Assembly: GCF_011765625.1 (NCBI RefSeq) | Contig: NZ_CP050313.1 | Span: 1,794,501-1,858,500 of the forward strand | Reading direction: 5' to 3' | DNA: 64,000 nt | DNA from: Shewanella aestuarii | GTDB lineage: Bacteria; Pseudomonadota; Gammaproteobacteria; Enterobacterales; Shewanellaceae | Shown: positions 1 to 64,000 of the stretch, piece after piece | Position numbering within the stretch: position 1 is the first letter of the stretch | How the letters are laid out: every line of letters starts with the position of its first letter | Notes under the pieces: model-generated | Told to the model about the DNA's origin: nothing | Databases searched by the model: none | Seen by the model: the letters and a program-made list of their open reading frames with translations, nothing else | Position numbers and translations under genes: made by a program

Positions 1-1
1 T

Positions 2-418
2 GGGGCATTAATTGGTCTATGGTTTACCGGCCAAAGCCTTAATATTTACAGTCAAATTGGTATCATTATGTTAGTAGGGCTCGCAACTAAAAATGGTATT
101 TTGATTGTTGAATTTGCTAATCAACTCCGTGATAGAGGTATTGAGTTTAGTGAAGCCATTTTACAAGCTTCGGCGCAGCGTTTACGCCCTATTTTAATGA
201 CAGGTATTACGACGGCTGCAGGTGCTTTACCTTTGGTGATGGCACAAGGTGCGGGTTCTGAAACTCGTTATGTAATTGGCGTTGTAGTGCTTTCAGGTAT
301 TACGTTAGCCACCTTCTTTACTTTGGTGGTTATTCCTGTGGCTTACAGTTTATTTGCTAAAAATAGCGGCTCGCCAGATACGGTTGCTAAACAGCTTGAA
401 CAAGAACTGAATCAGTAA
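2..418 (+). CDS. RND efflux permease, C-terminal fragment (5' end outside window)
   Basis: This is the last 138 residues of an inner-membrane RND (AcrB/MexB-type) drug-proton antiporter, a trimer that works with a periplasmic adaptor and an outer-membrane channel. The frame is open from base 2, so an internal ATG at 68 is not the start. Visible family hallmarks are the helix ending LVGLATKNGILIVEFAN, the conserved RLRPILMTGITTAAGALPL loop, and a final helix ending in VVIPVAYSLF. A good bidirectional hairpin follows the stop, so this is the end of its operon. The adaptor gene is presumably upstream, outside the window. Substrate cannot be told from this fragment. Confidence 0.93.
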   Translation, partial: GALIGLWFTGQSLNIYSQIGIIMLVGLATKNGILIVEFANQLRDRGIEFSEAILQASAQRLRPILMTGITTAAGALPLVMAQGAGSETRYVIGVVVLSGITLATFFTLVVIPVAYSLFAKNSGSPDTVAKQLEQELNQ

Positions 419-447
419 ACAATTAACTTGATAAACAAAAATTGAAT

Positions 448-484
448 AAAAAGCCAGTACTTAACAGTGCTGGCTTTTTGTTTT
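448..484. terminator. Bidirectional rho-independent terminator
   Basis: A 14-bp stem (448-461 with 466-479, one G.T pair) around the loop TAAC has a T-run on the plus side and an A-run on the other side. It lies between the plus-strand RND gene and the minus-strand metallo-hydrolase gene, so it can stop both transcripts. Confidence 0.85.
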
Positions 485-507
485 GTTAACATGAAAGTGA
501 ATTTAAA

Positions 508-1398
508 TTACTTCAAATCTTGATAGAGAGTGTCTATCCATTTATCGGCATTAATAAATGCCCAACTCCAATCTTTGTACTTATCAGGCACGCCTGCCGC
601 TTTAATTTGTTCTAAAGATTTACCTTCATTAATGTTTGCTTTCATCCAATTAATGCTGTCATCAAGCATATGTTTGAATTTGAGTAATTCACTTTTAGTC
701 GCTAAATCACCATGACCTGGAATAATCTGAGTATTGTCGTCAATTTTCATCACAATCTTGCCCACATTATCTCGATAGCCAATGACAGAGCCGCCGCCTT
801 TCAAATCAATATAAGGAAATCTGTCTTTAAAAAACAAATCTCCCATGTGGATTACATTATTTTTTTGCCAATAAACCACACTGTCGCCATCGGTATGGCC
901 TGGACCTAGGTGAAGTACTTCTAATGTATCTTGATTGAAATGAATCGAGATATGATCCGAATAGGTGATTACAGGTAATGCTGATGCGGGGGTTTTATCA
1001 TCACTCGCTAATCTTTTAAGCACGTTATGATGCGCTAAAATGGTGCCATTTGCGCCAAAGTGTGCATTACCACCTGTGTGATCACCATGATAATGGGTGT
1101 TAACTATGTACTTAGGCACGCCAGATTGAATTTTGTTTAATGAGGCACTAATTTTATCGGCCAGTGGTGCAAATTGGTCATCAATAATTAAGATGCCATC
1201 TGAGCCTGCTGACACACCGATGTTGCCGCCAGAGCCAATAAACATATAGGTGGTATCGGTCAGTTGCTGTGCGTTAATCTCAACATTTTTAAATCTGTCT
1301 TCATCAGCATAACTGACATTGGCGAGTGTGCTGCTAATAAGCACTAAACCACATATTGTGCTTGTATTTAATGTAGTTTTAAAACTGGATTGCACCAT
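508..1398 (-). CDS. Secreted metallo-beta-lactamase-fold hydrolase
   Basis: A 296-residue protein with an N-terminal signal peptide (hydrophobic stretch about residues 13-30, ending near SYA-DE), so probably periplasmic. The zinc signature THYHGDHTGG gives the HxHxDH metal ligands, and GPGHTDGD and IIPGHGD supply the later ligands of the fold. The family contains class B beta-lactamases and many hydrolases acting on other substrates; resistance cannot be inferred from the fold. The start has a GGGA-type ribosome site 8 bases upstream. It lies downstream of the RND operon on the same strand, with a hairpin in the gap, so co-transcription is uncertain. The true substrate is unknown. Confidence 0.85.
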   Translation of the reverse strand: MVQSSFKTTLNTSTICGLVLISSTLANVSYADEDRFKNVEINAQQLTDTTYMFIGSGGNIGVSAGSDGILIIDDQFAPLADKISASLNKIQSGVPKYIVNTHYHGDHTGGNAHFGANGTILAHHNVLKRLASDDKTPASALPVITYSDHISIHFNQDTLEVLHLGPGHTDGDSVVYWQKNNVIHMGDLFFKDRFPYIDLKGGGSVIGYRDNVGKIVMKIDDNTQIIPGHGDLATKSELLKFKHMLDDSINWMKANINEGKSLEQIKAAGVPDKYKDWSWAFINADKWIDTLYQDLK

Positions 1399-1424
1399 TA
1401 TTGTTTCCCTTCAATTGTGAATTT

Positions 1425-1457
1425 GCCACCTTGATACGTTAACAATATCAAGATGGC
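1425..1457. other. Stem-loop between RND operon and metallo-hydrolase
   Basis: Arms 1425-1436 and 1446-1457 pair over 12 bases with one mismatch. A T-rich stretch follows on the plus strand only, whereas both flanking genes are on the minus strand. It may act as a partial terminator, a processing site or an mRNA-end stabiliser rather than a classical terminator. Confidence 0.4.
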
Positions 1458-1474
1458 TTTATTTTAATTTTTTA

Positions 1475-4400
1475 TTACACAGTCCAAGGTAGCACTTTTT
1501 TAGCAAATTTGTCGGCAAGACCTAATCTAATTGCCGCATTATGGCGCATCCGATATAGCCCTTGATAACAAAGTGGCACCAGATACAAACTGGTTACAGT
1601 TGAAAAGGTTAATCCTCCAATAATGGCTATTGCCATCGGTGAGTAAGGTGGGCCGCCCCCCCAATTTGGGTATCTCCCATCGCCAGAGGTACTAAGCCTA
1701 ATACGGTTGTCGCGACAGTCATTAATACAGGGCGTAAACGTGTTAGACAGATTTGGCTAATTGTGTGTGATAGAGAGTCTAATTCGGGCGTTTTTTGATT
1801 AATTTGGTCAACTAACACAATACCGTTGTTCACCACAATTCCCATTAAAATAAGAATACCAATCATCGCCATCACTGACATTGGGGTTGCGGTGATCCAC
1901 AGTGCCCAAAATACTCCGGTTATTGAAAACAAAATTGAAGTAATGATGGCCGTTGGCAGCAATAAAGACTCAAACAAGGCGGCCATCACAATATAAATCA
2001 TCATAATGGCCAAAATCATATTAACCGCCATTATCGATTGGTCTTCATCTTGGCGTTCGAAACCACCCCTTAATGAATAGTTATAACCATAAGGGAAATT
2101 AACAGAATCCATTACTCGGGTAATTTGTTTTTGCGCTTCTTCGGTGGTCATATCATCAAGATTGGCACCAATGGAAAGCGCAGTTTGCCGATTATAATGT
2201 TTGATGGTGTCAAAGCGTGGCACAATGTTAATTTGTGCAAGGCTGTCTAAAGTATAAACATGATCGCCTTTACGCAACACCGGAAGTTGCTTGAGCTTTT
2301 CCAACGAGTTTTGCCATTTTTTGTCATAGGCAAGTTCGATTCTTAGCTCGCCAGATGGATCGTGTCTAAATGAGCGCAGCGGCGTGCCTCTTAATGCGAG
2401 GGCGATGCTTGAGGCAATATCGCTTAGTTTCGTGTCTAATCGCGCGGCCATTTCGCGGTCAATCATCACAATGACTTCTTGTTGGGTACTGTTCACTTCT
2501 GAGCGCACATCCACCAAACCTTCAATGCCATTTAATAGTGGCACTATTTGCTCACTTAAATGGATAAGCTCACTGGTTGAACGTCCCGTTAAGGTAATTC
2601 TGACACCACTGTTATCGCCACCCCAGCCAAATTGTGGATGGGCGATAGAATATTTTGGAAATCCTTCGCGGATCATTTTTTTCAGTTCAGTGTTTTCAAT
2701 AGGAATATCTTTTTGCAAAATGATGGTCGTTTGTACGTCATGTGGCGCGTAGTAACTGTATACCGCATCGATAAAAAATTTGTCTTTATTGGAATATAAG
2801 TAATCTTCCATTTGGTTGATGATGGCTTCGGTTACTTTTAAATTATGACGACCTTCAAGTTGATAGTTAATAAACAGTCTATCACCAGCATCTCCGTCAT
2901 TTTGATCTTGTTGCACCATAGATAACGGCAGTGCGGTGGAGACTAAGATGATGATAGCGGCTAAAGTCGACAGTTTGGGTCTTGCTAATACCCAATCTAG
3001 GGTTCGGTGATAAAAGCCTACTAACTTACCTTGTTTATCTTGATGATCTATTTCAAAGTGAAAGGTGTTTAACATTAATGGTATTAATGTTTTAGCTACC
3101 AGCAATGAAGCGGCTAAAGAAATGCAAATGGCGATGGCAACATGCTCAAGAAATATCGTAAGTTGCACTTTTACGCCAAAGATATTGGGTAAAAATACGA
3201 TGGCTGTAGTGAGTGTTCCTGCCAGTACTGCTAGCGACACTTTATCCACACCGCTTATCACTGCTTTTTCATTTGCTTTAATCTGAGTTGTGTCATCAAT
3301 ATGGCCAGCTTGTTTTTCTTGTAATACACTTTCTGTCACTACAACAGCATTATCAATTAGCATACCAACGGCAAGTAGTAACCCCATCATGGATAAGATG
3401 TTCAGGCTATAACCTAAAAAGTACATCCCAGCTAAAGTCATACACAGCGAAATAGGTACAGATGACACCACAACTAGGGTCATCTTTAAGTTGCGCAAAA
3501 ATAAATACAACACGCCAAATGACAACAGCGCACCCATTAAACCAGCGGCTAATAAATCTTGTAATGAAGATTTCACGCCATAGGCTTGATCTTCCATGAT
3601 GTAAAGGTTTACACCGTTAAACTGTTTATCTTGCTTGGTTTTTTCAATCACCGCCATAACGCGATCTGACACTTCAACAAGGTTGGCGCCAGACTCTTTA
3701 AATACATCAATCCCAACGGCATATTTTTGGTCTAAATGGCGACCTTCAATTTTTTCAGGTAATGCATAGCGCACACTGGCAACATCACCTAAGCGTATTC
3801 CTGGCAGCAATACTAAGTTGGCAATGTCATCTAAATGGGTAAATTCACCTTTTGGGGTGACTTGGTACACCTTGTTATTACTGTGAATTCTACCGGCATT
3901 GATGACAAAGTTTTGAGACTGCAACTTTTGCTGTAACACTTGATTGGAAATACCTGAAGCAACGAGTTTGTCTGCATCAACTCTAATTTCAATTTGCTTT
4001 TGCTCAACCCCATACAAGGTAACTTTAGATACGCCTTCAACACGCTCTAACGGCTTGCGTAATTGTTTATCTAGTAAATCAAATGCGGTTGATAGTTCAC
4101 GTTCACTTGAAATACGTATGGTTAATACCGGCATATCAGCGGTAGAAAACTGCTGGATCAACACTCGCTCAACATCTTTAGGCAGTAAGTGTCTAACAGA
4201 GTCAATTTTTTCGCGCGCTTCTAAGCTTTTTGTGGCAACTTCTTCTCCCCATTTCATGTTGAGTTGAATAAACGAACCATCTTGGGTCGAATCTGAATGT
4301 ACTTCTTCAATGCCGCTCATGGTAGCCAGCGCTTCTTCAAGTACTTTCGTGATGTCTCGCTCCACTTCAGCAGGGCTCGAGCCTTTGTATGGCACTTGCA

Positions 4401-4539
4401 CCATGATTTGAGGAATATCAATGCCAGGGAACATTTCAAGCGGCAGCATTCGGCTTGCCGCTAAGCCAAACAACATAATGGCTAAAAAGAACATGCTGGT
4501 AGTGACAGGGCGTTTTAAAGCAAGTTTAGTTATGTTCAT
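1475..4539 (-). pseudogene. RND efflux permease, frameshifted near its C-terminus
   Basis: A heavy-metal/drug efflux RND permease of the HAE-1/AcrB type, read as 970 residues ending in an unnatural tail (GGAAHLTHRWQ, stop at 1627). The N-terminal TM helix, the two periplasmic porter loops and the second TM block are all present. A run of seven G on the coding strand (C-run 1656-1662) is where it leaves frame. With one extra G, translation continues through GGGGPPYSPMAIAIIGG and the last TM helix to a stop at 1475, giving about 1021 residues, the normal family length and ending. The gene overlaps the preceding permease by four bases (ATGA). It could be a sequencing error, a phase-variable tract or a genuine lesion; the lost part includes the last TM helix. 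Confidence 0.88.
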
Positions 4540-7500
4540 ACACTTGCCTCCACACTCGGTTCAATACTGTCCACTTGGGGTTCATAGTGCTTGCGATCAA
4601 ACAAACCATACAAACAAGGGATCACTAACAGGGTAAGGAAGGTGGATAAACCTAAACCAAATATCACTGTGATTGCCATTGGTGCTCGTACTTCGCTGCC
4701 ATCGCCCATACCAATTGCCATCGGCAGTAAGCCTAATGTTGTGGTTAATGTGGTCATGAGGATAGGGCGCAGGCGTGACTTAGCTGCTTGCTCAATGGCA
4801 ATGAGTTTGTTAACACCATCTCGACGAAGTTGATTAATGCGATCGACTAATACAATGGCATTATTGACCACAATACCGGCAAGCATAATTAAGCCAATAA
4901 ACACCACTACGCTTAAATGGGTGTTGGTGATAAACAAGCCTAAAATGCTTCCTGCAACCGCCATTGGCACAGCAATAAGAATGAGTAGCGGGTGCAATAA
5001 AGACTCAAATTGACTAGCCATCACCAAATAGACTAAAAATATAGCCAGTACTAAGGCAATTTTTAATGATGTAAAAGAGTGTTCCATTTCTTCATTTTGC
5101 CCACCAAAGCGAGCTTGAATAGAAGAGGGTAATTGTTGCTGATTTAGAATTTGTTGAGCTTCAGCCACCGCCTCGGTTAAATCACCATAAGCTAGATTAG
5201 CTGACACAATTGCCACTCGTTGTTGACTGATCCGATTAATGGCAGATGGGCCAACTTGTAATTTTACCTCTGCCACCGCGCTAAGCGGTATGGGTTGCTG
5301 ACTATTAGGGTTAATGATTAATGAATCGATATCGCTGATTTGGTCACGCTCAGAGATATCGCTTCGCACTAGAATATCCACTTTACGATCGCGTACTGTG
5401 TATTGACTCGCAATGGTACCGCCAACACGTTGGGCAATACGATTGGCTACGGTAGGTGCATCCATCCCTAAAGCGGCTAGTCTTTCATTATCAAAATGAA
5501 TACTAATTTCGGGCTGGCCATCACGTAAGCTGGTATTTATATCGGTAAAACGTACAGCATGACCATTTTGTGGGCTACCAAGGGCGTTAACTAAGGTATC
5601 AGCGCTGCGCTTAAGTAAGGCTAGATCATAGCCAGACAACTCAATTTCTAATGGAGTTTTAAAGCTAAATAACTCGGGATGTTCAATTTTGGCATCGAGT
5701 TCTGGGATGCGCTTTGCTGTTTGTCTAAGAATACTGCTCACTTGATCAAATGCATGGTGATCAGCCAGTACCACTTGCAATCGTCCCCAGTTTTCACCGC
5801 CTCTGGCGGTGTCTGATGTCATTAATCCTCCACTACCTGCTTGGCTAAAGGTATGTTTTACAGCGGGATTGTCTTTTACAGAGAGCGCTAGTTGTTGAAG
5901 AACCTTGTCGGTTTCACTGACTTCTGTTCCTGGCGGTAATAATAACTCGACATAAAACTCACCTTGATTCATCGGGGGAATTAATTCCATTCCTAGTTTA
6001 GAAAACAAGCTACCGCAACCTAAGGTGATTGCTAATGCCAGTAATAAGGTAAGTGCTTGATGACGTAAAACGGCAGACAATAGCTGGTGGTACAGCTTTT
6101 CCACTATCCTATAGACAAAGTTAAAGCCAGAAGCTAAAGGACGCATTACAAGTCCAATTAACCAACTAAAAAAACGGGTTAAGATTAAAGACAGATGTAA
6201 TAAACCTGCGGGTAAGTAATTAAATACCAGTTTGAATGGCCATAGAATAATGGCTTTACCATAATAAAATACTTTAGCGCCTTTGGTGGTTGGCTTTGCT
6301 GCCACTGCAATGTGTTGTGGTTGAGGCAAGCTGGTAAATCCTTGGCGTGAGGCCAACATTGGAATTGCAGTTAATGCCACAAACAATGATGCCAGTAATG
6401 CAAAGGTGACAGTTAAGGCTTGATCTGCAAATAAAGCTCCGGCAATACCGTCGACAAATACTAGGGGTAAAAATACGGCAAGAGTGGTTAATGTTGAGGC
6501 AAATATAGCTCCAGAGACTTCTTGGCAGCCTTGTACTGCCGCTTCAATTTTAGACAAACCTTGAGCTTGATAGCGGTCAATATTTTCTAACACCACAATG
6601 GCGTTATCGACTAACAAGCCGATGGCCAGTGCAATGCCACCAAGCGACATAATGTTTAAGCTAATATCAGCAAAATACATCATGTTGAAGGTAGCAATCA
6701 CAGAAAATGGAATCGAGATTGAAATAATCAAAGTGGCTACAATGTTGCGCAAAAATAGATAAATCAATAGCATAGCCAATATGCTACCGATTAACGCAGA
6801 GGAGGTGACTTCATTCACGGCACTTTGAATAAATTCGGATTGGTCGTAGATGATATTCAGTTGGCGCGTTTCATCTGCTTGATTGATTTTCGCTAATTCA
6901 GCTTGTAACTTTTTAGCAACGGTTACCGTATTGGCATCACCTTCTTTGTAAATAGCGAGTTCTATCGACTCCACATCACCAATGCGAGTGATGTCACTTC
7001 TTTCTTTAAAAGCATCGCGGATCTCAGCGACTTCTTTTAATCGCACTAATGTTTGCCCATTACGATAGACAATTACATTGCCTAACTCTTGTAGTGAGTT
7101 AAATTGGTTTAAGGTTCTAACTAAATACTCTTTATCACTTTGGATGACTTTACCCGCAGATAAGTTAATGTTTTCTAATTTAATTTTTTGTTTTATATCT
7201 TCGGCATTTAAATTTAATTGCGCTAATTTTTGCTGATTTAATAAGATGTGCACTTCTTGCTCTAAACCACCCGATAAGCGCACTGCGGCTACACCGGATA
7301 AGGCTTCTAATCGCCTTTTTAACTCTTCTTCGGCAAAGGTGCGCATTTGCTTAAGCTTACTGTCTGTGGCATCAGGTACCGAAAACGCCAGACGCATAAT
7401 GGGATCAAGATTCGGATTGAAACGTAATAATAGTGGCTTATTGATATCCAGTGGTAACTCAATGGTGTCGAGTTTTTCACGTACTTCAAGGCTAGCCATG

Positions 7501-7805
7501 TCCATATTACTGCCCCATTCAAACTCTAAGACAACATCAGACATGCCAGAGCGTGAAATAGAACTAATTTTACGTAAGCCTTTAACCACACCAACGGCTT
7601 CTTCAATGGGTTTGGAAACCAGTTGTTCAATTTCAACTGGCGCTGCACCATCATAAGCTGTACGTATTGTCACGCTGGGGTAGCTTAAATCGGGCAGCAA
7701 CTTGACGGCTAAACGACTGAAGCCAACCATACCGAATAGCATAACGGCAAGCATAAACATCCACACCGTTACCGGACGGTTAACAGAGGTATTGATAATT
7801 GACAT
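4536..7805 (-). CDS. RND efflux permease (first of a permease pair)
   Basis: A complete 1089-residue inner-membrane RND permease of the AcrB/MdtB type. It shows an N-terminal helix after MSIINTSVNRPVTVWMF, the GIALAIGLLVDNAIVVLENIDR motif of TM4 (proton-relay Asp), large periplasmic loops, and the second TM block with GIVVNNAIVLVDRIN and RLRPILMTTLTTTLGLLPMA. A roughly 60-residue insertion with extra hydrophobic helices lies mid-protein after the first TM block (about residues 490-580). It starts 12 bases after the adaptor gene and overlaps the second permease by four bases, so the three genes form one operon. Paired permeases recall MdtBC-like heteromers, but the substrate is not known. Confidence 0.93.
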   Translation of the reverse strand: MSIINTSVNRPVTVWMFMLAVMLFGMVGFSRLAVKLLPDLSYPSVTIRTAYDGAAPVEIEQLVSKPIEEAVGVVKGLRKISSISRSGMSDVVLEFEWGSNMDMASLEVREKLDTIELPLDINKPLLLRFNPNLDPIMRLAFSVPDATDSKLKQMRTFAEEELKRRLEALSGVAAVRLSGGLEQEVHILLNQQKLAQLNLNAEDIKQKIKLENINLSAGKVIQSDKEYLVRTLNQFNSLQELGNVIVYRNGQTLVRLKEVAEIRDAFKERSDITRIGDVESIELAIYKEGDANTVTVAKKLQAELAKINQADETRQLNIIYDQSEFIQSAVNEVTSSALIGSILAMLLIYLFLRNIVATLIISISIPFSVIATFNMMYFADISLNIMSLGGIALAIGLLVDNAIVVLENIDRYQAQGLSKIEAAVQGCQEVSGAIFASTLTTLAVFLPLVFVDGIAGALFADQALTVTFALLASLFVALTAIPMLASRQGFTSLPQPQHIAVAAKPTTKGAKVFYYGKAIILWPFKLVFNYLPAGLLHLSLILTRFFSWLIGLVMRPLASGFNFVYRIVEKLYHQLLSAVLRHQALTLLLALAITLGCGSLFSKLGMELIPPMNQGEFYVELLLPPGTEVSETDKVLQQLALSVKDNPAVKHTFSQAGSGGLMTSDTARGGENWGRLQVVLADHHAFDQVSSILRQTAKRIPELDAKIEHPELFSFKTPLEIELSGYDLALLKRSADTLVNALGSPQNGHAVRFTDINTSLRDGQPEISIHFDNERLAALGMDAPTVANRIAQRVGGTIASQYTVRDRKVDILVRSDISERDQISDIDSLIINPNSQQPIPLSAVAEVKLQVGPSAINRISQQRVAIVSANLAYGDLTEAVAEAQQILNQQQLPSSIQARFGGQNEEMEHSFTSLKIALVLAIFLVYLVMASQFESLLHPLLILIAVPMAVAGSILGLFITNTHLSVVVFIGLIMLAGIVVNNAIVLVDRINQLRRDGVNKLIAIEQAAKSRLRPILMTTLTTTLGLLPMAIGMGDGSEVRAPMAITVIFGLGLSTFLTLLVIPCLYGLFDRKHYEPQVDSIEPSVEASV

Positions 7806-7817
7806 GGTTTTTCTCCG

Positions 7818-8906
7818 TTATTTAACTGCTGCGATATTTAACGGAGTAATCACTTCAACTAGCGATTGATCTTTAAGGTTTTGTTGTCCTCGGATAACAA
7901 TTTGCTCGCCAAGTGAAACACCTGAGGTAATCTCTACTTTATTATCTTCACGATAACCTAAGTTAACTACTCTGCGTTCGGCAATCGTATTATTGATCAC
8001 GTAAACGGCTTGACTGTCATCTTGGCTTATCAAGGCGTTGTAAGGGATAGTGATCACATCATTATGGGTGTCATATTTGAGTTCGACACGCGTAAACATA
8101 CCGGATTTTAATTTAGCATCAGTATTGGGTACCGCTAAGGTCACTTTAAATGTGCCACTTTGTGGATCGACAACTGGGCTTATCCTGAGGACTTTAGCTT
8201 GAATAGCCTGTTGGCCACCGTTTTGTGCTGCACTGTGCTGATAGATAATACTGGCTTGTTGTCCGAGCTTTAAACTTGGTAGTTGTTGTTCGGGCAGGTG
8301 AACGATACCGTGGAGTTGATCTTGATTGACCACATAAAACAGTTCGTCAAACTCTTTGACCATGTTGCCTTGCTTAACAAATCGAGTTGCAATGACCCCA
8401 TCGATAGGAGATGTGATGCGGCTTTCTTCCACTTGAAGTTGGGCTAAATCACGTTGGGCGATAGCGGCTTGCAGGTTATACTCAAGTTTTGCCATGGTAT
8501 CTTGGCTGATGAACTCTTTATTGTTCATTTTGCGTAAACGATTTAATTCTTGCTCAATAATTTGCACTTCAGCTTGTGAGCGATTGAAATCATATTGTTG
8601 GCGTTTAGCATCGATAACCGCTAATACTTGCCCTTTAGTGACTCGAGCGCCTTCTTCAACGTTAATTGTCTCAATGATGCCAGAAATACGTGTCATCACA
8701 TGGGCTTCTTCCGGTGCTTCTAATGTGGCGGTGGTGCTATAAAATGATGACACATTACCTTTTTCAACTAAGGTGATTTCTACTGGAACAGCGAATTTTT
8801 CTTGTTCTTTTTGTTGTTCTTCTTCTTCTTCTCCTGTACAGCCAACGAGTACGGCTAAACAAAATAGTGGAACTACCATTTTTTTACATTGATTAAACCT
8901 GTCCAT
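7818..8906 (-). CDS. RND periplasmic adaptor lipoprotein (membrane fusion protein)
   Basis: A 362-residue HlyD/AcrA-family adaptor linking the inner-membrane pump to an outer-membrane channel. A lipobox (LAVLVGC, Cys23) follows a short hydrophobic signal, and a very acidic Glu/Gln linker comes next. Then come the split lipoyl/biotinyl-like domain (EEGARVTKGQVLAVID and SPIDGVIATRFVKQGNMV), the alpha-hairpin between them, a beta-barrel and the membrane-proximal domain. It is the first gene of the operon with the two permeases. No outer-membrane factor is encoded nearby, so a TolC-type protein elsewhere must be used. Confidence 0.92.
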   Translation of the reverse strand: MDRFNQCKKMVVPLFCLAVLVGCTGEEEEEQQKEQEKFAVPVEITLVEKGNVSSFYSTTATLEAPEEAHVMTRISGIIETINVEEGARVTKGQVLAVIDAKRQQYDFNRSQAEVQIIEQELNRLRKMNNKEFISQDTMAKLEYNLQAAIAQRDLAQLQVEESRITSPIDGVIATRFVKQGNMVKEFDELFYVVNQDQLHGIVHLPEQQLPSLKLGQQASIIYQHSAAQNGGQQAIQAKVLRISPVVDPQSGTFKVTLAVPNTDAKLKSGMFTRVELKYDTHNDVITIPYNALISQDDSQAVYVINNTIAERRVVNLGYREDNKVEITSGVSLGEQIVIRGQQNLKDQSLVEVITPLNIAAVK

Positions 8907-9228
8907 GGGTACCTGCCTTTTAAACTGTAGCGTGTCATTTACTTATTTAAAACGCTGAGTCGTCTTTAAAGTTCTAACACACTATAAATGATGAATGTTG
9001 TAAGTTTGATGCGCATATGTAGCATTTTGCGTGCCAACAATGTATATCCTTTAATATCAGTGGTTTGTGCGAGTGCCTTTCTGGTGGGAGAGGTTTTGCT
9101 TAGTGAGTAAATTTAACAATTAGTTAAAATAGCTAAAATATGAATAATTAACTTAACATGCTGATGAGATGCACAGATTGGTATTCAGCTATACGGTTAA
9201 TCACCGAAAGCTGAATACATAGTGAGTT
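8907..9228. other. Intergenic region: RND operon promoter side and spoVR 3' side
   Basis: No gene is visible in these 322 bases. The half next to 8906 must hold the promoter of the RND adaptor operon, but I see no convincing operator. The half next to 9229 carries the stem-loop at 9181-9218, which ends the spoVR transcript. Confidence 0.5.
9181..9218 (-). terminator. Stem-loop downstream of spoVR
   Basis: A perfect 10-bp stem (GTATTCAGCT at 9181-9190 with its complement at 9209-9218) and an 18-base loop lie just after the spoVR stop. There is no strong T-run, so termination efficiency is uncertain. Confidence 0.5.
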
Positions 9229-10785
9229 TTAAATGACAGTACTATGATGATTATATGCGGGCAGGGTCTCGGCTGGTGGAGTGGGGACTGGGCAAGTGGC
9301 TAATGTTTTAACCTCTCCTTTGTCGTCTAATTGCTCAATGCTCACTTTAAAGCCCCACAAACGATGTAGATGCTTGAGTACTTCGCTAAAATTATTGGCT
9401 AATGGAATATCATTGTGTGGTGTATAGCGCAAAGTTAGTGAACGATCGCCATTGATGTCGACCTGCTGTACTTGAATATTGGGTTCTAAATTTGACAAGT
9501 TATATTGCTGCGACAACATGCTGCGTATATCTTGATAGCCTTGCTCATTGTGGATGGCTGAAATATTTAAAAATGCTTTTTTCTCATCATCTAAAACGCC
9601 AAACAGTTTAAAATCTCTGATGACTTTAGGTGATAAGTATTGGCTGATAAAACTTTCATCTTTAAAGTTCTGCATAGCAAAGTGCACTGTGGTTAACCAG
9701 TCACTGCCTGCCATATCAGGAAACCAATGCTTGTCTTCATCGGTTGGGTTTTCACATATTCGTCTAATATCAACAAACATATTAAAGCCCAATGCATAGG
9801 GATTAATACCGCTGTAATAAGGGCTGTTATAAGCAGGTTGGGCGACAACTGCGGTGTGACTTTGCAAAAACTCTAACATGAATCTGTCAGTCACTTTACC
9901 TTGGTCATATAAATGGTTTAGTAAGGTGTAGTGCCAAAATGTTGCCCAGCCTTCATTCATAACTTGTGTTTGTTTTTGTGGGTAAAAATATTGCGCCATC
10001 TTACGCACAATTCGAACAATTTCTCGTTGCCATGGTTCTAATAAAGGAGCATTTTTCTCAATAAAATACAGGATGTTTTCTTGTGGTTCACTGGGAAATA
10101 CCTTGCGTTTTTGAGTTGTTTTTTCAACATTCAAGCTAGGCACTGTTCGCCATAAGTCATTCACTTGGCTTTGAAGGTAAGCTTCGCGTTCTTTTTGCCT
10201 TGCTTGTTCTTCACTAAATGAAATTTCAGAAGGTCGTTTATATCTATCTACCCCATAGTTCATTAGGGCATGGCATGAATCAAGGGTAAGTTCTACTTGT
10301 TCTACGCCATATTTAAGCTCGCATTGATGAATGTAGTTTTTAGCAAAAACAAGGTAATCAATAATTGAACTAGCGTCCGTCCATGTTTTAAATAAGTAAT
10401 TGTTTTTAAAGAAACTGTTATGACCGAAGCAGGCGTGCGCCATCACTAAAGCTTGCATAGTAATGGTATTTTCTTCCATTAAATAGGCAATACAGGGGTC
10501 AGAATTAATGACAATTTCATAAGCTAAGCCCATTTGACCGCGCTTATAGCCTTGTTCGGTTTTAATAAAACGTTTTCCAAAAGACCAATGAGTGTATCCA
10601 ATTGGCATACCAATACCGGCATAGGCATCCATCATTTGCTCTGCAGTAATAATCTCAATTTGATTTGGATATGCATCAATTTTATAAAAAGCCGCCGCTT
10701 GTTCTATTTCATTTAAATAGGACTGTAATAAATCGAAGGTCCAGTCAGGGCCATCATCCAAAGGTTTACGAGGTGATTGTGTCAT
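9229..10785 (-). CDS. ycgB: SpoVR family protein (YcgB-like)
   Basis: A 518-residue SpoVR/YcgB protein, close to the roughly 510 residues of the E. coli homologue. Recognisable blocks are the GMPIGYTHWSFGKRF segment, the AHACFGHNSFFKNNYLF segment and the MNEGWATFWHYT segment. The family is named after a Bacillus spore-cortex gene but is widespread in non-sporulating bacteria, where it accompanies YeaG (PrkA) and YeaH and is induced under starvation. Biochemical activity is not established. It starts 9 bases after the yeaH stop and is the last gene of the three-gene operon. Confidence 0.93.
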   Translation of the reverse strand: MTQSPRKPLDDGPDWTFDLLQSYLNEIEQAAAFYKIDAYPNQIEIITAEQMMDAYAGIGMPIGYTHWSFGKRFIKTEQGYKRGQMGLAYEIVINSDPCIAYLMEENTITMQALVMAHACFGHNSFFKNNYLFKTWTDASSIIDYLVFAKNYIHQCELKYGVEQVELTLDSCHALMNYGVDRYKRPSEISFSEEQARQKEREAYLQSQVNDLWRTVPSLNVEKTTQKRKVFPSEPQENILYFIEKNAPLLEPWQREIVRIVRKMAQYFYPQKQTQVMNEGWATFWHYTLLNHLYDQGKVTDRFMLEFLQSHTAVVAQPAYNSPYYSGINPYALGFNMFVDIRRICENPTDEDKHWFPDMAGSDWLTTVHFAMQNFKDESFISQYLSPKVIRDFKLFGVLDDEKKAFLNISAIHNEQGYQDIRSMLSQQYNLSNLEPNIQVQQVDINGDRSLTLRYTPHNDIPLANNFSEVLKHLHRLWGFKVSIEQLDDKGEVKTLATCPVPTPPAETLPAYNHHSTVI

Positions 10786-10794
10786 ATTCGCTCC

Positions 10795-12072
10795 TTATAC
10801 CGACTGCTTTTTAAAGAGTTCCCTAAACACAGGGTAGATATCTTCAACTTGTTTAATGTGTTGCACCGCCATATTGTCAAAAGTTTCTTGCAGTTGCTCA
10901 TATTCACGCCATAGGGTTTGATGGGCCCTGTGGGTGATTTCGATATAACTAAAATAGCGCACCATCGGCAAAATATGTTTTTTTAGCAACTCTTTGCATA
11001 CAGGAGAATCGTCTGACCAATTATCACCATCAGAAGCCTGTGCAGCATAAATGTTCCATTCATTGGCTGGGTAACGTTCTTGCTGAATTTCATGCATAAG
11101 TTTAAGCGCGCTAGACACGATAGTGCCGCCGGTTTCTTGGGAGTAAAAAAACTCATGCTCGTCCACTTCTTTTGCTTGGGTATGATGCCTGATGTAAACA
11201 ACTTCTAAATTTTTATAGGTACGGGTTAAGAACAAATACAGCAAAATATAAAAACGTTTAGCCATATCTTTAGTGGCCTGATCCATCGAGCCGGATACAT
11301 CCATTAAACAGAACATGACCGCTTGGGTTGATGGCTTTTCGCGTTTGGCATAATTGTTGTACCTTAAGTCAAAAGTATCGATAAAAGGCACTTTGGCGAT
11401 TTGCTTTTTCAGCTCTTCAATTTGCGTTTTTAAGTTGATTATTAATTCAGCTTTTGAACCGGGTGTGTTTTCGAGCTGATCTAGTTCTTGTTCAAGTTGT
11501 TTTAGTAATGACTTTTTATTGCCCGTCATGGCGATTCTGCGGGCCAATGATGAGCGTAATGAACGCACTATATTAATATTGGCCGGTACACCATCATTGG
11601 TAAAGCCTGCGCGATATGTTTGGTATTCAACCAGTTTATTAAGGCGATTTTTTTGTAAGTTAGGTAATTCTAAATCTTCAAATAACAGCTCTAAATACTC
11701 ATCCTTTGAAATTTGGAAAACAAAATCATCGTTACCTTCACCAGAATCAGACGCATCTCCTTTACCTGAACCTCCACTACCTTGTCCACCTTTAGGGCGC
11801 TCAATTTGATCGCCTCGGTTAAATTGATCATTGCCAGGGTGAACGCGTTCGCGAACACCGCCTTGTCCCTGACGAAACTGGGGTTCACTAATATCCCTTG
11901 TTGGAATACTGATTTTTTCACCTTTGTCGATATCAGTCACACTGCGTTTGGTCACAGCATCACTGACAGCTTTCTTAATTTGCTTTTTATAACGCTCGAT
12001 AAAGCGTTGACGATTAACTGTGCTTTTTCCTTTTGCATTTAACCGTCTGTCAATAAAGTTAGCCATACGCAC
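10795..12072 (-). CDS. yeaH: YeaH/YhbH family (UPF0229) protein
   Basis: A 425-residue UPF0229 protein. A basic N-terminus (FIDRRLN, VNRQRF) leads to a Gly/Ser/Asp-rich linker (about residues 85-115). A C-terminal von Willebrand A-like domain follows, with the metal-site motif [18 protein letters not shown]. The family is encoded with the PrkA/YeaG kinase and SpoVR and acts in the same starvation/stationary-phase response; the molecular role is unclear. Two starts are possible six bases apart: the ATG at 12072, five bases after GGGAGG, is better spaced than the one at 12066, which aligns better with the E. coli N-terminus. Confidence 0.93.
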
Positions 12073-12135
12073 CTCCCAAGCCTTAAAGTGGGCTTTACAT
12101 CGATATGCTGAATACTGAGTAAAGCCCTTGTTGGT

Positions 12136-14070
12136 TTAAGAAGATTTACGTACACGTAAATACCACTCAGACAACAATCTGACTTGTTTTTTGGTGTAAC
12201 CTTTTTCCATCATGCGATTGACAAAATCGTCGTGTTTACGTTGGTCATCGTTCGATGTCTTCGCATTAAACGAAATAACAGGTAACAAATCCTCTGTATT
12301 TGAGAACATTTTCTTCTCGATAACAGTGCGGAGCTTTTCATAACTTGTCCACAGTGGATTATTGCCTTCGTTGTTAGCTCGGGCTCGTAATACAAAATTG
12401 ACTATTTCATTACGAAAATCTTTAGGGTTACTTATACCTGCGGGTTTTTCTATTTTTTCAAGCTCTGCATTGAGCGATGCTCGGTCAAATAGCTGCCCTG
12501 TTTCAGGATCTCGGTATTCCTGATCTTGAATCCAAAAATCTGCATAAGTGACATAACGATCAAAAATATTTTGCCCGTATTCAGAATAAGATTCTAAATA
12601 CGCCGTTTGAATTTCTTTACCAATAAACTCAACGTATTTAGGGATTAAATAACCTTTTAAAAACTCTAAGTATCGCTCGCTGACATCATTTGGAAATTGC
12701 TCTTGGTCGATTTGCTTTTCTAACACATAAAATAGATGAACAGGATTAGCTGCAATTTCAGTGTTATCAAAATTAAATACTTTAGATAAAATCTTAAAGG
12801 CAAATCGGGTGGAAAGTCCGTTCATTCCTTCATCGACACCGGCGTAATCGCGATACTCTTGATACGATTTTGCTTTGGGGTCAGTATCTTTAAGGCTCTC
12901 ACCGTTATAAACCCGCATTTTAGAAAATATTGACGAATTTTCAGGAACCTTGATCCGTGATAACACACTAAATTGGGCTAAGGTTTCTAAAGTGCCGGGT
13001 GCACAAGGGGATTCGGATAACTCAGAATTTGACAGTAATTTCTGATAAATTTCAATTTCTTCCGAAACGCGTAAACAGTAGGGCACTTTGACAATATAAA
13101 CACGGTCTAAAAATGCCTCGTTGTTTTTATTGTTACGGAAAGTCGACCATTCTGATTCATTACTATGGGCCAAAATAATACCCGTGTATGGCAAGGCTGA
13201 TAAACCTTCTGTGCCGTTATAGTTTCCTTCTTGCGTTGCGGTTAACAATGGATGTAGCACTTTGATTGGTGCTTTAAACATTTCTACAAATTCCATTAAC
13301 CCTTGATTGGCTCGGCATAATGCGCCTGAATAAGCGTAAGCATCGGGATCATCTTGTGAAAAATGTTCAAGTTGACGGATGTCTACTTTACCCACCAATG
13401 CCGAAATGTCTTGATTGTTTTCATCACCGGGTTCTGTTTTGGCAATACCGATTTGATCTAATATCGATGGATACACTTTAACGACACGGAATTTAGAAAT
13501 ATCGCCACCAAATTCGTGTAATCGTTTTACAGCCCAAGGTGACATGATGGTTTTTAAGTAACGCTGTGGAATGCCATATTCTTGTTGCAAAATGGCGCCA
13601 TCTTCCTCTAAATCAAATAAGCAGAAGGGATGGTCATTAACAGGGCTGCGTTTGCCATTGGCGCTGAGAATATAAATGGGGACCTGTTGCATCAATGATT
13701 TTAGCTTTTCAGCTAAAGAAGATTTACCACCTCCAACAGGACCAAGTAAATATAAAATCTGTTTAGACTCTTCTAAGCCTTGAGCTGAATGTTTTAGGTA
13801 AGACACAATTTGTTCAATGGCCTCTTCCATACCAAAAAAGTCTTTAAAAGCTGGATAGCGTGATATTAAGCGATTGGAGAAGATACGACTTAATACCGGA
13901 TCTTTAGATGTATCGACAACTTCAGCCTTACCGATGGCCATTAGCAGACGTTCAGAGGCCGATACATAAGCGCTTCTGTCTTGTTTACAAATGTCGAGAA
14001 ATTGCTCTAAGGTATATTCTTCATCGAGTTTTTTCTCATAGCGTTGTTGATAGTGTTCGAAAATGCCCAT
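12136..14070 (-). CDS. yeaG: PrkA-type serine protein kinase YeaG
   Basis: A cytoplasmic PrkA family AAA-type ATPase/serine kinase. With the start at 14070 it has 644 residues, the length of E. coli YeaG. This start (MGIFEHYQQRYEKK) has GGGGG six bases upstream, whereas the longer reading from 14106 adds twelve unrelated residues. The Walker A motif GPVGGGKS is at about residues 110-117, followed by the AAA core; the C-terminal part is the kinase-like PrkA domain. In enterobacteria YeaG with YeaH shapes metabolism in nitrogen starvation and stationary phase. It is the first gene of the yeaG-yeaH-spoVR operon. Confidence 0.95.
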   Translation of the reverse strand: MGIFEHYQQRYEKKLDEEYTLEQFLDICKQDRSAYVSASERLLMAIGKAEVVDTSKDPVLSRIFSNRLISRYPAFKDFFGMEEAIEQIVSYLKHSAQGLEESKQILYLLGPVGGGKSSLAEKLKSLMQQVPIYILSANGKRSPVNDHPFCLFDLEEDGAILQQEYGIPQRYLKTIMSPWAVKRLHEFGGDISKFRVVKVYPSILDQIGIAKTEPGDENNQDISALVGKVDIRQLEHFSQDDPDAYAYSGALCRANQGLMEFVEMFKAPIKVLHPLLTATQEGNYNGTEGLSALPYTGIILAHSNESEWSTFRNNKNNEAFLDRVYIVKVPYCLRVSEEIEIYQKLLSNSELSESPCAPGTLETLAQFSVLSRIKVPENSSIFSKMRVYNGESLKDTDPKAKSYQEYRDYAGVDEGMNGLSTRFAFKILSKVFNFDNTEIAANPVHLFYVLEKQIDQEQFPNDVSERYLEFLKGYLIPKYVEFIGKEIQTAYLESYSEYGQNIFDRYVTYADFWIQDQEYRDPETGQLFDRASLNAELEKIEKPAGISNPKDFRNEIVNFVLRARANNEGNNPLWTSYEKLRTVIEKKMFSNTEDLLPVISFNAKTSNDDQRKHDDFVNRMMEKGYTKKQVRLLSEWYLRVRKSS

Positions 14071-14308
14071 AAGTAACCCCCTAAAACGACTATGCTGCAG
14101 TGGCAAAACTGGTTGAGGTTTAAAAGGTTTGCTAGTGAAATCAGCAATTCATTTTTAGCCCCTACATTTTCATTCTAGAATAGAGAATGTTATTTTGCGC
14201 AAGTTTATTAAAATAAATTAAGTAAAAACAATGACAAACATAGCATTTGCAACAGTTGCAATAATAGGTGTAAAAAATATAGGGATATATGGTATGAACA
14301 TATAGACA

Positions 14309-14334
14309 ATAAAAAAGGAGCCGATAGGCTCCTT
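14309..14334 (-). terminator. Rho-independent terminator of sodB
   Basis: The 8-bp stem AAGGAGCC/GGCTCCTT (14315-14322 with 14327-14334) and tetraloop are followed on the minus strand by six T. It lies 24 bases after the sodB stop. Confidence 0.9.
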
Positions 14335-14357
14335 AATGGGTTAACGCTGAGAGGTGA

Positions 14358-14939
14358 TTAAGCAAAGTTGCTGTTCACAAATTCCCAGTTAACTAATTGC
14401 CAGAAATGATTTAGGTATTCTGGACGTGCGTTACGGTAATCAACGTAGTAAGCATGTTCCCATACGTCAACCGTTAATAATGGTGTAACCGTTTCATCAG
14501 TTAATGGCGTAGCGGCATTGCTAGTGTTAACAATGGCTAATGAACCGTCAGCTTTTTTCACTAACCAAGTCCATGCGCTACCGAAGTTGTTGACAGCGGA
14601 ATCAGTAAACTTAGCTTGGAATTCTTCGAAAGAGCCAAATGATGCATTAATAGCATCAGCGATTGCGCCAGTAGCAGGACCGCCAGCGTTTGGTGCTAAA
14701 CAATTCCAGTAGAAAGTGTGGTTCCAAACTTGTGCTGCGTTGTTGAACATGCCACCTGTAGAAGTTTTAACAACTTCTTCTAGGCTTTTGCCAGCAAATT
14801 CTGTTCCTTCAACTAAACCATTTAATTTAACAACATAAGTGTTGTGATGTTTACCGTAGTGGTACTCAATAGTTTCTTGAGAAATGTGTGGTTCTAGTGC
14901 GTTCTTTGCATAAGGTAATGCTGGTAATTCGAAAGCCAT
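14358..14939 (-). CDS. sodB: Iron superoxide dismutase
   Basis: Converts superoxide to hydrogen peroxide and oxygen in the cytoplasm. With the start at 14939 (GGAGTG six bases upstream) the protein has 193 residues, as in E. coli SodB; the ATG nine bases further upstream only adds three residues. Metal ligands are visible: His27 in the EYHYGKHH segment, the His of AQVWNHTFYWN, and Asp and His in VDVWEHAYYVDYRN. The sequence around WNHTFYWNCLAPNAGG is the iron, not manganese, type. It is divergent from grxD; the 220-base gap holds both promoters. In relatives sodB is controlled through Fur and RyhB, but I cannot point to a certain site here. Confidence 0.97.
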   Translation of the reverse strand: MAFELPALPYAKNALEPHISQETIEYHYGKHHNTYVVKLNGLVEGTEFAGKSLEEVVKTSTGGMFNNAAQVWNHTFYWNCLAPNAGGPATGAIADAINASFGSFEEFQAKFTDSAVNNFGSAWTWLVKKADGSLAIVNTSNAATPLTDETVTPLLTVDVWEHAYYVDYRNARPEYLNHFWQLVNWEFVNSNFA

Positions 14940-15168
14940 TATTATCACTCCATGGATTTAGGTTATCGTTATTAATACCTAATAGGTACATTGCTCTGTG
15001 GCTATTGTACTGATTATTTTTGTGATGTGAATCATTGTTTGCTGAATAATATCGATTATGGTGATAGAAAATACAAAATAACTAAACCCTTACAAACTGT
15101 GGGATTTTGTTATTGTTGAAGGTGTCGTACAATAGAGCTATAAGTGTTGACAACCATTAGGAATCAAA

Positions 15169-15510
15169 ATGGAAACTGTAGAAAAGATAAAGCAGCAAAT
15201 TACTGAAAACCCGATCATTGTTTATATGAAAGGCTCTCCAAAACTACCTAGCTGTGGTTTTTCATCTCAAGTGGCTCAAGTGATGATTAACTGTGGTGAA
15301 CAATTTGCATTTGTTGACATTTTACAGCACCCAGATATTCGTGCTGAATTACCCAAATTTGCTAACTGGCCAACTTTTCCACAATTGTGGATTGAAGGTG
15401 AATTAATTGGTGGCTGCGATATCGTCACTGAAATGTTTCAAAAAGGCGAGCTTCAGCCTTTGATCAAAGCAACGGCAGATAAATATCGCACTGACGATGC
15501 TAGTGAATAA
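15169..15510 (+). CDS. grxD: Monothiol glutaredoxin Grx4
   Basis: A 113-residue monothiol glutaredoxin that binds a [2Fe-2S] cluster with glutathione and works in iron-sulfur cluster delivery with BolA-type partners. The CGFS motif has its single active cysteine at residue 29, followed by the WPTFPQLWI and GGCDIV glutathione-binding segments. Length and order match E. coli GrxD (115 residues). The ATG has AGGAA upstream. It stands alone, divergent from sodB, which fits an iron and oxidative-stress setting, and ends before a strong bidirectional terminator. Confidence 0.96.
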   Translation: METVEKIKQQITENPIIVYMKGSPKLPSCGFSSQVAQVMINCGEQFAFVDILQHPDIRAELPKFANWPTFPQLWIEGELIGGCDIVTEMFQKGELQPLIKATADKYRTDDASE

Positions 15511-15609
15511 GTAACTGATTAAATATGCTGCGAACTAGAATTAGACATTAACGACTTAATATTACTTTCGTTAAACGATTCAGGGCAGCGCAATTGATTG
15601 AGTCAAATA

Positions 15610-15639
15610 AAAAAGCCCAATGATTTCATTGGGCTTTTT
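15610..15639. terminator. Bidirectional terminator between grxD and the 15653 gene
   Basis: A perfect 14-bp stem (15610-15623 with 15626-15639, core AAGCCCAATGA) has A-runs and T-runs on its two sides and separates convergent genes. Confidence 0.92.
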
Positions 15640-15652
15640 GTTTACAGCAATA

Positions 15653-16801
15653 TCAATGTAGCTTGTCAGTTTTAACATCAACAGGGTTTGTGGTTGCTGC
15701 TTTGACTTTAACGAGTCTAGGTAAGTTTTTCTTAGTACTTGCAATGTTAGCTAAATAGGGGCCTGGGGTCATTTTTTCAGGCCAATCGAGCAGCATCATC
15801 GCCAGTACGTTTCTGTGTTCACCAGATGCTAAATTGAATTTTCCACTTGGTGACAGAATAAATTGATACTCTGGATTGTAAGAGTCAATAATAAACTGCT
15901 TCACTTTTTCAGTCACAGGATGGTTTTTGTGACCGGTAAGCAAAAAGCTAATACCAACTTCTGTTGTTATATCTTCAGTGGTGTCAGCGATAATCCTATC
16001 AATATTTTTTTCAAAATAATCTAAAATCCACTGATACTCTTTAGGATCAACTTCATATTGATAGTATTGACTGGCAGCAAAAATAAAGTGCGTCATACCG
16101 TAAATTTTATTTTTAAATTGTGCTTTGGATAATTTATCATCCTTACTGTCTGGATATGCTTTTATAAAAGCCTTTTTGTAAGCTGGATAATAATCACCAA
16201 TGCCAAGTTGTTTTGCCCAAAAAACATAATTAATTAATTGAGCAGCCCAAGCTTTAATCATTTTTTTATCGGTTAATTCAGGTTCAAAATTATGCTTTTT
16301 AAGGGTATCGATCATTAGCTCGTGACATGGTCCTGTCAGACCAAACTCGTCAATACGACTTGCGTAGCGCAAAAGTATGTCGCTGAAAAGCATGAAATTA
16401 GGGTAGGGTTGAATGGCTTTCTTTCGTGCTTTGGCCCGTGGGCCATTACCTAACTTATTGGCAGCTTTCTCTGATTCGGCTTTGATAAAATCAGGCTTAT
16501 CTAAGTTACAGGCATAATAAGCTTGGCGTTCAGCAACCGTGAGTAAATCAATAAGAGAACCATTGGCATATTTGACATCACCAGTCATTCTAAACAGGCG
16601 AATTGCATAGTGTCCTTGAACACGGGGCGGTAATGAATAAAGGTTGGTTTCTAAGTTAGTTTTAATTCCTTGGTAAACTTGTTCAGCACTTAAATCATGT
16701 TCAGGTTTTACATAGGTTTGTTTAGCAAAAACACTGCTGCTTAGAAATACAACGGATAATGCGACTAACGAGAGTGTTTTACTCTTGCTTAGAGCCAGCA
16801 T
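15653..16801 (-). CDS. Secreted protein of unknown function (DUF3541-like)
   Basis: A predicted exported protein of 382 residues from the ATG at 16801, chosen because it opens a clear signal peptide (MLALSKSK, hydrophobic core, cleavage near VFA-KQ) and has GGAG nine bases upstream. The longer frame from 16888 adds 29 residues with no signal character. The mature part is helical and Lys/Tyr-rich with no catalytic motif I recognise. It resembles DUF3541 proteins of Vibrio and Shewanella as I remember them; that assignment is tentative. It overlaps the preceding gene by 23 bases and is the last of five co-directional genes beginning with a retropepsin-like lipoprotein, so a shared envelope role is likely. 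Confidence 0.75.
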   Translation of the reverse strand: MLALSKSKTLSLVALSVVFLSSSVFAKQTYVKPEHDLSAEQVYQGIKTNLETNLYSLPPRVQGHYAIRLFRMTGDVKYANGSLIDLLTVAERQAYYACNLDKPDFIKAESEKAANKLGNGPRAKARKKAIQPYPNFMLFSDILLRYASRIDEFGLTGPCHELMIDTLKKHNFEPELTDKKMIKAWAAQLINYVFWAKQLGIGDYYPAYKKAFIKAYPDSKDDKLSKAQFKNKIYGMTHFIFAASQYYQYEVDPKEYQWILDYFEKNIDRIIADTTEDITTEVGISFLLTGHKNHPVTEKVKQFIIDSYNPEYQFILSPSGKFNLASGEHRNVLAMMLLDWPEKMTPGPYLANIASTKKNLPRLVKVKAATTNPVDVKTDKLH

Positions 16802-18584
16802 GGTTAATTCTCCATATAAGTTTTTCAAAATCCATTGGCTGTAGATAGATTGCAGACAATTGATCATAGAGGGTTTGGTTGTGCTCATTGACTACTAATA
16901 ATTCAAAGATTTCCTTGGCTTTACTGTCATTGTTAACTTCATTCATAATTAACTCTGCCAGCGTTTGCTGCCATAGCAAAAGATAATGATTAATCCCTTG
17001 ATTAGCAATAGCCTGCAAACTATATATTGCATCACTTGCTTGTGGCCAATCATGGCCGAAACTGCGCTGAAATGCTTGTGATATTTGAGCATCTAGCATG
17101 GGTTGTACCCATGGCCAGTTCGTGACGTTGTTTTGCCGATAAAAATATAGAGCAACTTTAGATTTAAATACTTGGTGTTGTTGTTGGTATTGTTTGATTA
17201 ACACGAGCCTTGGATTATGTATTTGAGGTTTATCTAACGCCCTTGATAACCATTTTGCAAGCCATAAACTGCCAATTTCAGCGCTGCTGCTATCAACACT
17301 TTGTTGATTGAAATAATAAAATTGCCCACTTTTTGCCAGTAGACTTATGCTCTCACTGAGTAGTGTTAACAAACGCATCTGTGTTGTGTCAGTTAATTCC
17401 TGGGGTAATTGTAAGCTGTATTGACCAAACTGATGGCCTAACACCGGATACTTAATGAGTGCTCCCGCAAGTTTGTCGGTAGGACTTGATGAGGCTTCGT
17501 CAAACCAATGTAAATACAGTTCACCGAGTAAACGCTGTTTATGCCAAATTCGATAAACTTGTTGTTTACTTGACGGATTGATGAGGTCTATTTGCTCAAA
17601 ATGAATATCAAGTTGTTCAAGTTGCTGGAATGCGGTTTGTAGTAACAGAGCTGTGCTAACTTTAGGTTGATGACTTTTGGGAATTTTTTTTAATTGGGTA
17701 ATTAAATTCCAGGGTGCTTGATTGATATTATGTGTTTGGCTTGCTAAAAAAATTTCAACTTGATTTTCTGTCAAGCCTTGAAAACTAAGCTGGTAATCAG
17801 TGAAATTTTGATAGCCACGCTGTTTGGAAAAATCCGTTTGTAGTTGATGCAGTTTAAGCAAGCTGGGTTTAATCAAATCTTTTGCCCGAATTTGATAAGC
17901 TATCCAAGCTTGTTTTCTACACTGTTCGTCTTGTTGATGTGCTAGATAAAATGCAATTGATTGTTCGGTGTTAAAATCAGCTTGATGCTCATCAGCTGCT
18001 TCTTCTTTTAGTTGGCAAATATCGGGTAAGGTTAACTGATATTTTTTTGAAAAATAATGTTCTATATTAGCCTGTAAGCTATGTTTTAGCGCTTTTGTAT
18101 TCTGTGGCCATTGTCTATTGAGTAGGCTAGCTAATTTAGCTGAATAGACTTGATATGGGGTATTGGTGTCAAGAGACTGATAAGCAGATGACGTGAGTTT
18201 GTTTGAATCAAGTTGACTGGCAAGCCAAGTCAATTCATCTGCTAAGTGAACTTGGCACATTAACAAAGCTTGCTGATATTCAGGGGCGCTTGTCTGGCTT
18301 CTGTAATAATTATTAAGGTCATTAAGGTTATGTAAACTCAGTAAACCCGCCTCAAAATCGACAATTTGCTGTAAGTGAACTTCAGGCGAGGCTTTTACTA
18401 CTAATTGGTCGCCATCTTTTTTTAACCAAGCTGAAGGAATGGGAACTGATGTTTGCGTGTGAAATTGCAAACACTGTTCGGTGAACAGACTTAAAGGATT
18501 AGCCACAGCAGATGCTGTGGCTAATAAAGTAAAAACACACGCTAAACGACAAAATATACTAACCGCAAAAATGCTTTTTAGCAT
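16779..18584 (-). CDS. Exported protein, possibly a degenerate M2/M3-like metallopeptidase
   Basis: From the ATG at 18584 the product has 601 residues and starts with a signal peptide (MLKSIFAVSIFCRLACVFTL, cleavage near AVA-NP); the longer frame from 18665 runs back inside the ATP-grasp gene and adds no signal. The body is Gln/Leu-rich and helical. A segment of the form KQRGYQNFTDYQL, and later LGHQFGQYSL where gluzincins carry HEXXH, suggest an M2/M3-type peptidase fold. The catalytic HEXXH is absent, so it is probably inactive if the match is right. The start overlaps the ATP-grasp stop by 26 bases, implying translational coupling. Family assignment is weak; export and operon membership are well supported. 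Confidence 0.7.
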   Translation of the reverse strand: MLKSIFAVSIFCRLACVFTLLATASAVANPLSLFTEQCLQFHTQTSVPIPSAWLKKDGDQLVVKASPEVHLQQIVDFEAGLLSLHNLNDLNNYYRSQTSAPEYQQALLMCQVHLADELTWLASQLDSNKLTSSAYQSLDTNTPYQVYSAKLASLLNRQWPQNTKALKHSLQANIEHYFSKKYQLTLPDICQLKEEAADEHQADFNTEQSIAFYLAHQQDEQCRKQAWIAYQIRAKDLIKPSLLKLHQLQTDFSKQRGYQNFTDYQLSFQGLTENQVEIFLASQTHNINQAPWNLITQLKKIPKSHQPKVSTALLLQTAFQQLEQLDIHFEQIDLINPSSKQQVYRIWHKQRLLGELYLHWFDEASSSPTDKLAGALIKYPVLGHQFGQYSLQLPQELTDTTQMRLLTLLSESISLLAKSGQFYYFNQQSVDSSSAEIGSLWLAKWLSRALDKPQIHNPRLVLIKQYQQQHQVFKSKVALYFYRQNNVTNWPWVQPMLDAQISQAFQRSFGHDWPQASDAIYSLQAIANQGINHYLLLWQQTLAELIMNEVNNDSKAKEIFELLVVNEHNQTLYDQLSAIYLQPMDFEKLIWRINHAGSKQE

Positions 18585-19503
18585 ATTCCACTCGTTGCTC
18601 AACTGACATTTTAGGACCTTTGAGGGATTCAACATGTTTAAGGCGAGGTAAAATGCCTTTGCCATTCGCGATTTGAATTGTTAAACCTGGTCGGGCGTTC
18701 AACTCAAGCAATAATGGCCCCCGTTTTTTATCTAACACCATGTCTGTGCCTAGATAGCCTAATTCACACATCTCATAAGCACTTGACGCAGTATGTAAAA
18801 GGGTTTCCCAATGCGGCACTTGAATATTAGAGAGAGGGAAATGAGTGTCGGGGTGCTTATCAACAGGGACGTCAAATTGCACAGCATGTAAACTTTTACC
18901 TGTTGCGATATCTAGCCCGACACCAACTGCGCCTTGGTGCAAGTTAGCTTTACCATCAGAGGCCGCTGTTGAGCAGCGAAGCATGCCCATAACAGGAAAA
19001 CCTTTAAAGACGATTAATCGAATGTCAGGTACGCCTTCATAGCTGACGCCGTTAAATATAGGATCAAATTCAATTAATCCTTCAACAATTGCAACGTCAG
19101 GTTTACCGCCTAATGAGAACAAACCACTGAGAGTATTAGACACATGGCGATATATCTCATTGGGAGTTACCTCTTGACCATTGGCTTTATAATAACGGCC
19201 TTGTTCGACTCTGGTAATAACTAAAATGCCTTTACCGCCAGAGCCTTTGGCTGGCTTGATCACAAAGCCAGTTCTATCAGCAACCATTGCCGGAATTTCT
19301 TCAATGGTGTGCTGTTCTTGCACTACACCAATTAAGTCAGGTACGGCGATATTGTTAGCCAATGCGAGTTGCTTGGTTATTAATTTATCATCTACACGTT
19401 TATAAAATTTGCGCGGGTTGTAACGGCCAATATAGCTAATGTTGCGTTTGTTCATATTGAGCACACCGCTGCGCTTTAACTCCCAAGGCCAAGCATATTT
19501 CAT
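18559..19503 (-). CDS. ATP-grasp ligase, RimK-like (alpha-L-glutamate ligase-like)
   Basis: A 314-residue cytoplasmic ATP-grasp carboxylate-amine ligase. Recognisable features are the ATP-binding lysine and glycine-rich loop (FVIKPAKGSGGKGILVI), the LGYLGTDMVLD segment, and the metal-binding LLLELNARPGL near the end. The family couples ATP hydrolysis to forming an amide between a carboxylate and an amino acid; the real substrate here is unknown. It shares one base (TAATG) with the upstream 7TM/transglutaminase-like gene. The trio of retropepsin-like protein, inactive transglutaminase and ATP-grasp enzyme is a conserved neighbourhood in Pseudomonas, Vibrio and Shewanella, so the three probably build or trim a peptide-like modification. 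Confidence 0.88.
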   Translation of the reverse strand: MKYAWPWELKRSGVLNMNKRNISYIGRYNPRKFYKRVDDKLITKQLALANNIAVPDLIGVVQEQHTIEEIPAMVADRTGFVIKPAKGSGGKGILVITRVEQGRYYKANGQEVTPNEIYRHVSNTLSGLFSLGGKPDVAIVEGLIEFDPIFNGVSYEGVPDIRLIVFKGFPVMGMLRCSTAASDGKANLHQGAVGVGLDIATGKSLHAVQFDVPVDKHPDTHFPLSNIQVPHWETLLHTASSAYEMCELGYLGTDMVLDKKRGPLLLELNARPGLTIQIANGKGILPRLKHVESLKGPKMSVEQRVEYAKKHFCG

Positions 19504-21008
19504 TACTTCTCTCCCACTAAGGGTTTAAAGCGTTTTAGCTCGGTCAAGCGATAGCCAGTATATTGTCCCATTACCAGTACTAAGCCCAAAATGATCAAAT
19601 GTACGCCTAAGAAGTTAAATACCCAATGTTGCACAAGTGAACTGCTCATTGCTAAATAAGCGATCGTTGCGACAAACAAACTGCCGCCACCTGAAACAAA
19701 GACTTTTTTCGGGCCTTCTTCTTCCCAAAGAATGGACATACGCTCAATTGTCCAAGCAAGAATGATCATCGGGAAGAAGGTGACTGTCATGCCTTCACTT
19801 AATCCTAATTTAGATGAAATTAGCGTGAACAAACCAATAATAAATATCACCACAATAATTACCGCCGATATTCGGGATATTAACAGTAGATTCAGGGTGG
19901 ACAGCCATGAGCGGATCATCAAACCAAAAGCAACAATCAATAAGAAACCGATTAAACCAGTGAGTAAGGTTGTTTGAATAAAGGCCATTGCGATTAACAC
20001 TGGCATAAAGGTACCAGAGGTCTTAATGCCAACAATCACTCGCAAGAAAACGACCACCAATACGCCGATTGGGATAAGTAAAATTCCCTTGAATAAGCTT
20101 TGTTCTTCTAGTGGTAGTTGATACAAGGAGAAATCTAACGCATCGTTAGTTATCAGCATGTCTATGGATGTCGCTAATGCGGAACGTGTTTCTTGTAGCA
20201 TTGAGAAGTTAACTTGCGAATTTGTCGCACCCATAACATCTAAAACAGACCCATCGTTGTATTCCCATAACAATAAGGTGTTATCTCGGCCTTGCTTGTT
20301 ATTGACTACATCAAATAAATGCCATTCACCGTCTTGGTAAACTTGAACATAGTTGGATAATTGTTGGCGACGTCGTTGGTCTTCGAGCTTTAAGCCACTG
20401 ACTATCCGTGCTGGAACGCCTTTGGTGAGCAACATTTGTAGAAATAAATTGGTCGAGGTATTAGTTGATAATAACAATGCCATATTTTGGCTTTGGTTAT
20501 CATCATTTATCAATGACATCAGCTGGCTAGCAAAAGATAAGTTAGTTGCACTTCGGCCCCACACTTCATCAACAATTTGATCTGCGGCAGACTTTTCGGT
20601 TGCTGGCCATAAGTACTCTTGAGGCACAGCTGGTTGCTCATCTGTGGTTATGCTTAATTTACCTGTAGGGACGAGTGTGACGCGGTAAAATAATGACTGC
20701 GGCCCACGGGCTTCTCTGATAGACCAAATAGCACGACGGCTAATATCATCTGTAATGGTTAGGCCATAACCCGGTGATGTGGCATTCTCGACTAAAATAT
20801 CGAAAGCTGGGTCATTAGGTAGTGAAAAACTCACTTCAGCAGGTGCATTACGACCACTAAAGCTAACTTTTGCGTCGATCGCCCAACTTTGAACTTGTTC
20901 TCCGGGTAGGAACGGCACTTTATGCTCTATTCCACGGTAAATACTTGCACTTATGCCAGCAACAAAAAGCAGAAATACAAATATGTAAAACGGTTTACGA
21001 GAATGCAT
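19503..21008 (-). CDS. UUP1-type membrane protein: inactive transglutaminase domain plus 7TM
   Basis: A 501-residue inner-membrane protein. An N-terminal signal-anchor helix (about residues 8-25) leads into a periplasmic region with a transglutaminase-like fold (about residues 40-290), then a block of about seven TM helices (about residues 305-490). The fold region has TSTNLFLQMLLTKGVPARIVSG, where an active enzyme would have Cys; the Cys is absent, matching the known 'inactive transglutaminase fused to 7TM' family. It lies 8 bases after the retropepsin-like lipoprotein gene and shares one base with the ATP-grasp gene. Probably a receptor or scaffold for the other two products. Confidence 0.88.
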   Translation of the reverse strand: MHSRKPFYIFVFLLFVAGISASIYRGIEHKVPFLPGEQVQSWAIDAKVSFSGRNAPAEVSFSLPNDPAFDILVENATSPGYGLTITDDISRRAIWSIREARGPQSLFYRVTLVPTGKLSITTDEQPAVPQEYLWPATEKSAADQIVDEVWGRSATNLSFASQLMSLINDDNQSQNMALLLSTNTSTNLFLQMLLTKGVPARIVSGLKLEDQRRRQQLSNYVQVYQDGEWHLFDVVNNKQGRDNTLLLWEYNDGSVLDVMGATNSQVNFSMLQETRSALATSIDMLITNDALDFSLYQLPLEEQSLFKGILLIPIGVLVVVFLRVIVGIKTSGTFMPVLIAMAFIQTTLLTGLIGFLLIVAFGLMIRSWLSTLNLLLISRISAVIIVVIFIIGLFTLISSKLGLSEGMTVTFFPMIILAWTIERMSILWEEEGPKKVFVSGGGSLFVATIAYLAMSSSLVQHWVFNFLGVHLIILGLVLVMGQYTGYRLTELKRFKPLVGEK

Positions 21009-21016
21009 CTTATTGC

Positions 21017-21790
21017 CTATTTAATTAAAGTGGTGACTTGGTTTTTTGCTTTACCGTGAATATACATTTGTCCAACATCGACAATTGCAATATCTTTCAT
21101 AAACTTACGGCCTAATAAAAGTGGGTAATCTAAATGGCTTCGATCAGTAAGATTTAGATCTGTCTCAGCGGAGTATTTACCAATTTTCAAATGCGCATGG
21201 ATCACAGGACGACGATCGTCAGAGCTATCTGCATCTTGTTTAATACGAACAAACCTGACCACTTTAGACTCAAATGTGTCACCTGGTTGTTCTGCACCAT
21301 TGGTCATTACATCAAATCGAACCCATTGTTCTCCATCACGTTCAAAGAGTACTATGTTTCTGGCATCAAGAGATGAAGATTCGGCGCCTGTGTCAATACG
21401 GGTGGCAAATTTGGTTTTAAGCTCATCGATGAACACACTTTCAACTTCGCCCAATAAAAATTTCTCACCAATTTGGGCTTCAGGGCATTGTGATGGCACT
21501 GCAACTGGCCTTGGTGTGGCCACTGGAGGCGCTACAGCTGCTTTTTGTTTTTGTGCCATTGCGTCGCTTATCTGTGTTTTTAGTTTTCGTAATTCATCAG
21601 ATACGGCATTAATATCAGCGGATTGCTGACTACACTGCTCATTAAAGGCAGTAATTATTTCAGCTTGTGACGCTTTTAATGTGCTTTGGATGTCTGCATT
21701 TGAAATATTGGGCTTACTAGGTTGTTGTGTTGTGGTACAACCTGAGACAAGTATTGCTGCAACGAATAATGCTAGTGCCTGCTTAAACAT
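21017..21790 (-). CDS. Retropepsin-like aspartic protease lipoprotein (RimK/LysX-associated family)
   Basis: A 257-residue predicted lipoprotein: lipobox LVSGC (Cys18), a roughly 85-residue low-complexity/helical spacer, then a retropepsin-like domain. The catalytic signature RIDTGAESSS is at about residues 131-140 (Asp133), and the domain ends with the PLLLGRKFM strand. Such domains were once annotated as ATP-dependent zinc proteases because they sit beside ATP-grasp genes. I recall Pseudomonas homologues being linked to osmotic-stress tolerance, but I am not certain. It is the first gene of the five-gene block, separated from cmoB by 25 bases, so it could also be read from the cmo promoter. 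Confidence 0.88.
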   Translation of the reverse strand: MFKQALALFVAAILVSGCTTTQQPSKPNISNADIQSTLKASQAEIITAFNEQCSQQSADINAVSDELRKLKTQISDAMAQKQKAAVAPPVATPRPVAVPSQCPEAQIGEKFLLGEVESVFIDELKTKFATRIDTGAESSSLDARNIVLFERDGEQWVRFDVMTNGAEQPGDTFESKVVRFVRIKQDADSSDDRRPVIHAHLKIGKYSAETDLNLTDRSHLDYPLLLGRKFMKDIAIVDVGQMYIHGKAKNQVTTLIK

Positions 21791-21815
21791 GTCAATTCCT
21801 GTTAATTATTATAAG

Positions 21816-23854
<2,039 letters not shown>

Positions 23855-26688
23855 TTGAAAATATTTGCGGGAATGCTGTTTTTTTTGGTCTGCATAGGAT
23901 TTGGTCAACGCGCCTTAGCTGAAGATACAAGCACACTTCCTTTAAAAGCTAACAATGCCCCTTTGATACTTGTGATGGGTGAAGATACCTTTCCTTTCCA
24001 ATTTATTGATCAAAACAACAAACCTGCAGGGATTTTAGTTGAACTTTGGCAAGAATGGTCTTTAGTTACCCAAACGCCCATAGAAATTCGCCCATACAAT
24101 TGGGGGGAATCTTTACAGCGTTTACAAGACGGTACCGGGGATATTCATATTGGCATGACTACAAATGCCCTTAGACAACAAAAATTTGACTTTGCTTCCC
24201 CAATAACTTCATTACAAACCTATTTGTTTATTCATAAATCCATCAAAAAGAAATTACAGTTGCTTGATTTGTTACCTTATCAAATTGGTATTGTTGCGGG
24301 CTCTTCTCATGAACAAACTTTGCTAGATATAAACCCTCATTTTACTTTTAGAAAATATCCCAGCAGAGAAGCATTATTAGACGGCGCTGCAAATGGTGAG
24401 GTGTTAGTATTTGCTGGGATTGAAGGGTATCAGCGAAATTTAGCATTAGAGCAAGATATCGCGAATGAGTATTATAGTTCATCACGTTTACCTATTACCA
24501 AAGTCGGCCTAAGTCCTGCGGTAATTAAAGGAAATGACGAACTAGTTAATCAAATCAATGCGGGTTTTAAGCAAATTGATGTCGAGCAGATTAGAAAAAT
24601 TGAACGTCGCTGGCTAGGGTATAATCGCCAAAATTCAGGGGTGATGATTGCGATGCAAACCAATGTCGAACCCTTTGTTGATATTGGCATCGATGGTCGA
24701 CCACATGGTTTATTTGTTGATTTATGGAATTTATGGTCTGAAAAAACCGGTATAAGTATTGATTTTATCATTGGCGATATGAATACATCCATAGGGGATA
24801 TAAAGCGTGGTTTTGCTGATGTGCATATTGGTTACCCTGAAAGTAATGAAATGCGCACTGGATTGCAGCAAGCTTGGCATTTAACATCGGTAAAAAGCCG
24901 TTTTTTTAGTCTGCAAAACGACATAGAAAATATAGAACATCAAGATAATATTCGTATTGGTGTTTTCCCAACAGCGCCATACCTATCAGAGATCCATAAG
25001 TTATTCCCCAAAGCGCAATTACGTTTTTATGAAACAACCAGTGCAATGGCAAATGCCACTATCAAGGGGATATAATAGGTTTTATTGCTTCATCGGCAAT
25101 GACATCACATTACCTACTAAACAATAAATTATGGACTGAATTTAAACAGCATTCCGATATTGAATTCTCGGCTAAAATTTATGCGTTAACCCGACATGAT
25201 GACAGTGGGTTAACTGAGCGCATCCAAGCTGGCTTTAAATTGATTTCTCCAGAAGAGCATTTACAAATTGAGCGAAAGTGGCTAATCAATCCTGAAGATC
25301 GTTTTTTCACTGAACAAGACAAACTGATTAATTTAACTAATCAAGATAAAACGTATTTGTCAAAGCTTGGTGCGTTAAAAATGGGTTATTTGAATAATTG
25401 GCCTCCAATGGAATTTCAGGGTAAAAATGGCGAGTTTTTGGGAGTGAATGCTGATATTAAGAATTTACTGGTCAACCATCTCGGTTTATCTATTATCCCG
25501 GTTGCTTTTGATACCTTTGATGAAATGATGCACCAGCTAAAAAGTGGAGAAATTCAACTTGTTGCTAGCTTAGCACAACATGCTGAGCGCGGAGATAGCG
25601 TCAGTGTCAGTGATGTGTATTGGCCATCACCTTGGGCCATAGCAAGCGATTTATCGCAACCTGCTATTTTAAACATTAGTCAATTGAATAATAAGAAAAT
25701 CTCTGTAATTAAAGGTTATCAATTAGTTTCACAATTAAGGCAGCAATTTCCAAATGTAACACTAATTTTGGTTGAAGATACTCAAACAGGGTTAGATTCA
25801 GTGGTTAATGGTCAAGCAGATATGTTTATCGAAAAAGTAACTGCATTAGCTGATCAGTTAAAAGACGGCCAGTTTCCAAGTTTAAAATTGTCGTTAATTG
25901 CAGATTTAGCCGATCAACATAGCCGGATTGGTGTATTCAACGATTTAAGTGAATTATTGCCGCTGATCAACCGTGTTTTACAAACCATCGATAAAGAAAA
26001 ACAACAGCAGTTATATCAAAAATGGATTGAGGTAGACGTCAGTACAAAGAATAACTTTTATCAACGCTGGATGAATTGGTTAATATTGGGGATGGTATTG
26101 GTCTGTTTGGTCACCATCACAGTGTTTGCTGCAAATCGACGTTTAAATATTGAGATAAAATGCCGGGAAGATGCTGAACATCAACTGATTTATTTAGCCA
26201 ATCATGACAATGTCACCGGTTTAGCCAACAGAACATCTCTTGATAAACAATTAGCAACTGCAATTGAAAAGCATCAAGCAACTAAATCAAAATTTGCATT
26301 ACTATTTATTGATTTAGATGGTTTTAAAATTGTTAATGATCAACATGGACATCATATAGGTGATGCGTTACTGATTAAAGTGTCGCAACTGTTAAATGAC
26401 TCAATCTTAACCAAGGATACGATAGCAAGGTTTGGCGGTGACGAATTTGTAGTACTGTTGAGCCATATTGATAGTGTTGAAGTAGCAAAACGTATCGCGG
26501 AAGTTATATTGGATAAATTAGAGTCAGTGACTCGCATTGATGATAAATTTGTCCAAATCTCAGCAAGCATCGGCATTGCGGTATACCCACAAGATGGTGT
26601 ATCACCACATGACTTGATTAAGCATGCAGATCATCTTATGTATCAAGCTAAGCGAATTGGTGGTCATCAATATAAATCTAGCTTTTAG
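23855..26688 (+). pseudogene. Diguanylate cyclase with periplasmic substrate-binding domains, frameshifted
   Basis: One gene now read as two frames, 23855-25075 and 25099-26688. Adding one base at the G-run 25066-25069 joins them (...IKGDIIGFIASSAM...) into about 944 residues. Order: signal peptide (start TTG at 23855, cleavage near ALA-ED), two solute-binding (SBP_bac_3-like) domains at about 30-250 and 265-490, a third at about 530-740, one TM helix, then a GGDEF domain. The RFGGDEF active site is intact, so c-di-GMP synthesis would be possible if full-length. The usual RxxD inhibitory site before it reads LTKD and is lost. Cause may be sequencing error or real inactivation; the downstream part has no signal peptide of its own. 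Confidence 0.85.
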
Positions 26689-26833
26689 CATTACGATTAC
26701 TGACATAAATTTTACCAATAATGGTTTTATGGTGTTTTTTTATTCGGTTAATTCATTTTATCCACTTCAAAACTGGTTAATTCATGCAATCTGTTTGATA
26801 CTGCCAGCATAAAATATTTGCTGTATATCCAAT

Positions 26834-26897
26834 GCGCTTAAAAACAGACAATTAATGTTGTTAAGCGCAGACCTAAGTGTCATTTTGGGTATATAAT
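26834..26897 (+). promoter_or_regulatory. Candidate aspS promoter with inverted repeat
   Basis: A TATAAT hexamer lies at 26892-26897, about 70 bases before aspS. A perfect 8-bp inverted repeat (GCGCTTAA at 26834-26841, TTAAGCGC at 26861-26868) lies just upstream and may be an operator or a structural element. No clear -35 hexamer is seen. Confidence 0.4.
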
Positions 26898-26967
26898 GCC
26901 GTTTTGTCATTTTTATTATGCAAATTCTGCTTTGCTAAAGCCGCTTTTATTTGAAGGATAGAGTTCA

Positions 26968-28746
26968 ATGCGCAGCCATTATTGTGGAGACGTCAACAAG
27001 TCTCATTTAGGTCAAGAAGTTACCCTAGTTGGGTGGGTTAATCGTAGCCGTGATTTAGGCGGAGTCGTTTTTTTAGACTTACGTGATCGTGAAGGTTTAA
27101 TTCAAGTTGTATATGACCCAGATTTGAAAGACGTGTTTGATGTTGCTAGCTCATTACGCGCTGAATTTTGTGTGCAAGTAAAAGGTATAGTCCGAGCGCG
27201 TCCAGATTCACAAGTCAATACGCAAATGAAAACTGGTGAAGTTGAAATATTGGGTAAAGAATTAACCATTATCAATGCATCTGCGCCGTTGCCATTGAGC
27301 ATGGACAACTATCAAAATAACAGTGAAGAACAGCGTTTAAAATATCGTTATTTAGATTTACGTCGCCCTGAAATGGCAGAGCGTCTCATTTTTCGCGCTA
27401 AAGTCACCAGCGCTGTGCGTCGCTTCTTAGACTCAAATGGTTTCTTAGACATTGAAACCCCAATTTTAACCAAAGCAACGCCTGAAGGTGCCCGCGATTA
27501 TTTAGTTCCAAGCCGGACGTATAAAGGGCAATTTTTTGCTTTACCGCAATCACCACAATTGTTTAAACAATTACTGATGATGTCAGGTTTTGACCGTTAC
27601 TATCAAATTGTTAAATGTTTCCGTGATGAAGATTTACGTGCAGATCGTCAACCTGAATTTACTCAAATTGATATTGAAACTTCATTTATGACATCTGAAC
27701 AAGTCATGGAAAAAACTGAGCAAATGATGCGTGGTTTATTCCAAGATCTACTCAACGTGGATTTAGGCGAGTTTCCACGCATGACTTTTGCTGAAGCAAT
27801 GCGTCGTTTTGGTTCAGATAAGCCTGATTTACGTAACCCTTTAGAATTAGTTGATGTTGCTGATTTAGTAAAAGATGTTGAATTTGCAGTATTTAATGGC
27901 CCAGCCAATGACCAAGAAGGTCGCGTAGCAGCACTTCGCATTCCAACGGGTGCATCATTGTCACGTAAACAAATTGATGAATACACCAAGTTTGCCGGTA
28001 TATATGGTGCTAAAGGTTTAGCTTGGATGAAGTTAAACGATTTAGATGCAGGGATGGAAGGTATTCAATCACCTGTCGCTAAGTTCTTAACCGAAGATAT
28101 TATTAAGCAAATTATCAGCCGCACTGGCGGACAAACAGGCGACATTATTTTATTTGGTGCCGACAAAGCCAACGTTGTTGCAGAAGCGATGGGCGCATTG
28201 CGCTTAAAAGCGGGTGAAGATTTTGACTTATTAGAAGGTCAATGGCGTCCATTATGGGTTGTTGATTTCCCTATGTTTGAGAAAATCAATGGTGGGTTAC
28301 ATGCCGTACACCATCCATTTACCGCACCACGCGGTATTACACCGGCTGAATTAAAAGCCGATCCTGTCGGCGCGGTGTCAGATGCTTATGACATGGTATT
28401 AAACGGTTGTGAGTTAGGCGGTGGTTCAGTACGTATTCATAATGCAGAAATGCAAAGTACGGTATTTGAATTGCTAGGTATTGAAGCAGAAGAAGCCAAA
28501 GAGAAGTTTGGTTTCTTATTAGAAGCGTTGCGTTATGGTACGCCTCCACATGCAGGTTTAGCATTTGGTTTAGATCGCATCATTATGTTGATGACGGGCG
28601 CGAGCTCTATTCGTGACGTGATGGCATTCCCAAAAACCACCACTGCAGCTTGTCCATTAACTAATGCGCCAGGTTTTGCTAATCCACAGCAGTTAGTGGA
28701 ATTAGGTGTTAGCGTTATTGAAAAGCCTAAAACTGATACCGAATAA
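26968..28746 (+). CDS. aspS: Aspartyl-tRNA synthetase
   Basis: A class II synthetase charging tRNA-Asp, 592 residues, the normal bacterial length (E. coli 590). The N-terminal OB-fold anticodon-binding domain ([19 protein letters not shown]) is followed by the catalytic core with motif 2 ([18 protein letters not shown]) and motif 3 ([15 protein letters not shown]), with the bacterial GAD insertion between them. AAGGA lies upstream of the ATG. It begins the plus-strand block that continues with yebC and ruvCAB. Confidence 0.98.
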
Positions 28747-28863
28747 GATAATCTCGTCTATTAGGTTTTAACTATCATTCCGAGGCTTATGCCTCGGTCT
28801 GTGTTTATAGCACTTCTCCCTTTACGCAATCTATTGCGTCTTTCATACGATAAGGAGTTATCT

Positions 28864-29610
28864 ATGGCAGGTCATAGTAAATGGGCCAATATTAAACATC
28901 GTAAAGCAGCCCAAGATGCCAAACGTGGTAAGCTGTTTACCAAATTCATTCGTGAGTTAACCGTAGCTGCACGTGAAGGCGGCTCAGATCCTGATGCGAA
29001 TCCCCGTTTGCGTGCCGCCATCGACAAATCGCTTTCTAATAATATGACTCGCGACACAATTGAACGTGCTATCAAGCGCGGGGCCGGTGAGATGGATGGT
29101 CAGCAACTTGAAACCATCATTTATGAAGGCTATGGCCCGGGTGGCAGTGCGGTGATGGTTGAAACCATGACAGATAATCGTAATCGTACTGTGTCTGGCG
29201 TTCGTAATGCGTTTAGTAAAAATGGTGGCAATCTGGGTACCGATGGCTCCGTTGCCTATTTATTTACTAAATCAGGTATTATTTCTTATGGCGCTGATGT
29301 TGATGAAGATACATTGATGGATGCCGCACTTGAAGCGGGCGCCGATGATGTGATCGTGAATGATGATAACGCGATAGATGTTTATACTGCCCCGGAGTTA
29401 TTTGGTCAGGTTAAAGATGCATTAGATGCCGCAGGTTTTGATGCTGTGAATGCTGAAGTCACCATGGTTGCTTCGACTAAAGCTGAATTAGATTTAGAGA
29501 ATGCCGAAAAATTCTTACGTTTAATTGATGTGCTTGAAGATCATGATGATGTGCAAGAAGTTTATCATAATGCAGAGATCAGCGATGATGTGCTTGCAGC
29601 CTTAGAATAA
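28864..29610 (+). CDS. yebC: YebC/PmpR family protein
   Basis: A 248-residue YebC family protein (TACO1-like), starting at the ATG at 28864: the [15 protein letters not shown]-terminus is the family standard and AAGGAG stands nine bases upstream. The frame is open back to 28789, but those residues are not family sequence. Members are described as transcription regulators and, more recently, as translation factors helping at proline-rich stalls. It lies between aspS and ruvC, the usual gammaproteobacterial neighbourhood. Confidence 0.97.
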
Positions 29611-29684
29611 CCATTAGTCAATATCATTAAAGGTAAAAAAATCTTGATGCTACCAATGCTTAAACCACTCAGCACCTCTTCACT

Positions 29685-30206
29685 ATGGCCATAATATTAG
29701 GGGTTGATCCTGGATCTCGCATCACGGGATATGGAGTGATTAAATGTATCGGCCGTTCGCAGGTTTACTTAGGCAGCGGTTGTATTCGCACACAATCTGA
29801 TGAATTACCTTTAAGGTTGCAACAGATATTTGCTGGTATTTCTGAAATTATTAAGCAATATCAACCTGATGAATTTGCAATCGAACGGGTGTTTATGGCT
29901 AAAAATGCGGATTCAGCGTTAAAGCTTGGTCAAGCCAGAGGCGCGGCAATCGTTGCGGCTACTTGTGCTGATTTACCTGTTGCTGAATACAGCGCAACTC
30001 AGATCAAAAGTGCGGTAGTCGGCACTGGGCGAGCTCAAAAGACACAAGTGCAACATATGATAACTCAATTATTAAAATTACCCGCGGCCCCGCAAGCCGA
30101 TGCCGCTGATGCATTAGCTGTTGCGTTATGTCATTATCACACTAATCAAAGCCTAGTGGCATTAGGTGGTCGGGCAAATTCAAGAACATATGGAAGATAT
30201 AAATGA
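29685..30206 (+). CDS. ruvC: Holliday junction resolvase RuvC
   Basis: Endonuclease that cuts Holliday junctions, acting with RuvAB. 173 residues as in E. coli. The first catalytic Asp is in [13 protein letters not shown]; further acidic residues are in FAIERVF and the C-terminal [11 protein letters not shown]. The ribosome site before the ATG is weak. It overlaps ruvA by four bases (ATGA), so the three ruv genes are co-transcribed, unlike E. coli where ruvC is separate from ruvAB. Confidence 0.98.
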
Positions 30207-30820
30207 TAGGTCGTTTAAGTGGTATTTTAGTGGAAAAACAAGCGCCAGAAATTGTCCTTGATGTAAACGGTGTCGGTTATGAATTACAGGTACCATTAAC
30301 CAGTTTTTATGAATTACCAGAACTCAATCAACAAGCGATGGTTTATACCCATTTTGTTGTGCGAGAAGATGCCCAATTATTGTATGGCTTTATCACAAAA
30401 CAAGAGCGTGCATTATTTAGATTACTGATCAAAACCAATGGAGTAGGGCCCAAATTGGCACTCACCATTTTATCAGGCATGACAGCAGGTGAGTTTGTTT
30501 CCTGTGTGGAGCGTGACGATATTGTCACCTTAGTAAAACTTCCGGGTGTAGGCAAAAAAACCGCTGAACGCTTAGTGGTTGAAATGCGCGATAAACTTAA
30601 GTCTTTGCTTGAAGCGTCAGTAGGTTCTGAGCGTGAATTTGTGTTGCAGTCCAATTATACCCCTGCGCCAGCGGTTGAAAGCGCTCAGGAAGATGCTATC
30701 TCAGCGTTAATCTCATTAGGTTATAAGCCTGCACAAGCCAGTAAAGCTGTGAGTGCTAATGCTAAAGAAGGGATGGATTCTGAAACATTAATTAAAGCTG
30801 CACTTAAATCCATGCTGTAA
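30203..30820 (+). CDS. ruvA: Holliday junction branch migration protein RuvA
   Basis: 205-residue DNA-binding subunit that clamps the four-way junction and loads RuvB. The N-terminal OB domain ([21 protein letters not shown]) is followed by two helix-hairpin-helix motifs ([15 protein letters not shown] and [16 protein letters not shown]) and a C-terminal UBA-like domain that contacts RuvB. It lies between ruvC (4-base overlap) and ruvB (44-base gap). Confidence 0.98.
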
Positions 30821-30864
30821 ATTAACTCGATTGCTTTAAAATTTGAAAGCGTAAAGGACAAAAA

Positions 30865-31872
30865 ATGATTGAAGCTGATCGCCTGATCCAACCTCAAGTG
30901 CAAGGCCAAGATGAACTGATAGACCGTGCCATGCGCCCGAAAATGCTTGATGAGTACACTGGGCAAGATGACACACGAGCTCAGTTAAAAGTGTTTATTC
31001 AAGCGGCAATAAATCGTAAAGAAGCATTAGATCATATGCTAATTTTCGGCCCACCGGGATTAGGTAAAACCACCTTAGCCATGATTGTGGCCAATGAGAT
31101 GGGGGTGAATATTAAATCCACCTCGGGGCCAGTTTTAGAAAAAGCTGGCGATTTGGCTGCACTACTGACTAATCTTGAAGAAGGTGATGTACTTTTTATT
31201 GATGAAATTCATCGTCTTAGTCCAGTGGTTGAAGAAATTCTTTATCCGGCAATGGAAGATTATCAGCTTGATATTATGATAGGTGAAGGCCCAGCGGCCC
31301 GTTCAATCAAATTAGATTTACCACCGTTTACCCTTGTTGGGGCAACCACAAGAGCAGGGGCGTTAACCTCACCACTTCGAGCTCGTTTTGGGATCCCGCT
31401 GCGATTAGAATTTTATAATGTTCAAGATCTGACAACCATTGTTACTCGCTCTGCTCGAGTAATGAATTTAGAGATTGACCCTGAAGGTGCTATTGAAGTC
31501 GCCAGACGCTCTCGCGGCACACCACGGATTGCTAACCGTTTATTACGTCGTGTAAGGGATTACGCTGAAGTTAAACATGATGGTGTAGTCACTAAAGCCG
31601 TTGCTGAGCAAGCCTTAGATTTACTTGATGTTGATTTAGAAGGTTTTGACTATCTAGATAGAAAACTGCTGCTGGCAATTATTGATAAGTTTATGGGCGG
31701 TCCTGTTGGCTTAGATAACGTAGCTGCTGCTATTGGTGAAGATAGGGAAACCATTGAAGATGTATTGGAGCCATTTTTAATTCAACAAGGCTTTATTCAG
31801 CGCACTCCCCGTGGTCGTATTGCTACTGCAAGAGCCTACCAGCATTTTAATATTGTCCAGCCAGTAAAATAA
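30865..31872 (+). CDS. ruvB: Holliday junction branch migration ATPase RuvB
   Basis: AAA+ motor of branch migration, 335 residues. Walker [12 protein letters not shown], Walker [11 protein letters not shown], sensor region [19 protein letters not shown], and the C-terminal winged helix ending [20 protein letters not shown] lies six bases before the ATG. It is the last gene of the ruvCAB unit and is followed by a long hairpin terminator. No LexA box is evident in front of ruvC or ruvA here, so I cannot claim SOS control. Confidence 0.98.
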
Positions 31873-31882
31873 TTAAATTAAT

Positions 31883-31932
31883 TAATAAAAGAACATATAC
31901 ACAATAAATTAACATGTGTTCTTTTATTAACC
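31883..31932 (+). terminator. Terminator after ruvB
   Basis: A 16-bp stem with one mismatch (31883-31898 with 31914-31929; core TAATAAAAGAAC) forms a long hairpin ending in a T-rich arm, 10 bases after the ruvB stop. Confidence 0.75.
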
Positions 31933-32613
31933 TTCCTTTATTTTTAAATCGTTTTAAATTGAATATATATTCAATTTGTTAGTATTTATTCATGTCGATT
32001 AAGCCAAATACTATATTTGTGTTAAAAATAAGCAAAGAAATAATATCTATTATTTATTTGTTTACGTGATCGATAGCAAATAAATGAATGACTAAATGTT
32101 AATCCATGATTAAATAATTCACTTTTGATTTCTTTTGTTGTCTTAAAATTCGATGGATTTAATCCTTTCGCATCTCTTTCGTTGTCACTTGCTCTTAAAA
32201 AATCTGTATATCCTGCGCCATCTCTGGATTTGTAGTGTTCGACATGTTTTGCCTAAACTGGTGATGTGGCTGATGTCTAATTTAAATTTATAATATATTT
32301 TGTGATGCAGATCACGTTTTTGGTATATTTGATGTTATTTATTTGTTGCCTTTGATGCAGCTAAATATATCGGGATTTTGTTGTTTAGTAGGGATATGTT
32401 TTGGGTATTAGATATTGTTAAGCGTTACGTATTTTCGAATTTATTTTAATTAACTTAATCAGACCATCTTAATTAACAAATAGACCTAATTAGGTTAATA
32501 GAATGGGGTTTGACGTAGATTGTTAGTTTCTACAATATCAACGCAACGTTGAGTGGATATTTATTTACTTAACGTAAATATAACAACAAATAAAGCTAGG
32601 GAGCTTAACTTAT
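31933..32613. other. Long AT-rich leader region of the TonB-dependent receptor gene
   Basis: Apart from a CRP-like site at 32299-32320, about 290 bases before the receptor start, I see no gene in this 680-base stretch. Such a long upstream region suggests a long 5' leader or an unannotated small RNA. Confidence 0.45.
32299..32320 (+). promoter_or_regulatory. CRP-like binding site
   Basis: TGTGAT-GCAG-ATCACG within T-rich flanks is a near-perfect match to the E. coli CRP consensus (TGTGA-N6-TCACA, one deviation). It is the only obvious operator upstream of the TonB-dependent receptor gene, suggesting cAMP-dependent control. Confidence 0.6.
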
Positions 32614-35166
32614 ATGATCCAAAGAACATTACTTGCCACAAGCATCAAAACGGCATTGATAGCTTCTGTAGCTGTTTCATCCAGTGTATCCATGTCTGCT
32701 TTTGCAGCTGAAGAGACGGCTAAAGTAGAGCGTATTGAAGTAACAGGTTCACGTATTAAACGTGCAGATATGGAAACGGCATCTCCTGTTACCGTCATTG
32801 GTGAAGCTGAAATCCGTGCCGAAGGTTACACATCTGTAGACCAACTTTTACAAGCGCAAACCTCAATGGCCGGTGCAGCCTTAGGCGCTACTTCAAATAA
32901 TGGTTCAGATGGTGTCGCACAAGTTGACTTACGTGGTATGGGTTCGCAACGTACTTTAGTATTGTTGAACGGTCGTCGTATGGTGAACTCAGGTTCTGGT
33001 GCAGACAGCGCTGTTGACCTAAATACCATTCCAGTGGCGATGATCTCTCGCGTTGAAATTTTAAAAGATGGTGCTTCAGCCGTATATGGCTCAGATGCTA
33101 TTGCTGGTGTTGTTAACATCATCACTAAGAAAGATTTTGAAGGTTTCCAACTTGATCTAAATGGAAGTACGACTTCAGAAAGCGACGGTGAAAATGTTGA
33201 ATTAAGTGCGTTATATGGTTTTAACACAGATACCGGTAACTACACCATTGGCGTTTCATACACTGAACGTAAAGGTGTTATCCAAGGCGATCGTGATTGG
33301 ACGATTGGTGGTGGTAGCTCAATTATCCCTGAAGGTACTTTAGGCGGTAAACAGTGGCTGACTGACGAAGAAACTGGTGAGTCTTCTTGGGGCGACCGCC
33401 AGTATGGTTATGATTACACTCAAGATAGTTATTACCAAACACCAAACAAGCGCTATAGCCTATTTTTAAATGCTATTGAAGAGTTTAGAAATGACATTAC
33501 GTTAAATGCTGACTTTATCTATACCAAACGTGAATCACACCAAATGATGGCAGCGCAGCCTGCAAACTTAATGTTGGATGTATGTGGAGAGCCAGGCGTT
33601 GATCCCGTCAACTGTATGACTTTAGATCAATCAATGATTGATGCTGGCATAAAAGCTGATGATAGAGGCCGTGTAAACTTCCGTAAGCGCATGAACGATG
33701 TGGGTAACCGTGTCTACGAGCAAGATACCGATACTATTCGTGCATCTGTTGGATTAACGGGTGATTTAGATATTCATACTGGTTTTGTATGGGATGTTGC
33801 CTATACCTTCGGTTATAACCGTGCTGATACTTGGGTACATAACTCAATTCATGCTGGTCGTATGATTCAATCTATTTACGAAAACCAAGACGCATGGTTC
33901 TACGGTGGCAACATTACACCTGAAATGGCTGATGCGGTTTCTTATGTAGAAACAACCACAGGCGGTAATGATCAACACACTATCTCTGCAAACTTAAGCG
34001 GTGAATTATTTGATTTAGACGCAGGGGCCGTTGGTTTTGCAATCGGTGCAGAATATCGTTATGAGAAAGGCTTCTACAATCCAGATCCTGTTATTGTTGC
34101 AGGTGAAGGTACTGCGGCTCAACAAGATCCGACTGCAGGTGATTACAACGTATTTTCTATTTATCAAGAAATAAGCATTCCATTTACCGAAAGCCTAACG
34201 GGTGAATTTGCTCTACGTTATGACGATTACTCTACATTTGGTAAGGCAACGACGTGGAAAGTGGGCTTAACCTACGAAGCAACAGATGATTTAATGCTTC
34301 GTGGTGTGGCAGCAACCGGTTTCCGTGCACCAAGTATTTCTGAATTGTTCGGTGGTAATTCAGGTTCTTATGATTACCTAACGGATCCTTGGGGTAACGA
34401 ACAAGATGCACAAATTTTAGTTAATTATACATCTGATGAAAACTTGAAGCCTGAAGAGTCTGAGTCGTTAACATTAGGTTTAGTTTATTCGCCAAGTTAT
34501 GTTGATGGTTTATCATTAACTGTGGACTACTGGAGCTTTGAAGTTACTGATGCTATTGCCCGTTTAGATGTGCAAAAAGGCTTAAACGATTGTTTCGCAG
34601 GTGATCAAGTTTCTTGTGAGCTATTTAACATCGGACCAAATGGTAACTTAGAAAACTTAACTAATTCATTAACTAACGTAGGTAGTCAAGATACTAGCGG
34701 TGTAGATATTAACGTTGCTTATACATTTGAAGCTTTAGGGTTAGATTGGCGCATCAATAACGATACCACCTACTTAATTGAGTTTGTTCAAGACGGTGTT
34801 GATTACACTGGTGAAGTCGATGGTATGTTTGGTGCTTATGCTGAATGGCGTAACAATTTCAGTGTGCAGTTAGGAACTGACACTTGGAATGTGGTTTACT
34901 TCAACCGTTATATCAGTGGCATGAATGATGTTTATGATGACTATGCAACAGGTGAAGAAGTCACTGATAAAGTAGATTCAATGCTTTATCACAACATCTC
35001 TGCTAACTACTTTGTCAGCGATGTAACATCTTTAACGTTAGGTATCAAAAACTTAACTGACGAGAAGCCACATTATGTATCAAATGGTAGCGACGGTGGT
35101 ACAAGCCCAGAAGTTTACGACACTATTGGTCGTCAATTCTATGCTGGTGTATCGATTAAATTCTAA
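32614..35166 (+). CDS. TonB-dependent outer-membrane receptor
   Basis: An 850-residue outer-membrane transporter driven by TonB. Signal peptide of about 30 residues (cleavage near AFA-AE), a TonB-box-like IEVTGSRIKR segment, plug domain (about residues 50-170, with VDLRGMGSQRTLVLLNGRRM), then the 22-strand barrel ending in a C-terminal Phe (YAGVSIKF). No N-terminal signalling domain is present, so there is no direct sigma/anti-sigma control. Substrate is unknown. A CRP-like site upstream favours a carbon or peptide nutrient over iron. Followed by its own terminator; the MFS gene downstream may use a related substrate. Confidence 0.93.
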   Translation: MIQRTLLATSIKTALIASVAVSSSVSMSAFAAEETAKVERIEVTGSRIKRADMETASPVTVIGEAEIRAEGYTSVDQLLQAQTSMAGAALGATSNNGSDGVAQVDLRGMGSQRTLVLLNGRRMVNSGSGADSAVDLNTIPVAMISRVEILKDGASAVYGSDAIAGVVNIITKKDFEGFQLDLNGSTTSESDGENVELSALYGFNTDTGNYTIGVSYTERKGVIQGDRDWTIGGGSSIIPEGTLGGKQWLTDEETGESSWGDRQYGYDYTQDSYYQTPNKRYSLFLNAIEEFRNDITLNADFIYTKRESHQMMAAQPANLMLDVCGEPGVDPVNCMTLDQSMIDAGIKADDRGRVNFRKRMNDVGNRVYEQDTDTIRASVGLTGDLDIHTGFVWDVAYTFGYNRADTWVHNSIHAGRMIQSIYENQDAWFYGGNITPEMADAVSYVETTTGGNDQHTISANLSGELFDLDAGAVGFAIGAEYRYEKGFYNPDPVIVAGEGTAAQQDPTAGDYNVFSIYQEISIPFTESLTGEFALRYDDYSTFGKATTWKVGLTYEATDDLMLRGVAATGFRAPSISELFGGNSGSYDYLTDPWGNEQDAQILVNYTSDENLKPEESESLTLGLVYSPSYVDGLSLTVDYWSFEVTDAIARLDVQKGLNDCFAGDQVSCELFNIGPNGNLENLTNSLTNVGSQDTSGVDINVAYTFEALGLDWRINNDTTYLIEFVQDGVDYTGEVDGMFGAYAEWRNNFSVQLGTDTWNVVYFNRYISGMNDVYDDYATGEEVTDKVDSMLYHNISANYFVSDVTSLTLGIKNLTDEKPHYVSNGSDGGTSPEVYDTIGRQFYAGVSIKF

Positions 35167-35196
35167 GTTACAAGTGTGATCAGCATGATTACAATC

Positions 35197-35222
35197 AAAA
35201 GCCAGCGCAAGCTGGCTTTTAT
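35197..35222 (+). terminator. Terminator after TonB-dependent receptor
   Basis: A perfect 10-bp stem AAAAGCCAGC/GCTGGCTTTT around a GCAA tetraloop (35197-35220). Confidence 0.9.
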
Positions 35223-35703
35223 ATTTGAAGCTCGAAAACCTTTTCTACAATTAATTAGAATGAGCTTGAATATTCATTCTTGTTATTTGCTCGCTAACTA
35301 TGTTTTGCGCCTTTCAATAGTTTCGGCATCATTAGAATCCTACATGGGGTAATACTTAGCAAGATCTGTGATGAAACTCTGCTCGCGTTATTTAGCTAAG
35401 TGCTTGCAGTAATAATTACTTTTGCGTTCTGGGGTGAGAATCAGATGTAGAGCATTGTTTTATAGAAAAGTGACTTAATTCAAAATGCGAGTTTCACTAG
35501 GTATCATTCCTTAAACATTGCAATTTATAATGCTTTTGTACTGAAATATTCTGCGCGAGATAATCATTCTGTATTAGATTGTATACTCTTAACCACAAAG
35601 GGTTTACTGTGTCGAATAGCTGCTTTTAGCGCTTTTCAATGTGTGAAAATCGTTAGGTGTTTGATGATTTCTTGATGCAATAACCGCTTCCCAAGGCATA
35701 CTC
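35223..35703. other. Intergenic region before the MFS gene
   Basis: 481 bases with no gene that I can support; only weak inverted repeats are seen (for example GAATGA...TCATTC near 35261-35282). It must carry the promoter of the MFS gene. Confidence 0.4.
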
Positions 35704-36909
35704 ATGCAATATAGTAATCAGCGAAAGTCTAGCTTGATAACTTTATCACTGTGTTTTGTTACGACCATTTTTGAAGGGTTAGAGTTACAATCAATGGGAG
35801 TTGCAGCACCTCATATTGTTGCTGAATTAGGCCTAACCTCAAATGAAATGGGTGTGATTGCCAGTGCGAGTTCTTTTGGACTTTTGGTTGGAGCATTGTT
35901 TGCCGGAATGCTATCTGATCATGTGGGACGAAAATGGGTTTTGATTGGCTCTATTTTTCAGTTTAGTATTTTTTCACTGTTAACACCTTGGGCACAGAGC
36001 GTCGATGCACTGACTTTAATTCGTTTTGCAACGGGTTTAGGCATCGGTTGTGCCATGCCCATGGTTATCGCTATTTGTGCTGAATCAGTTGCGCCCCAAT
36101 CACGAATTGGAGTGGTAACCATGATGTATAGTGCCATCCCAATGGGTGGATTTATTGCAACCTACATTACATTAGCAACGGAAGATTGGCGTAATATTTT
36201 TATTCTTGGTGGTATAGCACCGTTAATGTTGACCCCTGTACTAATTAAGTATTTATCTGAATCAAATAAATTTTTAAAAGCTCAACATGGCTCAGGTGAA
36301 AGCGCTCTCAAGTCAAATTTACGCGGCCTATTTAGCGAAAATCGAGCGTTAGCTACTTTATATTTATGGTTAGGTTTCTTTTGTGCTGTTGCGATTTTAT
36401 ACATGTTACTCAACTGGTTACCTATACTGTTAATAGGTAAAGGTTACAGTAATGATGAAGCAAGTACAGTGCAGTTGGTGTTTAATGTTGGCGGTTCAAC
36501 TGGGGCAATATTGCTAGGCTGGCTAATGACTCGATGTCGATCTAGGTTCATTTTTGCTATAGCGACAACTGGTATTGCGTTTTCGTTAATTGGTTTTGCT
36601 ATGTTAGAACATCATATGCTAAATGCGATTATAGCCGGTGTAATGCTTGGCATCTTTGTTAACGGCTTGGTATTTTTGTTATATGGTCAAGCTGGCGCAT
36701 TTTACCCAACACGCTTTAGAGGGACTGGAGTGGGTATGGCCGTAGCTGCTGGTCGGGTTGGCGCTATTGTTGGCCCGCTGATTATTGGGCTGTTATTGAG
36801 CGCCGATATGGGAGAGTCTAAAGTACTTATCTCTATTTTGCCTTTGGTGCTTATTGCTGGGGGCGTTCTTCATCTTTTACCCTCACGGTCTAACACTAAG
36901 CCTTATTAA
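35704..36909 (+). CDS. MFS transporter, aromatic acid:H+ symporter-like
   Basis: A 401-residue major facilitator with twelve predicted TM helices. The first helix ends in EGLELQSMGVAAPHI, which resembles the DGFD/QxxGVAAP signature of aromatic acid:H+ symporters (AAHS), and the loop 2-3 motif DHVGRKWVLIGS is typical of the superfamily. The substrate cannot be fixed; aromatic or other organic acids are the likely class. It stands alone, 540 bases downstream of the TonB-dependent receptor on the same strand, with no regulator beside it. Confidence 0.88.
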   Translation: MQYSNQRKSSLITLSLCFVTTIFEGLELQSMGVAAPHIVAELGLTSNEMGVIASASSFGLLVGALFAGMLSDHVGRKWVLIGSIFQFSIFSLLTPWAQSVDALTLIRFATGLGIGCAMPMVIAICAESVAPQSRIGVVTMMYSAIPMGGFIATYITLATEDWRNIFILGGIAPLMLTPVLIKYLSESNKFLKAQHGSGESALKSNLRGLFSENRALATLYLWLGFFCAVAILYMLLNWLPILLIGKGYSNDEASTVQLVFNVGGSTGAILLGWLMTRCRSRFIFAIATTGIAFSLIGFAMLEHHMLNAIIAGVMLGIFVNGLVFLLYGQAGAFYPTRFRGTGVGMAVAAGRVGAIVGPLIIGLLLSADMGESKVLISILPLVLIAGGVLHLLPSRSNTKPY

Positions 36910-37443
36910 GTTGTGTTATGAATTAAGAGTATATTATGTTTACATCCAATTCTGTTGCCGAGGAGTAGGGGGGAGCTATATCAGTATGCAGTATGCTGTT
37001 GCGTGAGAGAAGCAGTGGCAGTACTTTTGTTTTATTTAATCAAAATAGCTTTGCCAATATAAACAAGCCGATTAATAGGTAGTTTAATGTCCATAAGCCT
37101 CTATTTGTCCGAACTCTCAACTCAATACTGCTGACATGCGCTTGATATAACTAGTAACTTACTTATTTGTCATAACAATTAATTTTATAAGGCTATTGGT
37201 TCGAGGAGTAAGTCTCATCGCAGCATTTATAGAGATAAAGCTAAGTTGAAAGTTTATAGATTACGATGAGTTAAATGACAGCGAATTAAGTGCAAACATT
37301 AAACCGTGACGCTTGTAATTTAAAAGCATAAAGTCAACGATAAGAATGGCTAGACGATCGATAACACTAATCAACGAAATTAACTAATAAATAGTCATTC
37401 TGCACTTTTTATCAACACTTAAACTATTTCTATCATTTAGTAG
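36910..37443. other. Intergenic region between MFS gene and tRNA-Ser
   Basis: 534 bases without a supported gene, hairpin of note or known operator. It ends at the tRNA promoter. Confidence 0.45.
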
Positions 37444-37472
37444 TTTACAGCAGAGTTAGCTTGTCATATTAT
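37444..37472 (+). promoter_or_regulatory. Promoter of tRNA-Ser
   Basis: TTTACA (37444-37449), a 17-base spacer, and TATTAT (37467-37472), followed by a GC-rich discriminator (TCGCGGCG) as usual for stable-RNA genes. Confidence 0.6.
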
Positions 37473-37483
37473 TCGCGGCGTTC

Positions 37484-37573
37484 GGAGGGATGGCAGAGTG
37501 GTCGAATGCACCGGTCTTGAAAACCGGCAACGGTTTACCCCGTTCTAGGGTTCAAATCCCTATCCCTCCGCCA
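37484..37573 (+). tRNA. serT: tRNA-Ser (anticodon TGA)
   Basis: A 90-base class II tRNA with acceptor stem GGAGGGA/TCCCTCC, anticodon stem CCGGT/ACCGG with TGA at 37518-37520 (reads UCA and, if modified to cmo5U, other UCN codons), a long variable arm, the TTCAAAT T-loop, and an encoded CCA end. CmoAB, encoded in this window, would act on this tRNA. Its 3' end serves as the insertion site of the island that follows. Confidence 0.97.
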
Positions 37574-37577
37574 TATT
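37548..37577 (+). repeat. attL: tRNA-Ser 3' end, left direct repeat of island
   Basis: 30 bases (GGGTTCAAATCC...CCGCCATATT) identical to 44012-44041. It covers the T-arm, the acceptor 3' strand, CCA and four further bases; identity ends on the right at 37578, where the next base differs. Confidence 0.95.
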
Positions 37578-37579
37578 TT

Positions 37580-37620
37580 AAAGCAAAAAAGCCATTGATA
37601 ATCAATGGCTTTTTTGCTTT
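37580..37620 (+). terminator. Terminator after tRNA-Ser (island copy)
   Basis: A perfect 20-bp inverted repeat (AAAGCAAAAAAGCCATTGAT with its complement) with a T6 tract. A related hairpin occurs at the same distance after attR, so the island appears to carry its own tRNA terminator. Confidence 0.9.
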
Positions 37621-37671
37621 CTAGCATTTGAAAAATCATATTCTCAGGCCAAAAACGGATGACTGAGACAT

Positions 37672-39072
37672 ATGTACTTATTTCGCGCCACAAATTGTAC
37701 CTATTACACCCGCATGGTGTTGCCTGCTTATCTGCGTGATAAAGGCTTCTCTGCCGACATCAAAGTATCACTGCTTACCAAACAACGCTCTATCGCTATT
37801 GGCCGAAACCTAGTGATAGCGGGTATCTTACGACCATTAATCAGCAACTTAACGCCACAATCAAAGCCTGATGAGTTTAAAGCTCAGGTTAATGCGTTGA
37901 TTAATGATGCCCGAGCATGCTTTGTTGGGGTAACAGATACGCTTGATGATAACGCCAAGCCAGTGCGGGAAGTCACGCAATTGATACCTACTCGACCAAC
38001 GCAAGTAGCACATAATACAGCGACATATGACAATTATCCCTATAACGATAATCGGGTATCGTTAAATAAAATAGAGAATAAAAGCAGTTTACATTCAATG
38101 GCTAATGTAAGTTTGTCTGACGCATTATCTAAATTTATTACCTCCAAACAAAAGCAGTCTGTCTCAGCCTTAACGGTCAAGCAGCTTAATCAACGTATAG
38201 GTCACTTTATTGAACGCACTCATTTAGATGATGTCAGCGCGATAACCAGTGCTGAAGCAATGGAATACAAAGACTGTTTATTAGAGGAGGGCAGAAGCCA
38301 TAAAAGTAACAAAGATTACTTAGCTGCTGTGTCGCAATTTTTTAAATGGTGCAAGTTAATGCGCTACACCGCTGAAAACCCATTTGATGAAGTCAAGCTC
38401 ACTAAACCCGCTAATCAGGCTGGACACGATTTAGCGCGTTTGCGCTGGCAACCTCACCAGATTAAGCAGGTTTTAAACTCCACCGCCTTTATCGACAAAA
38501 GTCAGGACTTTAAATGGATAACGCTACTCATGATGTATGGCGGCTTACGCCCAGCAGAAGCCTGTCAGTTGCATATTCATGATATTGAAGTCAAAGACGG
38601 TATCGCCTTAATGAACATCACTAACGCCAGTGCAGGCCAACAACTCAAGACAGAACAATCAAAACGCAAAGTACCGATACACCAGCAACTGATTGAACTT
38701 GGTTTTATGGATTTTGTAAAAAAACGCGCTGACCGGACATCAAAAGCAAAGCCGTTATTTCATTATCAACCCAGTCATGATGGTAACTGGTCACATACCT
38801 TTTGCCGTGAATTTGGCAAATTACTCGACCAACTTAACTTCACAGCAGGCAAGCGGCCAACAGCTTACTCATTCAGGCACACTTTTATTGATGAACTTAA
38901 ACAAGGACAAATAGAAGAATCATTAGTGGCACAAATTGTCGGTCATGCTTATCAAAACATCACTTACGGACGTTACGGCAAAAAGTTTGATGTCAAAACA
39001 CTCAAACCCGTCATAGATAGTATTCAATTTGAGCTAATTATTTCGCCAGAGCGCTTAAAATTAACCCATTAA
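37672..39072 (+). CDS. int: Tyrosine recombinase (site-specific integrase)
   Basis: A 466-residue phage-type integrase that would insert and excise the island at tRNA-Ser. The N-terminal 45 residues (YLFRATNCTYYTRMVLPAYL) form a short DUF6538-like module; a SAM-like core-binding domain follows (about 155-250), then the catalytic domain with Arg in YGGLRPAEAC, His-Arg box YSFRHTF, and VGHAYQNITYGRYG with the nucleophilic Tyr. All catalytic residues appear present, so it may be active. It starts 99 bases after the tRNA and points inward. A shortened, decayed copy of its first 45 codons is found just beyond attR. Confidence 0.95.
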   Translation: MYLFRATNCTYYTRMVLPAYLRDKGFSADIKVSLLTKQRSIAIGRNLVIAGILRPLISNLTPQSKPDEFKAQVNALINDARACFVGVTDTLDDNAKPVREVTQLIPTRPTQVAHNTATYDNYPYNDNRVSLNKIENKSSLHSMANVSLSDALSKFITSKQKQSVSALTVKQLNQRIGHFIERTHLDDVSAITSAEAMEYKDCLLEEGRSHKSNKDYLAAVSQFFKWCKLMRYTAENPFDEVKLTKPANQAGHDLARLRWQPHQIKQVLNSTAFIDKSQDFKWITLLMMYGGLRPAEACQLHIHDIEVKDGIALMNITNASAGQQLKTEQSKRKVPIHQQLIELGFMDFVKKRADRTSKAKPLFHYQPSHDGNWSHTFCREFGKLLDQLNFTAGKRPTAYSFRHTFIDELKQGQIEESLVAQIVGHAYQNITYGRYGKKFDVKTLKPVIDSIQFELIISPERLKLTH

Positions 39073-39539
39073 TCGTAAAATCTGAGCGAATTGAGAACCA
39101 TAAATACGCTCAAATAACGCAAATAAAGCGCTTAGAAATCATATTGACGGTGATTTCCAGAGAGTTTTGTCATCTCTACGGGCAAAAATAATCACTGAAA
39201 ATGGCTCAAAAATACCCATCCGACAGGAATTTAACGACATTAGCGCAAAATGTGACAGTAAATGGCCTTTATCGGGGTTAGGGCATCAGACAGGTACGAA
39301 CAACGGTAAACATTTTACTACACCAGAGAGCGAGCTGTTTTGGGAAATTAAATGTTTCGCACTCTATGAGAGTAAAAAACATACAAAAATTGCTGTATTT
39401 AATTCTTAGCTTTTTGATGTCCAAAAAATGCTATTAAGCGCGTACAGGCGCTGTTTTTAGGCTCTAACTGGCAGATTTGTTACATCGAAAGTGAGTTATT
39501 TGAATATTGATAACAACAATAAATAGCTTTGAAGATTAA
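39073..39539. other. Non-coding island segment after int
   Basis: About 470 bases with no gene I can support. An 80-codon frame at 39167-39409 needs a TTG start without a ribosome site and has no recognisable content. Probably decayed sequence. Confidence 0.4.
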
Positions 39540-39668
39540 CCCACTTGAAAAGTGGGATGACATAGTAACCCGGTACGCTCCTATCCCACTTTTGTTCCAA
39601 AAGGTCGGATAGGAGCTACGGGCAAGGGGAGTACCCCTTTGAACCCAACAGCCACATGCTGCGCATGT
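39540..39668 (+). other. Cluster of four hairpins (structured DNA/RNA, oriT-like or ncRNA candidate)
   Basis: Four successive inverted repeats lie in 129 bases: CCCACTT/AAGTGGG (39540-39556), GCTCCTATCC/GGATAGGAGC (39577-39616), AAGGGG/CCCCTT (39624-39639) and ACATGC/GCATGT (39654-39668). The density and higher GC content contrast with the AT-rich flanks. It resembles nicking or mobilisation regions in general style, but no relaxase is present to support that; a structured RNA is equally possible. Confidence 0.5.
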
Positions 39669-39722
39669 TAAAAATCAAAAGCGTTAAAGACAAAAGAAGC
39701 ATCACCACTTTAATATAAACTG

Positions 39723-39742
39723 TACTGTTTTTATGTACAGTT
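39723..39742. promoter_or_regulatory. LexA-type SOS box
   Basis: TACTGT-TTTTATGT-ACAGTT fits the gammaproteobacterial LexA consensus (CTGT-N8-ACAG with TA flanks). It lies inside the island about 320 bases before the SIR2 gene and 60 bases before a perfect palindrome. It predicts DNA-damage-induced transcription within the island. Confidence 0.65.
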
Positions 39743-39803
39743 ATATGGTGTATCATCAATTTATGATAAAAATGGATTGAAAATCGTTCTTTAGTTGCAT
39801 CGT

Positions 39804-39855
39804 ATTAAAGCTAATAAAATCATAATAATATGATTTTATTAGCTTTAATTTTTAT
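39804..39855. terminator. 21-bp perfect palindrome, terminator-like
   Basis: Arms 39804-39824 and 39829-39849 (ATTAAAGCTAATAAAATCATA and its complement) pair perfectly around a 4-base loop, then TTTTTATT follows. The stem is AT-rich, so besides terminating a short transcript from the LexA-box region it could be a protein-binding site. Confidence 0.6.
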
Positions 39856-40062
39856 TACCGTCTAGGCATATCTTACGTTACGCGCAACCTCGGTTTGTTT
39901 TTGTCTGCTTGATACAATTAATTGCTTTACATCAATAAGATAGCAAATGTAGGATGTTATTAATCAATAAGTTAAGGGACTGGCTTTACTGCGCAAGCCC
40001 TTCAATAAGCGTTATGGCTCTGGGCTAACTTCTCGCATTAATTTGTAATTTTAGGAACGTAA

Positions 40063-42795
40063 ATGGATGTAACAAATAAAGAGCACTTTAAAACAATTCG
40101 TAAAGCGATTGAAAACAATAAACTTGCAGTGTTTGTTGGCTCTGCCGTGTCTTTTGATTCAAATCTCCCATCATGGGGAGAGCTAATTAGTTTAATGAAA
40201 AGTGCTTTGGAGTTACCTAGAACGGATGATTATTTGAAAATAGCAGAACATTACTATCTTCAATTTGGAAGAAATACGTATTACAGCAAAATCAATGACT
40301 TTTTCCCATCGGATAGTAAGCCAAATCAACTTCATGAACTGCTTCTCTCTCTAAAGCCACAGCATATAATAACGACAAATTGGGATGATTTACTTGAAAA
40401 GTCGATAAGCTCTAACGGAGACTTGTATTTTACGGTAGCAGATGATCATGAACTCGCTTCGTCACCAAGTTCACAACTATTGGTAAAAATGCATGGTGAT
40501 TTGACTCATCGAAATATAGTGTTCAAAGAATCTGATTATTTGGCTTATACAGATAAATTTCCATTAATTGAAAATTTCATCAAAAGCCTTTTTTCTACTC
40601 ATGTTGTAGTTTTTGTTGGTTACAGTATAAGTGATTATAATTTAAATCAGGTTTTAAGCTGGATAAGAAATAGAACGCAAGATGCTCCACCTGCTTTTAC
40701 AATTTTAACCGAAAGTAAAATAACATTATCGGAATCAAATTATTTAAGAGAGAAAGGTGTATATCCCCTATTGTGTGAGGAAAATTCTAACAATATAGCG
40801 GAATACCCATCATTATCAGCTAAGAGTCAGAGGGTAGCTGAAACAATAGCGAAAATAACCCACCCTGAATCAACAGAAATGCTCGATATAATAGGTGAGA
40901 TTGCCACTGACATCTCTAGCTGGGAAACTGTTTACCCTTCGGTATTTGTTCAACTTTTTAAAAATAGGTTCAATACAACTGAAATTAATAAAATTTATTT
41001 TGACTCGAGTCAAAATGTGATTGTTTACAACCTGAGTGAAGAAGAGAAGGAATATAACCGAGGTAAAATTAGAGAAATTAGAAGACAACTCTTAAAAATA
41101 TTACAAGTTATTCCTATTTCTGAAATTCGGCTTTCATTTGAGATTCGTAAATACTATCGAGTAAAAAATTTATCTAAATTTGAATTTGTTGACGAGTATA
41201 CATCTTTCAATTTTACTCGTATCACTGATCGTATTTCTACAGCGCCAGTTAACTTAAATGAAAATCATGATAAGCATTTTCAAAATGCATACGACAATTA
41301 TTTTTTAAAAAAGTTGCATGTAGCAAGAGAAACATTTACGCATGTTGCTAATATGTATTTTTCTAAGTCCTTATTTATTAAAGCACTGATCTCTTCATTT
41401 AATAAAAAACAATTATGCTTGGGTGAAATACCATGGGATCTTGCTGAAGATTTTTTTGAAACATCAATGGAAGAGCAATTATCAAGAAATGATAATATCT
41501 CAGAACTAATTGAAAAATTTCCTAAAAGCATTGTGAATAGGCAAAAGCCTTTATTTCATGGATTAGATTCCAATAACTCTTTTCTATTAGAGCGATTCAG
41601 AGACGTATCTAATCTTAGTAGAGAAATAGATGATGAAATCGATAGCATAAATAATGGTTCGATGGTTTTTAGTAATAAGCTTGCCTCCATGTATAACCAA
41701 ATTCGCTGTATGGTACTGTTTATAACTAAAAATAAAATTACGACATTATATTCCTCTGATTACAAAAATATTTGTAATATTGCTTTTGAAGCAATAATAA
41801 AAAGACAATGTTTAGATAAGAAAGTCGATCTTGATGTGCTTCTTTCTTATAGCGCGATAATTTCGTTTAAAGAAAAAGACCTTGTTAAGTTTTTATCTGA
41901 TACATTAAATGAAGATAAATCATTAGAAATATCAGAAGAAACAATTGAGTATATTTTCCTTGTTTTGGATAACTCAATCCAAACAATTTCTTCGGGAAGC
42001 TCATTCTACTTAAAAGAACATTGTATTAAAGTTTGGTCTAATGCACTTATCTTACTTTCTTATGCAAAACACTCCGAAGTGACGCTCAAAGAAATAGTAA
42101 AACGTTTAACGGCCTCATTTGATACGAGTAGGTGGTTCCTTTTATCAGAAGCGGTAAATAGATTTATAGTCTTTCAAGTTAATAGGTACGGCTCCTCATT
42201 TTCTGTGGCGGATTTAAAGCTACTTTTTGATAAGCAAGTTGATAAAATCAATTCAAACGAAAATATCCCAATTCAAGAGCGAGGTCAGCTTTTCTCTAAC
42301 CTTTTATACTTAATCAGTGATAATGAAAATGATACAAGCAGCTTTTTTGAAGGAAATAGACAGTTAGAAAGATTTATTTCAAATATCACATCGATGGAAT
42401 TTAAAGAGCGTTTAAGAGCTATAAATGGATTTGTATTCGTAATCCATTCATTAGCTGTTGGAGAGCTAAAAGAAAAGATTTCAGAGTTGTTGAAAAAAAC
42501 ATTCGAAGAATCTAAAAAAGAAGAGTTCTCTGAATCATCAATTATGTTTGGCTTAGATTTATATAATGTTGGAGTTTTATCGGAAACCGAATTGATGTTT
42601 GTAATAAACAAACTGAAACTCAAAGTTGATGAACATATTCAAAAAGGTAGTACTACAAGCAACTACTCAATAATTAACGAGCAACTAGGAAAAATCAAAA
42701 AAGAACAGTTAAAAGGCTTTGAAGGTACGGTTGAAGGAGTTGTGAAATTAACAGAAGCAATGAAAAATAGCTTTAAACGGTTCAACGAGCCATAA
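40063..42795 (+). CDS. SIR2-domain protein, candidate anti-phage NADase
   Basis: A 910-residue protein with an N-terminal SIR2-like domain (about residues 10-220) and a long helical C-terminal part with no motif I recognise. NAD-site features: VGSAVS (about 25-30), Asn106 in HIITTNWDDL, His144 in VKMHGDL, and FVGYSISDYN (184-193); this is the SIR2_2-type arrangement found in stand-alone defence sirtuins (DSR-like) and Thoeris ThsA-type effectors. Such proteins deplete NAD+ on phage infection; that function here is inferred. The gene is more AT-rich than its surroundings and lies on a tRNA island beside a toxin-antitoxin pair. AGGAA stands before the ATG. No partner gene (TIR, helicase) is adjacent, so the C-terminus would be the sensor. 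Confidence 0.88.
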   Translation: MDVTNKEHFKTIRKAIENNKLAVFVGSAVSFDSNLPSWGELISLMKSALELPRTDDYLKIAEHYYLQFGRNTYYSKINDFFPSDSKPNQLHELLLSLKPQHIITTNWDDLLEKSISSNGDLYFTVADDHELASSPSSQLLVKMHGDLTHRNIVFKESDYLAYTDKFPLIENFIKSLFSTHVVVFVGYSISDYNLNQVLSWIRNRTQDAPPAFTILTESKITLSESNYLREKGVYPLLCEENSNNIAEYPSLSAKSQRVAETIAKITHPESTEMLDIIGEIATDISSWETVYPSVFVQLFKNRFNTTEINKIYFDSSQNVIVYNLSEEEKEYNRGKIREIRRQLLKILQVIPISEIRLSFEIRKYYRVKNLSKFEFVDEYTSFNFTRITDRISTAPVNLNENHDKHFQNAYDNYFLKKLHVARETFTHVANMYFSKSLFIKALISSFNKKQLCLGEIPWDLAEDFFETSMEEQLSRNDNISELIEKFPKSIVNRQKPLFHGLDSNNSFLLERFRDVSNLSREIDDEIDSINNGSMVFSNKLASMYNQIRCMVLFITKNKITTLYSSDYKNICNIAFEAIIKRQCLDKKVDLDVLLSYSAIISFKEKDLVKFLSDTLNEDKSLEISEETIEYIFLVLDNSIQTISSGSSFYLKEHCIKVWSNALILLSYAKHSEVTLKEIVKRLTASFDTSRWFLLSEAVNRFIVFQVNRYGSSFSVADLKLLFDKQVDKINSNENIPIQERGQLFSNLLYLISDNENDTSSFFEGNRQLERFISNITSMEFKERLRAINGFVFVIHSLAVGELKEKISELLKKTFEESKKEEFSESSIMFGLDLYNVGVLSETELMFVINKLKLKVDEHIQKGSTTSNYSIINEQLGKIKKEQLKGFEGTVEGVVKLTEAMKNSFKRFNEP

Positions 42796-43309
42796 CACAT
42801 ATGAGCCTTTCGCCAGTCAATATTCGAGCTTGATTGTTAAGAGAAGGTATTTGACAGCCTTTGCACTCAAATACCTTTAGTAACCAAGATGGTCAATCAA
42901 CAAATTCATCTACTTCGTCTGTCATTTAGCTGTCAAATCATCGTGCTTTTATAAAATAGCAGCATGCAAACACATAGAGGCGCTCTTAGTGCGATTTCTT
43001 TATTCATAAAGAATGCTGCCTGACGCTTTTCAATCCGTTGAAATATCAGGGGCACTACGACTAAATGGATTTAGGAGGTAGGGCTGCGCAGGAAGCCAAA
43101 GCCGAGACATTTATCGGTTAACCCTAAGATGGCACTATTCAAGTCAGAGGTGCTTTTTGCACAGTTAGTTTCAGGCTCATTTAAGGTGTAAACGACATAG
43201 GTGGTTACATTGTGATTTTTCAATTAGTTTGCCTTTGTTTATACTTAACTCTGTATGGTGCCGTGAGTTTGGTACTATAATTGACATTTTCACAATAAAG
43301 GAGTTCTAG
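42796..43309. other. Non-coding island segment between SIR2 gene and antitoxin
   Basis: 514 bases without a supported gene. A perfect 11-bp stem-loop at 42844-42877 (AAGGTATTTGA/TCAAATACCTT) follows the SIR2 stop and may end its transcript. The rest contains GCAGCAT...ATGCTGC (about 42959-43019) and other loose repeats, possibly remains of lost cargo. A TATAAT at 43276-43281 is the likely antitoxin promoter. Confidence 0.5.
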
Positions 43310-43480
43310 ATGAATAAAAAAGTTGAAGCTTATGGTGTTCATGCCGTTGTGCGACCTAAAATCACTGCAACTAAAGAACTTGATTTATCTGGGATTTATG
43401 GTCAACAAATAGTAAAGTCAGAGACGAAGCTTGCTTTAAGAACACATCGAAAGACGTTCGAGAAATTGGCTGATATGTAA
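43310..43480 (+). CDS. Antitoxin of Doc-type toxin-antitoxin pair
   Basis: A 56-residue basic protein (MNKKVEAYGVHAVVRPKI to RKTFEKLADM), too short for the usual cutoffs. The ATG follows AAGGAG by seven bases and the stop shares one base with the Doc start (TAATG), the usual translational coupling of toxin-antitoxin operons. It is not like phage P1 Phd at a glance, but small antitoxins of this type commonly precede death-on-curing toxins. It should bind and silence Doc and repress its own promoter; the TATAAT at 43276-43281 lies beside the imperfect repeat TATGGTGCC/GGTACTATA. Confidence 0.82.
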   Translation: MNKKVEAYGVHAVVRPKITATKELDLSGIYGQQIVKSETKLALRTHRKTFEKLADM

Positions 43481-43872
43481 TGGAAATTATCTGCTTTCCA
43501 TTTGAGCGTGTAATCGAAATCAATACATTCATTTTAGAAACCGAACCTGGGATGAAAGGGCAAATCGATGTCTCAAAATTACAAGGAGCATTAGGCCGTA
43601 TAGATAATGCAATCGTGTACGATGGCTTAGATGATGTGTTTGAAATAGCAGCCAAATATACGGCAAGTATCGCTATTGCTCATTCTTTGCCTGATGCAAA
43701 TAAACGTACTGGCTTGATTGTTGCGCTTGAGTATTTGTCGTTGAATGATTTTGAATTGACGAGTGATAACACACTGTTAGCTGATGCTGTAAGAGATTTA
43801 GTGCTTGGTGTTATAAATGAAACAGATTTCGCTGATATATTGTATGCACAATACAACCAAGAAAATCAGTAA
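43480..43872 (+). CDS. doc: Doc/Fic family toxin (death-on-curing)
   Basis: A 130-residue Doc-type toxin. The Fic core motif reads HSLPDANKR (residues 68-76), keeping the catalytic His, the acidic metal ligand and the NKR anion hole, though Leu replaces the usual Phe and Ala the usual Gly. P1 Doc phosphorylates EF-Tu and stops translation; the target here is assumed by homology. It is coupled to the small antitoxin upstream and lies 140 bases inside attR. In the island it may act as a stabilisation module and could also contribute to phage defence. Confidence 0.9.
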   Translation: MEIICFPFERVIEINTFILETEPGMKGQIDVSKLQGALGRIDNAIVYDGLDDVFEIAAKYTASIAIAHSLPDANKRTGLIVALEYLSLNDFELTSDNTLLADAVRDLVLGVINETDFADILYAQYNQENQ

Positions 43873-44011
43873 TTATGTTTTCAATTGACAACCTAACCGA
43901 TAAAGACTTAAATGTCATATATCGACTACGAATGTTCACTACCTGAAAGGTGATTTTTCGATTAGTTATTGATTTTAATGTATTTTAAATTTTAATTATG
44001 GCGAATTCCTT

Positions 44012-44041
44012 GGGTTCAAATCCCTATCCCTCCGCCATATT
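44012..44041 (+). repeat. attR: right direct repeat of island
   Basis: 30 bases identical to 37548-37577, the 3' end of tRNA-Ser. Immediately after it comes a hairpin homologous to the one after the tRNA, as expected at the right junction. Confidence 0.95.
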
Positions 44042-44052
44042 AAATACGAAAG

Positions 44053-44085
44053 AAGCCGTTGATTATCAACGGCTTTTTTGTTTTT
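44053..44085 (+). terminator. Terminator hairpin after attR
   Basis: Stem AAGCCGTTGA/TCAACGGCTT (44053-44062 with 44066-44075) then T-rich sequence. It is a diverged version of the hairpin at 37580-37620 and would terminate the tRNA if the island were absent. Confidence 0.8.
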
Positions 44086-44275
44086 GGTGTTAGAGAGACT
44101 TTCCAAGAGGATTGACTCAGACAATGTACCCGCTTTTCACATGAGCAGAGCCCCCAATAATCTGTATTTCACACGTATCTGTTTAGCCAAATCGTTACGC
44201 GATAAAGTCTTTCCTTTTGATATTAAAGTTTCTTTGTTGACTTGCGACAGAGCAGAAGCCATTTCTTGATAAAAA
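44086..44275 (+). pseudogene. Relic of a second integrase gene (5' fragment)
   Basis: The frame after 44135 encodes NNLYFTRICLAKSLRDK then FPFDIKVSLLTCDRAEAIS, which matches the first 45 codons of the island integrase (YYTR...LRDKGF...DIKVSLLT...AI). The preceding bases also match: GACTCAGACAATGTAC here against GACTGAGACATATGTAC there. The reading frame is disturbed near the old start and stops at 44269; the rest of the gene is gone. It marks an older element at the same tRNA. Confidence 0.85.
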
Positions 44276-44378
44276 GGCCTTGTCAATATTCCATCGTCGA
44301 TCCACTTCATTAAGGAATTTAATCGACGGTCTTCTAGGGCTTTGACTATGCTTATGATAGTAGCTAAGGAGAACTATC

Positions 44379-45815
44379 ATGCGGATGACACTGACGTTTT
44401 TAGGCGCAACCCAAGAGGTGACAGGATCATGTCATCTATTAGCAATAGGCGACAGACAAGTACTGCTAGATTGTGGTTTAATTCAAGGTGGTAAGGCCGA
44501 TGAACTTCGTAATCATGATCCATTCGCCTTTGATCCAAAAGCTATCAATGCGGTGGTTTTAAGCCATGCTCATATTGATCATTCAGGTCGTTTACCCTTA
44601 TTGGCAAAGTTAGGTTTTGACGGACCAATCTATACTCAAAAAGCGACGGCTGAATTGTGTGCCGTAATGCTTAAAGATGCAGCCATGTTGCAACAACGTG
44701 ATGCACAAAGACAGAATAAAAAACGCGCTAAAAAAGACCTTGAACCCTTAGAGCCTTTATTTGATGCTAATGATGTTGATAAGGCCATCAGTCAGTTTGT
44801 GTGCCTAGATTACAATGAGGTTTGCCAAATAGTAACTAATGTTAGAGTAAACCTAGTTGATGCTGGACATATATTAGGCTCTGCGATTGTCGAACTATTT
44901 TTAGGCGAAGCTAGTGAGCAGAAAAAACTGGTATTTAGTGGTGATCTGGGTAGAGCAGGAATGCCAATTTTACGCGATCCAACTTTAATTGATACCGCAG
45001 ATTTGGTTTTAATGGAAAGTACTTATGGTAATCGTCTACACCGCAGTTGGGATGAAACCATTGCTGAGCTAAAACAAATATTTGCCAAAACCATAACCCA
45101 GAGTCAGGGGAATATACTGTTACCCGCATTTTCTGTGGGGCGCGCACAAGAACTGCTTTATTTATTTCATCTGTATGCCAAAGAGTGGGACCTATCTCGC
45201 TGGAAAATTTGCTTAGATAGCCCAATGGCAATAGAGGCCACTCAAGTTTATCTTAACAATTATCCATTAATGGATGACGATTTTAAACGCTTTACTCGCA
45301 TGCATCCCGGACAGCACCCTTTATTATCCAATGTTGAGTTTACCCAATCGACAGATGAGTCGATGGCGCTGAATCAAATTCATAAAGGGCTGATTATTAT
45401 TGCTGGTAGTGGTATGTGTAATGGTGGCCGTATTCGCTGTCATTTAGAACATAATTTATGGCGGCCTGAATGCGATGTGATTATTTGTGGTTACCAAGCA
45501 GAAAGCACACCGGGTAGGGCCTTGGTCGATGGTCATGAAGAGCTGACTATACGAGGTCACTCCGTTAAAGTGGCTGCCAAACTGCATACCGTAGGCGGCT
45601 TGTCTGCACATGCTGATCAAGCTGAGTTATTACGCTGGTATTCTCACTTTAATGATAGCCCACCTTTGGTGTTGGTTCACGGGGAAGCTGAGGCTCAGCA
45701 AGGCTTAATAGATGCAATAAAACAAGCCTCATCATCAGCACCTAAATCCTTGGCGATAGCAGCCCATGGCCAGCAATTAGATTTAAATGCTTTGCCGCAA
45801 ATGGTGTGGTTATAG
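44379..45815 (+). CDS. MBL-fold / beta-CASP nuclease-like protein
   Basis: A 478-residue metallo-beta-lactamase protein of the beta-CASP (RNA-specificity) branch, related to Ysh1/CPSF-type and bacterial RNases. Zinc motifs: LSHAHIDHSGRLP (His63, His65, Asp67, His68), DAGHILGSA and VFSGDLGR; a beta-CASP insert then an RMMBL-like end with GGLSAHADQAEL. The fold suggests RNA cleavage, in the cytoplasm, but no substrate is known. AAGGAG stands seven bases before the ATG; a second ATG two codons on is also possible. It begins about 100 bases after the integrase relic, so it may be core or leftover cargo; its composition looks like core. Confidence 0.9.
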   Translation: MRMTLTFLGATQEVTGSCHLLAIGDRQVLLDCGLIQGGKADELRNHDPFAFDPKAINAVVLSHAHIDHSGRLPLLAKLGFDGPIYTQKATAELCAVMLKDAAMLQQRDAQRQNKKRAKKDLEPLEPLFDANDVDKAISQFVCLDYNEVCQIVTNVRVNLVDAGHILGSAIVELFLGEASEQKKLVFSGDLGRAGMPILRDPTLIDTADLVLMESTYGNRLHRSWDETIAELKQIFAKTITQSQGNILLPAFSVGRAQELLYLFHLYAKEWDLSRWKICLDSPMAIEATQVYLNNYPLMDDDFKRFTRMHPGQHPLLSNVEFTQSTDESMALNQIHKGLIIIAGSGMCNGGRIRCHLEHNLWRPECDVIICGYQAESTPGRALVDGHEELTIRGHSVKVAAKLHTVGGLSAHADQAELLRWYSHFNDSPPLVLVHGEAEAQQGLIDAIKQASSSAPKSLAIAAHGQQLDLNALPQMVWL

Positions 45816-45909
45816 TATCAGAGGCCATTGATGATGGATTAAGTTGATAACGTCTTGGAAAGAGAGTGATGCAGTTGTCGGGGGGCGAGTTAAAACGACT
45901 GAAAAATTA

Positions 45910-45949
45910 ATATTATGCGCTTCACTGTGCTATGTGTCGCGCATAATAT
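45910..45949. other. Stem-loop between convergent genes
   Basis: A perfect 11-bp inverted repeat ATATTATGCGC/GCGCATAATAT (45910-45920, 45939-45949). It lies between the 3' ends of the beta-CASP gene and the Tsx-like gene and may serve as a terminator for either, although it lacks a T-run. Confidence 0.5.
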
Positions 45950-45961
45950 AAATAGTAAATA

Positions 45962-46714
45962 TTAGAAATGATACTTCACTAATAAGCTTGCAACACTTTG
46001 GTTGGTTTTAAATGCCGAACTATTTTTAATGCCGTATTTGTTTTTCCAATAATCGTATTCAATCCCCACATAAAGCGCTGTTTTTAGGCCAATTTGTTTA
46101 CCCAGGTCATACTTTAATTGCGGATTGAAGTGGATGTTTTTCTCGTAACTGGCATCAGAATTAACCACCCAATCTATAAATCCATCAAACACGATACTTG
46201 AATCACCCACTGGCCATGAGATTTTCCATACAGGGGTAATTTGCCAAGTATCACCATCACGGCCATCAGGAAAACGTCGGTAAGCGTTTAATTGAAAAAA
46301 ATCTAAACCGGGGATCGCTAAATCTAAACCGGCTCCAAGTAAATAGGACTCAACATTGCCTTTACCAAATTCAATTGTGGTGGCGATAAGCACATCTTGA
46401 ATAAAGCCCGCTTTTACCTCAGCACCGGTCATTTTGCTAAAGCTAAAGCGTGGACTAAATTCACCATAGTAGGTACGACTACCATTGAAAAAATCTTCTT
46501 CACCATTATATTGGGTAAAATCTACAAACATGAATAAGTCGCCAACATTCCAGCCACTAACATGTTCATAAGTAATGGTTTGTTGTGTTTTAGGATTAAC
46601 TTTAAATTGGTTACCATAAAGGTACGATAGGCTGTTGTTTTGCCACAAAACGATATCATTTGCGATGCTAAGCGGTGAGTACAAAATGATCAATGCCATG
46701 AGCAAGCGTTTCAT
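45962..46714 (-). CDS. Tsx/OmpK-like outer-membrane channel protein
   Basis: A 250-residue outer-membrane beta-barrel protein with a signal peptide (cleavage near SIA-ND). The pattern of alternating aromatic strands, GWNVGDLFMFVDFTQYNG, the central YYGEFSPRFSFSK, and the terminal Phe (LLVKYHF) fit the nucleoside-specific Tsx / OmpK family (12-strand barrel). Related proteins take up nucleosides; Vibrio OmpK is also a phage receptor. It is single, with its own promoter region upstream of 46714. The exact ligand is not determined. Confidence 0.82.
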   Translation of the reverse strand: MKRLLMALIILYSPLSIANDIVLWQNNSLSYLYGNQFKVNPKTQQTITYEHVSGWNVGDLFMFVDFTQYNGEEDFFNGSRTYYGEFSPRFSFSKMTGAEVKAGFIQDVLIATTIEFGKGNVESYLLGAGLDLAIPGLDFFQLNAYRRFPDGRDGDTWQITPVWKISWPVGDSSIVFDGFIDWVVNSDASYEKNIHFNPQLKYDLGKQIGLKTALYVGIEYDYWKNKYGIKNSSAFKTNQSVASLLVKYHF

Positions 46715-46921
46715 CTTAAATCCTTGTTATTAGGTTATATTGTTTATGTGTTTTATAGGGTAGTTCGCACAGCATTATAATACAGTTAGTTCTATCGCAT
46801 AACTGCTTTTATTGTTTGCTATTAATCGCTGTAACATTTAGGGCGTTTAAGTGATGGTTATAATGGGAATGGATTGCTTTGTTAGTTTGACAACAAATAT
46901 GAAAATTAAGATATTTCCTTT

Positions 46922-46963
46922 ATAAAATAAAAGCCCTTACATTTCAGGGCTTTTTTATTTTAT
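46922..46963 (-). terminator. Terminator after patZ
   Basis: A long stem with core AAGCCCT/AGGGCTT (46922-46937 with 46946-46963) has T-runs on both strands. It lies 20 bases after the acetyltransferase stop. Confidence 0.9.
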
Positions 46964-46982
46964 TTCAATTTTTTATTTAAAA

Positions 46983-49682
46983 TTATGGTTTTTTATCAAA
47001 AGCCATGTGCATTTTGATCAAATGCTCTTCCATATCAAAGCTCACCTCAAAACCAAGTGATTTAGCAAGGTTGGCCATGTTACGGTTTTCAAACATCGTA
47101 AAGCCAGTTAATACCGGAGTATCATTATTTTGATAATAATGGATTAGCTTTTCCAGTAAGCGTTTACCTAAACCAATGCCTTGATAATCGGTTCGAACTG
47201 CCATTGCAAATTCGGCTTCGGTATTATCAGGATCGGTTGACGCTCTAACTGCCCCAAGCGTTAATTCTTGGCCATCTTCTAGTTTTGTGGTGGCAATAAA
47301 AGCCATCTCACGTGAGTAATCAATTTGGGTTAATACTGCCATTTCTTCATGGGTCATTTTTGAGCGAACCCCAAAATAGCGTTTATAACGATCTTCATCT
47401 GATAAGGCATTATCAAAGTCCATATGCCTGGGCTCATCCTCTGGCAAAATGGGTCTTAACATGACTTTTAAGCCATTTTTTAAAACTAACACTTCCTCTA
47501 ATTCTTTAGGGTAAGGCAAAATGGCTAAGCGATTTGATGCATCATAATCTGCGGGGTGTAAGCGAACATCGACATCAAGTAGGGTGATATTTTCGCCTGC
47601 GGCGAGTACAGGGTTAAGGTCAATTTCAGCGATTTCAGGGCAATCAATAATTAGGTGAGATATTTGGGTTAGCATTACGCACAATGCATTCATATTTAGC
47701 CCAAGTGGTAAGTGTCTGTCACGTAACTTATTAGTTTTTAAGGCTTGAATAACCATGTATCGCGAGAGCGCCATGTTTAATGGTGGTAAAGCAACGGCTG
47801 CATCTTGAGTTGGATCCCACTGAATACCGCTTTCCCCTAAACAAATTGCTGGCCCAAACACCGGATCATTGATCACCGATACGCGGATCTCTTGTGCGCC
47901 AGCCGTCAATGCCATTTTTTGAATAACTAAACCTTCAATACGGGCATTAGGGTTGATTTGATGCACCCTATCAATAATAGAGTGTGCCGCTTGATGAACG
48001 TCTTCTGCTGAGGTGAGGTTTAACATTACTCCATGGGCGTCGGATTTAGATTGTAAATCGGGTGATTGCACTTTAAGTGCAACGGGGTAACCCGCCTTAT
48101 TAGCCACTTCTACCGCATCGTTAATATTTTCAACAAACCAAGTATCAATGGTTTTAAGACCATAAGCATTTAATATTTCACTGACTTTATGGGTCGTCAG
48201 CACCAGTTGGTTGTCAGCTTGTGCCTGTTGCAACAAGGCTCTGGCGGTCACACTGTCGGTAGGAATATTATCTGGAATGGATTGTGGTACTTCTTGGAGT
48301 AATTTTTGATTGCGGCGGTACTCTACCATGTGCATAAATGCACGCACCGCACCTTCAGGTGTGCGGTAGGTCGGAATACCGTTTTTATTGAACTTTTTAC
48401 GTGCTAAATAAGCGGAATCTTCACCGCTCCAATTGGTCAAAATATTAACTCTATTTTTTCGCGGATGCTGTTGGTATGTATCAATAATTGCTTGTGCAAT
48501 TGGCTCACTTTGTTGCATCACCGATGGTGAATGGAGCACTAAAATAGCATCAATGGTCTCTTCATCCATCAAGCGCTTTAAGGTAAGTGAATAACGCTTA
48601 ACGTCAGCATCACCTACCATATCTATCGGGTTTTGTTTTGACCAAGTACTGGGTAAATGTTGATTTAAATCATTAATTACTTCCGTTGATAATTTGGCGA
48701 GTTTGCCGCCAGTCATAATGAGCTCATCTGCGGCTAATACAGCCGGGCCACCGCCGTTACTCATGATTGCAAGGCGCTCTCCTTTAAGCACACTAGCATG
48801 TGCAAGGCTTTCTACAGCAGCAAAAAGGTCGATTAAATCATTGACTCTTAACATGCCCGCACGTCTAAATGCCGCTTCAAAAACTGCGTCATTCCCCCTT
48901 ACTCCTCCAGTGTGGATCATGGCCGCTTGTGAGCCTTCTTTACTGCGACCAGACTTAATGACAAAAATAGGTTTATTACGAGAAGCAGCGCGAGCGGCAG
49001 AAAGAAAACGCCGTTTATCATTGATTGAATCAATGTAGAGCATGATGGCTGACGTGCGACTGTCTCGGCCGAGGTAATCTAGCAGTTCATCAAAGTCGAT
49101 ATCTGTGGCATCGCCTAATGAGATAAAAGATGAAAATCCAATGCCTTTATTATTCGCCCAGTCTAGTACTGTGGTGCATATTGCAGCCGATTGCGACACA
49201 AAGGCAATTTTACCTTGTTCAGCACTGGCATGGGCCAAACTGGCATTTAATCCGATATTGGGCAAAATCATCCCAAGGCTATTAGGGCCTAAAATCCGCA
49301 TGCCATAGCGCTTAGCGTGTTGCAGAGTTAATGTCAGTAAATTATTACCTTGTTCATCCATTAAATCGCCCATGCCACTGGCCATAATGATGGCGGCTTT
49401 ACAGCCAAATTGCGCTAATCGCTCAACAATGGCAGGAATTTTTAGTCCAGAAGTACAAATAATGGCTAAATCTGGTTTTACCGGCAGAGCATCAATATTG
49501 GGGTAGGCCAAGACACCCATTACTGCGGTATATTTGGGGGTGACAGGCATGATAGGGCCAGAAAATCCGCCAGATAGCAGGTTACGCATAATTGCCCGAC
49601 CGGCACGATTGGGGTTATCAGAGGCACCAATGACAGCGACTGATGTCGGTTTGAATAGTGCAACAATACTACGTTGGCTCAT
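46983..49682 (-). CDS. patZ: PatZ/YfiQ-type protein lysine acetyltransferase
   Basis: An 899-residue fusion of an NDP-forming acyl-CoA synthetase-like region (about residues 1-700: CoA-binding GASDNPNRAG, LGPNSLGM, ATP-grasp part with KAGYPVALKVQ) and a C-terminal GNAT domain (about 735-890, RTDYQGIGLGKRLLEKLI). Homologous to E. coli YfiQ/PatZ and Salmonella Pat, which acetylate acetyl-CoA synthetase and other proteins. Unlike those, the synthetase part keeps IHTGG with His257, the phospho-His of true ADP-forming synthetases. It begins 23 bases after the LysR-type regulator gene, so both may be one unit. Confidence 0.93.
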   Translation of the reverse strand: MSQRSIVALFKPTSVAVIGASDNPNRAGRAIMRNLLSGGFSGPIMPVTPKYTAVMGVLAYPNIDALPVKPDLAIICTSGLKIPAIVERLAQFGCKAAIIMASGMGDLMDEQGNNLLTLTLQHAKRYGMRILGPNSLGMILPNIGLNASLAHASAEQGKIAFVSQSAAICTTVLDWANNKGIGFSSFISLGDATDIDFDELLDYLGRDSRTSAIMLYIDSINDKRRFLSAARAASRNKPIFVIKSGRSKEGSQAAMIHTGGVRGNDAVFEAAFRRAGMLRVNDLIDLFAAVESLAHASVLKGERLAIMSNGGGPAVLAADELIMTGGKLAKLSTEVINDLNQHLPSTWSKQNPIDMVGDADVKRYSLTLKRLMDEETIDAILVLHSPSVMQQSEPIAQAIIDTYQQHPRKNRVNILTNWSGEDSAYLARKKFNKNGIPTYRTPEGAVRAFMHMVEYRRNQKLLQEVPQSIPDNIPTDSVTARALLQQAQADNQLVLTTHKVSEILNAYGLKTIDTWFVENINDAVEVANKAGYPVALKVQSPDLQSKSDAHGVMLNLTSAEDVHQAAHSIIDRVHQINPNARIEGLVIQKMALTAGAQEIRVSVINDPVFGPAICLGESGIQWDPTQDAAVALPPLNMALSRYMVIQALKTNKLRDRHLPLGLNMNALCVMLTQISHLIIDCPEIAEIDLNPVLAAGENITLLDVDVRLHPADYDASNRLAILPYPKELEEVLVLKNGLKVMLRPILPEDEPRHMDFDNALSDEDRYKRYFGVRSKMTHEEMAVLTQIDYSREMAFIATTKLEDGQELTLGAVRASTDPDNTEAEFAMAVRTDYQGIGLGKRLLEKLIHYYQNNDTPVLTGFTMFENRNMANLAKSLGFEVSFDMEEHLIKMHMAFDKKP

Positions 49683-49705
49683 AGATGATCCTCATGTGAT
49701 ATGAA

Positions 49706-50503
49706 TTAGCGATTGATAGCTTGGTGTATAACTGATTCACATAAATTGGATAGCCAAATTATTTTGGGTTCGTGGCGCTTAGAAGCAGAACAAATAAGCG
49801 CGATATCAATCCCTATATCCATTTGGCTGTTTCTATCTGGTAGTTGAAAATGATAAGTATAATGTTCATCCATCAGTTGATTTAACACCAGATGATTATC
49901 GACCATAATGCTGGCGTTGTGATGTTCTTCACCATAAATGCGCAATAAATTTAAGTGTTCGTTGTAATCATCGATTAAGAACTTAACAAATTCACCGGTT
50001 TTGTTGCCGATCATTTTAGCGGCACCACTGGCTATTTTCTTTTGATAAAGTTGTTGTGGGCGATCTTTTAAGGCTTGGATCCCAATATCAACAATTCCGT
50101 CTATTAAGTTATTGTTACTTTCTTGGCGCCATTGTCTTAGTTCAATAGTGGCATTGGTTTCTTGTCTTAGGCGATGAATTAATTGTTTTCCAATGATAAC
50201 CAGAAGCGGTTCAGCGATATGAATTGAAATATATTGCAGCTGACTTGGATCAAACTCTTCTGGCTCGATTGCTATTGAGAGTTGTTCAATAGCACGTTGA
50301 ATTTTGGGTGCAATTTGGGCGGCATAACTCGTGGGTTTTAGTCCTGTTGCAGTGCGAATAAATAATGGATCGTTTAAATCTTCTCTAAGCTGTGCCAATG
50401 TTTTGGAAACGAAAGATTGCGAACGATTCAGCTTTATCGCAGCACGTTGGGTTGAACCAGCTTTATATAAGGTGACAAATACATTTAATGCATTGAGATC
50501 CAT
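49706..50503 (-). CDS. LysR-family transcriptional regulator
   Basis: A 265-residue regulator, a little short for the family (about 300). The N-terminal winged HTH is clear (ALNVFVTLYKAGSTQRAA, LNRSQSFVSKTLAQLREDL, PLFIRTATGLKPT), followed by a linker helix and an effector-binding domain that appears reduced. It is directly upstream of patZ on the same strand with a 23-base gap and so may be co-transcribed with it; in most families the regulator would control a divergent gene, which is absent here. Effector unknown. Confidence 0.88.
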   Translation of the reverse strand: MDLNALNVFVTLYKAGSTQRAAIKLNRSQSFVSKTLAQLREDLNDPLFIRTATGLKPTSYAAQIAPKIQRAIEQLSIAIEPEEFDPSQLQYISIHIAEPLLVIIGKQLIHRLRQETNATIELRQWRQESNNNLIDGIVDIGIQALKDRPQQLYQKKIASGAAKMIGNKTGEFVKFLIDDYNEHLNLLRIYGEEHHNASIMVDNHLVLNQLMDEHYTYHFQLPDRNSQMDIGIDIALICSASKRHEPKIIWLSNLCESVIHQAINR

Positions 50504-50630
50504 AATATTCCATTATTACTTTTTTGTTGAATAACACATCGATTGAACTCTTGAGTCTACTCATCTTCGACAAAAGCCATCATATCTTATATTGCCGTTA
50601 AATCATGTGTTTTACACCTTATTTTGGCTT

Positions 50631-50852
50631 TATACCCAAACAACCTCATGATGCAAGTTCAGCGAGAATTGATTGGCTTTCAGGCGCGGCGCTGATTTGA
50701 TACATAGTTGCTGTACGTTGATAATCAGCAACAAAGGATGAAAGCCAATCAAACTGGCCCTTTGGGAACCACTCATTACGTCGACTTTTCGCCTAGAACT
50801 GAACGTAATGAGAGGCTCTGCACTTTGCATGTTGAGGTTGCTTGGGGATATA
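50631..50852. repeat. MITE-like inverted-repeat element
   Basis: A roughly 222-base element without a gene. Outer arms 50631-50666 and 50816-50852 (TATACCCAAACAACCTCATG and its near complement) are imperfect inverted repeats. Nested inside are two hairpins: GATTGGCTTTCA/TGAAAGCCAATC (50671-50682, 50739-50750) and CTCATTACGT/ACGTAATGAG (50772-50781, 50803-50812). The cruciform layout resembles miniature transposable or repeat elements scattered in Shewanella genomes. It lies in the gap between the LysR gene and the next RND operon. The 77-codon frame spanning it is not a gene. Confidence 0.7.
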
Positions 50853-50950
50853 CCAATAATCATTTGTCACTGATATGGAAATGATATGGAAATGAAAAAA
50901 CGTGCGGTTTAAAGGTTTTCAGGTTGAGCTATTTTAAAGTGACAGAGCAT

Positions 50951-50977
50951 AAAAAACGTCAGCTATTGCTGACGTTT
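50951..50977 (-). terminator. Terminator of the 51017-55422 RND operon
   Basis: Perfect 10-bp stem AAACGTCAGC/GCTGACGTTT (50954-50963, 50968-50977) with six T following on the minus strand. Confidence 0.92.
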
Positions 50978-51016
50978 GTGATTTAAATATACATCATTGT
51001 ACTTAAACTTTACTGA

Positions 51017-54000
51017 CTATGATGCAGAGTGATTATTTAACACCTGTTTAGCGACCTCTTGATTGACTTCGGCAGGTCTGTATATGGCAATTAATTTCCT
51101 CATCAATGTTTTGCTGTCTTCGATAGCAATATACAAACATGGAATGAGACATAAGGTCACCACAGTGGCAAATAGCACACCAAAAGCAAGTGACACGGCC
51201 ATTGGGATAACCATTTGAGCCTGCATACTGGTTTCAGACATAATAGGTATTAAGCCAATAAAGGTTGTTAGCGAGGTAAGCATTATCGCCCTAAAGCGTT
51301 TACAACCTGCATCAAGTACCGCTTGCTGCATGGGCATCCCATTTTTACGTGAGTTATTGACATAATCCACCATCACTAAGCTGTCGTTAACCACCACACC
51401 CGCTGCAGCAATAATACCGAATACTGACAGGGCACTTAGGTCAATACCTAAAATAATATGCCCCAATACAGAACCGATAACGCCAAATGGGATCACAGAC
51501 ATAATCATCATAGGTTGTAGATATGATTTTAATGGGATTGCTAACAAGGTGTAAATCAGCAACATAGACAAAATAAAGTCTCTTAATTGCGTGTCTGCAC
51601 TATCTAATTGCTCTTGTATACTACCTGAGACCTCACTTCTTACTCGTGGATATTTGGCCAGTAATTCTGGGATAAAATTATCGCGGATATCTTTGGCCAG
51701 TTTAAATGGTTCTGCTTGCTCAGAATCAACAGATGCCCAAACGTTAATAGTGCGATTGCCGTTTTCACGTCGAATGCTATTAACACCTTGTACAACGGTA
51801 ATTTCAGCAACTTCAGATAACGGTAATTCAGCGCCTTGACTGGTTTTAATTAATACATCTTGTACTAGAGCAATCGAGTTTCGCTGCTCTTCTGGGTAAC
51901 GTAACATGACTTTAATTTCTTCACCGTTACGAATAATCCGCTGTGCTTCAAGCCCGTAGAAGCTGTTACCAACTTGTCCGGCAATGTTTGCAAGAGTTAA
52001 GCCTAAACTATGAGCTAAAGGTTTAAGTTGAAATTGCACTTCTTTAGCACTTGATTGTCGGCTATCGTTGACGTCACTCACGCCTTTAAGGGAATTAAGT
52101 TTGTCTTTAAGTGCAAGCGATGCCGCCACTAATTGTGCTTCATCTTTTCCTTCTAACCTAAAGCTAATATCGCCATCTTCACGTCCACCACCAAACAGGC
52201 TGTCTTGTACTTTGAATGATTTAACCCCCGGAATTTGCGGGATGGCTTGTCGCCATAGTTCGGCCAATTCAAAGGTATTAATTGGACGAATGGCAGGGTC
52301 GACTAGCTTAGTCATCACTTCTGCGTTAGTCCGGCCACGTAAGTCTACTTGCATTTCTGCAATCATATTTTGACCGTATTGCTGTTTAAGATCCGCATCT
52401 ACTTTATAAAGCGCTGCTTCGATTGAAAGTGCTGCGTTTAAGGTTGCTTTTTCAGAAGCATCAACATTCATTTCTACATTGACTCGTGGAAAATCATGGG
52501 GGATTTTAGGTTGGCCAATAAAGCGTACTAATCCACCAGTATACAAGCCTGCACAAATTAGTATTAAGCTGATAAATAACATGATCACCGTATAACGATA
52601 TTTAACGGCCACGACTAGGCTAGGGCGGTAGACGGTGACAATAAACCAACTGAGGCCTTTTTCGACTTTGCCTTGAATAAAATTGACCCCATTACGCAGC
52701 CAGTCTAATGGGTTTTTAGAGCCAGGTTGCACGACTTTAGGTTTTTTCATGTGAGCTAAGTGAGAAGGTAAAATCAATTTTGATTCAACCAATGAGAACA
52801 ATAGGCATAAAATTACGACGTAACCTATGGCTTGACCAAAGGCAGAAGAAGGACCGTCATCTAAGGTGATAGGCAAAAAGGCGGCAATGGTGGTTAACAC
52901 CCCAAAGGTGGCTGGTATGGCGACATGCTTTACACCTTTAATAACACTATCAATATTTTGCCCGTTTTGTTCGCATTCTGAGTGGGCGCTTTCACCCATG
53001 ACAATGGCGTCATCAACGACAATACCCAGAACCAAAATAAAGGCAAACAGGCTAATTACGTTGATGGTCACGTCAATAAATGCCGTAGGCAAAAAGAGTA
53101 AAGTCCCTAAGAAGCAGACTGGTAAGCCCATCATGACCCAAAATGCTAAACGTACCCGTAAAAACAGTGCCAGAATTAGAAATACTAATAAAGCACCACT
53201 TTTCATGCTGTCTAACATTAGCTGCAAGCGACCTTCAAGGTAGTAGGTCATATCAACCCAAGGTTCTAGTGTTACCCCCTGTGGCAGCGTTTTTTGCTTA
53301 TTTTCGACATACATGCGAATGGTTTTAGCCACATCGGTAATACTTTGATTGCGCGCAGCCCCGATAAAAAAGGTAACAGAATTCATACCATTAAACTTCG
53401 AGTATTGAATCCCATCTTCAAAGCCATCGTTTACCTTGGCTACATCACCTAATAGAATATTGGTGCCATCTGCTAGAGTAAGCAGTGGTAAGTCTTCAAA
53501 TTCATATCCGACATATGCTTGATTTTGCACCCGTAAATTAATGTAGCCATTTTCTGCTTTAATTTGACCCGCAGACATATTGCGCGAATAACCTCGAACT
53601 GCTTCTGCCACATCATTAAAACTTAATCCAAATTCTCGCAAACGGTCTTTACTGACTTCGATACTGATTTCATAATTTAAACCACCATAGAATTCAGTAA
53701 TATTCACGCCAGGTAGTTGCATCATTTCATCATGAATGCGTTCCCCAAGATCTTTGAGCTGACGTTCAGATAAATCTCCATATAGGCTTAGATACATCAC
53801 TTCTTGACGAATTTTGATCCGCTCTACTTTTGGCGGCTCCATGCCTGCAGGAAAGGTCGAAATTGAATCAATTTCCGATTTCACTTCCTCTAACACCACC
53901 TGTGGATCGTATTCTTCTTCGATTTGAAAGTAACCGTTAGCCATATTGCGGTTAGAATAGGTGATAACTCTTTTTAGCCCTTGAACTCTTTCCAAGGCTT

Positions 54001-54220
54001 GTTCAATTTTGACCGTTATACCTTCTTCTACTTCCTGTGGCGCAGTGCCCGGGTAAACGGCACTAAACTCAATCCAGTTTATTTCTATTTGTGGGAAAAA
54101 CTGCTTTCTAATAGTACTAGCTGTTAATAAACCACCCACTAAAATAATAATCATCAATAAGTTAGCTGCTACAGAGTTACGGGCAAACCATGCAATTAGC
54201 CCTTTGTTAGTATCTTCCAT
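51017..54220 (-). CDS. RND efflux permease
   Basis: A complete 1067-residue inner-membrane RND transporter. The N-terminal helix follows GLIAWFARNSVAANLLM; TM4 contains ILVLGIVVDDAIVMGESA with the double Asp of the proton relay; the second half has IIAAAGVVVNDSLVMVDYVN and FRAIMLTSLTTFIGLIPIM. It belongs to the HAE/AcrB group related to Vibrio VexK-type pumps rather than to CzcA metal pumps; the substrate is unknown. It is encoded two bases after its adaptor, so the two genes are translationally coupled; no outer-membrane channel gene is present. A strong terminator follows. Confidence 0.95.
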   Translation of the reverse strand: MEDTNKGLIAWFARNSVAANLLMIIILVGGLLTASTIRKQFFPQIEINWIEFSAVYPGTAPQEVEEGITVKIEQALERVQGLKRVITYSNRNMANGYFQIEEEYDPQVVLEEVKSEIDSISTFPAGMEPPKVERIKIRQEVMYLSLYGDLSERQLKDLGERIHDEMMQLPGVNITEFYGGLNYEISIEVSKDRLREFGLSFNDVAEAVRGYSRNMSAGQIKAENGYINLRVQNQAYVGYEFEDLPLLTLADGTNILLGDVAKVNDGFEDGIQYSKFNGMNSVTFFIGAARNQSITDVAKTIRMYVENKQKTLPQGVTLEPWVDMTYYLEGRLQLMLDSMKSGALLVFLILALFLRVRLAFWVMMGLPVCFLGTLLFLPTAFIDVTINVISLFAFILVLGIVVDDAIVMGESAHSECEQNGQNIDSVIKGVKHVAIPATFGVLTTIAAFLPITLDDGPSSAFGQAIGYVVILCLLFSLVESKLILPSHLAHMKKPKVVQPGSKNPLDWLRNGVNFIQGKVEKGLSWFIVTVYRPSLVVAVKYRYTVIMLFISLILICAGLYTGGLVRFIGQPKIPHDFPRVNVEMNVDASEKATLNAALSIEAALYKVDADLKQQYGQNMIAEMQVDLRGRTNAEVMTKLVDPAIRPINTFELAELWRQAIPQIPGVKSFKVQDSLFGGGREDGDISFRLEGKDEAQLVAASLALKDKLNSLKGVSDVNDSRQSSAKEVQFQLKPLAHSLGLTLANIAGQVGNSFYGLEAQRIIRNGEEIKVMLRYPEEQRNSIALVQDVLIKTSQGAELPLSEVAEITVVQGVNSIRRENGNRTINVWASVDSEQAEPFKLAKDIRDNFIPELLAKYPRVRSEVSGSIQEQLDSADTQLRDFILSMLLIYTLLAIPLKSYLQPMMIMSVIPFGVIGSVLGHIILGIDLSALSVFGIIAAAGVVVNDSLVMVDYVNNSRKNGMPMQQAVLDAGCKRFRAIMLTSLTTFIGLIPIMSETSMQAQMVIPMAVSLAFGVLFATVVTLCLIPCLYIAIEDSKTLMRKLIAIYRPAEVNQEVAKQVLNNHSAS

Positions 54221-54222
54221 GA

Positions 54223-55422
54223 CTACTCTCCACTGTCCATTGTAAGTTGAACAGTCGCCTCTAATGATGTGTCTGTGGGTTCGGATTGAAGTAATTTATC
54301 TTGCGGTAATTTAAGCTTCATGCCTTCAATAGGATAATCCAATGCGGATGTGATAAGACGCATACCGTTTTTTAGACCGCCAGAAATTACCACATTAGAA
54401 CCATCTTGTCTTAGCATGGTAACGTCTTTATAGCGTAAGGTATTATCTTCATCTAATATGGCTACTTTGCCATTAGCGATTAAATGACGCGGTACTATGG
54501 TGACATCTCCAGCTCGAGCGCCTTCTATGTTAGCCGTGACATAAGTGCCGTAGCGTAATTCTCGCGAATTTGATTTCAGTCCGTAGGGATCGCTGACTTC
54601 AGCAACTAAATAGGTCATACGACTTTTACTATCGACTACGCCTTCGCTGCGAACAATTTTGGCTTGCCATTCGTGCTTACTGCCAGCGAAATTACCCACC
54701 AGTGTCACATTAGCATTAACGCCTTTTGATTCTAGATATTGAATTTCTTTATCTGCCAAGGGTAGGCGCACCTCAGCGATATCAGTATTTAATAATGTAC
54801 CAATAGGCGTGCCTTTACTGACATATGATGCTAAACCAATTTCTCGGCTAGCAATTAAGGCGTCGTATGGAGCCCGAATGATCGTGCGTTCAAGGTTTCT
54901 GGTTGCCCGTTGTAAACCTGCTTCGGCGCTTTTTAGGCGAGCAATTTCTTGTGCTAGTTGTGGTTTTCGTAAACTTAAATCCGTTGGCTCGCTGTCGGTA
55001 ATTCTTGCCCATTCGAGTTCAGCTACCTTTGCGTTCGCTTTTTCTTGAACCAGTGATGCTTTTGCCGTTGCAATATTGGCCTGCGCATCGAGCAAATCTG
55101 ACTGGTAATCACTATCATCTATTTGCGCCAGAACAGTGCCGGCTTTGACAAAACCGCCTTTTACAAAAGCAGGATCAAGATAGGTTATTTCGCCGCTAAC
55201 TTGAGCAATGATATCTGTTGTGTATTTTGCATTAACAACACCATAAGAAGAGACACTAAATGTCATAGGCTGATATTCAATTGTCTCAATTGATACCAAA
55301 GGTGTGGTGTCTATGGCCGGTTTTTCTTCAGGGGGTTTTTGTAACGCAGAAATTCCAGCAAAGGCACCAATTCCTATGGTTAGTACGACAATGGGTAATA
55401 TAATCTGTTTTGTTGTCGCCAC
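54223..55422 (-). CDS. RND periplasmic adaptor subunit
   Basis: A 399-residue membrane-fusion protein, first gene of the pump operon. It has an N-terminal membrane anchor (hydrophobic residues about 8-27) but no lipobox, unlike the adaptor at 7818-8906. The HlyD fold is visible: lipoyl halves (PAFVKGGFVKAGTVLAQID and IIRAPYDALIASREIGL), a coiled-coil hairpin (about residues 105-175), then a beta-barrel. The stop is two bases before the permease start. The promoter must lie in 55423-55593, shared with the divergent GNAT gene. Confidence 0.94.
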   Translation of the reverse strand: MATTKQIILPIVVLTIGIGAFAGISALQKPPEEKPAIDTTPLVSIETIEYQPMTFSVSSYGVVNAKYTTDIIAQVSGEITYLDPAFVKGGFVKAGTVLAQIDDSDYQSDLLDAQANIATAKASLVQEKANAKVAELEWARITDSEPTDLSLRKPQLAQEIARLKSAEAGLQRATRNLERTIIRAPYDALIASREIGLASYVSKGTPIGTLLNTDIAEVRLPLADKEIQYLESKGVNANVTLVGNFAGSKHEWQAKIVRSEGVVDSKSRMTYLVAEVSDPYGLKSNSRELRYGTYVTANIEGARAGDVTIVPRHLIANGKVAILDEDNTLRYKDVTMLRQDGSNVVISGGLKNGMRLITSALDYPIEGMKLKLPQDKLLQSEPTDTSLEATVQLTMDSGE

Positions 55423-55593
55423 GAGACATCCTTAATTTGTTAGTGTTAATACTACGTCATCTGCCAATTATACTTAGCATGACTAAAATTAAGCTTATAT
55501 TAAGCTAAATGTTGTTTTGTTGTTGTGTCAATGTGTAAACTTGTGTGTCTAACGTCAGCACAATACGCATAAACAATATGGAATGTTCATTGG

Positions 55594-56166
55594 ATGGTTA
55601 TCAATCACCTACATCAACTCGAAACCTCAAGATTATCATTGTCGTTGATGACTGAAGATGATACGCCATTATTTTATGAGCTCGATCAAGACGAAGCGGT
55701 AATGAAATACATTAATGGCGGGGTAAAAAGTAGCCACGACGATATTCATTTACGCTTTTTGCCAAGATTTCGCCGATATAATTTGCCAGAAAAAGGCTTT
55801 GGATTATGGAAGGTGACTGCAAAACCATCAGTATTTACATCAGAAATATCAGGGCAATATTTAGGTTGGATTTTAGTAAGACCTATGTATTTTTATACTG
55901 ATAATCCGCATCACCATAATATTGAAATTGGATGGCGACTAAAGCAAAGTGCCTGGGGAAAGGGGGTTGCCACTGAAGCGGCAACAGCGGTGATGGATTT
56001 TATCGCTCAGCAACCTGAAGTGACTATGTTTACCGCTATTGCATTGGAGCACAACTTGGCGTCAATCGCTGTCATGAAAAAGCTGACAATGCAGTTTGTT
56101 AAAAAAGCGCTGCATACTGATGGCCCAGTTGCGCAAGAGTTAGTGTTTTATCAAAAAAGGCTCTAA
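55594..56166 (+). CDS. GNAT family N-acetyltransferase (RimJ/RimL-like)
   Basis: A 190-residue GNAT acetyltransferase. LETSRLSLSLMTEDD opens the RimJ/RimL-type fold; the acetyl-CoA-binding motif A is EIGWRLKQSAWGKGVATEAATAVMDF, followed by ALEHNLASIAVMKKL. The acceptor may be a ribosomal protein N-terminus, another protein or a small molecule; the sequence does not decide. The gene is divergent from the RND operon and convergent with trxB, from which it is separated by a hairpin. Confidence 0.88.
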   Translation: MVINHLHQLETSRLSLSLMTEDDTPLFYELDQDEAVMKYINGGVKSSHDDIHLRFLPRFRRYNLPEKGFGLWKVTAKPSVFTSEISGQYLGWILVRPMYFYTDNPHHHNIEIGWRLKQSAWGKGVATEAATAVMDFIAQQPEVTMFTAIALEHNLASIAVMKKLTMQFVKKALHTDGPVAQELVFYQKRL

Positions 56167-56187
56167 TAGGGCTATGGTTTAGATAAC

Positions 56188-56216
56188 AAAAAAGCCAATC
56201 AACTGACTGGCCTTTT
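56188..56216. terminator. Terminator between GNAT gene and trxB
   Basis: AAAAAAGCCAAT...ACTGGCCTTTT forms an imperfect hairpin with A- and T-runs on either side, placed between convergent genes. Confidence 0.7.
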
Positions 56217-56261
56217 AGATTAACTGTTATATTAAAATCAACAGTATTACTGATTTAAACT

Positions 56262-57266
<1,005 letters not shown>

Positions 57267-57389
57267 TTACCTTTGTGGGTAAAGGGCACAAACGGTTATC
57301 TATTTCGATTGCGGTAATCTAATGTGTCAATAAATGCTGTCAGCTTAACGTTAAGCCAACAGCGAAAACGGTAACAACTAACTAATTGT

Positions 57390-57869
57390 TCAGTATGAAA
57401 GATGGCAAGAAGGAAGATTGTTTTTCTCTAAGTAATTCTGATGATACTCTTCAGCAACATGAAATGTTTGTAATGGAACGATTTCAGTAACTATGTGGCG
57501 CTGCCCCCAACGTCCACTCCGTGCAAAAGCGAGTTTAGATGCTTCTGCTTGGGCTTTTTGTTGTTTGTCATGATAAAAAATAGTGCTTCGATATTGAGTT
57601 CCAATATCGCCACCCTGCATGTTGAGCTGAGTTGGATTATGGTTTTTCCAAAAGATATCTAATAAGTCATCAAAACTCACAATATCAGCATCATATTCAA
57701 CTTGAACTACCTCAGCATGTCCTGTCGTACCTGTTTTAACTTCCTCGTAGGTTGTCGCACTGTCTTTTCCCCCCATGTAGCCACAGGTTGCGTTAATTAC
57801 ACCATTAACTTCACGAAAGAAATACTCAACACCCCAAAAACAACCTGCCCCAAATGTTGCTAACGCCAT
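57390..57869 (-). CDS. msrA: Peptide methionine sulfoxide reductase MsrA
   Basis: Repairs (S)-methionine sulfoxide using thioredoxin. 159 residues, a short compact form. The catalytic motif GAGCFWGVEYFF places the nucleophile at Cys10; the family blocks GHAEVVQVEYD and FWKNHNPTQLNMQGGDIGTQYRS are present; the resolving cysteine is near the end (LPSCHLSY, Cys156). No signal peptide, so cytoplasmic. It is on the same strand as trxB, which supplies reducing power through thioredoxin. Confidence 0.96.
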   Translation of the reverse strand: MALATFGAGCFWGVEYFFREVNGVINATCGYMGGKDSATTYEEVKTGTTGHAEVVQVEYDADIVSFDDLLDIFWKNHNPTQLNMQGGDIGTQYRSTIFYHDKQQKAQAEASKLAFARSGRWGQRHIVTEIVPLQTFHVAEEYHQNYLEKNNLPSCHLSY

Positions 57870-58145
57870 GATGCTTCCTTGAAATAATTAAATGACTCGT
57901 GGATGTCTAGATGGCTAAAGTGTGAATAGTTTTACTTAAATAAGCAATAGTTGTTTTGATAATATTTGTATGTAAGTTATCAATATTGAATATACACACC
58001 AAAATTTGTTTCAAGCTATGGTAAAATCCGCGCCAACAATAAAAACTCAGTATTGATCGTTAGCGTTTGTTGATCGGCTTTAAAGCCAAATCCACTCAAT
58101 AAAAACAACAATAAACTGAGAGTCCACATATTCAAGGAGCTTAAG

Positions 58146-59195
58146 TTGCAAGCACAACTTATGGAAAAGAAAGATTTTCTTGCTTTTACATTAGACAACC
58201 CAGCAGGCATATCAACAGGATTTAAATTTGAACTAGCACAGCACACTCAGGTTGAGGTGCTTGATACAGGTGCGATTGTTTTTAGTCCAATAGATCAAAC
58301 TACGACTGGTCAACATAGCAAAAGCATTGTCCTTTCATGTGCGGTTCATGGCAATGAAACGGCTCCAATTGAAATTTGTAATGCCTTAATAACAGCATTA
58401 TTAAATCAAACCATTAAAACAGCTCATCGATTATTATTTTTAATTGGTAATCCACCCGCTATCCACAATAAAACCCGCTTTATTGAAGAGAATATGAACC
58501 GCCTATTTAGTGGTGCCCATTCTAAAGGACAAGGCTTGATAAATGATGAACGTATCCGCGCCAAAAAATTAGAAAAATATGTCGCCGACTTTTTTAATAA
58601 CGACTCAGCAAATAGTCAGCGTATTCACTATGATTTACATACTGCGATTCGTTCATCAAAACATGAAAAATTTGCTATCTATCCATATCGTTCAGGGCGC
58701 AGTTATAACGGAGAGCAAATGATGTTTTTAGCTGCGTGTGGTGTTGATACCATACTTTTTCATCATGAACCTACAACCACATTTAGCTATTATTCTTCTG
58801 AGCAATTTAATGCCGATGCTTTTACTGTCGAATTAGGTAAAGTAATGCCATTTGGTGAAAATGATATGTTACGTTTTGAACAGACACAGATCATGTTAAC
58901 CATGCTTATCACTCAGCCGTCTGTCACTGTTGAACCATACGACCCAAAGCAACTCAATTTATACAAAGTCTCACGCTCGATTAATAAAAACGCAGATGAC
59001 TTTAATTTTGCCTTTGCCAACGATGTACCTAATTTTAGTCAATTTAGGCAAGGTGAAATATTAGCAACAGAAGCAGGTAAGGCGATAACCGTTAATTCGC
59101 CAGTTGAAGCGATAGTGTTTCCCAATGCAAATGTACCCGTTGGGCAACGCACAGTATTGTGTTTGGTACCTGCGCCAAACGAAGATGTACAGTAG
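58146..59195 (+). CDS. astE: Succinylglutamate desuccinylase (AstE-like)
   Basis: A 349-residue zinc carboxypeptidase-like amidohydrolase. It would split N-succinylglutamate to succinate and glutamate, the last step of the arginine succinyltransferase pathway. Motifs: zinc-binding HGNETAPIE, substrate-site [21 protein letters not shown], third ligand in YDLHTAIR, and catalytic Glu in [15 protein letters not shown]. Start: AAGGAG at 58134-58139 is six bases from a TTG at 58146 and 21 bases from the ATG at 58161, so TTG is the likely start. The rest of the ast operon is not here; the gene stands just upstream of the bkd operon. Confidence 0.88.
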
Positions 59196-59279
59196 GCTAA
59201 AGCTATTGCGTAAAGCAATATATACAATGTTAGTCTTCCTAAAATCGTAACGTTAATTTAGAAACTATTGTATGGTAGT

Positions 59280-59314
59280 TTACGTTAACGTAATGTCTGA
59301 CAGTAAATTATAAT
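59280..59314 (+). promoter_or_regulatory. Palindromic operator and promoter of bkd operon (LiuR-like site)
   Basis: A perfect 14-bp palindrome TTACGTTAACGTAA (59280-59293) overlaps the -35 region of a promoter whose -10 TATAAT is at 59309-59314. The palindrome resembles the site I recall for LiuR, the MerR-type repressor of branched-chain amino acid degradation in Shewanella. A second, imperfect copy (ATCGTAACGTTAA) occurs at about 59244-59256. Confidence 0.65.
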
Positions 59315-59317
59315 TAG

Positions 59318-59341
59318 GTCGCTACGATTTGGCGTAGCGAC
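59318..59341 (+). other. Leader hairpin of bkd mRNA
   Basis: A perfect 9-bp stem GTCGCTACG/CGTAGCGAC with loop ATTTGG lies just downstream of the predicted transcription start and 21 bases before the first ATG. It may stabilise the 5' end or affect initiation. Confidence 0.5.
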
Positions 59342-59362
59342 TAACAACAACAAGAGCATATT

Positions 59363-60541
59363 ATGAGCAACGCACCACTGAACAATGAAACAGTGCACCG
59401 TGTCAGCTTCTTAGATAAAGCGTCATTGCACATTCCAATTTTGCGTATTCTTCAAGCCGATGGCACAACATATGAGAATGCAGTGCTACCCGTTATAGAC
59501 CAAGAGCTTGCTGCAAAAATTTACGATACTTGTATTTTTACCCGCGTTCTTGATGAACGTATGTTAGGTGCCCAACGCCAAGGTCGTATTAGTTTTTATA
59601 TGACCTGTATTGGAGAAGAAGCTGCCGTTGTTGGTAGTGCTGCAGCATTAGACAAAAACGACGTAATTTTAGCACAATATCGTGAGCAAGCTTCGTTGCG
59701 CTACCGTGGTTTTACGACTGAACAGTTTATGAACCAAATGTTCAGTAATGAAAAAGATCTCGGTAAAGGTCGCCAAATGCCAATTCATTACGGTTGTAGT
59801 GAGCTTAATTATCACACTATTTCATCTCCGCTAGGGACCCAAATTCCTCAAGCAACAGGGGTTGCTTTTAGTCAAAAGCTAAAAGGCGAGCGCAACGTGA
59901 CCATTTGTTATTTTGGTGAGGGCGCTGCATCTGAAGGAGACTTTCATGCAGGCTTAAATATGGCTGCAGTGTTAAAGGCTCCAGTTATTTTCTTCTGTCG
60001 CAACAATGGTTATGCCATTTCAACGCCAACCGAAGAGCAGTTTGCAGGTAACGGGATTGCTAGTCGCGGTGTGGGCTATGGTATGCACACCATTCGCGTT
60101 GATGGTAATGATATGTTAGCTGTATTAGCGGCTACTCAACAAGCCCGTGCTTATGCTCTTGAAAATAATGCACCGGTATTGATTGAAGCGATGACTTACC
60201 GTTTAGGGGCGCATTCGTCTTCTGATGACCCATCTGGCTATCGTTCTAAAGAAGAAGAAGCGAAATGGCAACAGCATGATCCTGTTAAGCGCTTTAAACT
60301 TTGGTTAATTAATAAAGGCTGGTTAAAAGAAGCTGATGATACCAGTATTTATGAAAAGTACCGTGAAGAGGTGCTTGCTGCTGTTAAAGTAGCTGAAAAG
60401 CTACCTGTACCTCACTTGGACCAAATTATTGAAGATGTATACGACGTACCAACGCCGGCATTGAAAAAACAGTTAAAAGAACTGAAAGAACATATCAGTA
60501 AATATCCAAAAGCGTATCCGAAAAGTGCAGGGAGACTATAA
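59363..60541 (+). CDS. bkdA1: Branched-chain 2-oxoacid dehydrogenase E1 alpha subunit
   Basis: Thiamine-diphosphate-dependent E1 alpha of the complex that oxidatively decarboxylates the keto-acids of Val, Leu and Ile. 392 residues. RVLDERMLGAQRQGRISFY opens the catalytic domain; the TPP-Mg motif begins at GEGAASEGDFHAG and ends CRNNGYAIS; the phosphorylation-loop-like SSDDPSGYRS segment is present. First gene of a three-gene operon; no E3 (lipoamide dehydrogenase) gene follows, so the complex must share the cell's common E3. The ribosome site is weak. Confidence 0.95.
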   Translation: MSNAPLNNETVHRVSFLDKASLHIPILRILQADGTTYENAVLPVIDQELAAKIYDTCIFTRVLDERMLGAQRQGRISFYMTCIGEEAAVVGSAAALDKNDVILAQYREQASLRYRGFTTEQFMNQMFSNEKDLGKGRQMPIHYGCSELNYHTISSPLGTQIPQATGVAFSQKLKGERNVTICYFGEGAASEGDFHAGLNMAAVLKAPVIFFCRNNGYAISTPTEEQFAGNGIASRGVGYGMHTIRVDGNDMLAVLAATQQARAYALENNAPVLIEAMTYRLGAHSSSDDPSGYRSKEEEAKWQQHDPVKRFKLWLINKGWLKEADDTSIYEKYREEVLAAVKVAEKLPVPHLDQIIEDVYDVPTPALKKQLKELKEHISKYPKAYPKSAGRL

Positions 60542-60544
60542 GCC

Positions 60545-61522
60545 GTGGCTCAAATGAATATGTTACACGCCATTAATGAGGCGTTATCGATTGCCATGAA
60601 AGCCGACGAGCGCATGGTTGTTTTTGGGGAAGATGTCGGCCATTTTGGTGGTGTTTTCCGTGCAACGTCAGGATTGCAAGAGCAGTTTGGTCGCGATCGC
60701 TGCTTTAATACCCCTTTAACAGAGCAGGGGATTGCCGGTTTTGCCAATGGTCTTGCAGCAAACGGCATGACTGCGGTTGCTGAAATTCAGTTTGCCGATT
60801 ATATTTTCCCGGCATTTGATCAAATCGTCAACGAGTCAGCTAAATTTCGTTACCGCAGTGGTAACGAATTTAATGTTGGCGGCCTCACGTATCGTACACC
60901 TTACGGTGGAGGTATTGCTGGTGGTCATTATCACTCACAATCGCCTGAAGCCTATTTTACGCAAACACCTGGTTTGAAAGTGGTTGTGCCTCGTAATCCA
61001 GAACAAGCTAAAGGCCTACTACTCGCTGCTATTCGCGATCCTAACCCTGTGATTTTCTTTGAACCTAAGCGCCTTTACCGCGCCTCTGTTGGCGATGTCC
61101 CTGAAGGTGATTATCAAATCGAATTAGGTAAAGCCGATGTGGTTAAGCAGGGTAGCGATATCACTGTTTTGGCTTGGGGTGCACAAATGGAGATTGTTGA
61201 AAAAGCCTGTGATATGGCAGCTAAAGAAGGTATTTCATGTGAAATCATCGACTTACGCACTCTATCGCCATGGGATGTTGATACTGTTGCCAAATCTGTT
61301 AAGAAAACCGGTCGTTTAGTGATTAACCATGAAGCGCCATTAACGGGTGGTTTTGCCGGTGAAATAGCCGCAACGATTCAACAAGAGTGTTTCTTGTATT
61401 TGGAATCACCTATTAGCCGAGTTTGTGGTTTAGATACGCCATACCCACTCATTCATGAAAAAGAATATATGCCTGATGAATTCAAAACGTTTGAAGCCAT
61501 CAAAGCGACAATGTCATTTTAG
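60545..61522 (+). CDS. bkdA2: Branched-chain 2-oxoacid dehydrogenase E1 beta subunit
   Basis: 325-residue E1 beta partner of BkdA1, forming the alpha2beta2 TPP enzyme. Family blocks: [59 protein letters not shown], and the C-terminal transketolase domain with [15 protein letters not shown] and [16 protein letters not shown]. It starts at GTG 60545, three bases after the bkdA1 stop, with GGGAG 9 bases upstream; an ATG at 60554 is a less well spaced alternative. The short gap implies translational coupling. Confidence 0.95.
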
Positions 61523-61530
61523 GAGTGGTT

Positions 61531-63102
61531 ATGATTAAAGATTTTATTCTACCTGACATTGGTGAAGGTGTTGTTGAATGTGAATTAGTCGATTGGCTGG
61601 TGTCTGAAGGCGATACTGTTGTTGAAGATCAGCCAATTGCAGATGTAATGACAGACAAAGCGTTAGTGCAAATTCCAGCGCCCCATGCAGGAGTCATCAC
61701 TAAACTATATTATGCAAAAGGTGATATTGCGATTGTGCATGCGCCTTTGTATGCAGTTAAAATTTCTGATGATGTCGAGCAAGAAGCACCAGTGCAACAA
61801 GTTACCACTGAAACAGCGCAAGTTGATGTTACACAACATCAAGTAACAACATCGGGTGTAACTGTAGAAGACTTCCTTTTACCGGATATTGGCGAAGGTA
61901 TTGTTGAATGTGAGCTTGTCGATTGGTTAGTTGCCGAAGGTGAGATGGTTGTTGAAGACCAACCGATAGCTGACGTGATGACAGATAAAGCATTAGTTCA
62001 AATCCCTGCGATGAAAGCCGGTAAAATTGTTAAACATTATTATCGCAAAGGTCAATTAGCTAAGGTGCATTCACCATTATTTGCTATAGAAGTTGAAGCT
62101 GATGTTAGCGTTACTGTTGAGGTTGAAGCACAAACTGCACCAGTGGCAGCAATGGCATCAAGTTCAAATGAAATGGTGATTCAGGGTAAAGCGTTAGCAA
62201 GTCCTGCGGTTCGCCGCATGGCAAGAGCTAAAGACATTAACATTGCAGATGTTAAAGGATCAGGAAAAAATGGCCGTGTTTATAAAGAAGATATTGAACG
62301 CCATCTTCAAAATGATTCATCTGCAATCGTAACTACTTCGGACACAGCATCTGCACAATCGGTTCAAGTGACAACGTCTACTGCTGTCAGCAATTCAACA
62401 GATAGAGTAGAACCCATTAAAGGTGTTAAAGCGGTAATGGCAAGAATGATGACAGAGTCTGTGTCAACCATTCCACATTTTACTTACTGTGAAGAGTTCG
62501 ACCTAACCGATCTAGTTGCCATGCGTGAAAGCATGAAACAGCGTTATTCAACCGAAGAAGTTAAATTAACCATGATGCCTTTCTTTATGAAAGCCATGTC
62601 TTTGGCATTAAATGAATTTCCTATTCTAAATAGTCAAGTTAATGCTGATTGTACCGAATTGACCTATAAGTCTCGTCATAACATTGGTATGGCGGTAGAT
62701 TCAAAAATGGGGTTATTAGTACCTAATGTTAAAGATGTGCATCTGAAGTCAATCTTAGAGGTCGCAGCTGAAATAACAAGGTTAACAAATGATGCTCGTA
62801 GCGGTCGGGTATCGCCAGCCGATCTGAAAGAAGGAACCATCACGATTTCAAATATTGGTGCTTTGGGTGGCACAATTGCAACACCTATTATCAATAAACC
62901 AGAAGTCGCTATTGTTGCTCTAGGTAAACTACAAAATTTACCGCGTTTTAATGATAACGGTGAAGTCGAAGCACGCAAGCTAATGCAAGTAAGCTGGTCA
63001 GGCGATCATCGTGTTATTGATGGTGGGACCATTGCCCGTTTCTGTAACTTGTGGAAGTTCTATTTAGAAAATCCACAAGAGATGATGATGGCTATGCGTT
63101 AA
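61531..63102 (+). CDS. bkdB: Dihydrolipoamide acyltransferase E2 of branched-chain oxoacid dehydrogenase
   Basis: 523-residue E2 core, started at ATG 61531 with AGGAG five bases upstream (the frame opens slightly earlier at a GTG). Two lipoyl domains repeat exactly 110 residues apart, each with MTDKALVQIPA (lipoylated Lys43 and Lys153). A linker follows, then the E3/E1-binding domain (about residues 219-258, ALASPAVRRMARAKDINI), and the catalytic domain with SGDHRVIDGG (His493, Asp497). E. coli PDH E2 has three lipoyl domains and many bacterial BCKDH E2s have one, so two is notable. Closes the operon before a terminator. Confidence 0.95.
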   Translation: MIKDFILPDIGEGVVECELVDWLVSEGDTVVEDQPIADVMTDKALVQIPAPHAGVITKLYYAKGDIAIVHAPLYAVKISDDVEQEAPVQQVTTETAQVDVTQHQVTTSGVTVEDFLLPDIGEGIVECELVDWLVAEGEMVVEDQPIADVMTDKALVQIPAMKAGKIVKHYYRKGQLAKVHSPLFAIEVEADVSVTVEVEAQTAPVAAMASSSNEMVIQGKALASPAVRRMARAKDINIADVKGSGKNGRVYKEDIERHLQNDSSAIVTTSDTASAQSVQVTTSTAVSNSTDRVEPIKGVKAVMARMMTESVSTIPHFTYCEEFDLTDLVAMRESMKQRYSTEEVKLTMMPFFMKAMSLALNEFPILNSQVNADCTELTYKSRHNIGMAVDSKMGLLVPNVKDVHLKSILEVAAEITRLTNDARSGRVSPADLKEGTITISNIGALGGTIATPIINKPEVAIVALGKLQNLPRFNDNGEVEARKLMQVSWSGDHRVIDGGTIARFCNLWKFYLENPQEMMMAMR

Positions 63103-63132
63103 TCGTTATTATATCGTGTGTAAAAATACCCT

Positions 63133-63160
63133 AAAGGACGTTAAATACGTCCTTTTGTTT
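63133..63160 (+). terminator. Terminator of bkd operon
   Basis: Perfect 9-bp stem AAAGGACGT/ACGTCCTTT (63133-63141, 63147-63155) followed by T-rich sequence. Confidence 0.9.
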
Positions 63161-63212
63161 TAGGTGTAGTTTCCGTATAATTCGCGCTAGAAATCACATT
63201 ATTGGAACCGTT

Positions 63213-64000
63213 ATGAGTCAGTCGGCACCCCAAATCGAAACAATTGATTATCCTTTCCCACCAAAGCCTGCCGTATTATCAGATGCGCAAAAGCAAGCAT
63301 ATAAAGCGCGTATAAAGCAGTTGCTAGTAGATCAAAATGCGGTCCTTGTTGCCCATTATTACACTGACCCTGAAATTCAAGCTTTAGCCGAAGAAACAGG
63401 AGGCTGTGTATCTGACTCATTAGAAATGGCGCGTTTTGGGCGTGATCATCCCGCTAAAACCCTGATTGTTGCAGGGGTTAAGTTTATGGGTGAAACTGCT
63501 AAAATTTTAAGCCCTGAAAAAACGATTTTAATGCCGACTTTAGAAGCCACTTGTTCACTTGATTTAGGTTGCCCTATTGATAAATTTAGTGAGTTTTGTG
63601 ATGCTCACCCAGATCATACCGTTGTGGTTTACGCTAATACCTCAGCAGCGGTAAAAGCGCGTGCAGACTGGGTTGTCACCTCTAGTATTGCTTTAGAAAT
63701 TGTTGAACATTTAGATGCTCAAGATAAAAAGATTATTTGGGGACCAGACCGCCATTTAGGCTCATACATTGCTAAACAAACAGGGGCAGAAATGCTGATG
63801 TGGCAGGGCGATTGTATTGTTCACGATGAATTTAAATCGAAAGCATTACGTGAGCTCAAAAAGCAATACCCCGATGCCGCAGTGTTAGTTCACCCTGAAT
63901 CACCGGCAAGTGTTGTTGCAATGGCGGATGCTGTTGGTTCAACCAGTCAGCTTATTAAAGCTGCACAAACCATGAGTAATCACACGTTTATCGTGGCAAC
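63213..64000 (+). CDS. nadA: Quinolinate synthase NadA (3' end outside window)
   Basis: [4Fe-4S] enzyme that condenses iminoaspartate with dihydroxyacetone phosphate to quinolinate in NAD biosynthesis. The first 262 codons are in the window. Recognisable: [51 protein letters not shown], the first cluster cysteine in [12 protein letters not shown], and VHPESPASV. The start is the ATG at 63213 (GGAA 6 bases upstream). It is a separate unit from the bkd operon, with a terminator between. Confidence 0.95.

Follow-up and report, generated by a model that had tools for sequence, protein, structure and literature searches.

DSR2 of Bacillus subtilis is activated by the phage tail tube protein and inhibited by DSAD1. 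The original paper on it is reportedly that of Garb and colleagues from 2022. Structures of this 1005-residue protein are available (PDB 8wyd, 8z18 and 8k98), and it combines an N-terminal SIR2 domain, a helical middle and a C-terminal sensor in a single chain, encoded by a gene that stands alone. Here we describe a protein of 910 residues from Shewanella aestuarii with the same layout, which, by analogy, probably senses phage and kills the infected cell as a one-protein system of the DSR2 type, and which belongs to a separate and diverged clade. The DSR2 architecture is known; what is new is the clade, the aligned rows of which lack the known tail-tube segment, and which is found here in a mobile context. 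In the titles and abstract openings covered by our literature search, with subscription journals mostly outside its scope, we found no description of this clade, nor of tRNA islands that bear an attI site.

The gene lies in a window of 64,000 nucleotides, the whole stretch of DNA that was analysed, at positions 40063-42795 of the plus strand; it starts with ATG and was characterized from the ORF list, Pfam, homologue searches and fold comparison. As at least 50 near-full-length relatives (34-91% identity, coverage at least 96%) are found among the best 120 of 397 matches, the reading frame did not arise by chance but belongs to a genuine protein family. The names of the sources of the 50 closest relatives include Vibrio, Aeromonas, Methylophaga, Hafnia and Rahnella, and they are Gram-negative wherever a name is given. 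The gene is rare and patchily spread. The 4.47 Mb genome contains a single match to the protein, a scan of genome contigs retrieved just two distant relatives from 55 candidate stretches, and a profile search of the order (E 1e-20) found some match in 12 of 394 sampled genomes and a whole-length match in one, its own; in two of the genomes (G253 and G259), the SIR2 part was matched and then again a C-terminal stretch. None of the 2 matches in phage records and 295 in plasmid records reaches 80% of the query. The G+C content at the gene is low, with 31% versus about 38-43% in the surroundings, and a promoter scan performed no better than chance (3 found, 3.4 expected).

The N-terminal part (residues 1-268, positions 40063-40866, plus strand) is a predicted NADase domain, in which Pfam assigns residues 101-235 to SIR2_2 (PF13289, E 1e-25); the rest of the protein has no Pfam match above cut-off. 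The original prediction had considered the catalytic residues Asn106 and His144 and the other NAD-site residues to be intact. This holds: Asn106 and His144 do not vary in any of the 43 rows of an alignment of the window protein with 42 of its 50 near-full-length relatives (A1; eight were dropped by hand), nor in any of the 96 rows of a wider alignment, to which 53 of the 68 rows P0053-P0120 were added (A2). In a joint alignment, W38, N106, D108 and H144 correspond to W59, N133, D135 and H171 of DSR2, the roles of which are described in the accessible part of PMC10981675, and N202, R233 and Y260 of DSR2 are conserved as well. By contrast, the adenine-stacking Y282 of DSR2 is replaced by K254, the pair Y71/D188, which the accessible part of PMC10981675 assigns to the tetramer, by E50/S157, and neither I259 nor the loop residues W143 and Y148 are conserved. 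Since the contact residues N202, R233 and Y260 are retained, the protein may form a tetramer in another way. The database record of B. subtilis DSR2 in our set (P0151) has Ala at positions 133 and 171 and is therefore a mutant construct.

The remaining residues 269-910 (positions 40867-42792, plus strand) had at first been taken for a C-terminus without any recognizable domain. Fold comparison and hhalign correct this view and identify them as a diverged form of the middle and sensor region of DSR2; residues 1-910 share the overall DSR2 fold, with an rmsd of 5-6 Å across the whole length. The SIR2 domain is thus followed by a DSR2-like helical region, an arrangement that fits the expected DSR-type logic of sensor and NADase in one chain. 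As to the question of a close match to a characterized family, it exists in fold, with DSR2, and not in sequence, where identity is 33% in the SIR2 domain and about 13-16% in the aligned C-terminus. When the single sequence is used as query, B. subtilis DSR2 comes out as the top relative of known structure (E 5e-40), matched over the SIR2 part only. The match reaches profile position 687 with a clade profile (E 1.9e-51) and position 689 with a wider one (E 6e-82), much of both scores coming from the SIR2 part and the alignments stopping near position 690. With plain hmmsearch, the C-terminal profile of A1 found no DSR2 sequence and a DSR2 C-terminal profile missed the window protein. Via a sibling class, the A1 profile finds P0054 (E 1e-31) and the A2 profile finds P0200 (E 3e-20) and P0173 (E 1.8e-14), P0151 itself not being reached. 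The link between the two C-termini therefore depends on profile-profile comparison, intermediates or fold. Direct comparison in hhalign scored 97.0% (E 9.1e-11) over 489 columns, aligning window residues 368-891 with DSR2 residues 402-937; the score was 99.6% for the sibling class and 0.1% in a control with reversed DSR2. A search with the C-terminus alone returned 31 proteins, of which 30 carry SIR2 and the remaining one is named as partial; no second type of effector was thus observed together with this sensor.

In a tree of 62 rows picked by hand, built with a quick method and supported by SH-aLRT alone, the window clade (18 rows, support 100) lies outside DSR2, which stands apart (13 rows, 95), and is joined to the sibling class (15 rows, 99). 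According to the accessible part of PMC11087589, a DSR2 segment containing L495, L497 and L498 inserts into a pocket of the tail tube protein; this segment falls into a gap in 18 of 18 aligned clade rows, in a region where the alignment is weak, and into a gap in hhalign too. Given the separate clade and the lack of conservation of this segment and of several other DSR2 residues, we refer to these proteins as DSR2-type and not as DSR2. The DSR2 architecture hereby reaches a large group of proteins of about 840-960 residues, the size range of the clade, with the tail-tube segment absent in the aligned rows.

If DSR2 is a guide, a DSR2-type sirtuin would rest as an inactive oligomer, until a phage protein produced during infection docks on its C-terminal helical region. 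The resulting movement would be relayed to the SIR2 cores, which would then hydrolyze NAD+, and the infected cell would arrest or die before phage release. DSR2 holds the tail tube protein with a segment that has no equivalent here, and the trigger is therefore probably another phage protein, or a tube protein that docks in a different manner. The clade makes the diversity of triggers in DSR2-type proteins directly testable.

Several other explanations have to be weighed against a diverged DSR2-type system. We regard it as possible, if only tentatively, that the protein is DSR2 proper in function, triggered by the phage tail tube protein through a surface other than the B. subtilis segment. 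It has the same full-length fold, and the tail tube is the known DSR2 trigger in the accessible part of PMC10981675; the gap at the contact segment, in the clade rows and in hhalign alike, and the separate position of the clade in the tree argue against such an equivalence. That the protein is a defence sirtuin whose sensor is unrelated to that of DSR2, and resembles it merely because both are all-helical solenoids, is very unlikely.

Some sources name relatives of the protein as deacylase or deacetylase, yet an NAD-dependent deacylase or housekeeping sirtuin without a role in defence appears highly improbable: the domain is of the SIR2_2 class, with the NADases ThsA, DSR2 and KomC closest among the solved relatives listed, the spread is patchy, as judged from the 394 sampled genomes, and homologues are carried on viral contigs. 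Such contigs contain 27 related loci, five of which are matched over the whole length (L095-L099, 39-63% identity) and show differing neighbours. Tail-fibre genes are found near the homologues in L095 and L097, in the latter together with endolysin and methylase genes, and an integrase in L098. In L099, the homologue (40% identical) is flanked by a gpA-like replication protein on one side and by portal/terminase genes of a P2-like prophage on the other. This corresponds to the gpA-gpQ hotspot of P2-like prophages, as described in the accessible part of PMC9122126, and is better contextual evidence for defence than the tRNA island discussed below. A last explanation would unite the SIR2 protein in one system with two downstream genes of the same strand, which start 514 bp away: a 56-residue ORF (43310-43480, plus strand), antitoxin-like by position only and without a match in Pfam, and a Doc/Fic toxin-like protein of 130 residues (43480-43872, plus strand; TIGR01550, E 4.8e-14, above cut-off), the start of which it overlaps by one base. 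This arrangement speaks for the idea, but we regard it as very unlikely and reject it, as the Doc unit is found without SIR2 in two other islands, L078 (98.8% DNA identity) and L088 (84.8%), and is therefore no fixed SIR2 partner; also, no Doc-like neighbour was noted around the five viral homologues when the listed ORF starts were inspected by eye. With no conserved neighbour seen, the original prediction of a stand-alone SIR2 system without a partner gene holds.

Other described SIR2 systems were likewise rejected as the identity of the DSR2-type protein. ThsA of Thoeris is the best PADLOC model, for the SIR2 part only; the model of 478 positions matches over no more than 5-226, the matched residues being 4-218, and Pfam finds no SLOG domain. 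DSR1 (NF041818) is also a one-protein SIR2 defence system, with a weak match that is confined to the SIR2 part and scores 16.4 bits against a cut-off of 1400, in a model of 1263 positions. Avs5 (SIR2-STAND, AVAST V) similarly joins a SIR2 effector and a sensor in one chain, but the comparison gives an rmsd of 25-26 Å over 351-356 aligned residues, and Pfam finds no STAND domain. SIR2-HerA, SPARSA and Kongming need a partner of SIR2, and the neighbours here are an integrase, the 56-residue ORF and Doc. Neither PADLOC 2.0 nor NCBIfam 20 gave a DSR2 label to P0151 or to a relative from Priestia: the matches were ThsA, PDC-S25 and other SIR2-part models in one library, and in the other library the models stayed below cut-off. 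As these libraries give DSR2 itself no such label, DSR2-type proteins are easily overlooked as 'SIR2 family protein'.

The gene resides on an island that spans from tRNA-Ser(UGA) (37484-37573, plus strand; ARAGORN, Rfam RF00005), the insertion site on the left, to a further copy of the 3' end of this tRNA. A repeat search delimits the two ends as a 76-nt direct repeat on the plus strand, with an attL-like copy across the tRNA 3' end (37545-37620) and an attR-like copy (44009-44084) that is 86% identical. Over the island, Rfam reports nothing but the tRNA above gathering score, and the exact empty-site pattern occurs in none of 97 genomes of the genus. Next to the tRNA lies a tyrosine integrase of 466 residues (37672-39072, plus strand; Phage_integrase), for which XerA/XerD-like models remain below cut-off and no IntI model is among the matches; relatives occur in 14 of the 97 genomes, its own included. 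Between this integrase and the cargo lies NCR1 (39540-40016, plus strand), a conserved non-coding stretch that aligns over related islands and is matched wholly or partly in 25 of the 97 genomes, again including its own. In a comparison of 17 regions that were selected by hand among the integrase matches, many islands show the same order of integrase, non-coding block and then unrelated cargo; in L078, for instance, the frame is the same and the SIR2 position is taken by other genes. Among ten cargo proteins of sister islands that were scanned, an FMN-binding protein, a DUF4145 protein and a type I RM-like methylase scored above the Pfam cut-off and five were unmatched. The location on a tRNA island had been put forward as evidence for defence, which is too strong given this mixed cargo, and for the same reason we reject the notion of a dedicated defence island at the tRNA.

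NCR1 terminates in an imperfect inverted repeat, as judged by eye, and in CAATAAGC(T)GTT[AG] or a close variant. The motif is present in all 12 printed loci by construction, as a script picked the loci on it; 11 of the 12, all except L082, also align over the preceding block, and the minimum-energy folds of the block end differ among loci. The 3' part of NCR1 matches sequence that adjoins intI in congeners, as well as other scattered places. In seven places chosen where block and IntI matches lay close together (L173-L179), block end and core are common to all, with 80-96% identity. Five of them (L173-L177) have an ATG-started ORF of 319-330 residues where IntI matches; in L178, IntI scores above the model cut-off in a frame of 314 residues, and L179 has an IntI fragment below cut-off. 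Because its end and core are shared with these intI-adjacent sites, the end of NCR1 is most likely, on sequence grounds, a copy of the attI of this genus. This orphan attI-like site (39920-40016, plus strand) has the core G/TTATGG with the G at 40011, the G/TT at 40011-40014 being a putative recombination site, and the SIR2 start codon follows 52 bases downstream of that G. Although intI is present in 55 of the 97 genomes, none of eight matches in the window genome exceeds the TIGR02249 cut-off.

At the right end of the cargo, 7 of the 11 junctions inspected, two of which (L083 and L085) are identical, have GTTAATC or GTTAAAC as their last letters ahead of the right block that the islands share; those of the window (after Doc), L078, L080 and L088 do not. 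At L079, L082, L083 and L085, an attC-like pairing TAAC...GTTA was recognized by eye. An attC scan gave 3.75 matches per shuffled sequence and was blank at L079, L082, L083 and L087, which are attC-like by eye, so that it had no power. No canonical attC was seen after SIR2, where a non-coding block identified by DNA comparison, NCR2 (42796-43309, plus strand), starts right at the stop codon; it also starts directly after the stop of two unrelated ORFs in L078. The fold z-score is -2.24 for NCR2 and -1.53 for the counterpart piece in L078. On the left side, an insertion at attI is therefore supported, and on the right it is unproven.

A related situation is that of attG sites, non-classical integron insertion sites in connection with which a 2024 study by Loot and colleagues is reportedly cited. 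As in the attG sites described in the accessible part of PMC12901181, cargo lies beside an integron recombination core away from intI; the site here differs in that it resembles the genus's own attI and is located on a tRNA island whose integrase is unrelated. These attI-bearing islands point to a route by which defence genes and other single genes may pass between integrons and tRNA islands. A bolder scenario, which we find rather doubtful as a whole, is that an orphan attI, carried by a tRNA-Ser island that lacks an integron integrase, captured the DSR2-type gene as a cassette, that the island would act as a mobile landing pad which integrases of other strains load in trans, and that the protein would have lost the tail-tube segment in favour of recognizing another phage protein.

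Further sequence features were noted on the island. Upstream of the cargo, positions 39804-39849 form an inverted repeat of two perfect 21-nt arms around a 4-nt loop, which is terminator-like and the symmetry of which is lost, as judged by eye, in sister islands. The ends of NCR2 can pair (TAACACATATGAGCC / GGCTCATTTAAGGTGTAA, by eye) at a distance of about 400 nt, and an 18-nt direct repeat, GTGATTTTTC[AG]ATTAGTT, flanks the Doc unit at 43212-43229 and 43950-43967. Just past the right repeat lies a remnant of the start of a second integrase (44078-44269), in which positions 44101-44259 share 89% identity with the beginning of a 439-residue integrase ORF in L078; islands are probably stacked at this tRNA-Ser. 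Nine further places (L057, L058, L066, L068, L069, L073, L074, L075 and L077) contain integrase relatives of 44-48% identity with one or two TGA inside the match, which probably reflect a match that overruns the stop codon, as one such place (L090) has an uninterrupted ORF of 439 residues.
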